64,000 bases of DNA from Planctomycetia bacterium (GTDB lineage Bacteria; Planctomycetota; Planctomycetia; Gemmatales; HRBIN36). Every line of letters begins with the position of its first letter. Position 1 is the first letter of the stretch. The stretch covers positions 1-64,000 of the forward strand of contig JAEUIE010000045.1 of NCBI GenBank assembly GCA_016795155.1, read 5' to 3'. Below, in pieces: positions 1 to 64,000 of this stretch. The translations under genes and the position numbers were made by a program. Under the pieces are notes generated by a model. That model made no database searches and had not been told where the DNA came from. It saw only the letters and a program-made list of their open reading frames with translations.

Positions 1-87
1 GCGTCAGCGTCAAAGGCGAAACTTCTGATTGGGACTAAGTCGTAACAAGGTAACCGTAGGGGAACCTGCGGTTGGATCACCTCCTTT
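1..87 (+). rRNA. 16S ribosomal RNA, 3' end (partial)
   Basis: The first 87 bases are the universally conserved 3' terminus of 16S rRNA. They include the AAGTCGTAACAAGGTA block of the helix 44/45 region and end in GGATCACCTCCTTT, the anti-Shine-Dalgarno tail. The rest of the gene lies upstream of the window. No spacer tRNA, 23S or 5S follows anywhere in the 64 kb. Unlinked 16S and 23S genes are known in several Planctomycetota. The exact 3' end is set by similarity to the conserved tail, so it could be off by a few bases. Confidence 0.97.
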
Positions 88-176
88 CTAAGGAATACCT
101 TCAGCTACTCACGTAGTTGGAAATATCCTACAGGTACCACACCTCACTTTGGTACATCCTCTCTCGCCATGTTGAT

Positions 177-222
177 AAAACAACAACCCCCGTCATAGTA
201 ATGTGACGGGGGTTGTTGTGTT
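177..222. terminator. Strong hairpin terminator after the 16S gene
   Basis: A perfect 15-bp inverted repeat (arms 181-195 and 204-218, 8-base loop) has a CCCCC/GGGGG core. A-rich sequence precedes it and TTT follows shortly after. It lies between the 16S end and the start of the SIR2 gene at 298. It can end rRNA transcription and may insulate the next gene. The downstream T-run is weak, so pure Rho-independent action is inferred. Confidence 0.75.
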
Positions 223-297
223 TAGTTGACACAGTTGCATACTTGTGATTGCTGTTAATGCTGATATTATTTCCACAGCATTCAAACGGGAAGCAAC

Positions 298-3200
298 ATG
301 ATCTCTCTTCCAATTCAACAGGCCCTTGAGTCAGGTAAATCAGTCCTTTTTATTGGGTCTGGCATTGGTTTTTGCGCCTTGAATTCGACCGGCGATCCCA
401 TGCCAACGGCTCGGGACCTTGCGATACGAATTGCAAACAGGTTCGCAATTAAGATCGATGAAGCGGACGTCAACCTTGCCCAAATAGCATTAATTGCACA
501 ATATCGTAGCAGCAAACAAGATGTGAGAGCATACATCAGAACAGAGCTGACAGGATTCGAGCCGGACGACAATATCAAGTGGCTCTTGAACCGACCTTGG
601 CGAGGTATTTTCACTACTAATTATGACAGTGTGATTGAAAAGGCATACAGCCAACTTGTTGAACCTCCGCAAAAACCTGTGGTAATTTCTCGCGACCGGC
701 TCATTACACAAGTAGATTCCCGCTTCGATGTTCCTATCTACCATTTGCATGGGTACCTAGAGGATCCTGAATCCGAATTATTACTTACAGAAGAAGACTA
801 TGCACTGTTTCGAGAACAAAGACGGATGTTGTTTAATATCCTCAAGACTGAGTTTGCAACTTCACCATTTATCTACGTTGGCTACTCCCATGGAGACACG
901 AATTGGAAAACGGTCTTTACGGAATTGCGCTCCTATTTCTTACCAACTAAGGTACCGCAATCTTTTAGAATAACGCCAGGAAGCAATGCAATCGAGGATG
1001 AAATACTATTACGTCAAGGAGTTGAGACCATAAAGTTGACCCTGCAAGACTTTGTGAAGCAAGCGCACATTGATCACATTAAGTCACCAGGCCCACTGAT
1101 TAAGATGGAATACGAAAAAGAGCATGTCCCAGTTGATTTACATGACGCCTTTGATGCTAGCCCAATTGCAACAGTGCGCCTCTTGCAGTCATGGGAGTAT
1201 GTTAACTCGGCACCCTTCGACCAAGTTCCGAACACACGCGCTTTTCTAAATGGCGACCGCCCCAATTGGGGTACGGTCGCGGGAAAACACTGCTTTGAAC
1301 GCGATGTTGAGCATGATCTATATGAGTCTATCTTGGATTACTGGACAGATACTGCACGCCGATACGATGTCGTAACACTCATAGCCCCAGCTGGTTACGG
1401 AACAACAACAGTTCTTAAATCCACCGCAGCGAAATTAGCTCATGAGAAGTTAAACCCTGTTTTATATCTGCGCGAAGGAGGGATAGTAAACGAAGGCGAT
1501 ATTCTCTTTGCTTGTAGGTATTTAAAGAATAGGCCAATTTTCATAGTTGATCAAGCGTCAATGCACACCCGCTCTATTGCCAGCGCACTCAATCTGGCGA
1601 AAAGCCAAAAACTATCATATTGCTTTCTGTGTGGGGATCGCAAAAACGAATGGCGATCAAACTCAATTATCAGAGATGCGGATGAGTATACTATCGAACG
1701 ACTATCAGAAGGTGAAATCGACAAATTAATTCATCTACTTGAGGCAGAGAATGCTCTTGGCGTTCTAGAGGGGCTTACGATCGAACTCCGACAGGCTGCA
1801 ATTCGTGAAAAGCATGATCGCCAACTGCTTGTGACAATGCGAGAAGCAACAGAGGGGGCGCTGTTTTCTGCAATCATAGAGAATGAATATTCTCACCTGG
1901 CTAGTGATCTAGATCGAGAAGTATACTCAATTGTTTCGGCAGTTAGCCAAGTACGACTTCCGATCCGAGACATGCTATTAGCTGACATGATAAACAGCAA
2001 CGTTGTTGAATTGTATCAGAACACGAAACACTCTTTGGATGGCGTAGTGGAGTTTGAGGAAATTGATCCATTCACTCGCGCACAAGGTGCCCGTTGCAGA
2101 CATCAAGTTATTGCGCAGATAATTTGGGAGCGATGTGTAGCACCGCATATTCGCGACGAAATAATGTGCAAGTTAGTCGACATGGCGAACATCAATTATC
2201 TTCAGGACAAGAACTACGTAGAGAGAATAATACAATCCGACTCGCAAATCGATTCGCTCAGTGGACTTGAAGCCAAGATCAGATTCTTTGATATTGCTTG
2301 CGAACGACACCCTGACAACCCGTATGTGCTGCAACACTATTCAAGAATGCTTAGAAGAGAAAAGCATTTAGTACTTGCTTTGGAGATAATTGATAAGGCT
2401 ATTTCTTTGCGAAAGCGCGTGAAGGTTTTCCATCATACACGAGGAGTCATACTTACAGACATGACATTCGCTTCTGATAATAAGGATATTGCAAAGAAAA
2501 GACTAGCTCAGGCAGAATCAGCACTTAGAGAGGCGATGCGACTTGGACCAAATGATGCGTATTCCTATCAATCGTTGGCTGAACTCTACACCATCTGGGC
2601 GGAAAAGTCCGTCGACGAGGATGAAAGAGCTATTTACATTTCTAAAGCTGAAGAAGTGATTCGGGATGGACTAAAGAATGTGAATGAGCGCGAAGGTCTT
2701 TGGATCGCCTCAGCAAAAGTAAATCGCCTCTTGGGAGACAGTCCTCAAGTGCTTGCAAATTTAAGCAAGGCTCGAACTAGCCCTGTAGCAATGTACCTTC
2801 TCGCTCGCCACTATTACAGTGCCGGAGAAATTGCCAAAGTAATAGAGTGCCTTGAACCAATTTTGAAGTCAGATCCAAATGAATTCCGGTCAGCAGTTTT
2901 GCTAGCAAGAGCCTACGCAGAATTAAGGGGGGATTACAGGAAGGGAATATCGGTTCTACGTTTAAGTGATCTGCTTGGATGGCGAGACCCCAAGTACATT
3001 GCGACGTTAGGAGGTATGTTGATGCTTGCAGGAGAAAGTAATGATGCAGCTGATACCTTTAGAAAAGGGTCCGCCTCAAGATTCACTTATAGCGAACGAA
3101 ATAAGATCAATTATAGACCAAATGCTCCTGGGCAGGCGGGCAACCGTTTAACACTGCAAGGAAAAGTGCTGAGACATAGGTTTAACAGAATCTATGTACT

Positions 3201-3324
3201 CTTAGAGAATTCGGAGACCGCGCATGTCAAAGTTCCCAATCCCCAACTTTACCAACTTGGACAATCGGTTTCCTGTGAGATTGGCTTTTCGATGAGTGGC
3301 TTAGTTATCGAAAGTGCTCACTAG
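298..3324 (+). CDS. SIR2-like NADase / degenerate P-loop / TPR protein, probable antiphage defence effector
   Basis: A 1008-residue cytosolic protein of unusual architecture. The N-terminal SIR2-like domain (about 1-250) shows the nucleotide-binding GSGIG at 20-24, FTTNYD ending at 110 and HLHG at 149-152. N108 and H151 occupy the places of the catalytic Asn and His of defence SIR2 NADases such as ThsA. A central region (about 330-640) resembles a P-loop NTPase: an APAGYGTTT segment near 363-371 sits at the Walker A position and FIVDQ near 415-419 at Walker B, but the Walker A lysine is missing. The C-terminal third (about 650-960) is helical and TPR-like. In SIR2-STAND systems, sensing of phage triggers NAD+ depletion; that role here is inferred. 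The gene stands alone and looks more A+T-rich than its neighbours. The ATG at 298 has only a weak purine-rich ribosome site. Confidence 0.8.
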   Translation: MISLPIQQALESGKSVLFIGSGIGFCALNSTGDPMPTARDLAIRIANRFAIKIDEADVNLAQIALIAQYRSSKQDVRAYIRTELTGFEPDDNIKWLLNRPWRGIFTTNYDSVIEKAYSQLVEPPQKPVVISRDRLITQVDSRFDVPIYHLHGYLEDPESELLLTEEDYALFREQRRMLFNILKTEFATSPFIYVGYSHGDTNWKTVFTELRSYFLPTKVPQSFRITPGSNAIEDEILLRQGVETIKLTLQDFVKQAHIDHIKSPGPLIKMEYEKEHVPVDLHDAFDASPIATVRLLQSWEYVNSAPFDQVPNTRAFLNGDRPNWGTVAGKHCFERDVEHDLYESILDYWTDTARRYDVVTLIAPAGYGTTTVLKSTAAKLAHEKLNPVLYLREGGIVNEGDILFACRYLKNRPIFIVDQASMHTRSIASALNLAKSQKLSYCFLCGDRKNEWRSNSIIRDADEYTIERLSEGEIDKLIHLLEAENALGVLEGLTIELRQAAIREKHDRQLLVTMREATEGALFSAIIENEYSHLASDLDREVYSIVSAVSQVRLPIRDMLLADMINSNVVELYQNTKHSLDGVVEFEEIDPFTRAQGARCRHQVIAQIIWERCVAPHIRDEIMCKLVDMANINYLQDKNYVERIIQSDSQIDSLSGLEAKIRFFDIACERHPDNPYVLQHYSRMLRREKHLVLALEIIDKAISLRKRVKVFHHTRGVILTDMTFASDNKDIAKKRLAQAESALREAMRLGPNDAYSYQSLAELYTIWAEKSVDEDERAIYISKAEEVIRDGLKNVNEREGLWIASAKVNRLLGDSPQVLANLSKARTSPVAMYLLARHYYSAGEIAKVIECLEPILKSDPNEFRSAVLLARAYAELRGDYRKGISVLRLSDLLGWRDPKYIATLGGMLMLAGESNDAADTFRKGSASRFTYSERNKINYRPNAPGQAGNRLTLQGKVLRHRFNRIYVLLENSETAHVKVPNPQLYQLGQSVSCEIGFSMSGLVIESAH

Positions 3325-3667
3325 ACGGTGCACCATCATTAAAGGGTGGGTGCCAGTGAACTCCTGTACTCCGCAGATCAGTGCGGAACCTCGCGACGAT
3401 TGCACGTCTGGGCACTGATCGATGGAATACCATCAACCCATTTACGCTGTACAATCACCTCGTTGCCAACTTCCTTGGGGAGACGATGATGCTGCACGGA
3501 TTCTACTATTCGACACTTCGAACAGTGAGGATAGGTTCTCTGGTTCCCTTTTACCATTCCGCAACGATAGAAGTGACTGTCGCGGATGTCTACGCCTCAA
3601 CCTCGATCTTCGGGCTTTCCACCGGCATGCTCGCCAGGTGCCCTGGAGGTTTATGATAATCGCGTGC

Positions 3668-3701
3668 CACGGATGTGATGTGTACTCACATCTCATCCGT
3701 G
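3668..3701. repeat. Imperfect palindrome (hairpin)
   Basis: The arms CACGGATGTGATGTG and CACATCTCATCCGTG pair at 14 of 15 positions around a 4-base TACT loop. No T-run follows, so it is not an obvious terminator. I saw no second copy in the window. Confidence 0.7.
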
Positions 3702-3859
3702 CTGGTACGTGCAACCACCGTCAGTCCACCACGAAAAGCGGACATACCGCATTTCCGTGGTACCTCATCCACACCCGCATCACTCCAGAACTACCAAAAG
3801 CTGTGCAAGTGTCGTGTGGTACTCCACTCAACCCTGCAGATATGCTACACCTCAGTTAG

Positions 3860-3882
3860 CCCCCGGCTCTTTAAGCCGGTGG
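3860..3882. repeat. Short CCGGCT...AGCCGG hairpin, REP-like
   Basis: Six-base arms CCGGCT (3863-3868) and AGCCGG (3874-3879) close a 5-base loop. The stem continues outward past one mismatch with CC/GG pairs. A close relative occurs at 13864-13884, which suggests a small dispersed palindromic family. Confidence 0.6.
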
Positions 3883-3915
3883 GCAGGATGGCACTGCTCA
3901 AAAAGACCGACTGCT

Positions 3916-4008
3916 GTGGCACTGTTTTCGTACTCGAAAGCAGTGCTGAATCGAGCGATGTCTCCGCGTGCCATGCACTGCACTCGGGCATACCGAGTAC
4001 AGTGCCAC
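3916..4008. repeat. Twin-hairpin repeat, copy 1 (93 bp)
   Basis: Bounded by GTGGCACTG and its complement CAGTGCCAC. It contains two separate hairpins. The 5' one (3919-3946) pairs GCACTG with CAGTGC and TTTCG with CGAAA around TACT. The 3' one (3975-4005) pairs GCACTG plus ACTCGG with CCGAGT plus CAGTGC, with one mismatch. Counted by eye, it matches copy 2 at 84 of 93 positions, and most differences lie in the linker between the hairpins. The layout recalls REP/BIME elements or a small non-autonomous mobile repeat. Confidence 0.85.
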
Positions 4009-4127
4009 ATTAACCATCATGGTTTCAGATCATACACATCCATCTTGATGAGTTGCTTTATTCTTTTTAAAGGACATCCATTGGCGACATAGCGTCGGGG
4101 TGGCTCTGATTTGATGCATAGATCGTT

Positions 4128-4220
4128 GTGGCACTGTTTTCGTACTCGAAGGCAGTGCTGGATCATGCCAAGCTTCCGCGTGCCATGCACTGCACTCGGG
4201 CATACCGAGTAGAGTGCCAC
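4128..4220. repeat. Twin-hairpin repeat, copy 2 (93 bp)
   Basis: Same length, orientation and two-hairpin plan as the copy at 3916-4008, 119 bp downstream of it. One base of the right outer arm differs (GAGTGCCAC in place of CAGTGCCAC), so the outermost pairing is slightly weaker. The flanking sequences differ between copies, which supports the 93-bp boundaries. It ends 34 bp before the 3' end of the methyltransferase gene. Confidence 0.85.
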
Positions 4221-4254
4221 ATCCATTAGCCCCTGCTTCACAGCGCGTCTATCC

Positions 4255-5307
4255 TCACCCCTTCTTCCCCATCACCATCTTCCAGCCGGGAAGCGACATG
4301 AGCGATATTGTTTTGACGGGAACCAGGCCTGCTGCCTGCTGCCAGGAGGACATCTCCGTGCTCGACCAGTTGCCCGAGGAACTGGTGAGAGAAAAATAGA
4401 GGCTTAGTGTCGAAGCCACCACGCCGCCTTCGCCTGGCTTCTCGGCTCGAATCAAATCGCCGATCGCATACACTCCACCTGGCTTCAGTGTCCGGGCCAC
4501 CTTGGCTGCAAGCATCCGGTTCTGTTCTGCGGAAAAATGATGCACCAGGTTGTTGATCAGCACCAGGTCGTACCTTGCAGTCCCCAGATCATCCGCGAGC
4601 GCATTTCCCGCTTCATACTTCACCCGGCCCGTCTGGTCATACCGTTTGGCAATCGCACTGGCGCTCTCGATGGCGCCAGGCAAATCCAGAATGGTACTCG
4701 ATAAGCTGGGATACCGCTTGCACAATTCGATGGAGTACAACCCATGCGATCCGCCAATGTCCAGCATCGCTGTAGCCCCGGCTGGCATCGGCAGCTTTCC
4801 GGACAGTTCCCTCGCGGCATTGATCGAAAGATCCCGCATGCCTTCCTGATATCTCTCCCATTCCACTTTCGTCGCCGATTCGTGGATATCCAGTGGCTTC
4901 CCGCTCCGCACATAGTCTTCCAGCTTCGCTACCCAGTTCCATTCCATGATCTGAAACCGCAGCTTTTCCACCAGGTTCGAGTCGCTGCTTTTGAGCAGCC
5001 ATTTATGGTAGATCTTCTTGAGCGAATAGCGGTTGTCGCTGCATTGCAGGTAACCCACACCCACCAGGCAATTCAAAAGCTGGGCCGTACTTTGCGGATG
5101 GGTCTTACAGGCATTTGCGACTTCGTCCGCTGTCTTCGAAGTCTTCCCAATTGCTTCAAATAGCCCCAAGTCAGCACCAGCCATAATGGCCCGCGCCGCC
5201 GTGAATGCTACTTGCGTCTCCAGCAGCGGCTTGGGAGCCAGGTTGAGTTTCATGGCAATCCATTCAACGAAGTTCTCAGCCTTGAATCCCAGTTTCATAG
5301 CAATCAT
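4255..5307 (-). CDS. SAM-dependent O-methyltransferase, COMT/hydroxyindole-OMT type
   Basis: A 350-residue class I methyltransferase. The N-terminal half is a helical dimerisation/winged-helix domain typical of small-molecule O-methyltransferases (for example TQVAFTAARAIMAGADLGLF, about 31-50). The Rossmann domain begins at about 180 with motif I, MLDIGGSHGLYS. A later NNLVHHF segment and an LKPGG turn are also family-typical. The expected reaction is methyl transfer from S-adenosylmethionine to a hydroxyl of a secondary or aromatic metabolite; the substrate cannot be told. Start: ATG at 5307, with a second in-frame ATG three codons on; neither has a clear ribosome site. The gene is not in an operon. 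Confidence 0.85.
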   Translation of the reverse strand: MIAMKLGFKAENFVEWIAMKLNLAPKPLLETQVAFTAARAIMAGADLGLFEAIGKTSKTADEVANACKTHPQSTAQLLNCLVGVGYLQCSDNRYSLKKIYHKWLLKSSDSNLVEKLRFQIMEWNWVAKLEDYVRSGKPLDIHESATKVEWERYQEGMRDLSINAARELSGKLPMPAGATAMLDIGGSHGLYSIELCKRYPSLSSTILDLPGAIESASAIAKRYDQTGRVKYEAGNALADDLGTARYDLVLINNLVHHFSAEQNRMLAAKVARTLKPGGVYAIGDLIRAEKPGEGGVVASTLSLYFSLTSSSGNWSSTEMSSWQQAAGLVPVKTISLMSLPGWKMVMGKKG

Positions 5308-5632
5308 CCAGATGTTGAGATGAGTTCACGCTAAAGCTATTCTATCTAACTGTCGGGTCCCCCGATAATTACAACGGCGTGCCACAGGTAACTGGTACTC
5401 CAGTTACCTGAGATTCACACCAGCGTACAGGTTAAACGTTCACAGGTTATCGTTGTACCGATAACCCGTGACATAAATCAGCCGGGTGCCCAGATCATTC
5501 AGGAATAGCGAAGCCGTGCCCCGACTTAGTTTGCCAACCAGCACCAGAAGCAAAAAAAATGTAATTGAAAAAATCCCTGAAAGATCATCCTCGCCATCGG
5601 ATACCTGCAATAGTCCCTTGTAGGAATTTCCC
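5308..5632. other. Intergenic region with two perfect hairpins
   Basis: No gene is seen. Two perfect dyads lie here: CAGGTAACTGG/CCAGTTACCTG (5385-5395 and 5400-5410, 4-base loop) and GGTTATCG/CGATAACC (5445-5452 and 5459-5466, 6-base loop). Neither is followed by a T-run. The region lies between divergent genes, so it should hold their promoters; the hairpins could be repeats or regulatory RNA structure. Confidence 0.55.
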
Positions 5633-6413
5633 ATGTCTATCAATACTGACAAGCCAGTTGGCCCGGGCCGTTTTCAAAAACCACCCAAACCTTACGATGT
5701 TGTCATTGCCGCAGATGGCAAAATCCAGGTTCGAAAGGACGACTGGCTCAGCAAGTATTCGTGGGCACTTTATGGCGACTATTTCGTATTGGATGTATTT
5801 GTCCGCCCGGAACCCAAACTCAAATCACTCAACGATGAAATCAAGGGCATCAAGGAAATCGACAACAAGGATGCGATTGAAGCTGGTGAGATTCTCATTC
5901 ATGTCCCTACCTATTTTGACTGGATGGAACGGCAGGGGAAGCCTGTCCAGAAACCTCGCCCCAAGCCAAAGACACCGGAAAAACCCGAAAACGTCAAGAC
6001 GAGCAACTGGCAGGCGGCCCAAAAATCTCGATACAGGCACGAAGTACTACTATGTGCTTCTCCGCGCCGGTGCAGGCTTCGGGGTCGATCCCTTCGGGAA
6101 CTTTCCCAAACTAGTAAGAAATATCATGCGTGGGCTGGGCATGGGATTCATTCTCGGCCGTGCTGCAAGTGCCACGTGGGAACCAGTCACGGTCAGTCAG
6201 CCTTTTAGTGCCCGCAGTCTGACACAACTGGACATCAACGCCCGAGGCTGGAATTACAAAGGCGGACTCGGCAAAAACTATTCCTACGAAACGCTGTCAG
6301 GCGGCACCTCCCGGTTTGAGTACTTCACTGTTACCTTTAAAGATCAACCCTCCATCGATGTGCCCGGTGGCAGCGTCTACTACACCGGCGGCATGATGGT
6401 CTGGATATGGTAA
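5633..6413 (+). pseudogene. LysM-like protein gene split by a +1 frameshift
   Basis: Coding sense starts at ATG 5633 and runs to about 6030, then continues in the +1 frame to a TAA at 6411-6413. The crossover is near the AAAAA run at about 6020-6026, where one extra base would explain the shift. The first part holds a segment (KIQVRKDDWLSKYSWALYGD, then a stretch ending AGEILIHVP) with the spacing of a LysM peptidoglycan-binding module, followed by a Pro/Lys-rich linker. The second part (about 128 residues, ending GGMMVWIW) is Gly/Tyr-rich and unrecognised. Without the shift the product would be about 259 residues. It could be a real mutation, a homopolymer sequencing error or recoding. No signal peptide is seen. 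Confidence 0.65.
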
Positions 6414-6735
6414 TGCGAAAAAGCTCACTCTTTCGGGCGACGCCGTTTTGCCAGCGAGTGGGAGATAATCAGCGTTTTTCCCACTCAAATCAACGGAGAA
6501 GCTGCACGCAGCGGGAAATTGGACAGAAATCAACACGATTTCTGTCACAACTCACTCCGGATGCTGAATGAGCAATTGAACTTGCAGGTGGATAAGTCGC
6601 CTGGCTCATTTTTACTTATAGGGGAGTTGCTATGAGTTTCCCATGTCCTATTTCATTTCGATCATTGTTGATTTTCTGCTGCCCATCTTCATATCCAGCA
6701 TTCGTCCAGACACAGACACCGCTGATCATGACGCT
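6414..6735. other. Convergent intergenic region with a perfect 10-bp hairpin
   Basis: No gene is supported. A perfect dyad, GACAGAAATC/GATTTCTGTC (6522-6531 and 6537-6546, 5-base loop), lies between two genes that converge here. It may act as a terminator or 3'-stabilising structure for one of them, although no T-run follows. The open frame at 6632-6850 runs antisense into the glycosyltransferase gene and is not credible. Confidence 0.5.
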
Positions 6736-8199
6736 CTACTCTGATACCACTTTGGATAACACCTTCACACTGCTGTTGTCTATTTCAGTTATCATGAACG
6801 GAGGCTTGAATGATTCAGGCTTGAGCCCAAGTTGCTGTTCAACGTACTGAACCAGACGTTTTCGAAACTGATCAGGCTGTTCACTCCAGCCTGTCAACAG
6901 CAGAGGCTGATTCTTCGTCCAGGAAAATGGAAGCGAGGGCATATAGATACAATGCACCTGCGTTTGAGGAAAATGCAATCGGATCAGTCCCGCTGCATGA
7001 GCACTGTCAGTTATTGTATAACGCTGGTCCCATTGAGAAGCCTCTAGCTGCATCGCATGCTTCGCATGCAGAAAGGAATAGATGCTCAAGCAGCCAGCTT
7101 CTCCTTTGAAATAGACCAACCCCAGACGCCAGCAGATCAGTCCGCTGAGGACAAATACGATTAGTGTACGGTAGCCTCGCCACTGCCATGGCAGCATTTT
7201 TGCTGGATCGATTCGGCCAGCGAAGAACAGGGGTAACAGCATGGCAAAGATCGTCAGCCAATGCTGGCGGATATGATGAATGCCACCTATGATCATAGCC
7301 AGTGCCAGCAAGATTGCTGCAACCATATACAGGTTGATAAGAAGTTGATGGAAGCCGGGTATCGGTTCATCACTTTCTCGCCTGGTGGTTTTCCATGCAG
7401 GCAGAAAAAGAAGAAGCAATGGCAACAGGAGAAAACCATTGCTACGGGCAAGATTCTGAAAGAGGTTGGTGGCAATGTGTTTGAAACTTGCCCCAAAACT
7501 GCTGAATTGTGTTTGCTTATCGAGCGTATAACGAACCATCCCGTAACGCACTTCATCGAGATTTCGATACATCTCCCAGGCATGCGGAAGCACGATAAGC
7601 GATGCGAGCAAAACAGCAAGGAATATTTTATTATTGATGAGAATGCCTCTCCATCCAGGCAATAGTAATAGAGCAAGTGCCAATGCCCCTCCGAAATGCA
7701 AAAAATTATACTTCGACAACAATCCCAACCCCACGCAGATTCCGAGTAGTGAATAGTTCAGCCAGTCTTTCTTTTCATGTAAACGCATTACGATCAGCAA
7801 TAAACACAGGCAGAAGAAGGCCATCAGTGTCGTGTGTGGCCACATTCCCATCAGCCCATGAAATATTTCGGGCACTATGGCAACTGAAAGCGAAAACAGA
7901 CCAGCAAGAGTCTCATGCTGACACACACGAATGGCAATCCGGTACATCATGAAAAAGATGGCTGGAAAGAGCAGACAACGGATAATGATCAACGGATAAA
8001 CAGTAGGGCCGAATAGTTTCACCAAAGGCCACAGCAGCCATGTATAAAGAGGCGGCTGATAAAAGTAATACCACTGCAGCGACTGCACCAGAGCCAACTG
8101 TTCTGCTTCATCATACTCCAAATCGTTCCAGCTGAGCGTTCGTACGGCTGCAATGGAACTGATGAAAATCAATAGGGTCAGTATGAGCCATCGTGGCAT
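6736..8199 (-). CDS. Integral membrane glycosyltransferase, GT39/ArnT (PMT) superfamily
   Basis: A 487-residue polytopic inner-membrane protein. After a first membrane helix comes the acidic LEYDEAE motif (D30, E31) typical of GT-C glycosyltransferases that use lipid-linked sugars. It is followed by YYFYQPPLYTWLLWP, matching the periplasmic loop of the ArnT/PMT group. Roughly ten hydrophobic segments follow, then a soluble C-terminal part from about 380. The expected role is transfer of a sugar from a polyprenyl-phosphate donor to a cell-envelope acceptor on the periplasmic side; donor and acceptor are unknown. ATG 8199 has a GGAG site six bases upstream. It is a single gene on its strand. 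Confidence 0.85.
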   Translation of the reverse strand: MPRWLILTLLIFISSIAAVRTLSWNDLEYDEAEQLALVQSLQWYYFYQPPLYTWLLWPLVKLFGPTVYPLIIIRCLLFPAIFFMMYRIAIRVCQHETLAGLFSLSVAIVPEIFHGLMGMWPHTTLMAFFCLCLLLIVMRLHEKKDWLNYSLLGICVGLGLLSKYNFLHFGGALALALLLLPGWRGILINNKIFLAVLLASLIVLPHAWEMYRNLDEVRYGMVRYTLDKQTQFSSFGASFKHIATNLFQNLARSNGFLLLPLLLLFLPAWKTTRRESDEPIPGFHQLLINLYMVAAILLALAMIIGGIHHIRQHWLTIFAMLLPLFFAGRIDPAKMLPWQWRGYRTLIVFVLSGLICWRLGLVYFKGEAGCLSIYSFLHAKHAMQLEASQWDQRYTITDSAHAAGLIRLHFPQTQVHCIYMPSLPFSWTKNQPLLLTGWSEQPDQFRKRLVQYVEQQLGLKPESFKPPFMITEIDNSSVKVLSKVVSE

Positions 8200-8493
8200 G
8201 CGTTCTCCAGCTTCAATCCATTAGCGGCGATAGTAGCAGATCAAGACAAGCTTGGAAACCGGAACTCTCGCAGTGAGAAAAATACATAAGACTGCTTCAG
8301 AAAAGTTGCTTACTGAAAATTCACTGAATCATCAATTATGGGTTTCATGTGTTTCTCTATTTCATACTGGCACATCCCAGATGTCAAACTAGAATGACAC
8401 AACCTTGCCAATGTGACTATGGAGTGTCATAGGGTATCTGTTGTCAAGGTTGCTAGACCTGGTTATGCCGACCAACTGATCAAGGAGTACATC

Positions 8494-9720
8494 ATGAGAT
8501 CGCAGCGCACACCTCGACTTGGATCAATTTACCGCCCCAAGCTGGAAGCACTGGAAGATCGACTGGTTCCAGCTTTTTCCGTATGGCAAAGCGGCTCAAC
8601 GTTGTTCATGAAAGGCACACCAGATTACGATTCTGCTCAGATTCTTGACTTGGGCAGCAATAACATCAACATTACACTCTTCGATAACAACAATGTTCCG
8701 ACAGTGTTTCAGGATTTCTTTGGTGTCAATCGCATCAAGATTGATGCTCGCAGCGGAAATGATTCGATCTTATACCTGGCATCCAGAGCCAATGGTATCT
8801 CGCCACAGATGAGTATCTATGCTGATATGGGATCAGGTGACGACACCTTTGCCGCCTCCATCATTACCGGTGATGTGGTTGAATCGTTCTCTTCAGGGAC
8901 CACCAGCAGGTATTTTCTCAATTTCCAGGTCAAGGGTGGTAATGGTAACGATAACCTCAGCTTGAACCTTGACACGTATATCAATTCACAGAGTGCCGTT
9001 TCCGCCAATTTCGACGGGGAAAAAGGCGATGATAACATTGCTGTTTTCTTCTCGGGAGACAATGATGGTACCGTGCGTTCGAGGCTCAAAGGAGGTTCTG
9101 GAAATGATTTGCTGACCGGTATTCTCGGTGGTGATCCAAATGAACCCATCAGCATGACCAATCGCGGCACTATCTCTTTTGCTTTTGATGGCGACTCAGG
9201 GCATGACGATCTGTTGATGAATGCTACTTTGGCAGATGGATCCATTCTGGTTAATGATGGCACAATTCAAGTTGGCATGCAGGGAGGCAATGGTAATGAT
9301 ACCATTGAAGTTGGCGATTTCAGTCTCAGCCAGGGTGCCGTTGTTGAAAACTATGGCACTTTTGATTTGAATGTGGATGGCAGTTCCGGCAACGATGTGA
9401 TCCGACTATTCAGCAATGCTGATCTGTTCAGTGCTCTTTATAACGAAGGCAAGATCAGCATTTCCGTTTCGGGTGGAAGCGGCAATGACAATATTAATGG
9501 TACTGTCGGGCTCGCTGCTGACACCACTGATGCTTACTTCAGAATCCGAGTGAAAGGCGATTCTGGCACAGATTACATCACATTGGCTGCTTTTCCTTAC
9601 GGCACAGGTGCTGGTAAAACCAGTGCTTCCATCCTCGCTGATTCTCGCGATCAGTTGTGGATTACCGAATATGTGAAAGTGCTGGGCGGCAGGAAGAGCA
9701 ATATCCATTACCTTGTTTAA
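8494..9720 (+). CDS. Secreted RTX-like repeat protein with planctomycete LEDR N-terminal motif
   Basis: A 408-residue protein. The start is ATG 8494 because AAGGAG lies six bases upstream; an earlier in-frame codon at 8413 has no such site. The N terminus carries LEALEDRLVPA, the short motif found near the start of many large exported planctomycete proteins. The body has at least seven degenerate glycine/aspartate turns (GGNGNDNL, GGSGNDLL, GDSGHDDL, GGNGNDTI, GSSGNDVI, GGSGNDNI, GDSGTDYI) about 40-60 residues apart. They resemble the calcium-binding nonapeptides of RTX proteins but are not tandem. It is probably a surface or secreted beta-solenoid protein. No enzyme domain is seen. Confidence 0.75.
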   Translation: MRSQRTPRLGSIYRPKLEALEDRLVPAFSVWQSGSTLFMKGTPDYDSAQILDLGSNNINITLFDNNNVPTVFQDFFGVNRIKIDARSGNDSILYLASRANGISPQMSIYADMGSGDDTFAASIITGDVVESFSSGTTSRYFLNFQVKGGNGNDNLSLNLDTYINSQSAVSANFDGEKGDDNIAVFFSGDNDGTVRSRLKGGSGNDLLTGILGGDPNEPISMTNRGTISFAFDGDSGHDDLLMNATLADGSILVNDGTIQVGMQGGNGNDTIEVGDFSLSQGAVVENYGTFDLNVDGSSGNDVIRLFSNADLFSALYNEGKISISVSGGSGNDNINGTVGLAADTTDAYFRIRVKGDSGTDYITLAAFPYGTGAGKTSASILADSRDQLWITEYVKVLGGRKSNIHYLV

Positions 9721-9740
9721 CACGGGTCGATAAACAATTA

Positions 9741-9776
9741 CCCCTGCTTTGCTCTCAGGCGAAGCAGGGGTTTTCA
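9741..9776. terminator. Rho-independent terminator between convergent genes
   Basis: CCCCTGCTT (9741-9749) pairs with AAGCAGGGG (9762-9770) and TTTTCATTT follows. It ends the RTX-like gene and sits between it and the convergent PDZ-protein gene. Confidence 0.85.
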
Positions 9777-9797
9777 TTTGGATTGACAAACATCATG

Positions 9798-11189
9798 CTA
9801 TTGAAGATTCACGTTAATACTGCTCGGACTTCCCTGATCTGAAGAAACGACTTTGAGTTTGAGCGTTGCACCGCTCTTGCGAACCACTTCGTTCAAAGTG
9901 TTGGGATGAAGTATTGGCGTTCCATTTGCTTCAAGAATAAGCATTCCAACTCGCAATCCTGCTCGTTGGGCAGAACTGCCTGGCTCCACTTCCGTTATTT
10001 TGACGGCAGCTTCTACATTAAAGAATGCCAATTCAGTTACAACGCCCAGTTTATTGGCCTGCTGTTTTGCATCATTGGCAGGCAAACCTCCACCGGGCAA
10101 GTTGATTTCAGGCATGTTTCCGCCCATCTCCACTTTGACAGGAGTATTGCGGCCAGTGCGTGTATCACGCACGGTCAGCATGAGGGTCGAACCGCTTTTG
10201 CGTACTGCTGCTGTCAACTGTTCAACACCTGTGACAGGTTGGCCATTGGCATCCACGATGACATCATTGACTTCCAATCCGGCTTTTGCTGCGGGACTGT
10301 CAGGTTCAACACGTGTCACTTTCATGGCAGTCCGGGAACCAATAGTAACTGGTTCAGCCATGACACCCAATGATCTACCCGCTGCAGAGGGTGGTGTGGT
10401 ATTGGGTTTATCATCTGCTGCAGGAGGTAGATTTCCCGCAGCAGCCTGCTCAATCCGAAGTTCGATTTGAGCAACTCGCCCTGTATTGACATCTACTACA
10501 TGTAACGGGAATGCCGATTTTTCTTTCGCAAGAGTAGTCAGTTGTTCTGCACTGGTAATCGGCAAGCTGTTGGCTGCAACAATAACATCACCAATTTCCA
10601 ATCCGGCTTTCTGCGCCGGCCCGCCACGTTCCACGCTGGTTACTTTCAATGCAGTGCGATTGCTGACACGTATCACTTCGCTGGTCATTCCAAGTACATT
10701 TACAGGTGTTTTGGGAGAGTCTGGAATCTCCGGAGAAGGATCACTCGGACTGCTCTCGTTCAAGCGTTCTGCTGTTACCTCGAACCAGTCTGGGAATACA
10801 CCTTCCCAACCACCAGTCTCTCGAGGAATCAGGTAAGCACGCACCTGTGACCGCTCAGCAGGCACCGCAGCATAACTATCGAGAGCTGCAACGGGATTGA
10901 TAGAAGTATTGAGCTGATAAATGTGTACGTAGACCGACTCACCTGGAGCAGGAATACTGACCCGTTGATTGCCATTGATTCGTTTTCTCGCTTCACAGCG
11001 ACTGACATCGATCTGCACGAGGATATCTACACGATTTTGCCGCGGGCTTCGAAATATTTCCCTGACAGCCCCATCCACGACAGCAACAGCATCCGACTTT
11101 GCGACCTTGTCACGCTGTTGACCTGCTGCAGGAGACATTATCAAGAGCGCAGTTCCCAGGCAGAGCAGAACTTTCATGATTGGTTTCAT
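9798..11189 (-). CDS. Exported protein with three PDZ domains
   Basis: A 463-residue exported protein with a signal peptide (about 1-24, ending SPAAGQ). A unique region of about 140 residues comes first, then three PDZ domains at roughly 166-247, 274-355 and 381-462. Each has the LG(M/V) strand, a GGPAQKAGLEIGDVI-type carboxylate loop and the V/AANG turn. No protease domain accompanies them, so this is not a DegP-type enzyme. It is more likely a periplasmic or surface scaffold that binds protein C termini. The lipoprotein gene upstream is 34 bp away on the same strand, so the two are probably co-transcribed. ATG 11189 has an AGGGG site; a second ATG is four codons in. Confidence 0.88.
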   Translation of the reverse strand: MKPIMKVLLCLGTALLIMSPAAGQQRDKVAKSDAVAVVDGAVREIFRSPRQNRVDILVQIDVSRCEARKRINGNQRVSIPAPGESVYVHIYQLNTSINPVAALDSYAAVPAERSQVRAYLIPRETGGWEGVFPDWFEVTAERLNESSPSDPSPEIPDSPKTPVNVLGMTSEVIRVSNRTALKVTSVERGGPAQKAGLEIGDVIVAANSLPITSAEQLTTLAKEKSAFPLHVVDVNTGRVAQIELRIEQAAAGNLPPAADDKPNTTPPSAAGRSLGVMAEPVTIGSRTAMKVTRVEPDSPAAKAGLEVNDVIVDANGQPVTGVEQLTAAVRKSGSTLMLTVRDTRTGRNTPVKVEMGGNMPEINLPGGGLPANDAKQQANKLGVVTELAFFNVEAAVKITEVEPGSSAQRAGLRVGMLILEANGTPILHPNTLNEVVRKSGATLKLKVVSSDQGSPSSINVNLQ

Positions 11190-11223
11190 GGTGTAAACCC
11201 CTTGTCGTGTATCAATGGTGAGG

Positions 11224-11706
11224 TTATGGATCCATATTCAACAACAGGTACTTGAGGCTTTCATCTGGCTGTTGACTGGCAGTTTCTCCCCAGAATTCCT
11301 TTTCAATTTTTGCAAAGGCTTTCAGAACGTTCTTTCGCTTCTCGGGTTCGCGAGGCATTTCAATAAGAAGAGAATTGCACATATTGGCTTTGAAAGTTGC
11401 ATCCTTGGTGACATAAATGCACCAGACCCTGGCAGCGCCGGCACGGTATAACAGACTGACATAACCCTGCGTCTGCTGGCGGCCTGTATTGGGTAATACA
11501 TTCTGGGTATTGGTGAATTCAAGCCAATTCGCTGCTTCCCCCGCACGCTCGCCATCCACTTCCTGGCTCTTGGCTAGCATCGCATACTTTTCCTGATTGT
11601 CTACCAGTTGCTGCAGAAACATTTCGCGCTTTTGAACTTTGGCACCTTTGCATCCCAAACTGGTGGACAAGCAGACCAATACCAGCAGTGTTGTGATAAC
11701 TCTCAT
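11224..11706 (-). CDS. Small predicted lipoprotein of unknown function
   Basis: A 160-residue protein starting with a hydrophobic segment that ends in STSLGC, an acceptable lipobox with the lipidated Cys at 19. The mature part is charged and helical at first (KREMFLQQLVDNQEKYAM) and contains one further Cys pair, WCIYV and NMCNS. I recognise no family. It lies just upstream of the triple-PDZ gene on the same strand, so the two proteins may work together at the cell envelope. The start at ATG 11706 is supported by AGGTGA a few bases upstream. Confidence 0.75.
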   Translation of the reverse strand: MRVITTLLVLVCLSTSLGCKGAKVQKREMFLQQLVDNQEKYAMLAKSQEVDGERAGEAANWLEFTNTQNVLPNTGRQQTQGYVSLLYRAGAARVWCIYVTKDATFKANMCNSLLIEMPREPEKRKNVLKAFAKIEKEFWGETASQQPDESLKYLLLNMDP

Positions 11707-11868
11707 TGATCACCTATGTACTTAGTAGCTTAGAAGTAGTCATTGGAGCATACCAGGGAACTGAATTCAAGAAACTTCCTCATGTGCCAGCTCATGGTCA
11801 ACATACCCGCTTCAAGTAAAATGAAGTTGTACTTCTTCATAGGTCTTTCAATATTTGTCAGGAACATC

Positions 11869-12924
11869 ATGACCAAAGCTTTCGCAGCCCAGAGTTCCAT
11901 ATCTCCCCTTGTGCCTTTCGATATCAAACGACGTGAACCAGGCCCACATGATGTGGAATTTGACATTCTCTATTGTGGGGTGTGTCATTCTGATCTGCAC
12001 ACGGTTCGAAACGAATGGTCCGCATGGCCTACCGTTTACCCCTGTGTACCTGGTCATGAAATCGTTGGCAAAGTTACCAAAGTTGGAAACAAGGTGACCA
12101 GCTTCAAGCCCGGCGATCTCGCAGCTGTCGGTTGCATGGTCGATTCCTGTGGAAAGTGTGCCAGTTGTCGTGAACATCTGGAACAGTATTGCGACAACTA
12201 TCAGACCGTCTTCACCTACAACTCAAACGATCCTCATGGAACGGCACCCACCACCTACGGCGGCTACTCTCAGAAGATCGTTGCCAACGAGAAGTTCGTG
12301 CTGAAGGTCTCGCCCAAGCTAAACCTGGCAGCTACTGCCCCGTTGCTGTGTGCCGGCATCACTCTCTATTCACCATTGCGGCACTGGAACGCTGGCCCCG
12401 GAAAAAAGGTTGGCATTGTCGGTCTTGGTGGGCTTGGTCATATGGGTGTCAAGTTTGCTCACGCCTTCGGTGCTCAAACTGTCCTTTTCACTACTTCCCC
12501 TTCGAAGATCGAGGATGGGAAAAGGCTCGGCGCTGATCAGGTGGTCATTTCAAAAGACGAAGCACAAATGAAGATGCACGACCGCAGTTTTGATCTTATT
12601 GTGAACACAGTTGCCGCCTCTCACAACCTCGACCCATTCCTTTCGCTGCTCAAACGTGATGGCACACTGGTGCTAGTAGGTGCTCCGGAACATCCGCATC
12701 CTTCGCCTTCAGTATTCAATCTGATCCTTGCCCGCCGTGCATTGGCAGGCTCCGGCATCGGTGGCATCAAAGAAACGCAGGAGATGCTCGATTACTGCGC
12801 TGAAAAGAACATCACTTCTGATATTGAACTGATCCCGATACAGAAAATTAACGAGGCTTATTCCCGAATGCTCAAGGGCGACGTGAAATACCGTTTCGTG
12901 ATTGATATGGCATCTTTAAAGTGA
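11869..12924 (+). CDS. Zinc-dependent alcohol dehydrogenase, NADP(H) cinnamyl-ADH/YahK type
   Basis: A 351-residue medium-chain dehydrogenase that interconverts aldehydes and alcohols. Catalytic zinc ligands are C39 (in GVCHSD) and H63-E64 (PGHE). The structural zinc loop has C94, C97, C100 and C108. The nucleotide fold begins with GLGGLGHMGVKFA. Length and motifs match the NADPH-preferring YahK/cinnamyl-ADH group; the cofactor assignment rests on that family and was not tested. The frame extends upstream to 11743, but ATG 11869 gives the family-typical N terminus and has AGGA about six bases before it. Confidence 0.92.
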   Translation: MTKAFAAQSSISPLVPFDIKRREPGPHDVEFDILYCGVCHSDLHTVRNEWSAWPTVYPCVPGHEIVGKVTKVGNKVTSFKPGDLAAVGCMVDSCGKCASCREHLEQYCDNYQTVFTYNSNDPHGTAPTTYGGYSQKIVANEKFVLKVSPKLNLAATAPLLCAGITLYSPLRHWNAGPGKKVGIVGLGGLGHMGVKFAHAFGAQTVLFTTSPSKIEDGKRLGADQVVISKDEAQMKMHDRSFDLIVNTVAASHNLDPFLSLLKRDGTLVLVGAPEHPHPSPSVFNLILARRALAGSGIGGIKETQEMLDYCAEKNITSDIELIPIQKINEAYSRMLKGDVKYRFVIDMASLK

Positions 12925-13027
12925 ACACATTTCGATTCATCCAGAACACGTTAACCAAAAGCTTGCATGCATCCTTCATCAACAGTACGATTAGTATCGG
13001 TTACTACTCCTTTCTGCAGCATCACCC

Positions 13028-13837
13028 ATGGCCAAAACAGCTAAACCCGCCAATAAATCAACTAAACCTAAAACTTCTGCTAATAAGGTCAAAACCAAAG
13101 CAACTGCAGCACGGAAGAAGCCGACTGCAGTCTTGAACACCACGACAATGGTTAAGGACATTCTCGCCCAACTCAAAAAGTTAGGCGATGAAAAGATGCG
13201 GAAATTCAATGCTGGCAGAGGCGTTGGCGATAATCAGTTTGGTGTCAAGCTTGGCGATGTTCGCAATGTTGCAAAAAAGATCAAACCTAATCATGAACTG
13301 GCCATGGCTCTTTGGGATACTGGCAACTTCGAAGCTCAACTCGTCGCCACGTTGATTTTCAAGGCGAACGATTTATCCGCTGCTGAGATGGAACGCCTGG
13401 TGAAATCTGTTAAAGCGGTTCAATTGGCAGAATGGCTCCATTCCTATGTGACCAAAGATCACCCTGATAAGGAAACACTCCGACAGAAGTGGATGAATAC
13501 CAAAGACCCGATGGCAGCCCGTGCCGGCTGGAGGCTCACTGCAGGTCGTGTCGCCAGGAATCCGGAAGGCCTTGATATTGAAGCGCTGTTACAGCGTATC
13601 GAAAGAGAAATGGGCACCGCTGATCCGCTCATTCAATGGACGATGAACACCTGCCTGGCTGAGATCGGCATCAACTTTCCCAAGCTTCGCGAACGTGCCA
13701 TTGCCATCGGCGAGAAACTTGGCATTTACCGCGACTACCCTTGCTCTCCTGGTTGCACTTCCCCCTTCGCGCCAATCTGGATCAACGAGATGGTGAAACG
13801 CCAAGGCACCGGACAAAAAGTCTATTCATCACAATAA
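13028..13837 (+). CDS. DNA alkylation repair protein, AlkD-like HEAT-repeat family
   Basis: A 269-residue protein with a Lys/Ala/Thr-rich basic extension (about 1-38) that should bind nucleic acid, followed by an AlkD-like alpha-helical repeat domain. Family-typical stretches are FNAGRGVGDNQFGVKLGDVR, LWDTGNFEAQLVATLIF and the closing YPCSPGCTSPFAPIWI. AlkD proteins are DNA glycosylases that remove bulky or cationic alkylated purines; this subgroup is usually annotated only as a DNA alkylation repair protein. Whether the AlkD catalytic residues are kept was not resolved. The ribosome site is weak. Confidence 0.85.
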   Translation: MAKTAKPANKSTKPKTSANKVKTKATAARKKPTAVLNTTTMVKDILAQLKKLGDEKMRKFNAGRGVGDNQFGVKLGDVRNVAKKIKPNHELAMALWDTGNFEAQLVATLIFKANDLSAAEMERLVKSVKAVQLAEWLHSYVTKDHPDKETLRQKWMNTKDPMAARAGWRLTAGRVARNPEGLDIEALLQRIEREMGTADPLIQWTMNTCLAEIGINFPKLRERAIAIGEKLGIYRDYPCSPGCTSPFAPIWINEMVKRQGTGQKVYSSQ

Positions 13838-13863
13838 TGCTGCAAAGATTTCTTTTATTAAGA

Positions 13864-13884
13864 CACCGGCTGTTCAAGCCGGTG
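13864..13884. repeat. CACCGGCT...AGCCGGTG hairpin, REP-like
   Basis: A perfect 8-bp dyad with a 5-base GTTCA loop between convergent genes. Its core is shared with the hairpin at 3860-3882. It may serve as a transcript-end structure for either neighbour. Confidence 0.6.
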
Positions 13885-13923
13885 ACGGGTTCACGCAAAG
13901 GAAATACACCTCGTTCGACACAA

Positions 13924-14391
13924 TTAAAAAGACTTCTTCTGCACTTTGCGGTGAATCTCATTCACCTGCATCAATGCAGCTGAGCCGTAGTAGGTGTGAT
14001 ACTCGGCAACCATTTCACCTTCTTTGATGACTGGATCGGTTTCGGTCAAATTCTTGGCTTCATCAATTGACTTAACTGAAAGGATAAACAGTCCCCTCCA
14101 GCCTTCCCTCCCATCAAGCGGCCCTGCTAGGGCCAGCTTGCCTTCTTTAGCCAGCCGGTTGATATTGGCCATGTGACCCTTGAACATCTCATCCCGTTCT
14201 TTGCCAGCAGCCATTTTCTTTGGCCCCGTCTTAAGGATGACGAGCACATACTGCCTCATGCCATAATCATCCGCTCCTAGACTGGCAGCCAGCCTAGCAT
14301 CATACTCAACCCCCGGTTGCTGTTGTGATGAAAGCGATTGCGTGTAAAGAATAGTGAAAAAGGCTAAGGTGAGGAGAAAAGCGAGACGCAT
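13924..14391 (-). CDS. Exported YCII-domain protein
   Basis: A 155-residue protein with a signal peptide (about 1-22, MRLAFLLTLAFFTILYTQSL). The YCII-like ferredoxin-fold domain contains QYVLVILKTGPKK, GHMANINRLAKEGKLALAGP and VKSIDEAKNLTETDPVIKEG, all typical of the family. Cytosolic YciI proteins are small dimers of uncertain enzymatic function; export is less usual but recurs in bacteria with many secreted proteins. ATG 14391 has GGAG eight bases upstream. It is a single gene facing the AlkD-like gene. Confidence 0.82.
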   Translation of the reverse strand: MRLAFLLTLAFFTILYTQSLSSQQQPGVEYDARLAASLGADDYGMRQYVLVILKTGPKKMAAGKERDEMFKGHMANINRLAKEGKLALAGPLDGREGWRGLFILSVKSIDEAKNLTETDPVIKEGEMVAEYHTYYGSAALMQVNEIHRKVQKKSF

Positions 14392-14587
14392 GAGGAATCT
14401 CCGAAAGATTGGTGGGAGGATATTACTCTACAGAGAAGGCGTGCTAATGAACTTGGAACACCGCTATTCCGTGGAGAAAATGATGTGAATGCAAGTCCAG
14501 ATCCGATAAGATGAGTATAACTCCTTCGTGGCACTGCAACATTATCAACTCCTGAGCACCGGGCAGCGAGCTTCAACGAATTTGCGA

Positions 14588-14977
14588 TTACAAAGTAGAA
14601 ATCAATGATCTCATAACTGGAAATAATACGAACACTATCACCGAAATAAGAGCCTGTATTCCAATTAGTAGAAACTTCTCCCTGAGGATGCAATAAATTA
14701 CACTTGACAGAAATGAGATGAAGTACACTGCCGCAAGTATGACCCATGTACAAAATCCAGACCGTATTGCCCCGGATGGTCGAACCCAATGTCACCGAAT
14801 GCGAGGACACTCAGAGAAACCAACTGCAAAAGAGTAACGACCATAGTTTCAATGCCCGTAAACAGCCAACCATTTAATGATTTACCCACTGGCCAAACGC
14901 TGTATTCGCACGGGCTCCTGAAATCGTCAATCAAGAATCCGCCATCTGGAAATTCCCAAGCCGCGAACCAAAGCCAT
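14588..14977 (-). pseudogene. Remnant of a small membrane-protein gene (5' truncated, frameshifted)
   Basis: Read on the minus strand from just after the cysteine-synthase stop, one frame encodes a soluble stretch (WLWFAAWEFPDGGFLIDDF) and then a membrane helix (MVVTLLQLVSLSVLAF). At about 14770-14777, in a run of four G, coding sense jumps to the -1 frame. It then encodes two or three more membrane helices (WVILAAVYFISFL, FLLIGIQALISVIVFVLF) and stops at 14588-14590. No ATG precedes the first part in frame. One lost G plus a missing start fits a decayed gene; a sequencing error in the G-run could explain only the shift. Family unknown. Confidence 0.55.
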
Positions 14978-15919
14978 TTATTTGCATACCTCTTTCAGCC
15001 AAGGTTGTGTGAAATACCGATCCCATGAATCGCAGATGATGGTGACGACTGGGCCGGTGCAGTCAGGGTATAGGGCTACTCGTAGTGCTGCTGCGATGTT
15101 GGTGCCGGTGGAGCCGCCACAGAGTAGACCTTCTTCAAGGATAAGTCGTCTAGCGGTGGCAAACGACTCTTCATCGCTGATTTGTTCAACATCATCTACA
15201 ACAGAGAGATCAAAGTTATCGGGTGCAGCGCTGCCTCCGATTCCTTCCACCAGGTAACTGGAATCTACATCAGGCAATGCAGGGTTGCAGAGATGAGCCA
15301 GACGTGAACCTATCGGATCAGCCAGGATGATTTTGACATTCGGCACATGCTGTTTCAGATATCTGCCCACGCCGGTAATGGTTCCGCCTGTGCCCACACC
15401 TGTTACGAAAGCGCCGATCTGACCATTGCATTGCTGGAGAATTTCAGGTCCGGTGGTGTCAAAATGAATTTGCGGGTTGGCGTGGTGTGAGAATTGCTGA
15501 GTGTTGAACCAGCCATTTTCAATGGCCAACCGTTTGGCAACCTGACGAAAGTTGTTATCATCCGCCAGTGGAGCGTTAGGAGTTACCACAACCTTAGCGC
15601 CAAGGGAGGCGAGAGCCTGCCTTTTATCCAATGACATTTTTTCAGGCATGACGCAAACCAGCTTATAGCCTCGTTGAACAGCCATCAGCGCGAGACCGAT
15701 GCCGGTGTTCCCTGCAGTTGCCTCGATCAGGGTGTCGCCGGGTTTAAGTTGTCCGGCTTTTTCAGCATGGTTGACGATGGCTTGTGCAATTCTGTCTTTG
15801 ACACTTCCGCCGGGGTTGAGAAACTCGCATTTGGCGAAGATAGGATAGGGCAAGCCATCGCCGATGCGGTTCAATTGAACCAGCGGTGTGTTGCCAATCA
15901 GGCTTAATATGTTTAACAC
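14978..15919 (-). CDS. PLP-dependent cysteine synthase / cystathionine beta-synthase family enzyme
   Basis: A 313-residue fold-type II PLP enzyme. The start is set at GTG 15919, giving the family N terminus LNILSLIGNTPLVQLNRI; the frame continues upstream to 16051, but only into repeat sequence. NPGGSVKDR places the PLP lysine at K41. ATAGNTGIG and GVGTGGTITGVGRYL bind substrate and phosphate. The C-terminal ARRLILEEGLLCGGSTGTN is closer to cystathionine beta-synthases than to CysK. The expected reaction is beta-replacement on serine or O-acetylserine to make cysteine or cystathionine; which of these is undecided. No regulatory CBS domains are present. The GAGGGGG ribosome site lies within a dispersed palindromic repeat. 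Confidence 0.9.
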   Translation of the reverse strand: MLNILSLIGNTPLVQLNRIGDGLPYPIFAKCEFLNPGGSVKDRIAQAIVNHAEKAGQLKPGDTLIEATAGNTGIGLALMAVQRGYKLVCVMPEKMSLDKRQALASLGAKVVVTPNAPLADDNNFRQVAKRLAIENGWFNTQQFSHHANPQIHFDTTGPEILQQCNGQIGAFVTGVGTGGTITGVGRYLKQHVPNVKIILADPIGSRLAHLCNPALPDVDSSYLVEGIGGSAAPDNFDLSVVDDVEQISDEESFATARRLILEEGLLCGGSTGTNIAAALRVALYPDCTGPVVTIICDSWDRYFTQPWLKEVCK

Positions 15920-15921
15920 TG

Positions 15922-15962
15922 CCCCCTCACCCACGGCCCCTCTTCCTACCGGGGGAGAGGGG
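15922..15962. repeat. CCCCTCT...AGAGGGG palindromic repeat at the gene start
   Basis: CCCCTCT (15937-15943) pairs with AGAGGGG (15956-15962). Together with the adjoining CCCCCTCACCC it has the look of the C/G-rich dispersed palindromes common in many bacterial genomes. On the minus strand it forms a hairpin just before the GTG start at 15919 and supplies the GGTGAGGGGG ribosome site. Confidence 0.65.
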
Positions 15963-16023
15963 AGAAAACGAGTCAATCCATACTTCGCTTTTGGTAAGAT
16001 AGTGATGAAACAGGAGTTCAAAC

Positions 16024-16572
16024 ATGTCTCATCCCTGGCATGATGTTTCACCGGGCGACAAGTTGCCTGCAGAATTCCGAGGCGTAATTGAAATACCGAT
16101 GGGTTCCAAGGTGAAGTATGAAATTGACAAGCCCAGTGGATTGATCAAGCTGGATCGCATGCTGCACAGTGCTGTGCATTACCCTGCGAACTATGGGTTC
16201 ATTCCGCAAACACTGGGTGAAGATGGTGACCCGTTGGACATACTGGTGTTTTGCCAGGAGCCTGTGTTTCCTTTAACCATCATATACGCTCGTGTTATCG
16301 GGTTGATGGATATGATCGATACCGGAAAACGGGATCATAAAGTTCTGGGCGTGGCCATCAGCGATCCTGAATACAACTGTTATCAATCGGTAAGAGATTT
16401 GCCCAGCCATCGGTTGGCCATGTTAAAGCGATTCTTTCTGGATTATAAGCTTCTGGAAAACAAAGTTGTTGAAGTAGATGAGTTTCATTCTGCTGAAGCA
16501 GCTTATCCTATTATTGAAGATGCATTTAGCAGGTATCGGTTGAACCGTGCGAGTTTGGTATCGGGGAGTTAA
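16024..16572 (+). CDS. ppa: Inorganic pyrophosphatase, family I
   Basis: A 182-residue soluble family I pyrophosphatase that hydrolyses PPi to two phosphates and so drives biosynthetic reactions. Active-site elements include EIPMGSKVKYEID, YPANYGFIPQTLGEDGDPLD (the metal-binding D-x-D-P-x-D signature) and KRDHKVLGV. The length is normal for the bacterial hexameric enzyme. ATG 16024 has AGGAG eight bases upstream. It is divergent from the cysteine-synthase-family gene, and the 104 bp between them must hold both promoters. Confidence 0.95.
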   Translation: MSHPWHDVSPGDKLPAEFRGVIEIPMGSKVKYEIDKPSGLIKLDRMLHSAVHYPANYGFIPQTLGEDGDPLDILVFCQEPVFPLTIIYARVIGLMDMIDTGKRDHKVLGVAISDPEYNCYQSVRDLPSHRLAMLKRFFLDYKLLENKVVEVDEFHSAEAAYPIIEDAFSRYRLNRASLVSGS

Positions 16573-16589
16573 CTGCAAAAGTAACAATA

Positions 16590-16630
16590 CGGTGAGTTGG
16601 CACGGTTAGCGTGTGTACACGCAAACCGTG
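16590..16630. repeat. Palindromic element, copy 1 (CGGTGA...GGCAC...TTAG family)
   Basis: CACGGTTAGCGTGT (16601-16614) pairs with ACACGCAAACCGTG (16617-16630) at 13 of 14 positions. The 24 bases from 16590 match those from 33269 at 19 positions, so the element recurs. Each copy lies shortly upstream of a multi-gene unit. Function unknown; it might also end the ppa transcript. Confidence 0.6.
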
Positions 16631-16732
16631 ACACCCGATCCGCATGGCTTTTGATGCATGATCATGAATTTGATGCAAAATGGGGAGAATCGGCCTTGTG
16701 AAGTATCTGAATACAGCCCATATTGTTGAAAG

Positions 16733-17368
16733 ATGGATAATACAACACCTCAATCTGAACTATTGTCTCTTCAGTCGGCTGCAGCTGGTGATCAAAGCAG
16801 TTGGGAAGGCTTGATCACACCGCATCGGGACAAGTTGAAACGGATTATCGCATTTCGGATGGATATGCGATTGCAAGGCAGAATTGACCCTTCCGATGTA
16901 ATTCAGGAAACTTTTCTGGAAGCCTGGCAACGATTGCCTGCGTTTGTCAGTAATCCGGGTGTACCGTTTTTTGTCTGGCTGAGGGCACTGGCACAGCAAA
17001 GGCTGGGGATGCTCAGGCGGGAACATCTGGAACGTGACAAAAGAACAGTCATGAAGGAAGTTCAGATCAGGCAGGATGACAGTTCATCGGCAATAGCAAT
17101 CGCTATTCTGGATCATGCGGTCAGCCCGAGTGAAGCTGTGCAGCAACATGAATTGTTTCTTAAGGTACAGGGGAAGCTGGAAGAAATGGAACCGATGGAC
17201 AGGGAGGTGCTGGCTTTGCGTCATTTTGAACAGCTCACCAACCTGGAAACCGCCAATGTTTTAGGGCTGACTGAACCTGCAGCCAGTCAGCGATATGCCC
17301 GTGCCCTGAAGAGACTGAAAACGATTATTTCCGAGATTAAGGGATTATCGAGCGGGACCGTATCATGA
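16733..17368 (+). CDS. ECF-type RNA polymerase sigma factor, kinase-linked
   Basis: A 211-residue sigma-70-family factor with only regions 2 and 4. Region 2 includes MRLQGRIDPSDVIQETFLEA (core binding and -10 recognition) and region 4 includes LPPSD-type helices represented here by MDREVLALRHFEQLTNLETA and LTEPAASQRYARALKRLK (-35 recognition helix-turn-helix). Its stop overlaps the ATG of the Ser/Thr kinase gene (ATGA at 17365-17368), so the two are translationally coupled. ECF factors paired with Ser/Thr kinases form planctomycete-rich groups in which phosphorylation is thought to replace an anti-sigma factor; that mechanism is inferred here. The ribosome site before 16733 is weak. Confidence 0.9.
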   Translation: MDNTTPQSELLSLQSAAAGDQSSWEGLITPHRDKLKRIIAFRMDMRLQGRIDPSDVIQETFLEAWQRLPAFVSNPGVPFFVWLRALAQQRLGMLRREHLERDKRTVMKEVQIRQDDSSSAIAIAILDHAVSPSEAVQQHELFLKVQGKLEEMEPMDREVLALRHFEQLTNLETANVLGLTEPAASQRYARALKRLKTIISEIKGLSSGTVS

Positions 17369-20181
17369 ATTCGCAAGCAGTGCATTCGGAAGCAGTCGTC
17401 AAGCTGGCTGAGGATTTCGTCAACCGCTATCGCAAGGGCGATCGCATCGAAGTAGATCTATACGTCAAGCAGTACCCCGAACTCGCTAACGAAGTAGCAT
17501 CATACATCGAAGCACTTTTGTTTATCGAGAAATTAAACGATAAGCAATCGAGCAGCAAATACAAGATTCAAGCAGCTGTTCCAAAACAGTTTGGCGAATA
17601 TCGCATTCTGGGTGAAATTGGTCGTGGTGGGATGGGAGTAGTTTACGATGCACTGCAATCATCGCTGAACAGGCATGTTGCTATTAAAGTGCTGGCCAGC
17701 TCTTCGACTTCTGTGCCTTCCATGAAGGAACGATTCTTGCGTGAGGCGAGAACAGCAGCAGGATTGCATCATTCGCACATTGTGCCGGTCCATGGAGTGG
17801 GTGAGCAGGAGGGTATCTGTTACTTTGTCATGCAGAAGATAGATGGCATCGGACTGGATCGCATTCTGCATCACCTTCGGCATGCCATTCACACTGCCAG
17901 TTCCACCGATCATGCACGAATGAAAGCGAGCACTGCGCCGCATCAGACCCTTGCCCTGCCAGCAGAAAATGTGTCAACTCAATCTGCTTCGTTAACCCCA
18001 CAGCAGCTCGCTAACCATTGGCAGGATCTCAGCTTTCAAGATTGCTGCAGGTTGGTGGCTCGCATCGGTTTTCAGATTGCAGATGCACTGGCATATGCCC
18101 ACGATCAGGGGATTGTGCATCGTGATGTGAAGCCTGGAAACATTCTTCTCGATCACCAGCTGCATCCGTGGCTCAATGATTTTGGTCTGGCACAGGTTAG
18201 TGATGGAACCGATTTGACTGCTTCAGGGCAGGTGATGGGAACGCTACGTTATCTGCCTCCGGAACGGTTGCGCGGGGTCTCAGAGCCAGCGGGCGATATC
18301 TATGCATTAGGCATGACGCTGTATGAACTGGTAGTATTAGAGTGCCCATATAGCACAACAGACCATGCACAACTGATTCATCAAATTCAGAATGAAGAAC
18401 CAAAATCGCTCCTTGAAGTCGAAAAAAATACGCCACGCGATTTGAATACGATCATCATGAAATGCCTGGCGAAATTGCCTGAGCAAAGGTATGCCACTGC
18501 CCGCATTCTTGCTGATGATCTGCAGCGATGGCTGGCGGGTGATCCCATTCAAGCCAGGCCGCTACGATGGTGGGAAAAAGGCTTACGATGGGCCCGAAAG
18601 AACAAGGTCGTTGCGGGCTTGATAGCGCTGATATTCCTGACATTGGCGACGGGATTTACGGCCTCAACTATCTTGTGGAAAGATGCCGACTATCACCGCA
18701 TTCAGGCGGAAGGTGCCAGGGAAAAGGAAAAGCTTGCAGCAGAACAGGCGCAAACCTCAGCTAAGCAAGCCCTGACGGCACGCGATGAATCGGAAGCATT
18801 AAACAAGTACTTTCGTGAAGAATTGCTGGGAGCTGCCCGGCCTGGAACCGGCAAGAGAAACATTACCCTGGCTCAGGCTTTGGAGAAATCTGAAGCCAGT
18901 ATTGCAAAACGGTTTGGACATGTGCCTGCTGTTGAAATTGTCGTGCGAAGCTGGCTTGGTGAGACTTTCCGCAGCTTGGGAAAATTCCAGGAATCGGAAA
19001 AACAATTAAAACTCGCTATGGAGATGCACCAGTCTAAAGTGATTGATTCACCCAAATCGGAGGCCACCACGCTGGGCAACCTGGTGAATGTGTTGGCGGA
19101 ACTGGGCAAGCTGAAAGAAGCCGAGCACTGTTATCAACGCTATGTCGAACTAATCAATTCAATCCCTGATTATCATGTGAATGATCGCGAACTCGCTCAG
19201 CAGAATTATGCCACCATCCTGACCAAGGCATTGAAACTCAAAGAAGCTGAGACCATTTATAAACAGGTTTACGATGATCGTCGGGATCGCTTAGGCCCGG
19301 ATCATCTTGATACGCTGACAACGCAGGTGAATTACGGTTATTTCCTCATGCAGGTAGGTCGGTTGAAAGATGCTAAGGCTACTCTGGAAAAAGCAATTAG
19401 CACATTGAATGAGAGTAATCAGGAAAAACAGCCAGCCTGTCTGACAGCCGAGCACAATCTGTTGAAGGTTTATTTCCTTCAAGCTCAGTATCCCGAAGCT
19501 AAGCAGATTGGCGAAAGAATACTCCCCTTGTTCAAGTCTGTTCTGGGAGAGTTTCATCCGCATACCATTATGTTGATGAACGACATGGGAGCGGTGCATT
19601 CTGCATTGAACGATAAGGAAACTGCTGCCCGGTATCAGGGCGAAGCTTCACAATTACTGGAAGAAGTGCTCGGATTAGAACATCCGGATACACTCATTTC
19701 AATTGCTAACCTGGGCATCAATTATTTTGGTTTGGAAAAATATGAAGAAGCTGAAAAGTGCCTTGAGCGAGTGATCAGGAAACGCGAAGAGTTAAAAACG
19801 CCCAACGATATCTATACTCTTAATGCCCTGATCATCTATTGCAACACTCTTTGTCAGTTGAAAAAATACCCTGAAGCCAGTCAGCGGGCTAAGCAGTATC
19901 TTGATCTCACAACGAAATATCCAGCATTGAAAAGCCTGGATGCAGCAGCGATTGCTCAATACGTACAGGGAGTTTGTTTAACCCACAACAAGCAGTATGC
20001 CGATGCCGAGAAACAGTTGCTGGATGCATGGAATGTTCAGAAAGCCAGCAAAAGGTCGTCAGTTCTAACCCGAAAGCGCACCTGCCAGGCATTTTTGAAC
20101 CTCTACGAGGCATGGCAGAAACCCGATGAAGTCAAGAAATGGAACGCAGTGTTGGATGCGCTTACCAAGCCAGTCAAGTAA
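17365..20181 (+). CDS. Transmembrane Ser/Thr protein kinase with C-terminal TPRs
   Basis: A 938-residue Hanks-type kinase. The kinase domain (about 77-390) shows the glycine loop EIGRGGMGVVY, lysine K108 (VAIK), HRDVKPGN (H252, D254) and NDFGLA (D272). An unusually long low-complexity insert of about 60 residues, rich in Ser/Thr/Ala/His, lies between the hinge and the catalytic loop. One membrane helix at about 415-437 is followed by an alpha-helical linker and about ten TPR units (about 500-930), probably outside the cytoplasm. Coupled to the upstream sigma factor, it is the likely sensor and activator of that factor. The kinase motifs are intact, so it should be active. Confidence 0.92.
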   Translation: MNSQAVHSEAVVKLAEDFVNRYRKGDRIEVDLYVKQYPELANEVASYIEALLFIEKLNDKQSSSKYKIQAAVPKQFGEYRILGEIGRGGMGVVYDALQSSLNRHVAIKVLASSSTSVPSMKERFLREARTAAGLHHSHIVPVHGVGEQEGICYFVMQKIDGIGLDRILHHLRHAIHTASSTDHARMKASTAPHQTLALPAENVSTQSASLTPQQLANHWQDLSFQDCCRLVARIGFQIADALAYAHDQGIVHRDVKPGNILLDHQLHPWLNDFGLAQVSDGTDLTASGQVMGTLRYLPPERLRGVSEPAGDIYALGMTLYELVVLECPYSTTDHAQLIHQIQNEEPKSLLEVEKNTPRDLNTIIMKCLAKLPEQRYATARILADDLQRWLAGDPIQARPLRWWEKGLRWARKNKVVAGLIALIFLTLATGFTASTILWKDADYHRIQAEGAREKEKLAAEQAQTSAKQALTARDESEALNKYFREELLGAARPGTGKRNITLAQALEKSEASIAKRFGHVPAVEIVVRSWLGETFRSLGKFQESEKQLKLAMEMHQSKVIDSPKSEATTLGNLVNVLAELGKLKEAEHCYQRYVELINSIPDYHVNDRELAQQNYATILTKALKLKEAETIYKQVYDDRRDRLGPDHLDTLTTQVNYGYFLMQVGRLKDAKATLEKAISTLNESNQEKQPACLTAEHNLLKVYFLQAQYPEAKQIGERILPLFKSVLGEFHPHTIMLMNDMGAVHSALNDKETAARYQGEASQLLEEVLGLEHPDTLISIANLGINYFGLEKYEEAEKCLERVIRKREELKTPNDIYTLNALIIYCNTLCQLKKYPEASQRAKQYLDLTTKYPALKSLDAAAIAQYVQGVCLTHNKQYADAEKQLLDAWNVQKASKRSSVLTRKRTCQAFLNLYEAWQKPDEVKKWNAVLDALTKPVK

Positions 20182-20268
20182 TTGAGATAGCCAGCGAGTC
20201 ATCATTTTGAATCTTTGCGACAGTTAATTGGGTATATCCCAGTTGTTATCTGAAATGGCTCTCCAAAA

Positions 20269-21048
20269 ATGGGTGATTTCATGGCCGTCTTGCTTTTGTG
20301 TGTAGTGTGTGCAAATCCTTCCGTGCAGAATACTCAGCAACCCATCTGGAAAATTGTTGGCACATTGCCTGACAAGCAGGAATTGGATTTATTGCAGGAG
20401 AGTCTGGAGACTGGGCGGAAACGGATTGAGCATTTTTTTGGTAAGCCGTTTCTCAATTCATTCGAGGTAGAAGTATTTCCTGACAGGACTGTATTTGATC
20501 AGTATTTTGCAAAACGCTGGAAGGTTCCCAAAACACAATCATGGATGGTAGCATCTGGAGTGGGTGATAAGCTCACCATGTTGTCCAGGAAAGTATGGAA
20601 GACGCAGGCCAGTGAGCACAAGCCTGAAGATGAGCCGCATTATCGTGAACTGATTGGCCATGAACTGGTGCATGTGTATCACGGGCAGCGCAATCCAACC
20701 GGCGACTTTGAAGGCATGGATGACTTGGGCTGGCTGGTTGAAGGTCTTGCGGTATACGTTTCAGGTCAATTGGATAGATCACATCGGCTAGCTGCACAGG
20801 ATGCTATTCGGTTAGGCAAAGGGCCACGCACACTGGCAAACGCATGGAGCGGGAAGTACCGTTATGGTGTTTGTGGTTCCATGGTGCAATGGATCGATCA
20901 GAAATGGGGCAGAGCGAGCCTGGATGCACTCATGAAAGTGACCAGGCAGGAAGATGCGATGAAAGTGCTTGAAATCAGTGAAAAGGAATTCCTGATCGGT
21001 TGGGAACAGTTTGTAAAGATGGCACAGCAAAAAACAATTGTGAAATGA
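20269..21048 (+). CDS. Exported gluzincin-like zinc metallopeptidase
   Basis: A 259-residue protein with a short hydrophobic export signal (about 5-16). HELVH (H131, E132, H135) and a downstream glutamate in WLVEGLAVYVSG (E158) form the zinc site of the MA-clan gluzincins, as in the DUF-like 'peptidase MA' families. The upstream part (ETGRKRIEHFFGKPF, FEVEVFPDRTVFDQYF) matches the N-terminal domain of that group. It should be a periplasmic or secreted metallopeptidase with unknown substrate. The start may be ATG 20269 or the in-frame ATG at 20281, which has GGTGAT before it. It follows the kinase gene by 87 bp on the same strand. Confidence 0.8.
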   Translation: MGDFMAVLLLCVVCANPSVQNTQQPIWKIVGTLPDKQELDLLQESLETGRKRIEHFFGKPFLNSFEVEVFPDRTVFDQYFAKRWKVPKTQSWMVASGVGDKLTMLSRKVWKTQASEHKPEDEPHYRELIGHELVHVYHGQRNPTGDFEGMDDLGWLVEGLAVYVSGQLDRSHRLAAQDAIRLGKGPRTLANAWSGKYRYGVCGSMVQWIDQKWGRASLDALMKVTRQEDAMKVLEISEKEFLIGWEQFVKMAQQKTIVK

Positions 21049-21126
21049 GATTTGGGATAAAACCTGCTTGATAACGTCAACTATAGTAGAGTAGTTATTT
21101 ATCCAATTGTTGATCAAGGCAGTGAC

Positions 21127-21849
21127 ATGTTACACAGCTTGCATTCCACGGCAGTTTTCGCAGTGTTAGTTATTGGTTGCGTGGCGTTTGATTGTGGTAC
21201 AACGGCATCTTGTACGGCAGAGTTGGATGAGCCACAACCAAAACCCAAGCAACAGGGACTGAAACTTGGAGGCAGAGTTGGCATTGTCTGCGATCATACC
21301 ATGGTGGAACACGCAAATGCACTGCGTGCAACGCTCGAAGCCTGGCGGCTGAGAGTTGATCTGCATCGTCTTGTGCAGCATTGGCAAGCGGAACAGTTCT
21401 TTCAGAAACACATGGCAGAGTATGATTATGTCATCATCTGTTGTCATGGTACGGATCGACCGAAACTTCGAATCAAATTTGAAGTGATCGTTCCCAAGAA
21501 GGAAAATCTCGAACTGGGTGAAATGGTCGATTATGAATTGACGACTGAGAACATTTCCGCGAAGCTCAAGGGTTTTCGCGGAGTGCTGGTTTCGATGGCA
21601 TGCGAATCAGGCAGAGAACCTCTAGGAAAAGCGTTTCTCAAAGCTGGTTGCAAAGCATACCTGGGGCCAGGTGATTATTCTGATGATTCCAGCGGCATGA
21701 TGTTTGTGATGAGCTTCTTCTATTTTCTGCAATATCAATGGCGGTTGCCCGATTCGCAGGTGTGGTCGATAAAGGATGCTGCTGATGCTGCCCGGAAACT
21801 TGATCCTCGTGCAAAGTATGGAACGAAGTTGTGGCAGCTATACGAATAA
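21127..21849 (+). CDS. Exported caspase-fold (CHAT/clostripain-like) protein
   Basis: A 240-residue protein. The core contains YDYVIICCHGTD (H107) and VLVSMACESG (C159), each at the end of a predicted beta strand, which is how the His-Cys dyad of caspase-fold (clan CD) proteases is arranged. GCKAYLGPGDYSDD continues the fold. The N terminus is hydrophobic (AVFAVLVIGC) and ends in a sequence that fits a lipobox at C18, so it is probably exported and perhaps lipidated. The family assignment comes from motif pattern, not from a search. It lies 78 bp after the metallopeptidase gene; the pair may form an exported proteolytic set downstream of the sigma/kinase genes. Confidence 0.65.
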   Translation: MLHSLHSTAVFAVLVIGCVAFDCGTTASCTAELDEPQPKPKQQGLKLGGRVGIVCDHTMVEHANALRATLEAWRLRVDLHRLVQHWQAEQFFQKHMAEYDYVIICCHGTDRPKLRIKFEVIVPKKENLELGEMVDYELTTENISAKLKGFRGVLVSMACESGREPLGKAFLKAGCKAYLGPGDYSDDSSGMMFVMSFFYFLQYQWRLPDSQVWSIKDAADAARKLDPRAKYGTKLWQLYE

Positions 21850-21870
21850 TGGATGGTTATGGTTGTTCAC

Positions 21871-22632
21871 TTACTGCTTCGGTTTCATGGTCTGGTGCAT
21901 TGTGGCATTGCTTGCTGGTTCCTGGGGAACTTCCAGTCCTGTAAAACTCATCAAGTCTTTTTTCCAACTCCTCATTTGCTGGATAGTGGGAAAATATTCC
22001 TGTAGGTAGCCTTCGTTCACTGCAACCCTGGAACTCAGGAGCAGGCATATTGACCAGCAGAAAATGTTGGCAACCCAGCTTTTGGGATGAAACAGTTTGA
22101 AGGCAGTTCCCGAGAATTGATTGGCCTTGATGGATAGCCCGTTGAAATCGATGGCGTAGATTTCATCGAGGAGCAGGTGGGAGAAGTAGCCCAGGGCTAC
22201 GCCGCCAGCAATCACCAGCCCATCCGTATTCGTTTTTTTTGTCCAGGCCAGGTAGACTATCAGTGTGGGTATGAGCATAGCAGGTATGCTGTGAAACATG
22301 CCACGATGTTCACTCCATCGTTTTATGATGAACGAAACGCCGTAACGGATCAGAATGTAAGTTCCTGATGCCAGTAGCAACCGCATATCCGGGTCTTGAT
22401 TACCCAGTCGATGAAAACAGACCAGGGCACCGATGGCTGCCAGTAATGGAATGAGTTCCCGCAAGGGTCTGCCGCTATCGCTATCGAGGTCAGGCAGCAT
22501 GCCACACAAACTGCATAGTCCGCCGGCAACAACGCAGTGAGGCAACTCGTAACCCAAGCCGAAATAAGTGGCGGCAGTGTAACCAACACCCAGTACAGTC
22601 GAAAACTGCATATGTTGCGGAAAAGCAGCCAT
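21871..22632 (-). CDS. YdjM/DUF457-type membrane-bound metal-dependent hydrolase
   Basis: A 253-residue protein with about five hydrophobic helices. LPDLDSDSGRP, HRGMFHSIP and GYFSHLLLDE are the conserved His/Asp motifs of the YdjM (LexA-regulated, membrane-bound) hydrolase family, where they are thought to bind a metal in the membrane-facing site. The true substrate of the family is not established. ATG 22632 has an unusually strong GAGGGGGG ribosome site. It is convergent with the caspase-like gene and divergent from the efflux operon. Confidence 0.82.
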   Translation of the reverse strand: MAAFPQHMQFSTVLGVGYTAATYFGLGYELPHCVVAGGLCSLCGMLPDLDSDSGRPLRELIPLLAAIGALVCFHRLGNQDPDMRLLLASGTYILIRYGVSFIIKRWSEHRGMFHSIPAMLIPTLIVYLAWTKKTNTDGLVIAGGVALGYFSHLLLDEIYAIDFNGLSIKANQFSGTAFKLFHPKSWVANIFCWSICLLLSSRVAVNEGYLQEYFPTIQQMRSWKKDLMSFTGLEVPQEPASNATMHQTMKPKQ

Positions 22633-22772
22633 GATTACCCCCCCTCAGGCAGGATGCTTTTAGCCATTAGAGGCAAGTTTGCAAGGCTGATCTGGCATAC
22701 AACTGGTTTAATTGAAGCATTTGTAGATTAAACGATATTTGCACTTTACTATTAAAGGTAGAAACCGTATAT

Positions 22773-22785
22773 TTCGATTATCGAA
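22773..22785. promoter_or_regulatory. Putative MarR operator
   Basis: TTCGATTATCGAA is a perfect 6-1-6 palindrome ending 11 bases before the MarR start codon. Its position, over the translation start of an autoregulated MarR-efflux operon, suits a repressor site. The dyad is short, so it may be chance. Confidence 0.4.
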
Positions 22786-22796
22786 CTATACGACGG

Positions 22797-23279
22797 ATGA
22801 ATAAATTGAGTTACCATCCACGATCTTCAGAGTTGAGACTACATTTCAGAGAAATTGTAAATGGTTTCAAACTGAATGATGCTCTTTGCGCGAACGATGA
22901 AAGCTTAAATGTGTCCGTTCAGGAGTTGCATGTAATAGAGCTCTTGGGAGATCTTGGTCCGCAGATGATGCGGGAACTTTCCGAACACTTGTTTGTAGCC
23001 GTGAATACGGTTACCAATCTCGTCGATCATCTTGAGAGAAAACAACTTGCGGAACGAATTCGAAGCACCGAAGATCGCCGCGTGATCCATGTAAAGTTAA
23101 CCGATCAAGGCAAGCAACTCTACGATGCCATTACCGCTATTCACTTTCAATTCTGTTCAAAAATGCTTGGTTCACTCAATGAAGATGAGCAGGATATTCT
23201 GATGGTACTAATGAGAAAGATAGCACGAAGTGCAAGTAAACGACCAGCGGTTTCTAGTGTTGAACAACTGGAAGGCTAA
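22797..23279 (+). CDS. MarR-family transcriptional regulator
   Basis: A 160-residue winged-helix regulator. The DNA-binding core runs from about 40 to 110: LHVIELLGDLGPQMMRELSE, recognition helix VAVNTVTNLVDHLERKQL and the wing RSTEDRRVIHVKLTDQGKQL. MarR proteins act as dimers that usually repress their own operon and release DNA on binding a small phenolic or toxic ligand. It is the first gene of an efflux operon; the adaptor gene follows after 8 bp. A palindrome at 22773-22785 is a candidate operator. Confidence 0.93.
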   Translation: MNKLSYHPRSSELRLHFREIVNGFKLNDALCANDESLNVSVQELHVIELLGDLGPQMMRELSEHLFVAVNTVTNLVDHLERKQLAERIRSTEDRRVIHVKLTDQGKQLYDAITAIHFQFCSKMLGSLNEDEQDILMVLMRKIARSASKRPAVSSVEQLEG

Positions 23280-23287
23280 GAAACATC

Positions 23288-24703
23288 ATGTCTAATACTT
23301 CGCAGATCGAAACATTCGTACAACGAACTGCTTCGGCGTCGAACGAACAAATAGCTGCCAAAGCTACAGCCAGCAAACCGCACGTCAAACCACCAAGAAG
23401 GTGGGTACGGAGCTTGGTTTGGGTAGGAATATTACTCGTTGCCGGCGTAGTTGCGTGGAAAGTAGTTGGTCCTGTTGCGGCATCTAAAACTACAAGTACT
23501 GTCGCCATCGCAACTACCCCTGAAACTGTTACGGTGACTGTTGCTCCGGTGACAATACGGCCTGTTGAGCGAAATGTTGCTATCGTTGGTTCACTCTGGG
23601 GGAGAGAAGAAATCACGGTTGCTCCCAAGGTAGAGGGGCGTGTTAAACGCATCTACCACGATATGGGGGACAAAGTAAAGCCTGGCGATTTGCTGCTTGA
23701 AATTGAAGATACTGAATTCCGACTTGCAGTGGATGAAGCACAGCGAGCACTCGATCTTGAACTGGCTAAGCTGGGTTTAAGAACTCCTCCGCCTCCCGAT
23801 TTTGACGTTCGCGAATTGCCATCCACTCGGCGCACCGAAGCGTTGATGAAGAATGCGGCCAGTGTGCGAGAACGCTATCGCAAGCTGAGTGAGGGGGCAC
23901 GTACGGAAGAAGAACGTGAACGGATTGAGACAGATTTCAGCGTAGCCCAGGCCAATCATCAACAGATGATTCTGGAAGCTCAATCAACGCTGGCAGCAGT
24001 TCGCTACCGGTTGGCATTACTCAATAGCGCCCAGCAAAGATTGAAAGAAACGAAGGTTTATGTTCCGCAGCCTCAAGTTGCGACCAAGCAGAATGAACAG
24101 ATCGAGTTTGTGGTGGCTCAGCGTAATATCTCGATTGGTGAAATGGTTCGCATGCAAGGCAACTCGGGTACCAGCTTGTTCAGACTTGTTATTGCAGATC
24201 AATTGAAGTTACAGGCGGCTATCCCAGAGCGACACCTGGGCGAAGTCAAGCAGGGACAAAACGTCAAAATTAATATCGAAGCGTATCCGGGTAATCATTT
24301 TTCCGGAACAGTCAGCCGCGTCAATACCACGGTTGACCGCGCCTCGCGTACCTTCACGGTTGAAATTGCTATCCCCAATCCAGATCGCAAGTTGAGTGCT
24401 GGCAGCTTTGCCAAGGCTCGCATTATTACTCAGGAACAGGCAAAGGCATTGACCGTGCCTGAGGAAGCGATCCTTCAGTTTGCTGGTGTGGTGAAAGTCT
24501 ACATCATAAAGGATGGCAAGGCACATGCTGTATCGGTTCAAGTCGGAGAAAAGGCTCGTGTAGATGAGAAACCTTATTCACGTACATGGGCTGAAGTAAC
24601 GGGATCGATTTCAGAAAACGCACAAGTCATCACCAGCGGATTTAACCAACTGAGTGAAGGAACTCCGGTGCAATTGCGCAAGGATACCGGAGTCAAGCAA
24701 TGA
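23288..24703 (+). CDS. RND efflux periplasmic adaptor (HlyD/MFP family)
   Basis: A 471-residue membrane fusion protein. A single N-terminal membrane anchor (about 41-60) is followed by the first half of the lipoyl domain (EITVAPKVEGRVKRIYHDMG, DKVKPGDLLLEIED), an alpha hairpin (about 150-245) with the heptad-like SVRERYRKLSEGARTEEERE, the second lipoyl half and beta-barrel and membrane-proximal domains. It bridges the inner-membrane pump encoded next with an outer-membrane channel, which is not encoded in the window. Its stop overlaps the start of the pump gene (ATGA, 24700-24703). No lipobox is seen, so it is anchored by its helix. Confidence 0.92.
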   Translation: MSNTSQIETFVQRTASASNEQIAAKATASKPHVKPPRRWVRSLVWVGILLVAGVVAWKVVGPVAASKTTSTVAIATTPETVTVTVAPVTIRPVERNVAIVGSLWGREEITVAPKVEGRVKRIYHDMGDKVKPGDLLLEIEDTEFRLAVDEAQRALDLELAKLGLRTPPPPDFDVRELPSTRRTEALMKNAASVRERYRKLSEGARTEEERERIETDFSVAQANHQQMILEAQSTLAAVRYRLALLNSAQQRLKETKVYVPQPQVATKQNEQIEFVVAQRNISIGEMVRMQGNSGTSLFRLVIADQLKLQAAIPERHLGEVKQGQNVKINIEAYPGNHFSGTVSRVNTTVDRASRTFTVEIAIPNPDRKLSAGSFAKARIITQEQAKALTVPEEAILQFAGVVKVYIIKDGKAHAVSVQVGEKARVDEKPYSRTWAEVTGSISENAQVITSGFNQLSEGTPVQLRKDTGVKQ

Positions 24704-27700
24704 AAATCTGGGAATTGTGCATCAAACGGCCTGTGTTCACCATCATGCTGGTGAGCATGCCGATCGTGCTTGGCGTAGCTAGTTACTCTCGATTAGGCGT
24801 CGAGCTTTTTCCCAATGTTGATTTTCCCGTTGTTACGGTGACAACTACGTTGCGTGGCGCCAGTGTCGAGGAAATGGAAACTGGCGTTACCAAAGTCATC
24901 GAAGAAGCAGTGAATCAAGTGTCGGGCATTGATGAACTGCGATCATCTACCAAGGAGGGTTTTTCCCAGGTCATTGTTCAGTTTGTGCTGGAGAAAAATG
25001 GCAATGTGGGTGCGCAGGAAGTTGATGCCAAGGTCCGTACTATTTTAAGTCAGTTGCCTCAAGGCACGGATTCGCCCATTATCGATAAGCTAGCCATCGA
25101 TGCAGCTCCAGTGATGACACTGGCGATATCGGGAAGGCGCGATTTTCGCGAAATCACCGAGATTGCCAAGAAAAGAATCAAGGAAGATCTCGAAACCATT
25201 AACGGAATTGGTTCAGTGGTTCTGGTGGGTGGCCGGCCTCGTGCGATCCAGATCGTGCTCGATCCCGACAAGCTGATGAAGTACGAGAATCTGACAGTCG
25301 AAGACATTCGGCTAGCCCTGGTGCGAGAAAATCAGGAACAGCCGGGTGGCCGAGTTGACCGTGGCCAGACAGAACTGGTGCTGCGAACTCTAGGCCGAGT
25401 CGATCATCCTCGTGATTTTGCCAAGCTGATTGTGGGCAATCGCAATGGTCAACCCATTCGATTGGAAGATGTGGGCACGGTGGAAGACAGTTATGAAGAA
25501 CCTCGCGGCATCAGCAGGCTGTGGATCAAAGGTCAACAGCCAGAAACTGCGCCTGGAGATACTGCAATCAGCGTGGTGATCTCCAAGCAGGCAGGTTTCA
25601 ACACCGTGGCAGTGGTTGATACCATCAACAAGCGATTGGCAGAGTTGATGCCGTCGTTGCCACCTGATATCCAGGTGCAGACCATTCGGGATCAATCCCG
25701 TTTCATCAGGCTGTCGATGGAAGAAGTAAAAGTCCATCTTCTTCTTGCTGTTGTTCTGGTGAGTGCATCTATTCTGTTGTTCCTGCGAGATTGGCGAACG
25801 ACCATTATCGCAACACTGGCGATACCCACGTCGATGGTTGGCGCATTTGCCTTTATGTATGGGATGGGTTTTACCATCAACAACTTCACCATGATCGGTC
25901 TTATTCTGGCTGTGGGCATCGTGGTGGATGATGCTGTAGTGGTGCATGAGAACATTTTCCGCCATATGGAAGAATTCGGCAGAACGGGCTGGGAAGCAGC
26001 GAAAACGGCGACCGCAGAAATAGCAATGGCAGTTGTGGCAACTACCATGTCGCTAGTGGTGGTCTTTGCACCTATTGCCTTCATGGGTGGGCAAATTGGC
26101 CGATTCTTTTCGTGCTTTGGTTATGTCGTTGGGTTTTCCGTACTGCTCAGTATGGCCATTTCTTTCACGATGACTCCCATGCTGTGCTCGCGGTTCTTGA
26201 AACTCGAATCAGGACATGGCGCTGGCAGCAAGAGCGGATTGATCTGGAGAATGATCGAAGGTGCATATATTGGTATGCTGGCGTGGTCGCTCAAACATCG
26301 CTGGGTGCTGATCCTCGTTGCACTGGGTATTATCTTCAGTACACCGATTCTGATGGCTGTGGTGGGTTTTGATTTTGTACCCAAAGATGATCAAAGCGAA
26401 TTTGAAGTAGTTATCACCTATCCAGAGGGTTTTACTCTGGAGCGTACGGATGCAATTTGCAATGAGATTGATCTTAGAATCAGACAACTTCCGGGGATCA
26501 CGCATTCGTTTATTGTAATCGGAGATACAACTGGTCGAGTGACCAAGGCACAGGGAGACGTGACACGTGCTTCCCTCTATTTTCGCATGGTGCCATTAGA
26601 AGAACGGGATTATTCGCAGTTTTCCGTAATGAAGCAGGCTCGTGCCATTCTTGCCGAATACCCTGATTTACGTGCAGGCGTTCAGGATGTAGCTGCGATT
26701 GGAGCTTCGGGTTTCAGACAAGTAGATGTTGATTTGAACATTCTTGGCCCGGATATGCAGAAGCTGAAAGAGTATTCTGGCACAGTGGCCCAGTGGATGA
26801 AACAAAAGGGAGGTTACGTGGATGTAGATACGTCCATTTCTCTCCAGAAGCCGGAATTACGCATCCGTCCTGATCGGGAACGGTTAAGCGATCTAGGCGT
26901 ATCGTTAGCAGACGTCAGCAGCACCACTAACATCCTGGTGGGTGGCACGCCTGTCAGCAAATACAAGGAGCAGGATGAGCAATATGATGTCTGGCTGCGT
27001 GCTCAGAGGAATGCCCGAGATGATCAGGAGCGCATTGCCCGCATGGCAGTGCCAGCCAGGCTTGCTCCGGGTGGTGTAACACAGCTTGGCAACGTAGTGC
27101 ATTTCGAGAAGGCCATGGGGCCTAACACTATTGACCGGTTCAGCAGACAGCGGCAGGTAGTCGTGTCTGCTAATCTGCAGGGTAAGGATCTGAGCAAGGC
27201 AATTGAAGAATTGACGGTTTATCTCGACAGCATCAACTTGCCGACAGAATATCGTTATGAGTTTATTGGTAGAGCCAAGATGCTGAAGGATTCCAATGCC
27301 AACTTTCTGACGGGCTTTGTGCTTGCACTGGTGTTCATGTACATGATTCTGGCAGCGCAGTTTGAAAGCCTAGTGCATCCGATCAGTATTCTGTCTGCGT
27401 TGCCATTAACCATACCCTTTGCGGTAATGTCTCTGATTTTATTACGCACCAATCTCGATATCTTCGCCATGCTGGGGTTGTTTATGTTGTTCGGCATCGT
27501 GAAGAAGAATGGCATTCTTCAAGTGGATTACACCAATCAGCTTCGTGTCCAGGGCATGGAACGGGATGAGGCAATACTGGAAGCGAACCGGGCGCGTTTG
27601 CGACCGATTTTAATGACAACCATTATGCTCGTGGCGGCTATGGTTCCAATGGCGATGGGGCAGGGGCCTGGAACTGGTACTAGGGCATCGATGGCTAAAG

Positions 27701-27813
27701 TGATATTGGGTGGCCAATTATTGAGTCTAATTCTGACCTTGCTGATTACGCCCGTACTTTATTCACTCTTCGACAGTATGGGCAATTTCTTCAGGAAGCT
27801 GCTGAAAGGTTAA
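24700..27813 (+). CDS. RND efflux pump inner-membrane transporter (AcrB/MexB type)
   Basis: A 1037-residue proton-driven transporter with the two-fold repeat of the RND family: helix 1 (FTIMLVSMPIVLGVASYS), a large periplasmic porter loop, helices 2-6, helix 7, a second porter loop and helices 8-12. Helix 4 carries GIVVDDAVVV with D410-D411, equivalent to the proton-relay aspartates of AcrB. The length is normal for the HAE-type multidrug group; the substrate is unknown. It is the last gene of the MarR-adaptor-pump operon, overlapping the adaptor by 4 bp. No TolC-like gene is linked. Confidence 0.94.
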   Translation: MKIWELCIKRPVFTIMLVSMPIVLGVASYSRLGVELFPNVDFPVVTVTTTLRGASVEEMETGVTKVIEEAVNQVSGIDELRSSTKEGFSQVIVQFVLEKNGNVGAQEVDAKVRTILSQLPQGTDSPIIDKLAIDAAPVMTLAISGRRDFREITEIAKKRIKEDLETINGIGSVVLVGGRPRAIQIVLDPDKLMKYENLTVEDIRLALVRENQEQPGGRVDRGQTELVLRTLGRVDHPRDFAKLIVGNRNGQPIRLEDVGTVEDSYEEPRGISRLWIKGQQPETAPGDTAISVVISKQAGFNTVAVVDTINKRLAELMPSLPPDIQVQTIRDQSRFIRLSMEEVKVHLLLAVVLVSASILLFLRDWRTTIIATLAIPTSMVGAFAFMYGMGFTINNFTMIGLILAVGIVVDDAVVVHENIFRHMEEFGRTGWEAAKTATAEIAMAVVATTMSLVVVFAPIAFMGGQIGRFFSCFGYVVGFSVLLSMAISFTMTPMLCSRFLKLESGHGAGSKSGLIWRMIEGAYIGMLAWSLKHRWVLILVALGIIFSTPILMAVVGFDFVPKDDQSEFEVVITYPEGFTLERTDAICNEIDLRIRQLPGITHSFIVIGDTTGRVTKAQGDVTRASLYFRMVPLEERDYSQFSVMKQARAILAEYPDLRAGVQDVAAIGASGFRQVDVDLNILGPDMQKLKEYSGTVAQWMKQKGGYVDVDTSISLQKPELRIRPDRERLSDLGVSLADVSSTTNILVGGTPVSKYKEQDEQYDVWLRAQRNARDDQERIARMAVPARLAPGGVTQLGNVVHFEKAMGPNTIDRFSRQRQVVVSANLQGKDLSKAIEELTVYLDSINLPTEYRYEFIGRAKMLKDSNANFLTGFVLALVFMYMILAAQFESLVHPISILSALPLTIPFAVMSLILLRTNLDIFAMLGLFMLFGIVKKNGILQVDYTNQLRVQGMERDEAILEANRARLRPILMTTIMLVAAMVPMAMGQGPGTGTRASMAKVILGGQLLSLILTLLITPVLYSLFDSMGNFFRKLLKG

Positions 27814-27875
27814 GCCAGCAACAGGTCCGCAGGAATAACGATTGTCACTGGCTCAGTGAACTTTGGCGAGAATCA

Positions 27876-28187
27876 TCAGGCATAGCTTGTCACATGCTTG
27901 AAAGTGACATTCTTTGTGGTGCCCGTCAGTTGTTTGTTTTTGATTCTTCTTGTCTTGGTCAGGCTGTCTGTAACAAAAGTCACATCATCACCATTTGCCA
28001 TATGGCTTGCGAGAGCAGCCATGTCGGCGTCAGTGTATCGTAGATAGTATTCATAAGTTGCAGTAGAACCTTTCGTTACAATAAAGATTATGGAGGTGAT
28101 AGTTGCGGGAAGTTTGATTTTCTTTTTTCCTCCACGAATCATGGGATAGGAGCCAGTTCCAATTTCAATCCAATCAATTTGCGGCAT
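27876..28187 (-). CDS. Small protein of an apparently new paralogous family (member A)
   Basis: A 103-residue cytosolic protein without recognised domain. ATG 28187 is chosen because its N terminus MPQIDWIEIGTGSYP matches those of the proteins at 43441 (MPQIEHVEVVAGGFP) and 44058 (MPVIEHVEVATGGYP); GGAG lies about eight bases upstream. The middle also aligns: a hydrophobic strand (IIFIV), then YYLRYTDAD, then DDVTFVTD and a Lys/Arg/Thr-rich tail. It has no signal peptide or membrane helix and only a few dozen bases of free sequence around it. It lies convergent to the efflux operon and is divergent from the Spy-like gene. Function unknown. Confidence 0.72.
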   Translation of the reverse strand: MPQIDWIEIGTGSYPMIRGGKKKIKLPATITSIIFIVTKGSTATYEYYLRYTDADMAALASHMANGDDVTFVTDSLTKTRRIKNKQLTGTTKNVTFKHVTSYA

Positions 28188-28381
28188 GGCTGAATCTCCA
28201 AAGAACATAGGTTTGACCTAATTTACTGCAACTCTGAAATGATCACCACAGTCAATCATTAGAATTCTCGGTATCAGTGCTGAAATACGCTGCAAACTGG
28301 AAATTTATCAGATTTTACTTGGAACTTTTCCGGGTATAACCCATGATGTAGTAACCCCATCAATAACTCTGGAGAAATATC

Positions 28382-28777
28382 ATGCGCTGGTTGAGTGGAT
28401 TGTTAGCGGTTGCTATTCTGTGCACTTTATCGGGTAATCTGGCAGCTCAGGACAAGGGCAGTAGTAAATCTGGTTCAAAATCAGGGTCGAAGTCATCCAG
28501 TTCCAAATCGGAAGCCAAGGAAAGTAAGATTCGTGGTGTGTTGCCACAGTATTATCGCCAGTTGGGTTTGTCAGATGAACAGCGTCAGAATATATACAAG
28601 ATTCAGCATGATTATGCTGACAAGCTGGAGGAACTGGAAAAGAAACTGGAAGACATGAAAGCGGAACGCAACGCGAAGTACCTGAAAGAACTGACTAAAT
28701 CCCAGCGGGAACAGTTAGAAGAACTGAAAAAGAGCCGCGATTCCAAAGGTAAAGACAAGGAAATGGAAAAGAAGTAA
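28382..28777 (+). CDS. Small exported helical protein, Spy/LTXXQ-like
   Basis: A 131-residue protein with a signal peptide (about 1-22, ending LAAQ), a Ser/Lys/Gly repeat linker (SGSKSGSKSSSSKS) and a charged helical domain. LGLSDEQRQNIYKI and LTKSQREQLEEL have the paired LTxxQ-like pattern of Spy/CpxP periplasmic chaperones; between them is a coiled coil (KLEELEKKLEDMKAE). The chaperone role is inferred from pattern alone. It is a single gene with a clear terminator 27 bp downstream. Confidence 0.7.
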   Translation: MRWLSGLLAVAILCTLSGNLAAQDKGSSKSGSKSGSKSSSSKSEAKESKIRGVLPQYYRQLGLSDEQRQNIYKIQHDYADKLEELEKKLEDMKAERNAKYLKELTKSQREQLEELKKSRDSKGKDKEMEKK

Positions 28778-28803
28778 AACATCTGATCAGGAGAATCAGC
28801 CTT

Positions 28804-28835
28804 CACCCACCAGCAATCAATGGTGGGTGTTTTTA
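28804..28835 (+). terminator. Rho-independent terminator
   Basis: CACCCACC (28804-28811) pairs with GGTGGGTG (28822-28829), followed by TTTTTA. It ends the Spy-like gene; its T-run overlaps the last codon of rpoN on the other strand. Confidence 0.88.
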
Positions 28836-30290
28836 TGAATGCTCAACCCAGTCGCGTCGCTGGCGTGAGGAAGGAATATTCAGCAGTTTGCGGTACTTGG
28901 TAACTGTTCGCCGGGCAACAGGGTAGCCAGCTTCCTTGAGCTTTTTGACGAGGTCATCATCACTCCAGGGATTTGCTTTCTCTTCCGTATTGATGAGTTC
29001 GGTCAGCTTGGATTTGATCAGTTCCCAGGCCACTTCTTCGCCCTGGGCTGTTACGGTGCCACCGCCGAAGAACCGTTTGAGTGGAAAAATGCCTCGTGGC
29101 GTCTCGACCCATTTGTCATCAACAGCCCGGCTGATGGTGGTTACATGCACACCTACCTGATCTGCGATCTGTTGCATCTTCAAGGGATTGATATGCTCGA
29201 CCTTCTTTTCGAGAAAGGGTCGCTGATGTTCGACAATTGCCTGGGTCACTTTGGAAAGCGTGCTGCGGCGTTGCAGAATGGCCTCAATCAACCATTGTGC
29301 TGATTGTATTTTCTTGCGCAGATATTCACGTTCCTTGGGATCGATATCCTTGCGCTTTACACGCTCCAGCCAGCTTCGCTTGATGTAGACATCAGGCAGG
29401 TAATCATCGACAACAGAAACCTGAAACTCTCCATCATCCTTCAGTTCCGCCCGAACATCGGGAGTAACATAAGGGATGCTGGCAGTATCAAACCCGGCAC
29501 CCGGATTAGGATTTAACTGCTTGAGTACTTCAATGGCTTCCTGGATAGCTTCCAGTTTGAGGCCGGTCTTTTTGTGGATGAGCGGCAGACGATTGTTCAT
29601 GACATCGTCGAGATGATTCAGAATCAGGTTACGAATGGTCTCCCGGTGAGGAGTTTCCTGATCGAGCTGCAGCAGCAGACATTCCTTCAAGTCTCGCGCT
29701 CCAACGCCAGGTGGTTCGAATTGCTGCAGAATCTTGAGCGCCGCTTCAAGCTCACCGGGCTTTAACTCTTCCGGATAGGTACTGATGACCTGTTGAAGTT
29801 CAGGCAGAAATCCATTATCCCGTAAATGGGAAATGAGGTGCCTGACCAGGTTTTCCAGGTGGGGTTCCAGTTCCTGAAAGTTTAACTGCTCGATGAGATA
29901 ATCCTGCAGCGATTGGGGTCTGCTGACCATGTTCTGCATGGCATCGAGCTTGCGGTCGCCTTCTTCATCCAGGCTGCCTTGCGATCGGGTGGAACGAAAC
30001 TCGGCACGGTCATCATCCCAATCGTCTGCAAACTCTTCATACTCGTTTTCAATTTCCCGGGTTTCTTCAGCAGGCGTTTCCGCTTCCAGGGGAGTATGCT
30101 CGATGACACTGTCCATCGCGCCGTCGTGAATACCCAATACCGGGTTTTCTTCCCATTCCTGTTCAATGTGTTCCGACAACTCCATGGTGGGAAGCTGCAG
30201 AATCTCCATGGACTGAATCATGCGTGGAGCCAGAATCTGCTTCATCGACATTCGTTGCTGGAGCGAAGTGTCAAAACGCATGAACGCCAT
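28833..30290 (-). CDS. rpoN: RNA polymerase sigma-54 factor RpoN
   Basis: A 485-residue sigma-54. Region I at the N terminus (TSLQQRMSMKQILAPRMIQS) is Gln/Leu-rich and interacts with bEBP activators. An acidic region II follows (about 60-110, rich in Glu/Asp). The core-binding domain and the helix-turn-helix lie in the centre, and the RpoN box ARRTVTKYRK, which recognises the -24 element, is at 459-468. It directs transcription from TGGC-N8-TTGC promoters and needs an ATPase activator, none of which is seen in the window. It follows recR on the same strand after 119 bp. A possible target promoter lies at 58119-58134. Confidence 0.96.
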   Translation of the reverse strand: MAFMRFDTSLQQRMSMKQILAPRMIQSMEILQLPTMELSEHIEQEWEENPVLGIHDGAMDSVIEHTPLEAETPAEETREIENEYEEFADDWDDDRAEFRSTRSQGSLDEEGDRKLDAMQNMVSRPQSLQDYLIEQLNFQELEPHLENLVRHLISHLRDNGFLPELQQVISTYPEELKPGELEAALKILQQFEPPGVGARDLKECLLLQLDQETPHRETIRNLILNHLDDVMNNRLPLIHKKTGLKLEAIQEAIEVLKQLNPNPGAGFDTASIPYVTPDVRAELKDDGEFQVSVVDDYLPDVYIKRSWLERVKRKDIDPKEREYLRKKIQSAQWLIEAILQRRSTLSKVTQAIVEHQRPFLEKKVEHINPLKMQQIADQVGVHVTTISRAVDDKWVETPRGIFPLKRFFGGGTVTAQGEEVAWELIKSKLTELINTEEKANPWSDDDLVKKLKEAGYPVARRTVTKYRKLLNIPSSRQRRDWVEHS

Positions 30291-30409
30291 ACCTTTAGAA
30301 GGAGAGATAGCCGCGAAGAGTGTAAAGCGAGAGCAACTTCTATGCCGACATGATAGTCCAAGATGGTGGAAATATCAATGCAATTATTATGCCAATGGCG
30401 AACTAACTG

Positions 30410-31024
30410 CTAAAAATCTCGTCTGCCTTCGAGTGCATCAGACAGCATATCTCTGTTGGCGAATTCGAGACTCAGGCCTGAAGATAGTCCGCGAGCCAGG
30501 CGAGTTATTTTCAGGCGATGATTCGCCAGGATGTTGGAGAGATAGAGTGCAGTGCCATCACCTTCCATGGTAGGGTTGGTTGCCATGATGATTTCACGAA
30601 TGTTGCCAGCTTCGATGCGTCGCAGGAGTTGGTCTACGGTAAGTTTTTCAGGCCCCATGTTATCGAGCGGGGCGAGTCGCCCACGAAGAACATGGTAAAC
30701 GCCGCGATAATGTGCCGTCCGTTCCAATGCCATCACATGACGGCTCTCTTCAACGATGCAGATGATGCTTTGTTCACGACGCGGATCGCTGCAGATATGG
30801 CAGAGTTCGTTTTCAGTGATATGGCTGCACTGACGGCACAAGTGCACTTTTTCCTTGATGGCTCGCAGTGCTTCCGATAATGCCAGGACATCACCAGTTT
30901 CGCAGGAGAGGAGGTGATGCATCAGCCGATCTGCCGATTTGGGGCCAATGCCAGGCAGTTTGCTGAGCTGTTGTACCAGGCGATCCAGAGCAGGAACACC
31001 AGTTGCTTCAGGTGTCAGTGCCAT
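30410..31024 (-). CDS. recR: Recombination mediator RecR
   Basis: A 204-residue RecR with the N-terminal helix-hairpin-helix (LSKLPGIGPKSADRLMHHLL), the C4 zinc finger (CRQCSHITENELCHIC), a Toprim domain (ICIVEESRHVMALE) and the C-terminal Walker-B-like part. RecR forms a ring clamp that helps RecF/RecO load RecA at gaps. ATG 31024 is preferred over the TTG one codon upstream. It follows ybaB by 3 bp. The dnaX-ybaB-recR order is conserved in many bacteria. Confidence 0.97.
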   Translation of the reverse strand: MALTPEATGVPALDRLVQQLSKLPGIGPKSADRLMHHLLSCETGDVLALSEALRAIKEKVHLCRQCSHITENELCHICSDPRREQSIICIVEESRHVMALERTAHYRGVYHVLRGRLAPLDNMGPEKLTVDQLLRRIEAGNIREIIMATNPTMEGDGTALYLSNILANHRLKITRLARGLSSGLSLEFANRDMLSDALEGRRDF

Positions 31025-31027
31025 CAA

Positions 31028-31393
31028 CTATGATCCCATTAATCCGGATAAATCACCCAGCCCCGGTAATGAGCCGCCGCCAGGCATGCCCAGGTTTTGC
31101 GTCATTTTGCCTGTTTCCTCAGCGACCAATTGTTTCACTTTTTCAATGGCTAGATTGGTAGCTCCGCGTATCAGGTCTTCAATCAATTCCCTGTCCTGCA
31201 GATTCCAGGCAGATTCACTGATCATGCAACTGAGCACTTCCATTTTGCCGTTCATTTTGACGATAACCATATCGCCACCCGCCACACCTTCGGCAGTGAT
31301 CTGCGCAATGCGCTGCTGTAACTTTTCCATCTCAGCCTGCATCTTGGGGAGATTTTTCAACAACCCCATGACTTCGCCCATCTGCTTGAACAT
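31028..31393 (-). CDS. ybaB: YbaB/EbfC nucleoid-associated protein
   Basis: A 121-residue DNA-binding protein of the YbaB/EbfC family: N-terminal helix (LLKNLPKMQAEMEKLQQRIA), a beta hairpin around GGDMVIVKMNGKMEVLSCMI and a second helix. The family forms tweezer-like dimers that bind DNA. The C-terminal tail is Gly/Leu-rich (GMPGGGSLPGLGDLSGLMG). It lies between dnaX (14 bp) and recR (3 bp) in a conserved operon. Confidence 0.94.
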   Translation of the reverse strand: MFKQMGEVMGLLKNLPKMQAEMEKLQQRIAQITAEGVAGGDMVIVKMNGKMEVLSCMISESAWNLQDRELIEDLIRGATNLAIEKVKQLVAEETGKMTQNLGMPGGGSLPGLGDLSGLMGS

Positions 31394-31407
31394 GATTACA
31401 CCTGTTG

Positions 31408-33126
31408 TTATGTACCTGTTTTCTGGCCGAAGCCTTCATCCATGTGTACCAGTTGTCCGCCGAGTTGTTCCACCACGGCTTTAGCCAGTGGGACAGACAT
31501 GACATCCATACGCTGCTGCACTGCCTTGGGAACGAATGCTTTGGTTTCCATGTCGTTGGCAATGTCGAATCTCAAGGCGACTGATTCGCCTGTGATTTTT
31601 TTCAGCATCTCCTCCAGTTTGGCACATCGATTGGCATCAGAGCAATAGTCACGCGAGCTTTCGCAGCCCGGTGGAAAGCTTACCAGTAAAGCAGTGGGAG
31701 GCTGGAAACTGGTTCGGACAGCTCGTTCCAACTGGAATCGTATCTGCGATTGATTGCCCAGTTGTTCCAGTAATGCGGCCCATACCACTTCATGTTGTTG
31801 AGGTGGAATTAATTCTATTTTGGCCAGTGCTGGTAGTTCCGAAATCAGGCGTGATGTGGAAGGTGCCGGAATGGGTTTTGCTATCGATAGTGCCGTGCCT
31901 CGTGAGGCTCCGGTCATCGAGCCTCCTCGTGCTGCGCCTTTAGCCATGCCTTCCAGTTGCTTGGCGATTTCCGAGACAGGCAACAAGTCTGCCAGTCGGC
32001 ATAGGCGGATGACCGCGAGTTCCATCAATACCTGTGTCTGACCGGTTGAACGTAATCGAGTACGAGTGGTGATCAAGACATCCAGGCCTGCCATCATCGC
32101 TTCGGCATTCCAGCCGGATAATGCAGATTGAAACGGTTTCAGATCAGCCTCGCACAGATCTTTGACTTCGGGAACATCTCCCAGTGTAACGCGGAGCAGC
32201 AGTTGCCGCCAGAGTTCCATCCATTGGTCGAGGAGTTCAGCTAATTGAACACTTTTATCGAGGCAATGATGCAGTGCCTTAAGTGCACCAGAACAATCGC
32301 GTTTCAGGATGGCGAGGACCAGGTTGCTGCTGTCCTCATCGTTGGAAAGTCCAAGAAGTTTCTGCACTAGATCGAGTGACAATGAACCCTGCGAAAAGGC
32401 GAGTGCCTGATCCATCAGAGATTGTGCATCACGCATAGAGCCGCCTGCACGGCGTGCAATTAACTGGAGCGCTGCTTCTTCCGCAGAATGTCCTTCGGCT
32501 TTGACAATGCCGTTCAGCCTTTGCTGAATGCTCTCTCGCGGAATGCCGCTCAGATCAAACCGCTGGCAACGAGACAATATGGTGATGGGGATTTTGTGAA
32601 CGTCGGTCGTAGCAAAAATGAACTTCACATGTGGCGGTGGCTCTTCCAATGTTTTCAGTAAGGCATTGAATGCCTCTTTGGAGAGCATGTGCACTTCGTC
32701 AATGATGTAAATCTTGAAGCGAGAGCTTTGCGGTCGATATTGTGTGTTGCCTCGCAGTTCGCGGATATTGTCGATGCCACGGTTGCTGGCACCATCTATT
32801 TCCAGAACATCGATATCTTCACCGATCGAGATGGCTTTACAGGAAGAGCATTCGTTGCAGGGCGTGATGGTGGGGCCATTGACGCAATTGAGTGACTTGG
32901 CAAGGATGCGTGCTGTCGAAGTTTTTCCGACACCACGCACCCCAGTAAACAGATAAGCATGTGCAATGCGGTTGGCAGTAATGGCATTTTTCAATGCCTG
33001 TGCAATGGGTTCTTGGCCGATCAGATCATCAAACTGCTGGGGTCGATACCGCCTGGCTAGTACGGTATAGTTCTGTCCGCCCATGGGTTTGGCTGTCTCT
33101 GTTTTGGCAGTGGCTTTCTTGGCCAT
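31408..33126 (-). CDS. dnaX: DNA polymerase III subunit gamma/tau
   Basis: A 572-residue clamp-loader ATPase. It has YRPQQFDDLIGQEP, Walker A TGVRGVGKTS (61-70), a zinc-binding Cys cluster beginning at CVNG, Walker B IYIIDEVHMLS and sensor 1 FIFATTDVHKIP, then the collar domain and a C-terminal tau-like extension. ATG 33126 is used because GGGAGG lies upstream, although at a long 12-base spacing; an in-frame ATG at 33159 is possible. It loads the beta clamp and links polymerase to helicase. It is the first gene of dnaX-ybaB-recR. Confidence 0.95.
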   Translation of the reverse strand: MAKKATAKTETAKPMGGQNYTVLARRYRPQQFDDLIGQEPIAQALKNAITANRIAHAYLFTGVRGVGKTSTARILAKSLNCVNGPTITPCNECSSCKAISIGEDIDVLEIDGASNRGIDNIRELRGNTQYRPQSSRFKIYIIDEVHMLSKEAFNALLKTLEEPPPHVKFIFATTDVHKIPITILSRCQRFDLSGIPRESIQQRLNGIVKAEGHSAEEAALQLIARRAGGSMRDAQSLMDQALAFSQGSLSLDLVQKLLGLSNDEDSSNLVLAILKRDCSGALKALHHCLDKSVQLAELLDQWMELWRQLLLRVTLGDVPEVKDLCEADLKPFQSALSGWNAEAMMAGLDVLITTRTRLRSTGQTQVLMELAVIRLCRLADLLPVSEIAKQLEGMAKGAARGGSMTGASRGTALSIAKPIPAPSTSRLISELPALAKIELIPPQQHEVVWAALLEQLGNQSQIRFQLERAVRTSFQPPTALLVSFPPGCESSRDYCSDANRCAKLEEMLKKITGESVALRFDIANDMETKAFVPKAVQQRMDVMSVPLAKAVVEQLGGQLVHMDEGFGQKTGT

Positions 33127-33268
33127 TGGCGTGTTGTGCCTCCCTATAAGGTTCACCATACAGGTTAGGGCACCCTCAGCAAGTTGTCAGTTTTCAGTTC
33201 TCGTACAATTCTGCATGAGTTAAAATAGGCGTGGAATTGGTCGAAGTTTTCTCCCAAAATGAACGATG

Positions 33269-33304
33269 CGGTGAATGGGCACACTTAGGGTGAATACGTG
33301 CCAA
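33269..33304. repeat. Palindromic element, copy 2 (CGGTGA...GGCAC...TTAG family)
   Basis: The first 24 bases match 16590-16613 at 19 positions. GGCAC (33278-33282) and GTGCC (33298-33302) can still pair, but the inner stem is more decayed than in copy 1. It lies 33 bp before the pxpA operon. Confidence 0.5.
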
Positions 33305-33336
33305 TGGGGGTACCCAACCAACATGGATGAAGAACC

Positions 33337-34017
33337 ATGCAGATTGATATCAACGCTGACCTTGCCGAAGGTTTTCCTCACGACGAGGGATTGATGCAAC
33401 TGGTCAGTTCGGTGAACCTCGCCTGTGGTGCGCATGCAGGCAATCCGCAGTTAATGGCGAAAAGCCTGCGGTTGGCGCATCAACTCCGAAAACGCATCGG
33501 TGCTCATCCAGGGTATTTTGATCGAGATAATTTTGGAAGGGTTGAAAGGGCTGTTGCCCCAGAAGAGTTGTGCCAGGTTGTTCTCTACCAGATGGGAGCA
33601 CTCAAGGCGCTGGCTGATGATGTTGGAGCGAAAGTATCTTACATCAAACCACATGGTGCAATGTATCATCAGGTGAACCGCGATCAGCGCCTTGCGGAGA
33701 CACTTGTCAGGATTGCAGACCAATGGGAGTTGGCAATCGTCGGGTTGCCCGATTCGATACTGGAAAAAGAGTGCAGGAAAGCAGAGGTTACCTATTGGAG
33801 AGAAGGGTTTGCGGACCGGTGCTATCTACCTGATCGTAGCCTTGTGCCTCGCGATCAGCCTGGTGCGATGATCGACGATCCTGTTGAGGCGGTTGCTCAA
33901 ATTCACTGGTTAGTGCAATCAGTCAAAGTTGACACCATCTGCATTCACGGCGATGGAGATAACGCGGTTGTCTTCCTCAAGCAGGTCATACAGTTATTAT
34001 CTGAGAGCAAGTCATGA
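33337..34017 (+). CDS. pxpA: 5-oxoprolinase subunit A (LamB/YcsF family)
   Basis: A 226-residue cytosolic protein of the LamB/YcsF family. Conserved segments are DINADLAEGFPHDEGLM, SVNLACGAHAG, GAHPGYFDRDNFGR, YIKPHGAMYH and ICIHGDGDNAV. PxpA works with PxpB and PxpC to hydrolyse 5-oxoproline, a damage product of glutamine, to glutamate at the cost of ATP. It is the first gene of a six-gene tight operon and its stop overlaps the next start (ATGA, 34014-34017). pxpB is not present next to it. Confidence 0.93.
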   Translation: MQIDINADLAEGFPHDEGLMQLVSSVNLACGAHAGNPQLMAKSLRLAHQLRKRIGAHPGYFDRDNFGRVERAVAPEELCQVVLYQMGALKALADDVGAKVSYIKPHGAMYHQVNRDQRLAETLVRIADQWELAIVGLPDSILEKECRKAEVTYWREGFADRCYLPDRSLVPRDQPGAMIDDPVEAVAQIHWLVQSVKVDTICIHGDGDNAVVFLKQVIQLLSESKS

Positions 34018-34955
34018 CGCTGAAAATACTGCGACCAGGAACGTACAGTATTTTGACAGGACCGCTACGGCTTGGATCAATGCATCAAGGAGTGCCACGC
34101 GGCGGACCGGCAGATAGACATTCTTGGATCATCGGAAATGCATTGGTAGGCAATGAATCCGGCACAGAATCAGATGCCTGCATTGCACTGGAAATAACTT
34201 TAACTGGTCCACTGTTGCAGGCAATGCAACCTGTTACGCTGGTTCTTGCGGGAAGCGCGTTCGACATGAAACTGGAAAGCAACCGGGGTTCACGATTGCT
34301 CCAACCTGGACATGTGTTTGAGATGCACGAGGGTGACATACTGGATATTGCAGAGTGTAAGCAGGGTATGAGAGCTTATCTTTGCACTCCTGGAGGCTTC
34401 CAATCTACTGAATTGAATGGTGGCATTGTACGAGCACCGTTGAAACCAGCAGATATGCTTTTAACGCATAGTATCGCGAGAAATCGATTCCACAACAGAT
34501 GGATTGAACCTGAAGTTTGGCCTGATCAATCGCCACTAGGAACTCTGCGCATGCTGTCAGGTACTCATTGCGAGAAGAAATGGCTACAGCAATTATTGCA
34601 AGCAACTTTTACAGTCTCGAAAGACAGCAGCCGGATGGGGATCAGATTGACAACCAATCTGAAGCGCCAGCAAAAATCTGACACCATGCTTTCTTCACCG
34701 GTTGTTCCCGGCACATTGCAGTGGCCAAATGGCGGTGCGCCGATTCTGCTGGGAGTGGATGCCCAGAGCATTGGTGGGTATCCTCGGTATGGACATGTCG
34801 TCTCTGCGGACATGGATGCTTTAGGTCAACTGAAAGCAGGCGAGGCCATTCGATTTCAACTGGTGAACCTGCAAGAGGCAGAACAGTTAAGACAGTCCCG
34901 GAATCGCTGGCAGCAGCTCTGGGTCAACAGATTATTGAGCATGAGGTATCCATGA
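34014..34955 (+). CDS. pxpC: 5-oxoprolinase subunit C (KipA/biotin-dependent carboxyltransferase-like)
   Basis: A 313-residue protein of the PxpC/KipA family. It has the N-terminal strand ILRPGTYSILTGPLR, the signature GVPRGGPADRHSWIIGNALV and the C-terminal GGAPILLGVDAQSIGGYPRYG. It forms the ATP-dependent oxoprolinase with PxpA and PxpB. In most genomes the order is pxpB-pxpC with pxpA close by; here C follows A directly by a 4-bp overlap and B is missing. The next gene starts inside its stop codon. Confidence 0.92.
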   Translation: MTLKILRPGTYSILTGPLRLGSMHQGVPRGGPADRHSWIIGNALVGNESGTESDACIALEITLTGPLLQAMQPVTLVLAGSAFDMKLESNRGSRLLQPGHVFEMHEGDILDIAECKQGMRAYLCTPGGFQSTELNGGIVRAPLKPADMLLTHSIARNRFHNRWIEPEVWPDQSPLGTLRMLSGTHCEKKWLQQLLQATFTVSKDSSRMGIRLTTNLKRQQKSDTMLSSPVVPGTLQWPNGGAPILLGVDAQSIGGYPRYGHVVSADMDALGQLKAGEAIRFQLVNLQEAEQLRQSRNRWQQLWVNRLLSMRYP

Positions 34956-36409
34956 AACGAAAGACGTTGCCTCTGATGTTCCTGCTGATGTTGCCCCTTT
35001 ATGGTTTGGCACAAGCCGAGCGACATGAATTGGGGAGAAGGCTCAGGAACTTTGAAACGACATGGGAGCAAACTACCGACGCTGGCTTGCGTCAGCAGGC
35101 AGCTGAACAGATGAACCAGGCGGTAAACTCTTTCTTCAGTCTGAAGTTGATGGATGCAGGCCAAGCCATGGATCGAGGCATATTATTGTTGAAGGGAAAT
35201 GTGGGGAATTCCAAGTTAGAAAATCTGACATCCATCTGGCTCAAGCCCGAAGGAGTATGGCTCGATTCCAAAGACAACAAGCTTCCGATCAAAGTAGAAC
35301 GGTTTTATCCATTGAAAGTATCCGTCAGCGACCAGGTGCAATACCGGGCCGAATGGTTGTCAACATCCGCTTCTGAAATGAAGGCAATACCCGGGGGCGA
35401 AGGAAAGCTGCGGATTCCAGATAAGCTTTCGCTTGCTGTTCCACCACAGTCTGGCGATTACATGTTGCGTATGCATTGGTCAGATGGCTCAAGTTCCGTC
35501 AGCATTGAATATTTCAGGTTATCCATTTCCGAGAATCGAGATGAAAGATTGAGGTTGATTAATCAACTGGTCATGCAAGACAAGTTTTTGCAGGATTCGA
35601 TTGACAAAGTCAGCTTGCAGTTAAACATCAGGCAACTCAATCGACTGGCAAAAGGCGAAATATTGGAGACAGATTATCCTGCACAAAAGTGGCTGACCGA
35701 ATGTGAACAAGTGCTGGATAAGATTAACAGGAATGAACCGTTTTACCAATCAGGCAGAATGGAGCAGCACTGGATGGGTGTAAAAACAGCGGCGAAAGGA
35801 GTGGTTCCGCTGCGTATTCAGACTGTTCAGCCAGGTAAAGACAGCAAAGTGCCGGTAGTCTTGGCGTTGCATGGCGCTGGCGGTAGCGAGAATCTTTTTT
35901 TCGATGGTTATGGCAACGGGAAAATAGCTCGACTGGCTGCAGAGCGAGGATGGTTCGTGGTCGCACCCAGGAATTCATTCAGTAAGCCTGGCCATGATCA
36001 GACGCTTAAATCGTTGGCAGAGCGTTATCCCGAAATGGACCTGACCCGTGTATTTGTCGTTGGACATTCAATGGGAGCATCTGAAGCATTGCGTGAAGCA
36101 AGTCAGAACCCAGGCGCGTTTGCTGCAGTGGCAGCTTTAGGTGGCGGTGGTTCTGCCAGGCCCGTAAAGGATGACAAAAAACTGTTTCATCGCATCTCAT
36201 TTTATATTGGCGTAGGCGAGCATGATTTTGCACGCAACAATGCAAAGAATCTGGAGCGACAGTTAAAGCAATTAGGAATCGATTCTGTCACGTTCAATGA
36301 GTATAAGGGATTGGAGCATATGATCATAGTTCAGGATGCCTTGCCAGAAGTTTTTCAATTCTTTGATAAAGTAAACCACAGCAAGGTTAACCAATCAGAG
36401 ACTAAATAA
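34952..36409 (+). CDS. Exported alpha/beta hydrolase, PHB-depolymerase/esterase-like
   Basis: A 485-residue protein starting at ATG 34952, which overlaps the pxpC stop (ATGA) and has GAGG five bases upstream. Signal peptide about 1-22 (ending LAQA). A helical/beta N-terminal part (about 23-280) of unknown fold precedes the hydrolase domain: VLALHGAGG oxyanion loop, VVGHSMGAS nucleophile elbow, and a late YKGLEHM that supplies the His. This pattern fits LpqC/PHB-depolymerase-type esterases. Substrate unknown. The domain order, with a large N-terminal addition, is typical of planctomycete secreted hydrolases. Confidence 0.85.
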   Translation: MKRKTLPLMFLLMLPLYGLAQAERHELGRRLRNFETTWEQTTDAGLRQQAAEQMNQAVNSFFSLKLMDAGQAMDRGILLLKGNVGNSKLENLTSIWLKPEGVWLDSKDNKLPIKVERFYPLKVSVSDQVQYRAEWLSTSASEMKAIPGGEGKLRIPDKLSLAVPPQSGDYMLRMHWSDGSSSVSIEYFRLSISENRDERLRLINQLVMQDKFLQDSIDKVSLQLNIRQLNRLAKGEILETDYPAQKWLTECEQVLDKINRNEPFYQSGRMEQHWMGVKTAAKGVVPLRIQTVQPGKDSKVPVVLALHGAGGSENLFFDGYGNGKIARLAAERGWFVVAPRNSFSKPGHDQTLKSLAERYPEMDLTRVFVVGHSMGASEALREASQNPGAFAAVAALGGGGSARPVKDDKKLFHRISFYIGVGEHDFARNNAKNLERQLKQLGIDSVTFNEYKGLEHMIIVQDALPEVFQFFDKVNHSKVNQSETK

Positions 36410-37398
36410 TGCTGGTATGCGTTTGGCTCTTCATGTGTTTGTTGCCGTCGGGTAATGTCAAAGACTCGCCGATACAGGCCAGAATCGTGAATGCTCAGGT
36501 TATCTGGAATCAGGATCCGCACAGTGCTTTTACTGATTTGATCCACTGGAAGGATCAGTTTGTCTGCATTTTTCGCGTCGGCAAGGGCCATATATCCCCT
36601 GATGGTGCACTGCAACTGCTGACTTCGACTGATGGCAATCATTGGTTGCCACTGGCACGCATAGCTTCACCAGTTGCAGATTTGCGTGATCCAAAGCTGG
36701 CCGTGGGGCCAGCAGGCGAGTTGCTCGTTTATGCTGCGGGTGCGATGCATGATAAAACCAAGACAACCCATCGCAATTATGTCTGGACCAGCGTGGAGGG
36801 CAAGAAATGGAGTGAACCAAAGGAAACAGGTGAGTCAGACAACTGGCTTTGGCGTGTAACGCGACATGTCTCTGGCTATTATGGCTGGGGTTATGGAACC
36901 GGGAAAAACCGATTCTTACAGTTGTTCAAGAGCAATCAGGGCCGGGACTTCACTTCGGTTACTCCACCCCTGTTGCAGGACAAAGGTTACGCCAATGAAA
37001 CGGCTATGGTCATGGATCAGAAACATGCATGGTGCCTGCTGCGGCGTGATGGCAATGCTCCATCCAATACAGGACTTCTTGGTACATCGCTCGAACCGTT
37101 TACCGTATGGACATGGCGCGATCTTGGAGTCAGAATTGGTGGGCCCAGCATGCTGCGGTTGCCTTCCGGGCAGTTTCTGGCTACTGTCAGGCTGTATTCT
37201 CCCAAGGTGCGTACGGTGCTTTGTCAGCTTGATATGGAGAAAGGTCATCTCAAGGAATTGCTGACACTTCCTTCGGGAGGCGATTGCAGTTATGCTGGCA
37301 TGGTCTGGCATCAGCAGAAGCTATGGATCAGTTACTACTCTTCCCATGAAGGTAAGACTTCAATTTATCTTGCAGAGGTCGAAGTAAGAGAGGAATAA
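36409..37398 (+). CDS. Exported sialidase-like beta-propeller protein
   Basis: A 329-residue protein with a short hydrophobic N terminus (about 1-12). The body shows repeated WxxxxxF and Asp-box-like turns (STDGNHW, SVEGKKW, SNQGRDF), which are typical of sialidase-superfamily propellers. Near the N terminus, HSAFTDLIHWKDQFVCIFR and later SYAGMVWHQQKLWISYYSS are shared with the exo-alpha-sialidase group. Whether it hydrolyses sialic acid is doubtful; many such planctomycete proteins have other glycan substrates. The start overlaps the previous stop by one base (TAATG). Confidence 0.78.
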   Translation: MLVCVWLFMCLLPSGNVKDSPIQARIVNAQVIWNQDPHSAFTDLIHWKDQFVCIFRVGKGHISPDGALQLLTSTDGNHWLPLARIASPVADLRDPKLAVGPAGELLVYAAGAMHDKTKTTHRNYVWTSVEGKKWSEPKETGESDNWLWRVTRHVSGYYGWGYGTGKNRFLQLFKSNQGRDFTSVTPPLLQDKGYANETAMVMDQKHAWCLLRRDGNAPSNTGLLGTSLEPFTVWTWRDLGVRIGGPSMLRLPSGQFLATVRLYSPKVRTVLCQLDMEKGHLKELLTLPSGGDCSYAGMVWHQQKLWISYYSSHEGKTSIYLAEVEVREE

Positions 37399-37404
37399 AC
37401 GCTC

Positions 37405-38274
37405 ATGAAGAGGTTAATGATGAAAGGTTTTCTGACGGTGGGGGGCATGCTGCTGTCTGCAGTTCTTGCCTTTGCAGGCGAAGGGCAGTTTGTTTCCAAT
37501 GGAGTCAAACTACAGTTTCTGGAATCAGGCATTCCTGCGGGTGAGCCTGTCATTTTAGTTCATGGCTTCGCGGTGAATGCAACATTGCAATGGTCGTTGC
37601 CGGGCATCACCAGAACGTTAAGTGATCGCTACCGAGTGATTCAGTTTGATAATCGAGGACATGGCAGAAGCGAACGGCCTAAGGAAGCTGATCAGTATGG
37701 GATGGAAATGGTACATGACATCGCCCGTTTGATGGATCATCTGCAAATCAAACAGGCGCATATTGTTGGCTATTCGATGGGCGCATTTCTAACACATAAG
37801 TTTGCTGCTACTTATCCGGACAGGGTGAAATCTATCGTGCTGGGTGGAGCAGGCTGGCTGCGTGATGGCCAGGCGACAGACATCATGGATGAAATCAGCG
37901 AATCGCTGCGTACCAGAAAAAGCCTGGAACCACTGTTCCGTGCGTTGCATCCTCCTGGCGCGAGGCCGATTACGCCTCAGGCACTGGAAGCATCGAGCAA
38001 GATGGCATTGCTGATCAACGACCCTGTTGCTTTATCACATGTTGCCAAAGGTATGAAGCAGTTAAAGCTAAATGAAGATGAAATGAAGTCAGTAAAAGCT
38101 CCGACACTATGTATTGTGGGCGAGCGAGATCCGCTCTGTGAAACGGCTCGCCTGCTTGATGGGCAAAGGCCAAGACTGAAGATGCACTACATTCATGGTG
38201 CACACCATATGAATGCATTTGAATTGCCTGTATTTAAGGAATGCATCCTGGCGTTTCTCAAGGAGCAGATGTGA
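37405..38274 (+). CDS. Exported alpha/beta hydrolase
   Basis: A 289-residue protein with a signal peptide (about 1-24, ending LAFAG). It has the classic alpha/beta hydrolase set: VILVHGF oxyanion motif, DNRGHGRSERP, nucleophile elbow GYSMGA, acid in CIVGERDPLC and His in IHGAHHMN. Substrate unknown; this fold includes esterases, epoxide hydrolases and lactonases. It lies 6 bp after the sialidase-like gene, and the next gene begins inside its stop. Confidence 0.88.
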   Translation: MKRLMMKGFLTVGGMLLSAVLAFAGEGQFVSNGVKLQFLESGIPAGEPVILVHGFAVNATLQWSLPGITRTLSDRYRVIQFDNRGHGRSERPKEADQYGMEMVHDIARLMDHLQIKQAHIVGYSMGAFLTHKFAATYPDRVKSIVLGGAGWLRDGQATDIMDEISESLRTRKSLEPLFRALHPPGARPITPQALEASSKMALLINDPVALSHVAKGMKQLKLNEDEMKSVKAPTLCIVGERDPLCETARLLDGQRPRLKMHYIHGAHHMNAFELPVFKECILAFLKEQM

Positions 38275-39857
38275 GCCAGCGATACGATGCAGTCGTTGTG
38301 GGGGCTGGTCATAATGGATTAACGGCAGCTGCTTACCTGGCCAAGGCTGGACGAAAGGTGCTCGTTCTCGAACGCCGTCCTATGGTGGGAGGCTGCTGTG
38401 TCACAGAAGAACTCTGGCCAGGCTGCAAGGTTTCAACAGCTTCCTATGTGAACAGCCTGCTGAGACCGCAGATCATTGAGGAACTGCAATTGAAAAAGCA
38501 TGGATTTTCCATGCTGCCACGCAACCCTTCGTCGTTTACGCCGTTTCCTGATGGCCGATCGCTGATGATGGGGCCGGATGAGGTACTCAATCATCGGGAA
38601 ATCAGCAAGTTCAGCAGGAAAGATGCGGATGCCTTGCCTCGTTATGAAGCCATGTTGTTGCGTGCAGCGGAATTTCTAGAACCGACTCTGGATGAAATTC
38701 CACCTGATCCCTGGTCGTATAAATTGTCTGACCTTTGGCAGATGGGCAAGCTCGGAATGCGGCTGGCAAAGCTCGGCAAGGCAAGCCAGGATGTTCTCGA
38801 AATTCTGACAGGGGCTGCATTGCCTATCCTGGATCGATGGTTTGAAACTGAAGAAGTCAAAGTAACGCTGGCAACCGATGCTGTCATTGGCGCTGCGGCT
38901 ACGCCCTCCATGCCCGGCACGGCTTATGTTCTCTTTCATCATGTCATGGGAGAATGTGAAGGGGCACGTGGTGTATGGGGTTATGTGCGTGGTGGCATGG
39001 GCTCCATCAGCAATGCTCTCGCCAGTGCTGCGAAAAGCTACGGAGCTGTTATTCGTTGTGATGCGCCAGTCTCGCAGTTTATCATCAAAGATAACGAAGT
39101 TCGGGGCGTGGTCTTGTCTTCGGGCGAGGAAGTATTGACAGATACCGTGCTTTCCTGCCTGGATGCCCATACGACATTTCTGAAATTGACACCGCACGGT
39201 CACTTGCCTGATTCGTTTGAAGCCAGTGTGAGAAGCCTTGATTACACCAGCATGACAGTAAAGATTAATGTGAAACTGAGTGTCCCTCCCGATTTCTCAG
39301 CACTTAGATCATTTGGAAAAATCGGGCCTCAGCATCATGGGACCATGCATATCTGTCCAACACTGGAAACCATTGAACGCGGTTATGCAGAAGCAAAGTT
39401 GGGCAGGCCATCCAGTACACCGATGATCGAAGCTACGCTACCCACAGCGCTGGATGATTCGCTGGCGCCGCCCGGCGTTCATCTCATGGGAATGTTCGTT
39501 CAGTATGTTCCTTATGCGTTGAAGGAAGGTGCCTGGGATACTGCATCAAGAAAGGCTTTCGCTGAGCGCTGCTTTAAGGTGATGGACGAATATGCACCCG
39601 GTTTTTCGTCAACCGTTCAGGATTACCAGGTGCTGACTCCCCTTGATCTCGAACAGACCTTCGGTCTGACCGGTGGTAACATCATGCAGGGAACCATGAA
39701 CCTGTCGTCACTGTTTTTCATGCGGCCGGTTCCGGGCTGGGCTAAGTACAAGACGCCGATTGATGGGCTCTACTTGTGTGGTGCTGCAGCACACCCAGGT
39801 GGCGGAGTGATGGGTGCAGCAGGTCGCAACGCTGCGACAGCTGTGTTACAAAAGTAA
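38271..39857 (+). CDS. FAD-dependent phytoene desaturase-like oxidoreductase (PYROXD2 type)
   Basis: A 528-residue flavoprotein. The start is GTG 38271: AAGGAG lies five bases upstream and the codon overlaps the previous stop (GTGA). The N terminus has the dinucleotide fold YDAVVVGAGHNGLTAAAYLA and an ERRPMVGG flavin motif; the C terminus has the closing GLYLCGAAAHPGGGVMGAAG. The whole-length pattern resembles the PYROXD2/CrtI-like group rather than a true carotenoid desaturase, since no other carotenoid gene is near. Substrate unknown. It is the last gene of the operon. Confidence 0.88.
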   Translation: MSQRYDAVVVGAGHNGLTAAAYLAKAGRKVLVLERRPMVGGCCVTEELWPGCKVSTASYVNSLLRPQIIEELQLKKHGFSMLPRNPSSFTPFPDGRSLMMGPDEVLNHREISKFSRKDADALPRYEAMLLRAAEFLEPTLDEIPPDPWSYKLSDLWQMGKLGMRLAKLGKASQDVLEILTGAALPILDRWFETEEVKVTLATDAVIGAAATPSMPGTAYVLFHHVMGECEGARGVWGYVRGGMGSISNALASAAKSYGAVIRCDAPVSQFIIKDNEVRGVVLSSGEEVLTDTVLSCLDAHTTFLKLTPHGHLPDSFEASVRSLDYTSMTVKINVKLSVPPDFSALRSFGKIGPQHHGTMHICPTLETIERGYAEAKLGRPSSTPMIEATLPTALDDSLAPPGVHLMGMFVQYVPYALKEGAWDTASRKAFAERCFKVMDEYAPGFSSTVQDYQVLTPLDLEQTFGLTGGNIMQGTMNLSSLFFMRPVPGWAKYKTPIDGLYLCGAAAHPGGGVMGAAGRNAATAVLQK

Positions 39858-39949
39858 GAACTTGAAACTGTTATTTATTGCTTGATAGAAAAAATACATC
39901 AATGTAGAATTGCCTGAGTTCATCAGGTTGCCAAGATTATCACAATACT

Positions 39950-40465
39950 ATGGCTGAAACTGATTTTGATCGTGATCTATATGCGGAGTTGCGACGGCTT
40001 GCAGCCAATTTGCTGAAGCATGAAAATGCAGGATTTGTCTTGCAACCCACAGCACTGGTGCATGAAGCGTTTCTCAAGATACAGGTGAGTTACCCTCACC
40101 TGCTCAAACAGGTTGATAAGCGACAGTTTTATGCATGTGCTGCCAAAGCTATGCCGCGCATTCTGATCGATGTGGTCCGCAAGGAAAAAGCTAAAAAACG
40201 TGGTGGGAATGCATTGCGAATTGAATTCCCGATTTCCGAAATTGCCAATCCCAAAACAGCAGCAGAGCTTACAGCGTTGGCTGAAGCGGTTGAGTGCCTG
40301 GGCAAACATGATCCGGAATCGGCAGAACTGGTGAATCTCCATTTCTTTGTGGGTATGACGCTGCAACAGGTTGCGGAAGTCATGGGGATATCACTGCGAA
40401 CAGCGCAACGGCACTGGAGATATGCTAAAGCCTGGTTATTTAAATTTATCAGCGAAAATAAATAA
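39950..40465 (+). CDS. ECF-type sigma factor, PF07638/TIGR02999 group
   Basis: A 171-residue sigma factor of the ECF subset common in Planctomycetota and Acidobacteriota. Typical segments are LYAELRRLAANLLKHE, LQPTALVHEAFLKI, FYACAAKAMPRILIDVVRKE and the region 4 helix-turn-helix ending SLRTAQRHWRYAKAWL. It lies 61 bp upstream of a Ser/Thr kinase gene in the same direction, a common pairing for this group. The gene just upstream ends 92 bp away, so it has its own promoter. Confidence 0.93.
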   Translation: MAETDFDRDLYAELRRLAANLLKHENAGFVLQPTALVHEAFLKIQVSYPHLLKQVDKRQFYACAAKAMPRILIDVVRKEKAKKRGGNALRIEFPISEIANPKTAAELTALAEAVECLGKHDPESAELVNLHFFVGMTLQQVAEVMGISLRTAQRHWRYAKAWLFKFISENK

Positions 40466-40526
40466 TTCTGGCACAATCGAAGTCGTTTTTACGCTTATTG
40501 GTTAGAGCCAGGAATCAGGATCTGCT

Positions 40527-43394
40527 ATGAACGAGAAGGAAATCTTTGAGTCTGCTATTGAAATACCTGATCCGCAGGAAAGGGCGGCTTACCTTGATCG
40601 TGCCTGTGCTGGAGATGATAAGCTCCGTGAAAGAATTGAATCTTTGCTGCGTGCTGATGAACGGGCTGCCCATTTTCTCGAAAAAAGTGCAGGGGAGCCA
40701 TCTACCAAAGCGTTTGATGAACCTGATGTAATCACTATCGACACTATTTTGGATGGAAAATACCGGCTGCGACAAAAGCTCGGTGAAGGTGGAATGGGGG
40801 CCGTCTATCTCGCGGAAACTATCCGAGATGTTAAGCATCAGGTAGCTGTAAAAATCATCAAGCCAGGTTTTGATTCGAAATCAGTCCTGGCGCGATTTGA
40901 ACAGGAACGCCAGGCTTTGGCGTATATGGATCACCCCAATATTGCCAAGTTTCTTGATGCCGGGTCGACCCCATCTGGCCAGCCCTATTTTGTGATGGAA
41001 TTAATCAAAGGCATACCCATCACCAAATACTGCGATCAGGAAAAGCTTACTGTCGATGAACGACTGGAACTGATTATTCCAGTGTGCATGGCAGTTCAGC
41101 ATGCTCACCAGAAGGGCATTATCCATCGCGACCTGAAACCGGGGAATATCCTGGTCGGGCTGTACGACGGCAAACCAGTGCCCAAGATCATCGACTTCGG
41201 TGTAGCCAAGGCAACTATTGCTCCACTGACGGAGAAAAGCATCTTTTCCGAGTTGGGAGCTGTCATTGGTACGCTGGAGTATATGTCACCTGAGCAGGCC
41301 AAAGTTGATAACTTGGATATCGATACGCGTTCAGACATCTACTCGCTGGGCATTATCCTGTATGAATTGCTGACGGGCACAGTGCCGTTTTCGCGGAAAG
41401 AACTGAGTGCAGCCGCCATGCTGCATATGTTGCAGGTTATTCGGGAGGAAGAGCCTGATAAGCCCAGCACGAAGCTGTCTGCATCGGGATCATTGCCGAG
41501 CGTAGCTGCAGTGAGAAAGATCGAGCCCAGTGCGCTCACACGGAAATTGCAGGGTGAAATCGACTGGATCGTGATGAAGTGCCTGGAGAAAGAACGTGCC
41601 AGGCGTTATGAAGTACCTTCGCAACTGGCACAGGATATTAGAAACTACTTGTCGGATAAGCCTGTACAGGCTGGTCCACCCAGTGCTGCTTACCGGTTCA
41701 AGAAGTTTTTGAAACGGCATCGAGCCAAGATGGCGGCTGCTTCGCTGATAGCACTTGCGCTCATAGCCGGGCTGATTGGTACCACCTGGGGATTGCTCAA
41801 GGCACAAAAAGCAGAGAAGGAAGCGAAGACCGAAGCAGAAACAGCCAAAGCAGTTATCCATTATCTGGAAAATGATCTGTTGAAACTGGCAGACGTCAGC
41901 GTGCAGGCGGAGGCGGGGCTTCTTGTTAACAAAGACATTAAACTGCGAGATGCAGTTCACCGGGCTGGTGCTTTGCTGATGCAGGGGAAACTGGACAAAG
42001 AGCCTGCCGTAAGAGCTGTGCTGCATCGAACAATTGGTCGAGCGATGGTTGCGCTGGGAGATTATAAGGAGGCTCTGCCTCATTTGCAGAAATCAGAAGA
42101 ACTTCGAAGAGAGATTGGAGGCAGCCAGGATCTGGTATTGCTGGAGAGCCAACTCTATCGCGTGAGAGCGATGCTGGAAATGGGTTCCAATAAGGAGGCA
42201 GATGCGCTGGCTCAAGAAAGTCTGGTCTCACTCAGACAACAGTTGCCTGAACATGCACCGCTTGTCATTACTGCCAGAAGGTTACAGGCGTTGGCGAAAC
42301 AGAAACTGGATCAATACGAAGTGGCACAGAAATTACTGGAGGGGTTGGCTGAAGACTGTAGAAGGCATTTCGGCCCACAACATCTGGAAACGGTGATCAG
42401 TAATGTCAGTTTAGCAAGCACATTGGGGACAGTTTCAGTCAAACATCAGTCAAAAGAACAGCAGGAGACTGCAAGAAAACAGTTTGAAGTGAATATGCCA
42501 CTACTTAAGCAATTGCGGGGAACTCAACATCCAGAATTCCTGGAAGCCATGAATGATCAGGCAGTCTTTTTATCTCGATGGAAGATGTTTAAGGAAGCTG
42601 AAGAAATTCGGCACGAACTGATAAAACATTATCAGTCAGTTTTAGATGATGATCATGACTCCGTACTCATTGCGCGAAATAACCTGGCCACCTTATATGT
42701 AAACACGGGACGACTGGATGAGGCCGATAAAATCCTGAATGATGTTTGCAGCAAATACAAAAGCAGATATGGTGTGCAAGAGTATGAATACGATGGACTG
42801 ATGGCTGCCAAAGCTGGATTGGGAGGAATTCAGTTTCGAAGAGGTAATTTTAGTACTGCAGCAGAGTTGTTCAATTATGCAAGAGAAGCGGCACGTAAAA
42901 AATATGGCCCAGATAACCATGACTATATGAAGTTCACCAATTCGATGGCCGAATGTGAATTTCGAGCAGGAAAGCAAACGGAGGCAGAACGCCTGTTTGA
43001 GGAAGTATTGACGATCAACAGCAAAGTAACACCGCCTTCTGAGGTTAATCTGTTCGAAAACAGGCTGAATATCGTCAGGGTAAGGCATGCAATCAACAAA
43101 CTAAAATCATGCAAAGAGTTGCTTGAACTCAACGATAAAAGTCCAGCTTACTCCAAAATACCATTATGGCGAAAGGCTGTCCATCATTACTATCAGGCTG
43201 AATATTACCTTGCCATGGGTGACAAAAGTTTAGCCAAAATGGCTGCCGAGAAAAGCGAGGGGCTCTTCCAAGAAGATAAGCAGGAAGAGAAAAAAGACAT
43301 TGAGAAAAAACCCAGGCCTTCTGAGTACCTTCCGGGGAAAGAACGGGCAAAGGCTTATGATGCATTACAAATCACACGACAGAAACTGCGATAG
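40527..43394 (+). CDS. Transmembrane Ser/Thr protein kinase with C-terminal TPRs
   Basis: A 955-residue Hanks-type kinase. It has the N-terminal IFESAIEIPDPQERAAYLDR segment seen in kinases linked to this sigma group. The kinase core has KLGEGGMGAVYLAE, K109, HRDLKPGN (H200, D202) and IDFGVAK (D223); APE is represented by SPEQA. One membrane helix lies at about 402-425. The rest is TPR-like helices with a conserved-looking HPEFLEAM and DHDSVLIARNNLATLYVNTG, likely an extracytoplasmic sensor or docking part. Probable partner of the upstream ECF factor. The kinase motifs are intact. Confidence 0.92.
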   Translation: MNEKEIFESAIEIPDPQERAAYLDRACAGDDKLRERIESLLRADERAAHFLEKSAGEPSTKAFDEPDVITIDTILDGKYRLRQKLGEGGMGAVYLAETIRDVKHQVAVKIIKPGFDSKSVLARFEQERQALAYMDHPNIAKFLDAGSTPSGQPYFVMELIKGIPITKYCDQEKLTVDERLELIIPVCMAVQHAHQKGIIHRDLKPGNILVGLYDGKPVPKIIDFGVAKATIAPLTEKSIFSELGAVIGTLEYMSPEQAKVDNLDIDTRSDIYSLGIILYELLTGTVPFSRKELSAAAMLHMLQVIREEEPDKPSTKLSASGSLPSVAAVRKIEPSALTRKLQGEIDWIVMKCLEKERARRYEVPSQLAQDIRNYLSDKPVQAGPPSAAYRFKKFLKRHRAKMAAASLIALALIAGLIGTTWGLLKAQKAEKEAKTEAETAKAVIHYLENDLLKLADVSVQAEAGLLVNKDIKLRDAVHRAGALLMQGKLDKEPAVRAVLHRTIGRAMVALGDYKEALPHLQKSEELRREIGGSQDLVLLESQLYRVRAMLEMGSNKEADALAQESLVSLRQQLPEHAPLVITARRLQALAKQKLDQYEVAQKLLEGLAEDCRRHFGPQHLETVISNVSLASTLGTVSVKHQSKEQQETARKQFEVNMPLLKQLRGTQHPEFLEAMNDQAVFLSRWKMFKEAEEIRHELIKHYQSVLDDDHDSVLIARNNLATLYVNTGRLDEADKILNDVCSKYKSRYGVQEYEYDGLMAAKAGLGGIQFRRGNFSTAAELFNYAREAARKKYGPDNHDYMKFTNSMAECEFRAGKQTEAERLFEEVLTINSKVTPPSEVNLFENRLNIVRVRHAINKLKSCKELLELNDKSPAYSKIPLWRKAVHHYYQAEYYLAMGDKSLAKMAAEKSEGLFQEDKQEEKKDIEKKPRPSEYLPGKERAKAYDALQITRQKLR

Positions 43395-43440
43395 CTTACA
43401 GTTAGTTGTTGCAGCCATGTCACAAACCGGAGAAAGTAAG

Positions 43441-43764
43441 ATGCCTCAGATCGAACACGTCGAAGTTGTTGCAGGTGGATTTCCGCCACTCGTCGGGCGC
43501 TTCATCGAGGCAGTAATCTATGTAGTTACAATACAACAAAAGGCCGATGGTACGTATGAGCCTGGGAATAAGCATTACTTACTTGATTTTTCACTCGATG
43601 ATCTTATGACACTTACAGTTGCTATGATTGGAAAAAGCGATGTTAAGATTAAAGAATTAGGTTCAGGGAAAAATGGCCATCGGTATGTATACTTTGATGA
43701 TACAGTGAAGGTTGATAGTTTAGGGGAAGAGACATTTATTCCAGCAAAGATTGATCGAACATGA
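43441..43764 (+). CDS. Small protein of an apparently new paralogous family (member B)
   Basis: A 107-residue protein. ATG 43441 gives the family N terminus MPQIEHVEVVAGGFPP and has GGAGA about eight bases upstream; an in-frame ATG at 43417 is possible. After it come a hydrophobic strand (VIYVVTI), HYLLDFSLDD and SDVKIKELG, which align with members A (27876-28187) and C (44058-44342). No signal peptide. It follows the kinase by 46 bp and is followed by a fragment of a DUF1080 gene on the other strand. Function unknown. Confidence 0.72.
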   Translation: MPQIEHVEVVAGGFPPLVGRFIEAVIYVVTIQQKADGTYEPGNKHYLLDFSLDDLMTLTVAMIGKSDVKIKELGSGKNGHRYVYFDDTVKVDSLGEETFIPAKIDRT

Positions 43765-43849
43765 TAAGGTACCAATAGATGCGGATGCAATTATCAATTT
43801 AAATTGAATTGTTTACTAAACAATAGCGATTCGACGATTGCATTTGTTT

Positions 43850-43950
43850 TCACTTCCGCATCTTCACTTGCCAGATGTTACGGTACTGTACATGGTGGCC
43901 ATAATCCTGAAGCAACATCGGTCCAGCAGGCTGGGGTCTCCCCTGTACCG
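43850..43950 (-). pseudogene. Remnant of the 3' end of a DUF1080 gene
   Basis: Read on the minus strand, this stretch encodes GPMLLQDYGHHVQYRNIW and then QVKMRK before a stop at 43850-43852. The intact DUF1080 gene at 44346-45083 ends GPILLQDHGNPVQYRNIW, then LVKLGK and a stop. Only about 30 C-terminal codons are recognisable, with no upstream part. It therefore looks like the leftover of a duplicated or displaced copy. Confidence 0.8.
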
Positions 43951-44057
43951 AATCAAGGGGCAGAATAAACCAAGTCATGAAATCATTAAAGCAACCAGCG
44001 AAATCTGTGAGTCAAACGGTTTGACATACAGTGATTGCAAAACGTGGAGTATGAGCA

Positions 44058-44342
44058 ATGCCTGTGATTGAGCATGTAGAAGTCGCAACTGGAGGGTATC
44101 CGTTTGCTGGGGACAAGCCCTGTATTTTCATTGTTATGGACACTAGTCCGCACTATGTTATGACTTATACAGATGCAATGATTACCAAAGTGTGTAAATT
44201 CTTGTTTGATAAGACAAAAGTACAGTTTGAGCTTGATGGCAAAACAGACAAGCGAACAATAGTTAACAAAGATGATATTAACACGACAATAAAAGATAAA
44301 GAATTTAATGGGGCTACGGATATCAAAAAAGATTCTGACTAA
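44058..44342 (+). CDS. Small protein of an apparently new paralogous family (member C)
   Basis: A 94-residue protein, visibly A+T-richer than the surrounding genes and rich in Lys, Asp and Thr. The N terminus MPVIEHVEVATGGYPF is nearly that of member B; CIFIV, HYVMTYTDA and TKVQFELDG align with members A and B. GGAG precedes the ATG. The stop lies 3 bp from the convergent stop of the DUF1080 gene. No signal peptide or membrane helix. Function unknown. Confidence 0.7.
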   Translation: MPVIEHVEVATGGYPFAGDKPCIFIVMDTSPHYVMTYTDAMITKVCKFLFDKTKVQFELDGKTDKRTIVNKDDINTTIKDKEFNGATDIKKDSD

Positions 44343-44345
44343 CTA

Positions 44346-45083
44346 TCACTTCCCCAACTTCACCAGCCAGATGTTCCGGTACTGTACGGGGTTACCATGA
44401 TCCTGGAGCAGTATCGGTCCTGGCAGGCTGGGGTCGCCGCCTCGGCCGGCGGGGGTGTTGTCTTTGGTGAGTTGTACTTTGTCGTGTACCTTGATGCCGT
44501 TGTGCCAGACGGTAATCCAAGCGGGTGCTGTTTTCTTACCATCGACAAAAACGGGTGCATGGAATTCGATGTCGTAGGTTTGCCAGACGGTTGGCGCTTT
44601 GCATGCATTCACCAGTGGCTTGGCAATGGAATAGATACCGGAACAATCATCCCACTTGCTATCCAGGCCATAGCTGTCGAGTACTTGTACTTCATATCTG
44701 CCTTGCACATAAACACCGCTGTTGCCTCGAGCCTGGCCCTTGGCTTTAGGCATGTAGGGAACACGGAACTCGACATGAAGCTTGAAGTGGCCGGTGAATT
44801 CCTCTTTGGTCATGATGTCGCCAGTGCCATTGACCTGCATGAAGCCGCCATCGAGCAGTTTCCATTTGGCAACTTCATCATTCGCCTTGCGACGCCAGTT
44901 ATCAAGAGATTTGCCATCGAACAATACCAGAGCACCTTCAGGTGCAGGAACACTGGGCATATCGACTTTGTCTTCAGGCTTCGCCAGTTTCAAATCATCA
45001 ATGCTGCCATAAAAATCATCTGCTGCGGCGATGGTGGTTATCGTCAACAGACTTACTGTCAGCAGGCTCAGTGTCTTGATCAT
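44346..45083 (-). CDS. Exported DUF1080 (3-keto-disaccharide hydrolase-like) protein
   Basis: A 245-residue protein starting at ATG 45083, which gives a proper signal peptide (MIKTLSLLTVSLLTITTIAA). The jelly-roll DUF1080 domain has LFDGKSLDNWRRK, the GNSGVYVQGRYEVQVLD segment and the closing LLQDHGNPVQYRNIWL. Members of this family, also called 3-keto-disaccharide hydrolases, are very abundant in Planctomycetota and act on carbohydrate. The frame extends to 45233, but that part overlaps the small gene at 45016-45324 and looks non-coding. A remnant of a second copy lies at 43850-43950. Confidence 0.88.
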   Translation of the reverse strand: MIKTLSLLTVSLLTITTIAAADDFYGSIDDLKLAKPEDKVDMPSVPAPEGALVLFDGKSLDNWRRKANDEVAKWKLLDGGFMQVNGTGDIMTKEEFTGHFKLHVEFRVPYMPKAKGQARGNSGVYVQGRYEVQVLDSYGLDSKWDDCSGIYSIAKPLVNACKAPTVWQTYDIEFHAPVFVDGKKTAPAWITVWHNGIKVHDKVQLTKDNTPAGRGGDPSLPGPILLQDHGNPVQYRNIWLVKLGK

Positions 45084-45324
45084 CTTCAGGTCTCTTTTTC
45101 TTTTCGTTAAAGGTGGTTTCTTTCCAGGCAACCAGGCAGGCGCTTGCCAGCAGGAAGGTATGAACAGGTGGCAGTGCTGCGCTGGCAAATGTCTGATCAG
45201 CGGTTGAGATGTCTTTGGAAGTCCAGGATACATGGCCTGGTGGCAATTCAGGCGGGGTGAGGATGGTCAATGCTGAATTTAAGTCGCCCGGGTTCATAGG
45301 GCCAAAAATGGGAACAATATCCAT
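45016..45324 (-). CDS. Hypothetical 102-residue protein with one hydrophobic segment
   Basis: An open frame that starts 14 bp after the stop of the kinase gene and overlaps the start of the DUF1080 gene by 68 bp, all on one strand. The product has a Pro-rich N terminus, one hydrophobic segment (HTFLLASACLVAW) and a charged low-complexity tail (EKKKRPEDDQDTEPAD). No family is recognised. Spacing fits an operon member, but composition could also be chance. The ribosome site is weak (GAG five bases upstream). Confidence 0.45.
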   Translation of the reverse strand: MDIVPIFGPMNPGDLNSALTILTPPELPPGHVSWTSKDISTADQTFASAALPPVHTFLLASACLVAWKETTFNEKKKRPEDDQDTEPADSKSVDDNHHRRSR

Positions 45325-45338
45325 GGCTCTATTTCCCC

Positions 45339-48134
45339 TTATTCAGTGGCACCGACTGCATCTTTTCGTTCGCCAGCAGTGGCCAGCGGACTGTTGGCGG
45401 GGTAACGCAGGAAATCATTGGGAGGAGTCGGACTGGTATTCAAGGTGAAATCCAGACCCTTGACGACAAATTTGGGAATCATTGCCCCCATCCCGGGCTT
45501 GCTGCCTGCGTTGTCGAAAACATTACCGCTTCCAACCCAGCCACCAGAGAGTGCCTCAGGCTTTATTTTGGTCTTAGTTGCATCCACCTGCAACAGGTTT
45601 TTTACCTGAAAGAAAAGATTGTTGCGAACTGTCATATAAATGTCGCTTGTTTTGACGGGCACATCCAAAGCAAAGCCAGTTTCAAAATTCCAGAAGGTAT
45701 TCTGCTGGATCATGGCATTCATTCGTGGATTGGCGCCTATAGTATCAGACCAGAGCATTGCCCGGCCTTGGCCGCCAAACAGACGGCATTGTTCCATGAG
45801 AAATCTTTGGGTTGGGGCACCGAACCAGATGGCTGACTGGAAGGCCCCCTGGATGCGGCAATGGCGTAACTGCAGGCCATCGCAGGAGGCTCCTTGAATG
45901 CGGATTGCAGCAGAGGCAGGCTGGGACGCGTTCTGTTTAACGTGGACACGATCAAACCGAACTTCCCGACGACCGCTGCCTGTCAGGTTGTCTACTACTA
46001 TGCCATGCTGTTGAAATCCTTCCAGGCGAACATCGTCCAGTTGAAGCCCGCTACATCGCCCATTGACTAAGAGCGTTGTCTGAACAGCATCATCACCATC
46101 CAGCAGGAAACCTGAAAGTTTAAATCCTTCGACCTGATCAATTGTCACAAGGGATTTAACAGGTGGATGTCCCGGAGGTGGAACCAGCCGAGCACGCTTG
46201 CCATCGTCTCCCACTTCAGCTTTCAAAGTGATATTAATTAAACCCTGCGAACTGGTTTTTGGCGTAAGATGGAGTGACTCCTGATAGGTCTGTCGATCAG
46301 TAATCACTATGGTATCGCCCGGCCCAGCCTGCTGCAGGGCTTGTGTGATAGTGGTGTGGTCAATTCCATCGAGTTTGTTGCGTGCAACATACCAGGTTCG
46401 CGGACCGGCCGGTTTCTGAGCAGTATTGCTTGCAGTTGCCGGGGATGAGGGACCCGCGCCAGCAGCAGAACGATTTTTCAAAACCAGAAAAAGTGCAACA
46501 GCGAAAAAGATGGCAAGTCCTGCTATAACCAGGGTCAGCCAGACCCATAGCGGCCAGCCCTGTTTTTCTTCCTGTACCTGTTCTATTGCATCAGCCTGTT
46601 TCTTTTTCTGCTTTCTGGGGCCTTCCTTGGCTTGCATGACTGTTACTACACGATCACCAGCGTTTTTTGAATCGAGAACAGGTGATGGGTATTGATCCCA
46701 GTTTTTGCGAGCAGAAACCATAGGTGATGGTGGATCTTTACCAATCACAATCGGTGGCGATGACTGCGGTCTGGGTGCGATGCCAGCAGCTTTGGCTGGT
46801 GTAACCATCATGGGAATGGTAGGGGCAGGAGCCACGGCGGAAATCACGGGGGCTGTTGAATCTGTTCCTTTATTCAGCCCTTTGACTGAACTATCGCCAC
46901 TCCGGATGCTTACCGTACTGTCGTCGGTTCCACGCTGAGCGACCTGTGAATCAAAAATGGGTGATCTGGAATCAGGATCGCGGCTCAGTGGCTCAAGAAT
47001 TACTGGAATGCTGGCGGCAGTGACGCCAGATAATATCTCCCCACCGAATGGAACACCTCGCGCCATGGGGCTTAGTTCAGCAAGCTCATCTTCGGTTGGG
47101 GGGTAACTGAAGTTTGCATATGGTTGAAGTGCCTCAAGCAGTTCTTCGGGGCTGCCAAAGCGATCTTGCACTTTCTTCATCATGCATCTAGCGAGGATAG
47201 CTTCCAGTTCAGCAGGCACGCCAGCACGTAACTCATGTACAGGTCGGGGGGTGCGGGTCTGATGCCATATTAATTTTTGAGCAACCGAACCATCACCAAA
47301 TGGTGGCTGCCCGGTTAAGGTGTAAAAGAACGTACATCCCAGGCTGTAGATATCTGATCGAATATCAACGCTGTGGCTGTCTATGGCCTGCTCGGGCGAC
47401 AGGTAATCGGCGGTGCCAAGAACTGTTTCATCATATTTCTTGGTAATGATGTCTTCGTGATCGTTGAAGAATCGAGCGAGGCCCATGTCAAGAATTTTGA
47501 CAGTGCCTTCGCGATCAATAAGGATATTCGCAGGTTTAATATCGCGGTGGATCAACCCGGAATCGTGAGCATGCTGCAGTCCCAGTGCAGACTGGTACAT
47601 GTAATGGCCTGCCCGTTGAGGGTCGAGCGGGCCACTGGCATGGACAATTTCGGACAGGCTGCAGCCATCCACGAAATCCATAACCAGGTAATGCAGGTCA
47701 CCATCCTGGTCTTTATCGTAAGCACGCACAATATTGGGATGATCAATACTTCCACCAGCGCGAGCTTCGCGTTCGAAGCGTTCCAATGCAGCGGGATCGG
47801 AAGCTTTGGCACGAGGCAATACCTTGATGGCGTAGCGACGTTTCATGGTTCGGTGTTCAGCCAGGTAAACCTGACCCATTCCACCTATTCCAATTCTTTC
47901 GATAACACGATACTTGCCGACATAGAATCCACGCCATTTGCCTGATAGCAGTTGATCTGCCTGAAATCTGCTCAAGACGGCATCGCGAACCAGGACATTC
48001 GCCATTTCCTTTGGGTCTTCGGGAATAGGCTGAGCTGCTTCGAGCCGATCCAGATACAATCCGAGCCGGGTGGGATCAACCAGCCCGCTTTTACGCGTCA
48101 AATCCAGAAATGATTCGATGGGCGTGCGAGTCAT
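45339..48134 (-). CDS. Transmembrane Ser/Thr kinase with C-terminal right-handed beta-helix domain
   Basis: A 931-residue protein. After an N-terminal helical region, the kinase domain (about 74-340) shows RIGIGGMGQVYLAE, K104, HRDIKPANIL (H196, D198) and KILDMGLAR, where the usual DFG reads DMG (216-218). A Pro/Ser/Ala-rich linker leads to one membrane helix (about 527-552). The C-terminal part (about 580-930) begins TWYVARNKLDGIDHTTI and then has repeated short strands of right-handed beta-helix type (pectate-lyase-like, as in ITDRQTYQESLHLTPK). This suggests an extracytoplasmic glycan- or ligand-sensing solenoid. Likely the first gene of a three-gene operon. Confidence 0.9.
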   Translation of the reverse strand: MTRTPIESFLDLTRKSGLVDPTRLGLYLDRLEAAQPIPEDPKEMANVLVRDAVLSRFQADQLLSGKWRGFYVGKYRVIERIGIGGMGQVYLAEHRTMKRRYAIKVLPRAKASDPAALERFEREARAGGSIDHPNIVRAYDKDQDGDLHYLVMDFVDGCSLSEIVHASGPLDPQRAGHYMYQSALGLQHAHDSGLIHRDIKPANILIDREGTVKILDMGLARFFNDHEDIITKKYDETVLGTADYLSPEQAIDSHSVDIRSDIYSLGCTFFYTLTGQPPFGDGSVAQKLIWHQTRTPRPVHELRAGVPAELEAILARCMMKKVQDRFGSPEELLEALQPYANFSYPPTEDELAELSPMARGVPFGGEILSGVTAASIPVILEPLSRDPDSRSPIFDSQVAQRGTDDSTVSIRSGDSSVKGLNKGTDSTAPVISAVAPAPTIPMMVTPAKAAGIAPRPQSSPPIVIGKDPPSPMVSARKNWDQYPSPVLDSKNAGDRVVTVMQAKEGPRKQKKKQADAIEQVQEEKQGWPLWVWLTLVIAGLAIFFAVALFLVLKNRSAAGAGPSSPATASNTAQKPAGPRTWYVARNKLDGIDHTTITQALQQAGPGDTIVITDRQTYQESLHLTPKTSSQGLINITLKAEVGDDGKRARLVPPPGHPPVKSLVTIDQVEGFKLSGFLLDGDDAVQTTLLVNGRCSGLQLDDVRLEGFQQHGIVVDNLTGSGRREVRFDRVHVKQNASQPASAAIRIQGASCDGLQLRHCRIQGAFQSAIWFGAPTQRFLMEQCRLFGGQGRAMLWSDTIGANPRMNAMIQQNTFWNFETGFALDVPVKTSDIYMTVRNNLFFQVKNLLQVDATKTKIKPEALSGGWVGSGNVFDNAGSKPGMGAMIPKFVVKGLDFTLNTSPTPPNDFLRYPANSPLATAGERKDAVGATE

Positions 48135-48343
48135 AAGAACAATATTCTAACTCTCTTGCAGAAAACAGGTATGCCCATCGAGCATTGACAAACACTACAA
48201 TAGTACAGTTATACTATCAGTGTAAAGTACAATCAGGATTTGCCAAGCAAATCCAGAGTTGAACTCTTCAACTTAACCGGATTTACTTTTTATTGAACAG
48301 TATTCTGCTGTAGGCTCAACCTCAACGCCTTAAAGGCCCATAT

Positions 48344-49312
48344 ATGAACCATTTGGACAACCGACGGGCATTCACTCTGATCGAACTACTCGTTGTAATA
48401 GCTATTATTTCGCTTCTGATGGCGTTGCTTTTGCCAGCCATTCAGAAAGTAAGAGCTACAGCAGACAAAATGATATGTGGCAGCAACATGCACCAGTTGG
48501 TTATTGCCTTGCACCATTACCACAATGACCATAACAAATTTCCGCTCGCCTACACCGACGTGACATCGCCTGAAGCCTGGCATAACTGGATGGCCTACAC
48601 TCTGCCTTATGTTGAAGGGCAGAACCTGGCGAAAGACTATAACACCAGCCTTCCCTGGTGGGTTGGCACCAATCGGGATATTGTCATCAAGCGTATTAAA
48701 CTGGTTCAGTGTCCTTCAACTCCAAACCCGGATCGTATTCAGGATAAGCCTGAAACAACTCCGCCCAACAAAACGGGCAGTTGTGGCGATTACTTTGCAG
48801 TAGCGGGTGTTCATCCCGACATCAATACTTCTCTGCCTCCCACGCAACAATTTAACATCACTACGGATCTTCGCGGAGTGATTTGCTGGTACGATTCAGC
48901 AGTCAACAAGCAGAACCGCATTGCTGATGTGCGTGATGGCACAGCCAACTCGTTTATCATTGGTGAATGTGCAGGCCGAGAAGATGTGTATCGTGGACGA
49001 ATGTTTTATCCAGTTAATTACACTAGCACTCCACGTGTTCGTGCCCGTGGCGGCGCCTGGGCAACCACCGATAATGCCTACATGATTGGTTCACGCAAGG
49101 CTTGGGATGTTGCTTTCGGCCCAATCCCCGGTGAAATCAAAATCAACAATTCCAACGAGTGGGGGCACTGCTTCTATAGTTTTCATCCAACCGGCGCCAA
49201 CTTCGCATTCGCTGATGGTTCAGTGAGATTCCTGGGTGAATCGACCAGCTTGTGGACATTGGGAGCGTTATCAACCCGTTCAGGCGGTGAAGTTGTGGTG
49301 AATCAAGAATGA
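48344..49312 (+). CDS. DUF1559 protein with prepilin-type N terminus
   Basis: A 322-residue protein of the planctomycete-specific DUF1559 group. The N terminus RRAFTLIELLVVIAIISLL is a type IV prepilin/pseudopilin signal, probably cut after A9 by a prepilin peptidase. Then comes LLPAIQKVRATADKMICGSN and the DUF1559 domain, closing with FHPTGANFAFADGSVRF. Dozens of paralogues are usual per genome and their role is unknown; a pilin-like surface fibre is suspected. The stop overlaps the start of the lipoprotein gene (ATGA, 49309-49312), a standard arrangement for the group. Confidence 0.94.
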   Translation: MNHLDNRRAFTLIELLVVIAIISLLMALLLPAIQKVRATADKMICGSNMHQLVIALHHYHNDHNKFPLAYTDVTSPEAWHNWMAYTLPYVEGQNLAKDYNTSLPWWVGTNRDIVIKRIKLVQCPSTPNPDRIQDKPETTPPNKTGSCGDYFAVAGVHPDINTSLPPTQQFNITTDLRGVICWYDSAVNKQNRIADVRDGTANSFIIGECAGREDVYRGRMFYPVNYTSTPRVRARGGAWATTDNAYMIGSRKAWDVAFGPIPGEIKINNSNEWGHCFYSFHPTGANFAFADGSVRFLGESTSLWTLGALSTRSGGEVVVNQE

Positions 49313-49722
49313 TCCGAAGAATCATTCTCATCACCGTGGTTATATCCCTGGCGGGGTGTAGCAGAGCGCGGCCTGAGCCACATCCTGTTGCGGGTAAAGT
49401 GCTTTTCAATGGAAGACCCATTGCCGATGCCATGGTTACACTGCACTCCGTGAAGAACGACGTAACTCCGATGCCGATTGCATATACCCGTGCCGATGGG
49501 CAATTTGATGTCAGTTGGTTGAAGCAGGGGGATGGTGCTCCAGTAGGCGAATACGCCGTGACCATTACCTGGAGACAATTAGTCCAGCGGGGTGAGGAAA
49601 AAGAACGCTCGGGAAGAAATCAGTTGCCAGCTCATTATGCTGATCCGCAAAAAACGCCGTGGCGATGTATCATCAAACCGGGAAAGAACGTACTACCGGT
49701 TCATGAAATAAAGGGTTCCTAG
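49309..49722 (+). CDS. Small lipoprotein with carboxypeptidase-regulatory-like beta fold
   Basis: A 137-residue protein with the lipobox SLAGC (Cys17). The mature part, VAGKVLFNGRPIADAMVTLH, YTRADGQFDVSW and PVGEYAVTITW, is typical of the small beta-sandwich domain that is paired with DUF1559 genes in planctomycetes. It is translationally coupled to the upstream gene and so is probably a partner at the envelope. Function unknown. Confidence 0.85.
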   Translation: MIRRIILITVVISLAGCSRARPEPHPVAGKVLFNGRPIADAMVTLHSVKNDVTPMPIAYTRADGQFDVSWLKQGDGAPVGEYAVTITWRQLVQRGEEKERSGRNQLPAHYADPQKTPWRCIIKPGKNVLPVHEIKGS

Positions 49723-49792
49723 CCGGTTTCTTCAGACAAGTCTTGTTAGCCAGAGCATCTACAGGTTAAACTTGTTAAGCCAACCTGATGCT

Positions 49793-51310
49793 ATGGATAC
49801 TATGCAACGTCTGTTTACGGTTCTGATCATCCTGTCAGGGATAATACTAGTCGCTGCCGGTCTATATGTGGTGATCCTGGGGCCGGTAGATAAGCTGTCA
49901 GCCATCAACGTAGCTGTGATTGCACCTGGTGATCAGGAAGTAGCCTGGCTTCATCCGGCCACCAATTTTGCAACTTGGGAACGCTTTGTTGTGGGATTGA
50001 AAGAACTGCCTGATGTCGTGGTTGATGAAAGTGCAGCATTTCCTGAAGACAGCATGAAGTTGCCGGTGGTAGGATTATCGAAACCTGGCTATTCAGGCAC
50101 ATTATGGATTCGCTGGTATAAGCTCACCGGGTTACGAACCATTGAAAAATGGGTGTCCGAGCTGTGTCAACGCCAGCCACGCCCGTTAGCAGTGGTGGGT
50201 GGTGGCAACAGCGAAAGGGCTAGAGACATTGCCCTCCAACTGGCCAGGCAGAAGCTGGTCGATCGCCAGCTGCTTCCGGTTTTTCTCATCACGACTGCAA
50301 CTGCAGAGAAAGTACAACACCCCGAATTGGGAATTGTTGACCTGATGCAGATTTATCCACAAAGATCGTTTCGGTATTGTTTCACCAACCGACAGATGGC
50401 GGAAGCGATCCACCACTTCGTTCGCGAACAGATCAGCCAGGATAGAGAACTGCAGATTACCTCTTCACGCATCAGTCTGATATCGTGGAAGGACGATCCA
50501 TTCTCGCACGATTTAGTAGAGCAATTTGAAGCATCTTGGCGTATACCCAGCGAGCAGGTGCCTCAACCACAAGTGGCATCCTATGCCATCGCTCACAGTG
50601 TGGGTGCATTGAATCAGCCTAACAAGCTGGAAATGGCAACTGTGGAGAAACTGGTACGTGAAGTCAGTGGTGAATCCGTTGCAGTGAGAGGTCGTGAACT
50701 CCTGGTATTGCCCGCTGGGCCTGCACCGGCACGACGATTTCTCCGATCACTGTACCATACCGATCCGAATGAACGATTCCTGTGGGTGGTTACCGTGGGA
50801 GATGCGATTGATTGGAATACACTTTATCGTGATCGTCGTTTAACGTGGCCTGTGGTGGATGTTCCGTTTCCTCTGATTGCCTTCATGCACCGTAATCCGG
50901 TAGAAATGCAATTGAAGCTTGGACGGGGATTTGTGGCTGATGATTCGACAGAGCAAACGCCCAATCCTTCCGGCACTGATGACCTGTTGCTATATCGCGA
51001 TATTGGGCATTCGCTGGTTACAGCTTGTTTTCGGAACCAGCAACTGGCATCACAGCCAGACATTTTGCGTCAATCGCTTCGCGCGGAAGTGAACGAGAAT
51101 CAGCAGCCGCTGTTTGATGAAGACGGTAATCGTCCCGATATGGCGGGGGAATACATCACCCTTTTGCGACCTGTACACGAAGAATTGCGGATTGCACCGC
51201 TCAGTCGAATTGAAGTGTATGTACGCAAGTCGCAGGCGAAATCCTGGCAGCGAATCATCCAACTGCAAGCGACATACAGCAATGACAGATTAGTGCGAGG
51301 TAAACCATGA
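49793..51310 (+). CDS. Membrane-anchored type 1 periplasmic-binding-like protein
   Basis: A 505-residue protein. ATG 49793 is preferred over the TTG at 49772. One N-terminal membrane helix (about 4-30) is followed by a periplasmic part. AINVAVIAPGDQEVAW, LAVVGGGNSERARDIALQLA, RYCFTNRQMAEAIHHF and ISLISWKDDPFSHDLVEQF correspond to the strand-helix pattern of the branched-chain-amino-acid/ANF-type binding fold. No ABC transporter genes are nearby. It overlaps the histidine-kinase gene by 4 bp, so it probably presents a signal to that kinase. Confidence 0.72.
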   Translation: MDTMQRLFTVLIILSGIILVAAGLYVVILGPVDKLSAINVAVIAPGDQEVAWLHPATNFATWERFVVGLKELPDVVVDESAAFPEDSMKLPVVGLSKPGYSGTLWIRWYKLTGLRTIEKWVSELCQRQPRPLAVVGGGNSERARDIALQLARQKLVDRQLLPVFLITTATAEKVQHPELGIVDLMQIYPQRSFRYCFTNRQMAEAIHHFVREQISQDRELQITSSRISLISWKDDPFSHDLVEQFEASWRIPSEQVPQPQVASYAIAHSVGALNQPNKLEMATVEKLVREVSGESVAVRGRELLVLPAGPAPARRFLRSLYHTDPNERFLWVVTVGDAIDWNTLYRDRRLTWPVVDVPFPLIAFMHRNPVEMQLKLGRGFVADDSTEQTPNPSGTDDLLLYRDIGHSLVTACFRNQQLASQPDILRQSLRAEVNENQQPLFDEDGNRPDMAGEYITLLRPVHEELRIAPLSRIEVYVRKSQAKSWQRIIQLQATYSNDRLVRGKP

Positions 51311-52848
51311 AATCGACCTCCAGCCGCTGGTGGCGATATCTTCGTGGATTAACCCCGGCTGCCATACTACTTGCGTTAGTTGTTGGAATCATCATTTATG
51401 CGGTGGAAAATCGGCTTCGCGATGAAATGGAGTTCGAAGACAATATTCTCAAGGAGTGGGTAACGGAAACCCGCGTGGGCCAATCAACACTTCCAGAGCT
51501 GGTGAAGCAGTTACTGACGTCATCGCCGCAGGATAAAGACGAAAAACGAGATGCCATCCTGACCCACATGACAGTCCTGGGCGAATTGACGAAAATCAAT
51601 CAGGGACTGATGCCTCTTTTTCCATTTGTGTATCGAATGGAGATGAGATTTGTTCCGGATCGTGAGTTGGACATTCTCTGGAATTCAAACAGCCCCATTC
51701 CGCGTGATATCAAACCTCAGGTGTTCCCGATCATTGAGGTCGACGGTGTTCAGTCGAGCCTGCATATCTATGTGCAGTTGCGGGCGTTTGCCAACCGCCA
51801 GGAAGAAATCATCCAGCGCCAGACCACAATGAGGCATGCATTGAGCCTGCTAGCCATCCTCGCCGCTGGTGTGGCATTATTCTGGGTTGTGCTGTTTCTG
51901 CGACATGAGCGTATGCTCGAACTGAAAGATTATCAATCGCGTGAGCAGCTAGATATGCTGGAACGCAATCGGCTCAAGGAACAGTTGCTACGCGAAGAGG
52001 AAGAACTGAAACGACAGGAAGCTGAAAAGCAAGTCCTTGAAGCCCAAACCAAGATATACTCAGATATCAATGTGCTGGCTGGGTCGTACGCTCACAACAT
52101 CAAGAATCTCCTGGTACGTCCGAATGATCTGCTGAACCGATTCATGACAGAACCAGTTACGCCTGAGGATGCCAGGCATTTGATTGGTGAAGCACGCGAA
52201 AGTCTTCGTGCTGTGTCAGAGCGAACCCAACAGATATTGAGAACAGTGCACCGTGATCTCTCCAAGCCGGTTTTCTGTTCTGTTGAACTCAATGAACTGG
52301 TTTCAGTGCTCTCACATCAGTGGCAGCCTATGGCCAGGCAGCAGTGGAAAATGGAAATCAGGGAGGAACTGTTTACGCAACCTGTTGTCATCCAGGGGGA
52401 CAAGTCGCATTTGACCCAGGTGCTCGAAAATCTGCTTTGCAATGCCCGAGATGCCACCTTTGAAGAAAGAACATTTCGTCGTGATCAGGCGCGATTGTAC
52501 GATGCATCAGGCAGTGAAAATAAAAAAGAGAAACTATTGCATGCAACAGCGTGGCAGGGGACGGTTTCGATCAGAGTTGAGCAAGATGATAAATATGTCA
52601 GGATCGTGGTAACCGATAACGGTATAGGCATGAGTGAGGAAGTTCTGAATCAATGCACGCAGGCTCGCTTTACTACGAAGCGGAACAATGCACTTCATGA
52701 AGGACTCGCCAGCGGGCTGGGGCTGGGTTTATCCTTTGTGTCGTGGGTCATGGAGCAGCATCGAGGTAGCATGCAGATTGTCAGTGCGGAGCATCAAGGC
52801 ACCACGATCACACTCTTGTTTCCTCATGCCGCTGAAAAGGCACGTTGA
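51307..52848 (+). CDS. Transmembrane sensor histidine kinase
   Basis: A 513-residue kinase. Two membrane helices (about 15-31 and 179-199) frame an extracytoplasmic part, followed by a coiled coil (about 205-250, RLKEQLLREEEELKRQE). The phosphoacceptor is H263 in SYAHNIKNLL. The ATPase domain has the N box (QVLENLLCNARDA), G1 (VTDNGIGMS) and G2 (GLGLGLSFVSWVMEQH). It should autophosphorylate and pass phosphate to a response regulator, which is not encoded next to it. It is coupled to the binding protein upstream; its 3' end overlaps the convergent glycosyltransferase gene by 25 bp. Confidence 0.92.
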   Translation: MKSTSSRWWRYLRGLTPAAILLALVVGIIIYAVENRLRDEMEFEDNILKEWVTETRVGQSTLPELVKQLLTSSPQDKDEKRDAILTHMTVLGELTKINQGLMPLFPFVYRMEMRFVPDRELDILWNSNSPIPRDIKPQVFPIIEVDGVQSSLHIYVQLRAFANRQEEIIQRQTTMRHALSLLAILAAGVALFWVVLFLRHERMLELKDYQSREQLDMLERNRLKEQLLREEEELKRQEAEKQVLEAQTKIYSDINVLAGSYAHNIKNLLVRPNDLLNRFMTEPVTPEDARHLIGEARESLRAVSERTQQILRTVHRDLSKPVFCSVELNELVSVLSHQWQPMARQQWKMEIREELFTQPVVIQGDKSHLTQVLENLLCNARDATFEERTFRRDQARLYDASGSENKKEKLLHATAWQGTVSIRVEQDDKYVRIVVTDNGIGMSEEVLNQCTQARFTTKRNNALHEGLASGLGLGLSFVSWVMEQHRGSMQIVSAEHQGTTITLLFPHAAEKAR

Positions 52849-53789
52849 TACGAATGGTCGATCAGGCAGTCGGGTAAAGCAACTGATTTAGCGATACTGG
52901 TTTTGGCTGCCTGTGCTGAGATGTTCATTCGTAATGCATCATCCTGTAACAACTGGTGCATGGCCGAGGCCCAGGCTGGTGCAGTGTTATTCTCAATCAA
53001 GATGCCATTGTGACGATGTCTGATATATTCTGACATCGATGGCTGTCGGCTGGTAAGTATTGGTTTGCCTGCAGTTAAACCAGACAGCAGTGCGTCGGGT
53101 ACGCCATCGGTTTCTCGTGGCAACCAGACTGCATCGCATTGGCTGACCAGTTCATGGACACATGTCTCGCAAGGCTCGTGGTAAATCACATCGCCGTTGA
53201 CAATGCCCTGTGCCCAGAGATCAACACTGGCAGTGGCTTCTCCGCTACCATGCAGAATCATGCGTACATGGGGATGAAGGTATTGAAGAATGCTCAACGC
53301 CCAGACTGCCATGCGATTACCTTGAGGCGTTTGCATTGGGCCGCCAACGTAGATCAGCGGAGTTTGCTCTACGATGTTGTATTTCTGCCGAAGTATTGAT
53401 GATTGGCTGGAACGAGGTGGATTAAAAGCAGTGCTGACTGTGATTTTCTCAGCGGCAATCCCAACATCGAGACAGTGCATTCGAAGAGATTCTGATGCAA
53501 CCATCCAGTGGTTAAGGTCGGGCAATCGTGTATTGGCAGAAGGCAATTCATGCAGGACACCCAACTGATGACTTGCTTTCAAGCGGGCAGACCAGACTTC
53601 CAGTTGAGTGGGAACGAAACTCCAGACCAACCATTCGCAGGTGCCCTGGTGTCTCCAGGGAGATCGAGCCATCCAGGGCTGCACGGTGACATGAAAGCCG
53701 TAGTACTGCAAAGTCTCTCTGATGGCCTGTTGTTGCAAGGCAGCCATCGACTCCATGCCGGGGCGGTATAGCCAGGTAATTGACTTCAT
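52824..53789 (-). CDS. Glycosyltransferase, GT4-like (group 1)
   Basis: A 321-residue GT-B glycosyltransferase. The C-terminal donor domain has LIYVGGPMQTPQGNRMAVWA, VRMILHGSGEA and DAVWLPRETDGVPDALLSGL, the E-x7-E-like retaining motif of GT4, ending with SEYIRHRHNGILIE. The N-terminal acceptor domain is short, so the protein is at the small end of the family. Expected role: sugar transfer to an envelope glycan or secondary product. Substrate unknown. ATG 53789; single gene on its strand. Confidence 0.83.
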   Translation of the reverse strand: MKSITWLYRPGMESMAALQQQAIRETLQYYGFHVTVQPWMARSPWRHQGTCEWLVWSFVPTQLEVWSARLKASHQLGVLHELPSANTRLPDLNHWMVASESLRMHCLDVGIAAEKITVSTAFNPPRSSQSSILRQKYNIVEQTPLIYVGGPMQTPQGNRMAVWALSILQYLHPHVRMILHGSGEATASVDLWAQGIVNGDVIYHEPCETCVHELVSQCDAVWLPRETDGVPDALLSGLTAGKPILTSRQPSMSEYIRHRHNGILIENNTAPAWASAMHQLLQDDALRMNISAQAAKTSIAKSVALPDCLIDHSYQRAFSAA

Positions 53790-53870
53790 GCATCTCTTCC
53801 GTGACAGACTGTGAAATGTTTCGTTACAATCGATGGACCGTTTGCCAGGACAGGCAAAAATGGTGATGCA

Positions 53871-54341
53871 TCAGGGAGTATGCTTCACTCCGATGGCTTG
53901 TGGTTTGCCATCACGGATTCGCATGAGGAGAACTACATTCTCTGTTACTTTGATTGTGGCGTCTGTGGGCTTGAGCATAACCAGAACAAGATAGTCGTCA
54001 TCGTGAACAACTTGCTCGAGCATGCTGCGGTCTTTCGCTGGCATGCGTGATTTCATCGCTGCCATCGTTGCCACCAATTTGACTTCAATTTGCCTGACGC
54101 CATAAGATGTGTTTCGCTGTTCAATCCATTTCTGCAGTTCTTGCTTTAAAGCATCCTGTTGCTGAACCACCAGTTTTCCATCGTGATACCATGGAATACT
54201 TGCTAAGGGCAGCATGCTATCAGCCTGCCCATTTTCGTAAGCGGTGTAAAACTGCTTTGCCAATTCGTTGGCATGTTTTTGCACGCGCTTTTCATTATCG
54301 TTCTGGTCAGGCAGAAGGATCAGACAAAGCAGCAACCACAT
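53871..54341 (-). CDS. Small exported protein of unknown function, possibly NTF2/SnoaL-like
   Basis: A 156-residue protein with a hydrophobic N terminus (MWLLLCLILLP) likely to direct export. The helix QKHANELAKQFYTAYENGQA, followed by LPLASIPWYHDGKLVV and a strand-rich end, recalls the NTF2/SnoaL fold, but the match is only by pattern. It follows gcvPA by 51 bp on the same strand, at the place where gcvPB might be expected, but shows no resemblance to it. Confidence 0.6.
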   Translation of the reverse strand: MWLLLCLILLPDQNDNEKRVQKHANELAKQFYTAYENGQADSMLPLASIPWYHDGKLVVQQQDALKQELQKWIEQRNTSYGVRQIEVKLVATMAAMKSRMPAKDRSMLEQVVHDDDYLVLVMLKPTDATIKVTENVVLLMRIRDGKPQAIGVKHTP

Positions 54342-54392
54342 GGCTCAGCCCTCCATGGCTTTGAGTGGTACGTTGAAATATGACGAAATGAA

Positions 54393-55745
54393 TCAGACGG
54401 CAAGAACAGATCGATAGGCTTGCACCAGGCCATCGATCTCGGCCTTGGTTCGCTTCTCGGTTACTGCCACACTGATGCAGTTTTCAAGCTGGGGGTACCA
54501 TCGACCGAGTGACAAACCGGCATGGTAGCCTTGATGAAGCAGTTTTGCCAAGAGCGATTCGGTATTACCTGGGACTTCGATAGTGAATTCCTTGAAGAAG
54601 GGCTTGTCAGGAAACTTGAGTTTGATCCCAGGAACCTTTGCTAACTCACTGGCAGCGTAGTGAGCTTTCTGCAGACATAGCTCGGCAGTTTCCTTGAGTC
54701 CCTTTGGTCCGAGTGCTGCGAGATGCACGGTGGCCCTGAGGGCAATAAGTCCCTGATTGGAGCAGATGTTACTGGTTGCCTTGTCGCGGCGAATATGCTG
54801 TTCGCGGGTCTGCAGTGTCAGCGCCCAGCAGGTTTTTCCGTTTTTGTCTATGGTTTGCCCGACCAGTCGGCCTGGAATCTTGCGGATGAAGGGTTCCTTG
54901 CAGGCCAACAGTCCGAGGTAAGGTCCACCATATTGCATAGGTGTTCCAATTCCCTGGCCTTCAGCCACCACAATATCTGCTCCAACATCACCTGGCCGTT
55001 TGAGAATACCCAAGCCCACTGGATCTGTAGCAACAATGAAGAAAATGCCCTTCTCATATGCCATGCGGGCCAGTGTTTCAATGTCTTCCAAGTGTCCAAA
55101 GAAGTTGGGGCTTTGAACCACAACGCATGAAACATTATCGTTGAGTTGAGACTGGAACGTTTTTGAATCAATCGTTCCACCAGGAGTAGGGATCAGCACT
55201 GCTTGGGGAGGCAAGTTCTCCAGATAGGTATCCAGGGTTTGACGATATTGTGGATGAACACTCTCAGCAATCAGGATATTTGATTTGCCATCAACCGAAG
55301 CATGCGCCATCAATGCTGCTTCCACGACACCTGATCCTGCTTCGTACAGACTGGCGTTGGCGATATCCATGCCAGTCAGCTGACAGATCAATGTCTGGAA
55401 TTCGAAGAATGCCTGCAGGCTGCCCTGGCTGGCTTCAGCCTGATAAGGGGTGTAAGCTGTGTAAAATTCTCCGCGCCCTGCCACCTGATCGACCACGGCT
55501 GGTATGAAGTGATCGTAGCTGCCACCACCCAGGAAACAGACTGCCTGCTCAGGAGAGATATTCTTGCGAGCCAGTCTGGTCATCTCGCTGGTCATCGGCA
55601 TTTCAGCCAGTGCAGCAGGCACGTTCAATGGCCTGTCAAGTCGACATGATTCAGGGATGGGTGCAAACAGTGCATCCAGCGAGGTGACGCCAATAGCTTT
55701 CAGCATCGCAGCCTGATCAGCCTGGGTATTAAGCACGTACGACAA
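54393..55745 (-). CDS. gcvPA: Glycine dehydrogenase (decarboxylating) subunit 1, P-protein alpha
   Basis: A 450-residue PLP-fold protein: one half of the split P-protein that decarboxylates glycine and passes the aminomethyl group to the GcvH lipoyl arm. YDHFIPAVVDQVAGRGEFYT, AYTPYQAEASQGSLQAFFEF and CSNQGLIALRATVHL are typical. The start is set at TTG 55745, with GGAG eight bases upstream, because it gives the family N terminus SYVLNTQADQAAML; the TTG at 55781 would add 12 unmatched residues. The catalytic lysine is in subunit 2 (gcvPB), which is not adjacent. It follows gcvH by 68 bp. Confidence 0.95.
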   Translation of the reverse strand: MSYVLNTQADQAAMLKAIGVTSLDALFAPIPESCRLDRPLNVPAALAEMPMTSEMTRLARKNISPEQAVCFLGGGSYDHFIPAVVDQVAGRGEFYTAYTPYQAEASQGSLQAFFEFQTLICQLTGMDIANASLYEAGSGVVEAALMAHASVDGKSNILIAESVHPQYRQTLDTYLENLPPQAVLIPTPGGTIDSKTFQSQLNDNVSCVVVQSPNFFGHLEDIETLARMAYEKGIFFIVATDPVGLGILKRPGDVGADIVVAEGQGIGTPMQYGGPYLGLLACKEPFIRKIPGRLVGQTIDKNGKTCWALTLQTREQHIRRDKATSNICSNQGLIALRATVHLAALGPKGLKETAELCLQKAHYAASELAKVPGIKLKFPDKPFFKEFTIEVPGNTESLLAKLLHQGYHAGLSLGRWYPQLENCISVAVTEKRTKAEIDGLVQAYRSVLAV

Positions 55746-55813
55746 AGGAAGTAACTCCGAAAATGAAATACAACTGTGCAACCTGATAAGTCTCAGGTTT
55801 CTTGAGATAGTTA

Positions 55814-56200
55814 TTAAGCGTTTTCTTCTGCAAGCAGTTTGTCATACTCCGATTGATTCATCAGGGTATCAGCCAGTGATCCGCTTGGTTTGATTTTGAC
55901 GATCCAGCCTTTTTCATAGGGGCTTTCTGCAATCAGCATGGGATCGCCTGATAGTTTTTCGTTCACTTCAACCACGGTGCCATCGCAGGGAGCATACAAG
56001 TTGCCCACCGATTTGACTGATTCAATCTCAGCACAACTTTCACCTGCCTTGGTGGCGCTGCCTACTTTGGGTAGCTGCACGTAGAGCAGGTCTTTTAGCA
56101 TATCGACCGCATGCTGGGTAATACCGACGGCAACATTACCGGAGGCTTCCTTGTTGCACCATTCATGGGAAGGGCTGAAGCGATAGGTTGCAAGGTTCAT
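55814..56200 (-). CDS. gcvH: Glycine cleavage system H protein
   Basis: A 128-residue lipoyl carrier. YRFSPSHEWCNKEASGNVAV, ITQHAVDMLKDLLYVQLP and the lipoylation motif ESVKSVGNLYAP (modified lysine in SVKS) are conserved. It shuttles the aminomethyl group from GcvP to GcvT. AAGGA precedes ATG 56200. It lies between gcvT (38 bp) and gcvPA (68 bp) on one strand. Confidence 0.97.
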   Translation of the reverse strand: MNLATYRFSPSHEWCNKEASGNVAVGITQHAVDMLKDLLYVQLPKVGSATKAGESCAEIESVKSVGNLYAPCDGTVVEVNEKLSGDPMLIAESPYEKGWIVKIKPSGSLADTLMNQSEYDKLLAEENA

Positions 56201-56238
56201 GCGGTCGTCCTTAGAGAGGTTGTTTTTCGGTGACAGTT

Positions 56239-57324
56239 TTACGATTTTGGCCTAGAATAAAACGGCATTTTAACAACAGTAGCCGGCTGCAATTGGCCTC
56301 GAATATCAATCGATACCACGGTTCCCAGACTGGATTGTGCCTGAGGCACGTAGCCCATGGCGATTGATTTTTGCAGCGTCGGAGTGAAGGTGCCACTCGT
56401 TACAGTGCCAATGGTCTGTCCCTGCAATTGAATGTTGCATCCTTCGCGTGCAGGCCGTTTGCCTTCCAGTTCCAATCCAACTCTGACCGGCAGATCCTTT
56501 TTCTGTTGCCGCTCCATGATGGCGGTCTTGCCGATGAAGGCTCCCTTATCAAATTTGACAGCCCACGATAAACCAGCCTGGATTGGGTCAATGGATTCAC
56601 TCAGTTCATGACCGTAGAGGGGCATGGAGGCTTCCAGGCGAAGCGTATCGCGAGCACCCAGGCCTGCAGGCTTACCACCCAGCGTTTCCAGTTCGTCCCA
56701 CAAGCTGTTGGCATGATCATTGCCGATCATGATCTCTACGCCATCTTCTCCGGTGTATCCCGTGCGGCTCAGCACACATTGCTGTCCCATGCATCGTGTT
56801 GCTGCGGCGAAGTAATACTTCAGGCTGGCTGGGTCTACTTCAGTCAGACCGCGAACGATCTCAATCGCTCGAGGACCTTGGACAGCAATCATGGCTGTGT
56901 GCATCGTCTGATCGTTGAGTTCAACTTTCATTCCCTCACGGTGCCTGTTCAACCATTCCACAATCTTGGTTCGGTTGCTGGCATTGACCACCATGGAATA
57001 TCCATATGGCCACTTGTAGACCAGGACATCGTCCAGGATGCAGCCTAGTTCGTTGCAGATCAGGCTGTAACGCACCTGGCCATCTTTCATGGTGCTGATG
57101 TTATTGGTGCAGACTTTTTCCAGAAGAGCTAAAGCATCGGTGCCGCTGAAACTGAGTCGTGCCATATGACCAATATCAAACAAACCTGCATGACTGCGTA
57201 CGGCGTGATGTTCGTCTACGATGCTGGTATAAACCACGGGCATCATCCAGCCCGCAAACTCCACCATGCGGGCGCCCAGATCGACATGTTGCTGATACAA
57301 GGCAGTTTTGGGAATATCGCTCAC
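56239..57324 (-). CDS. gcvT: Glycine cleavage system aminomethyltransferase (T protein)
   Basis: A 361-residue tetrahydrofolate-dependent aminomethyltransferase. ARMVEFAGWMMPVVYTS, YSLICNELGCILDD, AVQGPRAIEIV, SRTGYTGEDGVEIM, LRLEASMPLYGHEL and TSGTFTPTLQKSIAMGYV match the family along its length. It releases ammonia and forms methylene-THF from the GcvH-bound intermediate. The start is GTG 57324. It is the first gene of gcvT-gcvH-gcvPA. Confidence 0.96.
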   Translation of the reverse strand: MSDIPKTALYQQHVDLGARMVEFAGWMMPVVYTSIVDEHHAVRSHAGLFDIGHMARLSFSGTDALALLEKVCTNNISTMKDGQVRYSLICNELGCILDDVLVYKWPYGYSMVVNASNRTKIVEWLNRHREGMKVELNDQTMHTAMIAVQGPRAIEIVRGLTEVDPASLKYYFAAATRCMGQQCVLSRTGYTGEDGVEIMIGNDHANSLWDELETLGGKPAGLGARDTLRLEASMPLYGHELSESIDPIQAGLSWAVKFDKGAFIGKTAIMERQQKKDLPVRVGLELEGKRPAREGCNIQLQGQTIGTVTSGTFTPTLQKSIAMGYVPQAQSSLGTVVSIDIRGQLQPATVVKMPFYSRPKS

Positions 57325-57516
57325 GGATCACCATAAATACGGGATAAACAAAGTGTATGGGCAGATCAGTTTGCTGCAAGAAGCCCCCGGAGTGAACTTA
57401 TTCCGATTGTGCTGTGTGGGCTTTAATGGGTCCTTTTGTCGAGTTCACTTCGATGAAAATAAGAAGTTGATTCAAGGGTTCCCTGTCGATGGTAACAACA
57501 TCGCAGAGGCTGTTTC

Positions 57517-57924
57517 ATGCTACGCATGGTTTGCTCGATTCTGCTGGGTTTTACAGGGCTATTGTGCGTTTCTGGATGCGGAGGAGTCGATCTTTTCGAG
57601 GAAGATTCGACGCCTGTTACCATTACTGGAAAAGTGCTGTACCGTGGCTATCCATTAAACGGTGGGTGGCTCGTTTTTTCTTCTGATCCACAGTTTGGTG
57701 CGGGCACTGATCTCATCATGACGGAAGTACTCAGCGATGGCACATTTCAAGTTCGAGATCATCAGCACCAGGGCTTGAAGCCTGGATATTACCGCATGTC
57801 GGTAACCAGCCATCCCAATCCTCACTGGCAACTTCCGCGTCGTTACCACGATCCCAACACATCTGGCCTGCGTTGCACGGTTTCTGCACAACAACCACTG
57901 CGACTGAGAATTGAACTCGATTAA
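57517..57924 (+). CDS. Small lipoprotein, carboxypeptidase-regulatory-like
   Basis: A 135-residue protein with lipobox CVSGC (Cys21). The mature domain ITGKVLYRGYPLNGGWLVFS, LSDGTFQVRDHQH and LKPGYYRMSVTSH is a small beta-sandwich like that at 49309-49722, although here no DUF1559 gene is next to it. Function unknown. It starts 193 bp from the divergent gcvT gene. Confidence 0.8.
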   Translation: MLRMVCSILLGFTGLLCVSGCGGVDLFEEDSTPVTITGKVLYRGYPLNGGWLVFSSDPQFGAGTDLIMTEVLSDGTFQVRDHQHQGLKPGYYRMSVTSHPNPHWQLPRRYHDPNTSGLRCTVSAQQPLRLRIELD

Positions 57925-58118
57925 CTTCTGCTAATATGGCAGGAACTGAAATAGCTATAAATTGATGCCAATTTGGCGAAACGCAGTGATCGCCATTGCA
58001 GGCCAAGCGCCATAAAGGCAGTCAGGTTGAATTGTAAAGTCATAATAAGCAAAAATGAGTGACGTAAGTGATTTATTGTAAATAACTTATATCAAACAAA
58101 AATTATGCAGAATAAATT

Positions 58119-58134
58119 TGGCACAACGCATGCT
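58119..58134 (+). promoter_or_regulatory. Putative sigma-54 promoter of the Hsp20 pair
   Basis: TGGCACAACGCATGCT fits the sigma-54 consensus with GG at -24 and GC at -12, ten bases apart; ATGCT deviates from TTGCA at two positions. A transcript would start about 58145, leaving a leader of about 48 bases to the ATG at 58193. A short hairpin (ACTTGA/TCAAGT, 58151-58174) lies in that leader, just upstream of the ribosome site. Confidence 0.5.
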
Positions 58135-58192
58135 CATATAGTTACTCGTTACTTGAACTGCTTAATCGTCAAGTCGTAAAGGAGTGATTTCG

Positions 58193-58609
58193 ATGCGTAT
58201 GCTTCAAACCTTGCCTGGTTACAACTCGTTCATTCGAGAAATGAATCGCGTCCACAGGGACCTCCAGTCAGCTATAGGCAATAACTACCCCGCAGTTAAC
58301 ATGTGGGAAGATGAAAACTATCTTTATGTGGAAAGTGAATTGCCTGGTTATCAACAGAGTGACCTCCATATCTACATCACTGGTGAAGATCAGTTGTTGA
58401 TGAAAGGTGAACGAAAACCTGTTGTCATCGAAAACGCAGTCTGTCATCGACAGGAAAGAAGCTTTGGCAGCTTTGAACGTACCATGACATTGCCTGTCAA
58501 AGTGGATGCAAACCAGGTGAAGGCAACATTTACCAATGGTATTCTCAACCTGGTACTGACCAAATCTGCTGCAGCTAAGCCACAGAAAATCGAGATCACA
58601 GTGAGCTGA
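58193..58609 (+). CDS. Hsp20/alpha-crystallin small heat-shock protein
   Basis: A 138-residue small heat-shock protein. ATG 58193 is used because AAGGAG lies eight bases upstream; GTG 58184 overlaps that site and is rejected. The alpha-crystallin domain includes PAVNMWEDENYLYVESELPG, RSFGSFERTMTLPVKVDANQ and VKATFTNGILNLVLTK, with the conserved GIL dimer motif. It forms oligomers that hold unfolded proteins. It is followed after 74 bp by a second Hsp20 gene; a probable sigma-54 promoter precedes both. Confidence 0.95.
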   Translation: MRMLQTLPGYNSFIREMNRVHRDLQSAIGNNYPAVNMWEDENYLYVESELPGYQQSDLHIYITGEDQLLMKGERKPVVIENAVCHRQERSFGSFERTMTLPVKVDANQVKATFTNGILNLVLTKSAAAKPQKIEITVS

Positions 58610-58683
58610 TCCATTTATCCAGAAGCCAACTCGGTAACGATAGGCCAGTCATTATCCAACAGAAAATAATCACGGAGAGAACC

Positions 58684-59079
58684 ATGTCTAACACTTGCAC
58701 TGTTCCAGCTACGTCTGAAATGACCGTCAATCAAGAGTCTGTACGTACCAATGCACCAACATTCACTCCCCGAGTGGATGTATGGGAGACAGATCACGAA
58801 TTCCAATTTCATGCAGAACTTCCTGGCGTGGAGCCTGCCAATATCAGTCTGAACTTTGAGAATGGCTATCTGACATTGCAAGGGAAGGTTGCACCACCAG
58901 CTAATCGTCCAGGTGCCTTGTTACGGGAATATGCCGTGGGTGATTACTACCGGCAGTTTTCGATCAACGACGAGGTCGATGTAAACAGGATTTCTGCTGA
59001 ATACAAACTTGGCGTGCTGACTGTCAAACTACCCAAACGGGAAGAATTGAAACCAAGAAAAATAGAAATCACTGCATAA
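58684..59079 (+). CDS. Hsp20/alpha-crystallin small heat-shock protein
   Basis: A 131-residue small heat-shock protein, a diverged paralogue of its upstream neighbour. The crystallin domain has RVDVWETDHEFQFHAELPGV, NISLNFENGYLTLQGKV, YRQFSINDEVDVNRISA and KLGVLTVKLPKRE, where GVL takes the place of the GIL motif. GGAGAG precedes ATG 58684. Two diverged copies in tandem suggest mixed oligomers, which is inferred. A terminator follows at 59085. Confidence 0.94.
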   Translation: MSNTCTVPATSEMTVNQESVRTNAPTFTPRVDVWETDHEFQFHAELPGVEPANISLNFENGYLTLQGKVAPPANRPGALLREYAVGDYYRQFSINDEVDVNRISAEYKLGVLTVKLPKREELKPRKIEITA

Positions 59080-59084
59080 GTAGA

Positions 59085-59118
59085 AGCGACGTGATCTAGT
59101 CATGTCGCTCAGATTTTT
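59085..59118 (+). terminator. Terminator of the Hsp20 operon
   Basis: AGCGACGTGA (59085-59094) pairs with TCATGTCGCT (59100-59109) with one wobble, followed by a T5 run at 59114-59118. Confidence 0.8.
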
Positions 59119-59121
59119 ACT

Positions 59122-59150
59122 AAAGACATGGCATGATGTCATGTCTTTTA
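59122..59150. terminator. Second, bidirectional terminator hairpin
   Basis: AAAGACATG (59122-59130) pairs with CATGTCTTT (59140-59148), with T-rich sequence on both sides. It backs up the Hsp20 terminator and also lies at the very end of sppA, whose stop codon is 59148-59150. Confidence 0.7.
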
Positions 59151-60932
59151 CTTTGATTGAACTGCGTATGGCGCCATCAGCCAGATGCGTTCCTGTGGGT
59201 GGCGGGACACCATGTCAAACAACTGCAAGTGTTTCTGTAAGCTTGGCATACTGTGAATCAAGCCTTGGATTTTGCTGGTTACTTCAGCATCGAATAAAGA
59301 ATCAAGGAATGATCCTTTACCCTTGGGCTGAATCCATAATTCAACCTCTTTATTGTCTTCGAGTCCGACTTTCTTTTTGGCATAGGCAATAGCATCATTG
59401 AGGGTGCCTACTTCATCCACCAAGCCGATTTCCTTGGCAGTTCGCCCTGTCCAGATGCGTCCACCAGCCACTTTCTTGATATCTTCCAGGGTCAGATTTC
59501 TTCCAGCCTTCTTGCGGCCTTCGAGAACCCGGTTCAGGAAAGTATCGTACACATCGCTCATCATGTTCACCATGACGCCTCGTTCTTCTTCGGTAAACGG
59601 GCGATCCATGCTCATGAAATCGCTGCGTTTGCCACGAGTTACCAGTTCGTTGTTGATGCCGATCTTTTCGAAGATGCCACCCATCACCAATTTCATGGAG
59701 ATGACACCGATGGAGCCGGTGATGGTGCCTGGTTCAGCGAAAATCCTGTCGGCACCACAGGAAATATAGTAACCGCCAGAACCAGCCATTGATCCCATGC
59801 TGACAATGATGGGCTTCTTTGCATCGATAGTTGCTTTCCAGATGAGATCGCTGGCGAGCGCTGAGCCACCAGGGCTGTCAACGCGAAGTACAATAGCTTT
59901 GACGGTTGGTTCATCCGCTGCCTTTTTGATCAGATCCACCATGGTGGTTGATCCCATGGATTCACCCATCATGCTGACGCCGCTCTTGCCGGTTTGAATG
60001 GCACCCTGGGCATAGATGACAGCAACCTTGGGTTTGTCATTGAGCTTGGCATCCTTTTGCGGGGTGAGCATCTTCAGCAGTGCAAAAGGATTCGACAGAT
60101 CGAGTTCCGACTTGGATTTGCCATAGTCTTTGCGAACAGCGATTTTCTCGATGCCAGACTGCTGTTTCACCTCTGTGATGACGTCATCGACATAAGCAAT
60201 CTTGTCAACGAGTCCAGCTTCGAGAGCTGCCTTGGGAGTATACATGCCTACATCAACAGCATTGCGTGCCTTGGTTGCATCAAAGCCCTTGCGGGAGCTT
60301 GCCAGGGTTTCGACGAGGATTTCGAAATAATCATCAGCCAGTTTGTCCCATTGCTTGCGGTTGGCCTCACTCATCTTGCTGCGACTGAAGGGTTCGCCTG
60401 CTGCCTTGAAATCGCCCAGAGGAACGACATCGCCTTTCAGCCCGATCTTATCCATAGCGTCTTTGAAGAAAGTAATTTCGAAGCGAATGCCCGGAATTTC
60501 TACACCACCTACTGGTGGGATAATGACTTCATCACAGGCTGATGCAACCAGATACCCGCCCATGGATGCTGATTCCATAAAGCAGTAAACCTTTTTGCCT
60601 GCCTTGCGATAGCTGGAGAGAGATTGTCGCAATTCTGATTGCTCGTTCCAATCGGCTTTGAATCCCTCCATATGAAGCACCAGTGCTTTCAGATCATTAT
60701 CTTTGGCAGCCTGGCTGATACGATCCTGCACGGATCGCAACGTATCACCCGAGGAAACTGTGAAAGGATTTGGCATTCCTGCTGGACCGTCACTGAGTGA
60801 GCCTTTCAGCACGATGATTCCAATGCCGGGGCCGGCATCTTTTCCCTTCTTGCCTGATTGTGCGAGTACTGATGTGTTCAGGCAGAATACTGAGAAAATC
60901 AGTACTCCAAGCCAGTGGGTTTTCAGACGCAT
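59148..60932 (-). CDS. sppA: Signal peptide peptidase SppA, long form
   Basis: A 594-residue two-domain S49 protease with an N-terminal membrane anchor or signal (about 1-24). The catalytic pair is K176 (GDFKAAGEPFSR, aligning with the lysine of E. coli SppA) in the first half and S385 (GSMAGSGGYY) in the second. The second domain also has RVDSPGGSALASDLIW. It cleaves leftover signal peptides and membrane-protein fragments on the periplasmic side. ATG 60932 has GGGAG eight bases upstream; an ATG at 60968 would add 12 residues before the signal and is less likely. Confidence 0.93.
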   Translation of the reverse strand: MRLKTHWLGVLIFSVFCLNTSVLAQSGKKGKDAGPGIGIIVLKGSLSDGPAGMPNPFTVSSGDTLRSVQDRISQAAKDNDLKALVLHMEGFKADWNEQSELRQSLSSYRKAGKKVYCFMESASMGGYLVASACDEVIIPPVGGVEIPGIRFEITFFKDAMDKIGLKGDVVPLGDFKAAGEPFSRSKMSEANRKQWDKLADDYFEILVETLASSRKGFDATKARNAVDVGMYTPKAALEAGLVDKIAYVDDVITEVKQQSGIEKIAVRKDYGKSKSELDLSNPFALLKMLTPQKDAKLNDKPKVAVIYAQGAIQTGKSGVSMMGESMGSTTMVDLIKKAADEPTVKAIVLRVDSPGGSALASDLIWKATIDAKKPIIVSMGSMAGSGGYYISCGADRIFAEPGTITGSIGVISMKLVMGGIFEKIGINNELVTRGKRSDFMSMDRPFTEEERGVMVNMMSDVYDTFLNRVLEGRKKAGRNLTLEDIKKVAGGRIWTGRTAKEIGLVDEVGTLNDAIAYAKKKVGLEDNKEVELWIQPKGKGSFLDSLFDAEVTSKIQGLIHSMPSLQKHLQLFDMVSRHPQERIWLMAPYAVQSK

Positions 60933-61247
60933 GTAGCTTCTCCCTTGTGAACTGTTGTTGAACAACATACTCTGTTGGATATTCGTGAGTGTCGCTGATA
61001 AGTTTTGCTATTATACAAATTTCATTCTGAACAACGCCTTGATGATTTATGACGATGGCAAACTGGAGAGACTCATGCCAGAGTGAATTGTTTCACTCAC
61101 AGCATGATGTTTAAATTTCTTTAACTCTTGCTGGTTGCACTGTTCATCATCACGATGAACTCGTTCAATAACTGCATGATGTGATCGCATTCGGCTAAGT
61201 TGTCGGATTGCAACATAGTTCTGAGTTACGCAACAAGGAGACCTGCA
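60933..61247. other. Divergent intergenic region, no gene seen
   Basis: The 315 bp between sppA and the NYN-CSD gene are A+T-rich and must hold both promoters. I found no repeat, RNA gene or clear promoter consensus. A frame starting upstream at TTG 61200 joins the NYN gene, but it lacks a ribosome site. Confidence 0.5.
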
Positions 61248-62312
61248 TTGTCCAAGGCTATGATTTTTATTGATGGCACATGGCTTTATACTAATACACC
61301 AAGACTTTCCGAACTGGCTAACCGAAAAGACTATCACATTGATTTTGGAAAACTCCCCAAAGTATTAGGTGACAAAATTGCTGAGCGAACCGGAACCGAA
61401 GTGGATGTGGTTCGCACCTACTTGTTTGGGAGCTATGCCAGCAACTTTGATCGACGGGATGCCGATGCTGTGCAGCGTCGCCTTGATTTCTTCAATATGC
61501 TGCGCGAAGAACATCATTATGATGTGGAAACATTCCCCATCAACTTTTTCGGTCGCCGGTTGAGAAGAATTGATCGCGAACCGGGTGACAACTTTGAGCC
61601 TCGCGAAAAATGTGTCGATATTGCCATGGCAACCAATATGCTGGTGCAGGCTTATCAGCATGGGTATGACATTGCAATAGACCTGCTGGGTGATCTTGAT
61701 TTCAAACCGGTGCTTCAGGAAGTGCGGCGCTTGGGCAAACGAGTACAGATTGTCAGCATTCGTACCAGTTGCGCTCCTGAAATTGCTGATACTGCAGATC
61801 CTCAGCGTATCAAGGATTTTGATACCATCTGGCTGGAAGATCTCGTTGGGCCATTGGAATTGACCTATGAAAGGCATCAACGTTCCTGTGAGTCGCCCAA
61901 CCATGTTGGCGAACGAGTTGTCTGGACTACGTTCAGGCCCCGCAAAGGTCAGCGCTTCTATTGCGATGTCTGCCGGGCAGAATTCCAGCAGCAGAAGATG
62001 GAAGCCATACAGGAGTATGTGACTGATGATGGTAACTACATGCCTCAGGAAGACCTGCCGACACAGACGGGTGAAGTCAAGAAGAAAGTGGCAGATCGTG
62101 GCTACGGATTTATCCAGGCCGAAGATGGTTATGATTACTTCTTCCACTTGACCGATCTGGAACCAGGCTTGGATTTCCTCGATATCAATGAAGGAATGAA
62201 AGTATCCTTCTCTGTCAAGCGTAGCCCCAGTCCGCTTAAGGCTGGTGCTGCACAATTGGTCAGACGCATGCAACAGATGGAAGACATGGGCATGATGTCG
62301 GATGAAGAATAA
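61248..62312 (+). CDS. NYN-domain (LabA/DUF88) ribonuclease fused to a cold-shock domain
   Basis: A 354-residue cytosolic protein. The start is TTG 61248, with AAGGAG seven bases upstream; it gives MSKAMIFIDGTWLYTN, a standard NYN start with the catalytic aspartate at D9. Further NYN acidic motifs are REKCVDIAMATNMLVQA and IDLLGDLDFKPVLQEVRRLG. A middle segment has cysteines in RSCESP and FYCDVC, probably a zinc-binding ribbon. The C-terminal part (about 280-345), GEVKKKVADRGYGFIQAEDG, YDYFFHLTDL and GMKVSFSVKRS, is a cold-shock RNA-binding domain. NYN proteins are PIN-like nucleases, so a structure-guided RNase is the natural inference. Single gene with its own terminator. Confidence 0.85.
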   Translation: MSKAMIFIDGTWLYTNTPRLSELANRKDYHIDFGKLPKVLGDKIAERTGTEVDVVRTYLFGSYASNFDRRDADAVQRRLDFFNMLREEHHYDVETFPINFFGRRLRRIDREPGDNFEPREKCVDIAMATNMLVQAYQHGYDIAIDLLGDLDFKPVLQEVRRLGKRVQIVSIRTSCAPEIADTADPQRIKDFDTIWLEDLVGPLELTYERHQRSCESPNHVGERVVWTTFRPRKGQRFYCDVCRAEFQQQKMEAIQEYVTDDGNYMPQEDLPTQTGEVKKKVADRGYGFIQAEDGYDYFFHLTDLEPGLDFLDINEGMKVSFSVKRSPSPLKAGAAQLVRRMQQMEDMGMMSDEE

Positions 62313-62336
62313 TTCGAGTTGGTTCAAATCGTTCAG

Positions 62337-62367
62337 CAGGCTCTCCTATTCGGAGAGCCTGTTTTGT
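62337..62367 (+). terminator. Rho-independent terminator
   Basis: CAGGCTCTCC (62337-62346) pairs perfectly with GGAGAGCCTG (62352-62361) and TTTTGT follows. It ends the NYN-CSD gene. Confidence 0.92.
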
Positions 62368-62507
62368 AGGGTTAACAAAAATTATGTCGCACGCTATAAA
62401 ACTTCACCACATCTCCATGATGCGAGGAGACATCAAACATCATTCAGTTTGCAGCAATGCCATAGAATTCTAACTGTCAGGTTTCTCTTCCGTTGAGATC
62501 AATAAGC

Positions 62508-64000
62508 ATGTATGCATCCAGGAAACTGCTCGCTGTACTTGCAACGGTCGCTTTCTACGTTCTGCCTGCCCATTTATTGTTTGCAGCTGATGCACCCCAA
62601 ATCAGTGTGGTGATTGATGCGAGGCAGTTGCATCGCAAGCTGCTGTTCACCACGATGGAGATTCCATGCCAGGCTGGCGAATTGCGATTGTGGTATCCCA
62701 AATGGTATCCAGGTTCGCATGGTCCAATGGGGCGAGTGGAAGATATTGCAGGATTGCAAGTGACTACCTCCGATAGCAGGCCGCTTCCCTGGGAACGCGA
62801 TGAAGTGGAACTGCACTGTGTAAAAGTTCAGATTCCGGATGGATTATCGGCAGTGAAAGTAAAGATGACTACGATCTGCAATTCTCCAGGGATCAGTGCA
62901 GCAGGCATTTATACCTACGGCAACCTGAAGGTTGGTGTCATCAATTGGAACACCTGCGTTCTCTATCCGGAAGGGCCGAAGTCGGATGAGCAACCTGTTT
63001 CAGTTCGCCTGATTCTGCCTGAAACGTGGAAGCTTGCTTCGGCACTTAAAACACGAAAACAGGAAAAGAATGAGACAACCTTTGAGACGGTATCCCTGAC
63101 CGATTTGATTGATAATCCACTCATCGCAGGTGAAAATCTGCGGACCATCAAACTGGATTCTGGAAATACTCCACAGGCATATCTGCATCTGGCATCTGAA
63201 TCGAAGGAAGCAATCGAGATCAATGACAAGGTGATTGAGAAATACTCGCGGCTGGTTCAGGAAGCGGGAGCCATGTTTGGAGTGGCTCATTATCCTGAGT
63301 TCCATTTTCTGGTGACCTGCAGTGATGAACTGGGACTTTATGGTTTGGAACATCTTCGTTGCAGCCTGAACGGGGTTCGCAAGAACGATCTGGTAGATGA
63401 CAAAAGTCGTGTGGGTTGGGTTGCGATGTTGTTGCCTCACGAATACGTCCAACCCTGGTGTGGGAAATATCGCAGACCACAATCGATGATCACCCCGGAT
63501 TTTCACAGTCCGCAGAAAACCAGGATGCTGTGGGTCTATGAAGGCTTGGCACAATACCTGGGCGATGTCCTGATGGTGCGTTGTGGCCTGGTGACTCCAG
63601 AGACATACCGGGATACTCTGCGTGGCTACATCCATGGCCAGTTGCATAAAGCGGGACGAAAATGGCGTTCCCTGGAAGATACCTCCATAGCAGGTTATCT
63701 GCTTCGTCGGCCTTCTCCTAACTGGACCGATTTGCGACGGGATCAGGATTTTTATTTTGAAGGTATGCTGCTATGGATGGAATGTGATGCGATCATTCGT
63801 GATCTGTCGCAAGGCAAGAAAACTCTCGACGATTTCTGCAGGATTTTCTTTGCCAGTGTTCCTGGCAAAAAAACAGTGGCTGGCTACACCTACGAGGATG
63901 TGATTGCGGCACTCAGGCAGACCCAGGAATACGACTGGGAAAGCCTGTTCACCCGGCGAGTGAAATCGCCCATGGAATCGTTGCCCCTCGATTATCTCCA
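62508..64000 (+). CDS. Exported M61-like (glycyl aminopeptidase family) protein, 3' truncated by the window
   Basis: Open from ATG 62508 to the window end (497 codons and two bases); the rest lies outside. Signal peptide about 1-27 (ending LLFAA). The N-terminal beta domain (LRLWYPKWYPGSHGPMGRVE) and the catalytic segment (GLYGLEHLRCS, LPHEYVQPWCGKYRRP, RMLWVYEGLAQYLGD) match the M61 family. The zinc motif HEXXH reads HEYVQ: H311 and E312 are kept, the second histidine is Q315, and the third ligand E345 is kept. Loss of one zinc ligand may leave it inactive or altered. A PDZ domain usually follows in the family and would lie beyond the window. Start position has no strong ribosome site. Confidence 0.85.
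   Translation, partial: MYASRKLLAVLATVAFYVLPAHLLFAADAPQISVVIDARQLHRKLLFTTMEIPCQAGELRLWYPKWYPGSHGPMGRVEDIAGLQVTTSDSRPLPWERDEVELHCVKVQIPDGLSAVKVKMTTICNSPGISAAGIYTYGNLKVGVINWNTCVLYPEGPKSDEQPVSVRLILPETWKLASALKTRKQEKNETTFETVSLTDLIDNPLIAGENLRTIKLDSGNTPQAYLHLASESKEAIEINDKVIEKYSRLVQEAGAMFGVAHYPEFHFLVTCSDELGLYGLEHLRCSLNGVRKNDLVDDKSRVGWVAMLLPHEYVQPWCGKYRRPQSMITPDFHSPQKTRMLWVYEGLAQYLGDVLMVRCGLVTPETYRDTLRGYIHGQLHKAGRKWRSLEDTSIAGYLLRRPSPNWTDLRRDQDFYFEGMLLWMECDAIIRDLSQGKKTLDDFCRIFFASVPGKKTVAGYTYEDVIAALRQTQEYDWESLFTRRVKSPMESLPLDYL

Follow-up and report, generated by a model that had tools for sequence, protein, structure and literature searches.

The window, by which we mean the entire 64,000-nt stretch of planctomycete DNA that was analysed, carries near its right-hand end a complete gene for a protein in which an NYN (PIN-like) nuclease domain is followed by a putative metal knuckle and a C-terminal cold-shock domain (CSD). 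The features of the locus are collected in Table 1. The frame is open between the TTG at 61248 and the TAA at 62312, and the start is aligned with the starts of the orthologues at the same residue. The hairpin and the T run after the stop codon suggest that the gene may form a single-gene transcript; a consensus scan for promoters and terminators found no sites above those of shuffled sequences, and it did not list this hairpin. Farther to the left lie two HSP20 small heat-shock genes in tandem (58184-59079) and, on the minus strand, gcvT and gcvH (55814-57324).

Table 1. Features of the NYN-CSD gene and its surroundings, in window positions.
Feature	Positions	Strand	Details
Signal peptide peptidase SppA, divergent neighbour, ordinary	59148..60968	-	TIGR00705 E 4e-104
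Shine-Dalgarno AAGGAG	61235..61240	+	7 bases upstream of TTG start
Complete gene, NYN + putative metal knuckle + CSD	61248..62312	+	354 aa, TTG start, TAA stop
NYN (PIN-like) nuclease domain, aa 3-183	61254..61796	+	PF01936; acids D9, E120, D124, D149, D151
Metal-knuckle segment (putative), aa 214-242	61887..61973	+	C214, H219, C239, C242, ligand-type residues
CSD, aa 274-327 by Pfam (about 270-341 in structure alignments)	62067..62228	+	GYGFI, YFFH motifs
10-bp perfect hairpin then TTTT, likely terminator	62337..62365	+	read directly
M61 family peptidase, downstream neighbour, ordinary	62493..63998	+	Peptidase_M61 E 1e-27; extends past window end

Both outer domains are recognised by Pfam above the curated cut-offs: PF01936 (NYN) at E 3e-11, with 44.5 bits against a cut-off of 24.2, and PF00313 (CSD) at E 9e-9, with 35.5 bits against 27. 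We built an AlphaFold2 model from 18 sequences, which has a mean pLDDT of 84.7 and falls below 50 at residues 262-266 and 344-354. Its N-terminal part has the PIN-like fold, matching PDB 2qip with Z 15.7 over 155 residues (rmsd 3.2) and the NYN domain of MARF1 with Z 14.3 (mouse, 5yaa) and Z 13.6 (human, 6fdl). Its C-terminal part matches CspA-type domains with Z about 10 (CspA itself, 1mjc, Z 10.1, rmsd 2.5, 67 residues), so that the C terminus does have the cold-shock fold that an earlier note on this DNA had predicted from the letters. With Foldseek alone, cold-shock proteins ranked first; Rae1/YacP did not appear among the best 50 rows of the structure searches against the PDB, which excludes nothing. 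Pfam, conservation and fold matches together bear out the joining of an NYN domain, a Cys-rich segment and a CSD in one protein, and the three-part architecture and both outer folds are thereby established by computation.

Within the window's own family (f1) the gene is present in five of seven genomes, the other four copies being 60-66% identical to that of the window. Elsewhere among 297 genomes of the class, the hits listed down to E 1e-5 cover part of the protein, in nearly all cases the CSD, and in a sample of the phylum two of 392 genomes have the gene, one of these two without the CSD. A planctomycete outside the class (G325) has the NYN domain and the knuckle without a CSD. Because the gene is so patchy, at 5/7 in the family and 2/392 in the phylum sample, its function is not a general one.

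A scan of genome contigs returned 50 loci, of which 46 were translated (all but L075, L085, L090 and L091). Together with the window protein, 17 full-length NYN-knuckle-CSD proteins form an alignment of 18 rows, A3, whose members are 44-64% identical to the window protein. Four of its rows (L044, L045, L046 and L051) are the same-family genes again; the three rows from Omnitrophota are almost identical, and the two from Armatimonadetes are similar to each other. Outside the family, the records are labelled Thermoguttaceae, Armatimonadetes, Uhrbacteria, Chloroflexi, Omnitrophota, Desulfarculus, Desulfobacteraceae, Desulfobacterales, Deferribacteres and Saprospiraceae; all 17 relatives are titled as MAGs, and single taxon labels may be wrong. 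The Omnitrophota genes share flanking genes within their group, as do the Armatimonadetes genes. Judged by these records, whose labels span several distant phyla, the layout appears to occur in scattered bacterial lineages.

Pfam matches both NYN and CSD in 18/18 relatives at E 0.1 or better, and six residues of the NYN domain (D9, E120, K121, D124, D149 and D151) are identical in all 18 NYN-knuckle-CSD proteins. D9, the residue that the earlier note had singled out for mutation, is indeed the first NYN aspartate. From the order of the motifs we infer that D9, D124, D149 and D151 would be equivalent to D358/D426/D452 of MARF1.

The relatives that lack a CSD present a different picture. We aligned 15 of them (A4), setting aside L066, L068, L075, L076 and L079 on account of near identity or close kinship, and L080 since its frame continues into another protein. 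These proteins end soon after one or two C-x2-C...C-x2-C knuckles, and their labels are mostly Kiritimatiellae, Lentisphaerae, Verrucomicrobia or unclassified. Of their active-site acids, the first Asp survives in 15/15, the KCVD-type Asp in 2/15, the GD Asp in 11/15, and the next acid in 13/15 (D in 12, E in 1). Since most rows of A4 have lost active-site acids, the intact set of the CSD-bearing proteins is not something that all relatives inherit as a matter of course; the CSD-less NYN-knuckle proteins are perhaps a group of pseudo-nucleases. Many of the rows L060-L074 and L077 come from rumen or gut records.

A tree built from the NYN parts only places the 18 CSD-bearing proteins in a single clade, with support 97/97. 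A second kind of NYN-CSD protein (L036, L038, L040, L041 and L042) occurs in five sister-family genomes (G038, G043, G047, G241 and G265). It resembles the window's kind in having an NYN domain with a C-terminal CSD and in belonging to the same taxonomic order, but differs in that it has no metal knuckle by eye and sits on a separate, very long branch of the NYN tree. When both kinds were constrained to group together, the constraint was not rejected (p-AU 0.219), and we therefore dropped the idea that the two NYN-CSD fusions arose independently by convergence.

The RNP1/RNP2 core of the CSD is kept across the 18 proteins. G287, F288, I289 and F299 are identical in all of them, so that the GFI motif is complete; position 286 is aromatic in 18/18 (Y in 9, F in 9), position 298 is aromatic in 17/18, and His300 is present in 17/18. 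The remaining RNA-contact positions, taken like the others from the RNP1, RNP2 and KW motifs of CspA, are often replaced. Position 279, which we take to be the Trp site of CspA, is Trp in none of the 18 (K 9, R 4, T 3, F 1, N 1). None has an aromatic residue at position 280 (K 10, I 6, L 2), and no more than 5/18 have F or Y at position 301. Of seven presumed contact positions, four are retained in the window protein. One relative has a worn CSD (L078), and another has Ser at both 297 and 298 (L046).

Between the two folds, C214, H219, C239 and C242 are identical in 18/18 and are spaced as two knuckles, C-x4-H and C-x2-C. The Cys-rich segment of the earlier note is thus real, with four ligand-type residues kept throughout; they are three cysteines and a histidine rather than four cysteines. 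Modelled alone, the 63-residue segment folds as a hairpin followed by a helix (pLDDT 88.9). At E 0.1, Pfam assigns the window protein to no zinc family, and zf_Tbcl_2 is matched in one of the 18 relatives at E 0.034. Searches with the segment by Foldseek, by VIA and by sequence give no significant match to any named family or fold, the best of each structure search being a weak match to a PHD finger (Foldseek E 3.9, VIA Z 2.5). We accordingly do not describe this segment as a proven zinc ribbon or treble clef; going by its residues, we regard it as a putative knuckle that would bind a metal.

To look at the surroundings of the gene, we clustered the ORFs flanking the 18 loci with the target gene fixed, obtaining 169 proteins in 15 clusters, one of which is the target gene itself (18/18). 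Each of the other 14 families is confined to one labelled group, whether Gemmatales, Omnitrophota or Armatimonadetes, and no neighbour is common to different labelled groups in the 18 loci, some of which have short flanks (L052, L057). An operon partner was therefore rejected. A mobile or viral origin was rejected as well, because there is no close relative in IMG/VR, where single-sequence patterns were used and distant relatives could be missed, and because the matches in phage records (two, CSD part only) and plasmid records (one, NYN part only) are part-length. Rfam has no match at 60800-62700, and a cold-shock RNA thermosensor at the gene was rejected on that ground. The earlier note had also proposed cold-induced RNA structures as targets. 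For these we found nothing, neither an Rfam match nor a partner conserved across groups, and that the domain is called "cold-shock" is no evidence for them. Cold-shock domains bind single strands in general.

The window protein carries the only CSD found in its own genome (97% complete, 68 contigs). In 102 Gemmatales genomes, 17 have a CSD match at E 0.001 and 16 have one over the cut-off, amounting to 20 places in 19 proteins; no free-standing cold-shock protein was found in this one Pfam search of the 102 genomes, many of them drafts, for which the control was positive in 9 of 14 named genomes. The 19 proteins comprise five NYN-knuckle-CSD proteins, five of the second NYN-CSD kind, five S30AE-CSD proteins, and four others: a DUF3825 protein with a double CSD, an AAA ATPase, a RAMP protein (below the cut-off) and a protein of G304. 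In the last, the CSD is the C-terminal part of a longer frame, which extends to the end of its contig and has no other Pfam match, so that it is only probably a fusion. The DUF3825 protein (L035:1327-2694, DUF3825 E 1e-68) occurs in one genome of the order, and in the RAMP-superfamily protein (L100:303-2969, minus strand) the weak CSD is N-terminal. The S30AE-CSD proteins, which are of the type of HPFcold, occur in five Gemmatales genomes (L037, L039, L095, L096, L097), including two of the window's family (G001 and G005); a figure legend on HPFcold, in the available text of PMC13392368, names lineages without Planctomycetota but includes a category "Other".

In the class sample, by comparison, a CSD is matched in 116 of the 198 genomes, nine of these being Gemmatales, and the strongest among the CSD frames listed are mostly 66-125 codons long, which is the size of a free cold-shock protein. 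That CSDs in Gemmatales are seen solely as fusions, as judged from these searches, appears unexpected, and it is more surprising to us than the NYN-knuckle-CSD layout itself. A similar state has been reported for Coxiella, which is said to have lost its dedicated cold-shock proteins while keeping HPFcold with its CSD (PMC13392368, available text). The A3 members from outside the family come from 13 genomes, every one of which has a CSD match; in four of them (G669, G671, G673 and G674) the fused one is the only match found, and the other nine have further matches, the worn fused CSD of G679 itself being below threshold. Being the sole CSD of a genome is therefore no general property of this gene family, and this speaks against a link between the fusion and the loss of free cold-shock proteins.

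Parts of this architecture have been described before. In 2010, fusions of OST-HTH/DUF88 proteins to S1 and cold-shock OB folds in bacteria were reported, as were fusions of the DUF88 (LK) nuclease to RNA-binding Zn-knuckles (PMC2848206, available text). The LK-nuclease, a LabA-like NYN, is of the same superfamily as the window protein, and 2qip, the best fold match here, is the structure used in that work; in its available text, however, it is OST-HTH proteins that carry the cold-shock fusions, whereas the window's family is without OST-HTH. Pfam matches only NYN and CSD in the window protein at E 0.1, and no OST-HTH is among the families listed for the 18. Relative to the 2010 fusions, what appears to be new here, as read from the sequences, is the knuckle and the CSD together in one family without OST-HTH. 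Beyond the mentions in the available text of PMC2848206, no NYN-zinc-CSD family came up in literature searches that cover few subscription papers.

Among better known systems, MARF1 and Regnase-1 (MCPIP1) resemble the window protein in joining a PIN-like/NYN nuclease to RNA-binding modules, but they are eukaryotic, and MARF1 is 12% identical over the aligned fold. The available account of MARF1 gives it LOTUS and RRM modules where the window protein has a knuckle and a CSD; in Regnase-1, a CCCH finger adjoins the PIN domain. Rae1/YacP is, like the window protein, a bacterial NYN endoribonuclease, and it is not known to have added RNA-binding domains. HPFcold likewise uses a C-terminal CSD as a targeting module, but there the partner is a ribosome-binding domain (S30AE) and not a nuclease; the window protein has no Pfam match to S30AE at E 1.

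Since the acids are intact and the CSD keeps its RNP1/RNP2 core, the protein is most plainly read as an endoribonuclease that brings its own grip on RNA. We predict a single-gene, stand-alone, metal-dependent endoribonuclease whose CSD grips single-stranded RNA, and we assign this reading a probability of about 0.65, our confidence being tempered by the replaced contact positions of the CSD (279, 280 and 301). The patchy occurrence of the gene and the failure of the knuckle to match a named fold count against this reading as well. Cutting activity, a preference for single strands and capture of the substrate by the CSD are what we infer: the NYN domain would be the cutter, dependent on a divalent metal; the C-terminal CSD would capture single-stranded RNA and feed it to the active site; and the metal knuckle would act as a rigid joint, perhaps with a second RNA contact. 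As a one-gene unit, the protein may serve in general RNA turnover or quality control. Two NYN enzymes of the same fold, MARF1 and a CRISPR-associated NYN, act endonucleolytically on single-stranded RNA (PMC6294520, PMC11346440), with Mn, or with Mn or Mg, as the metal (PMC11346440, PMC6294520), and in the available texts changes of aspartates abolish or strongly reduce cleavage (PMC11346440, PMC6294520). The earlier suggestion of an RNase aimed at single-stranded RNA by its extra domains fits these two enzymes, the intact acids and the fold matches; its cold-induced targets are unsupported.

The protein might instead be linked to the ribosome, its CSD docking at the mRNA exit or the 16S rRNA 3' end and its NYN domain cleaving the mRNA of ribosomes that have stalled or stand idle, as has been reported of Rae1/YacP. 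Such a role would fit the CSD of the HPFcold structure, which binds the anti-Shine-Dalgarno (PMC13392368, available text), and Rae1, an NYN protein that acts in ribosome-dependent mRNA decay (PMC11346440, available text). It would also fit the finding that Gemmatales CSDs occur only as fusions (one of the 19 only probably so), with the hibernation-factor domain as their main partner after NYN nucleases (five proteins). However, the window protein has no match at E 1 to chain 9t0z, a two-domain hibernation factor that we take to be probably HPFcold, whereas a Gemmatales S30AE-CSD protein matches it at 1e-35, and we consider the ribosomal role unlikely. A broader version, that Gemmatales lost their free cold-shock proteins and use the CSD as a targeting module, chiefly on RNases and hibernation factors, the NYN-knuckle-CSD protein being a nuclease directed to ribosomes or stalled mRNA whose CSD reads the 16S rRNA 3' end or the mRNA leader, strikes us as distinctly unlikely; if true, it would couple RNA decay to ribosome idling.

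The persistence of the NYN scaffold in the 15 aligned CSD-less proteins, several acids having been lost, raises the prospect that the NYN domain here is likewise dead or weak and serves as an RNA-binding regulator, as it may in those relatives; with five acids identical in all 18 CSD-bearing proteins, we find this highly improbable. PADLOC models do match the window protein (CSD_V at E 2.2e-9, HEC-09 at 1.3e-7, TPR plus cold-shock domain at 7e-4, LabA-like NYN at 1.4e-3), as might be expected of an anti-phage effector RNase, but these matches reflect shared domains, the two adjoining genes are ordinary (SppA and the M61 peptidase), no neighbour recurs across groups, and the virus and plasmid searches gave no close IMG/VR relative and only part-length matches (two phage, one plasmid). 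A defence role therefore seems to us extremely unlikely. As an observation apart, HEC-09, CSD_V, TPR-CSD and LabA-like NYN each match a single domain, and both domains recur in candidate defence systems.

On our preferred reading, that of a stand-alone endoribonuclease, the gene would combine a cutter and an RNA grip with the only CSD found in its genome. Because that CSD is the sole one, deletion or CLIP would read a single function without Csp paralogues standing in. Few bacterial NYN nucleases have known substrates. The same genome holds a second NYN protein (L101, G000:C28:7159-7584, Pfam E 2.8e-37), whose C-terminal part is long, acidic and repetitive-looking, and which the CSD search of the genome did not list.
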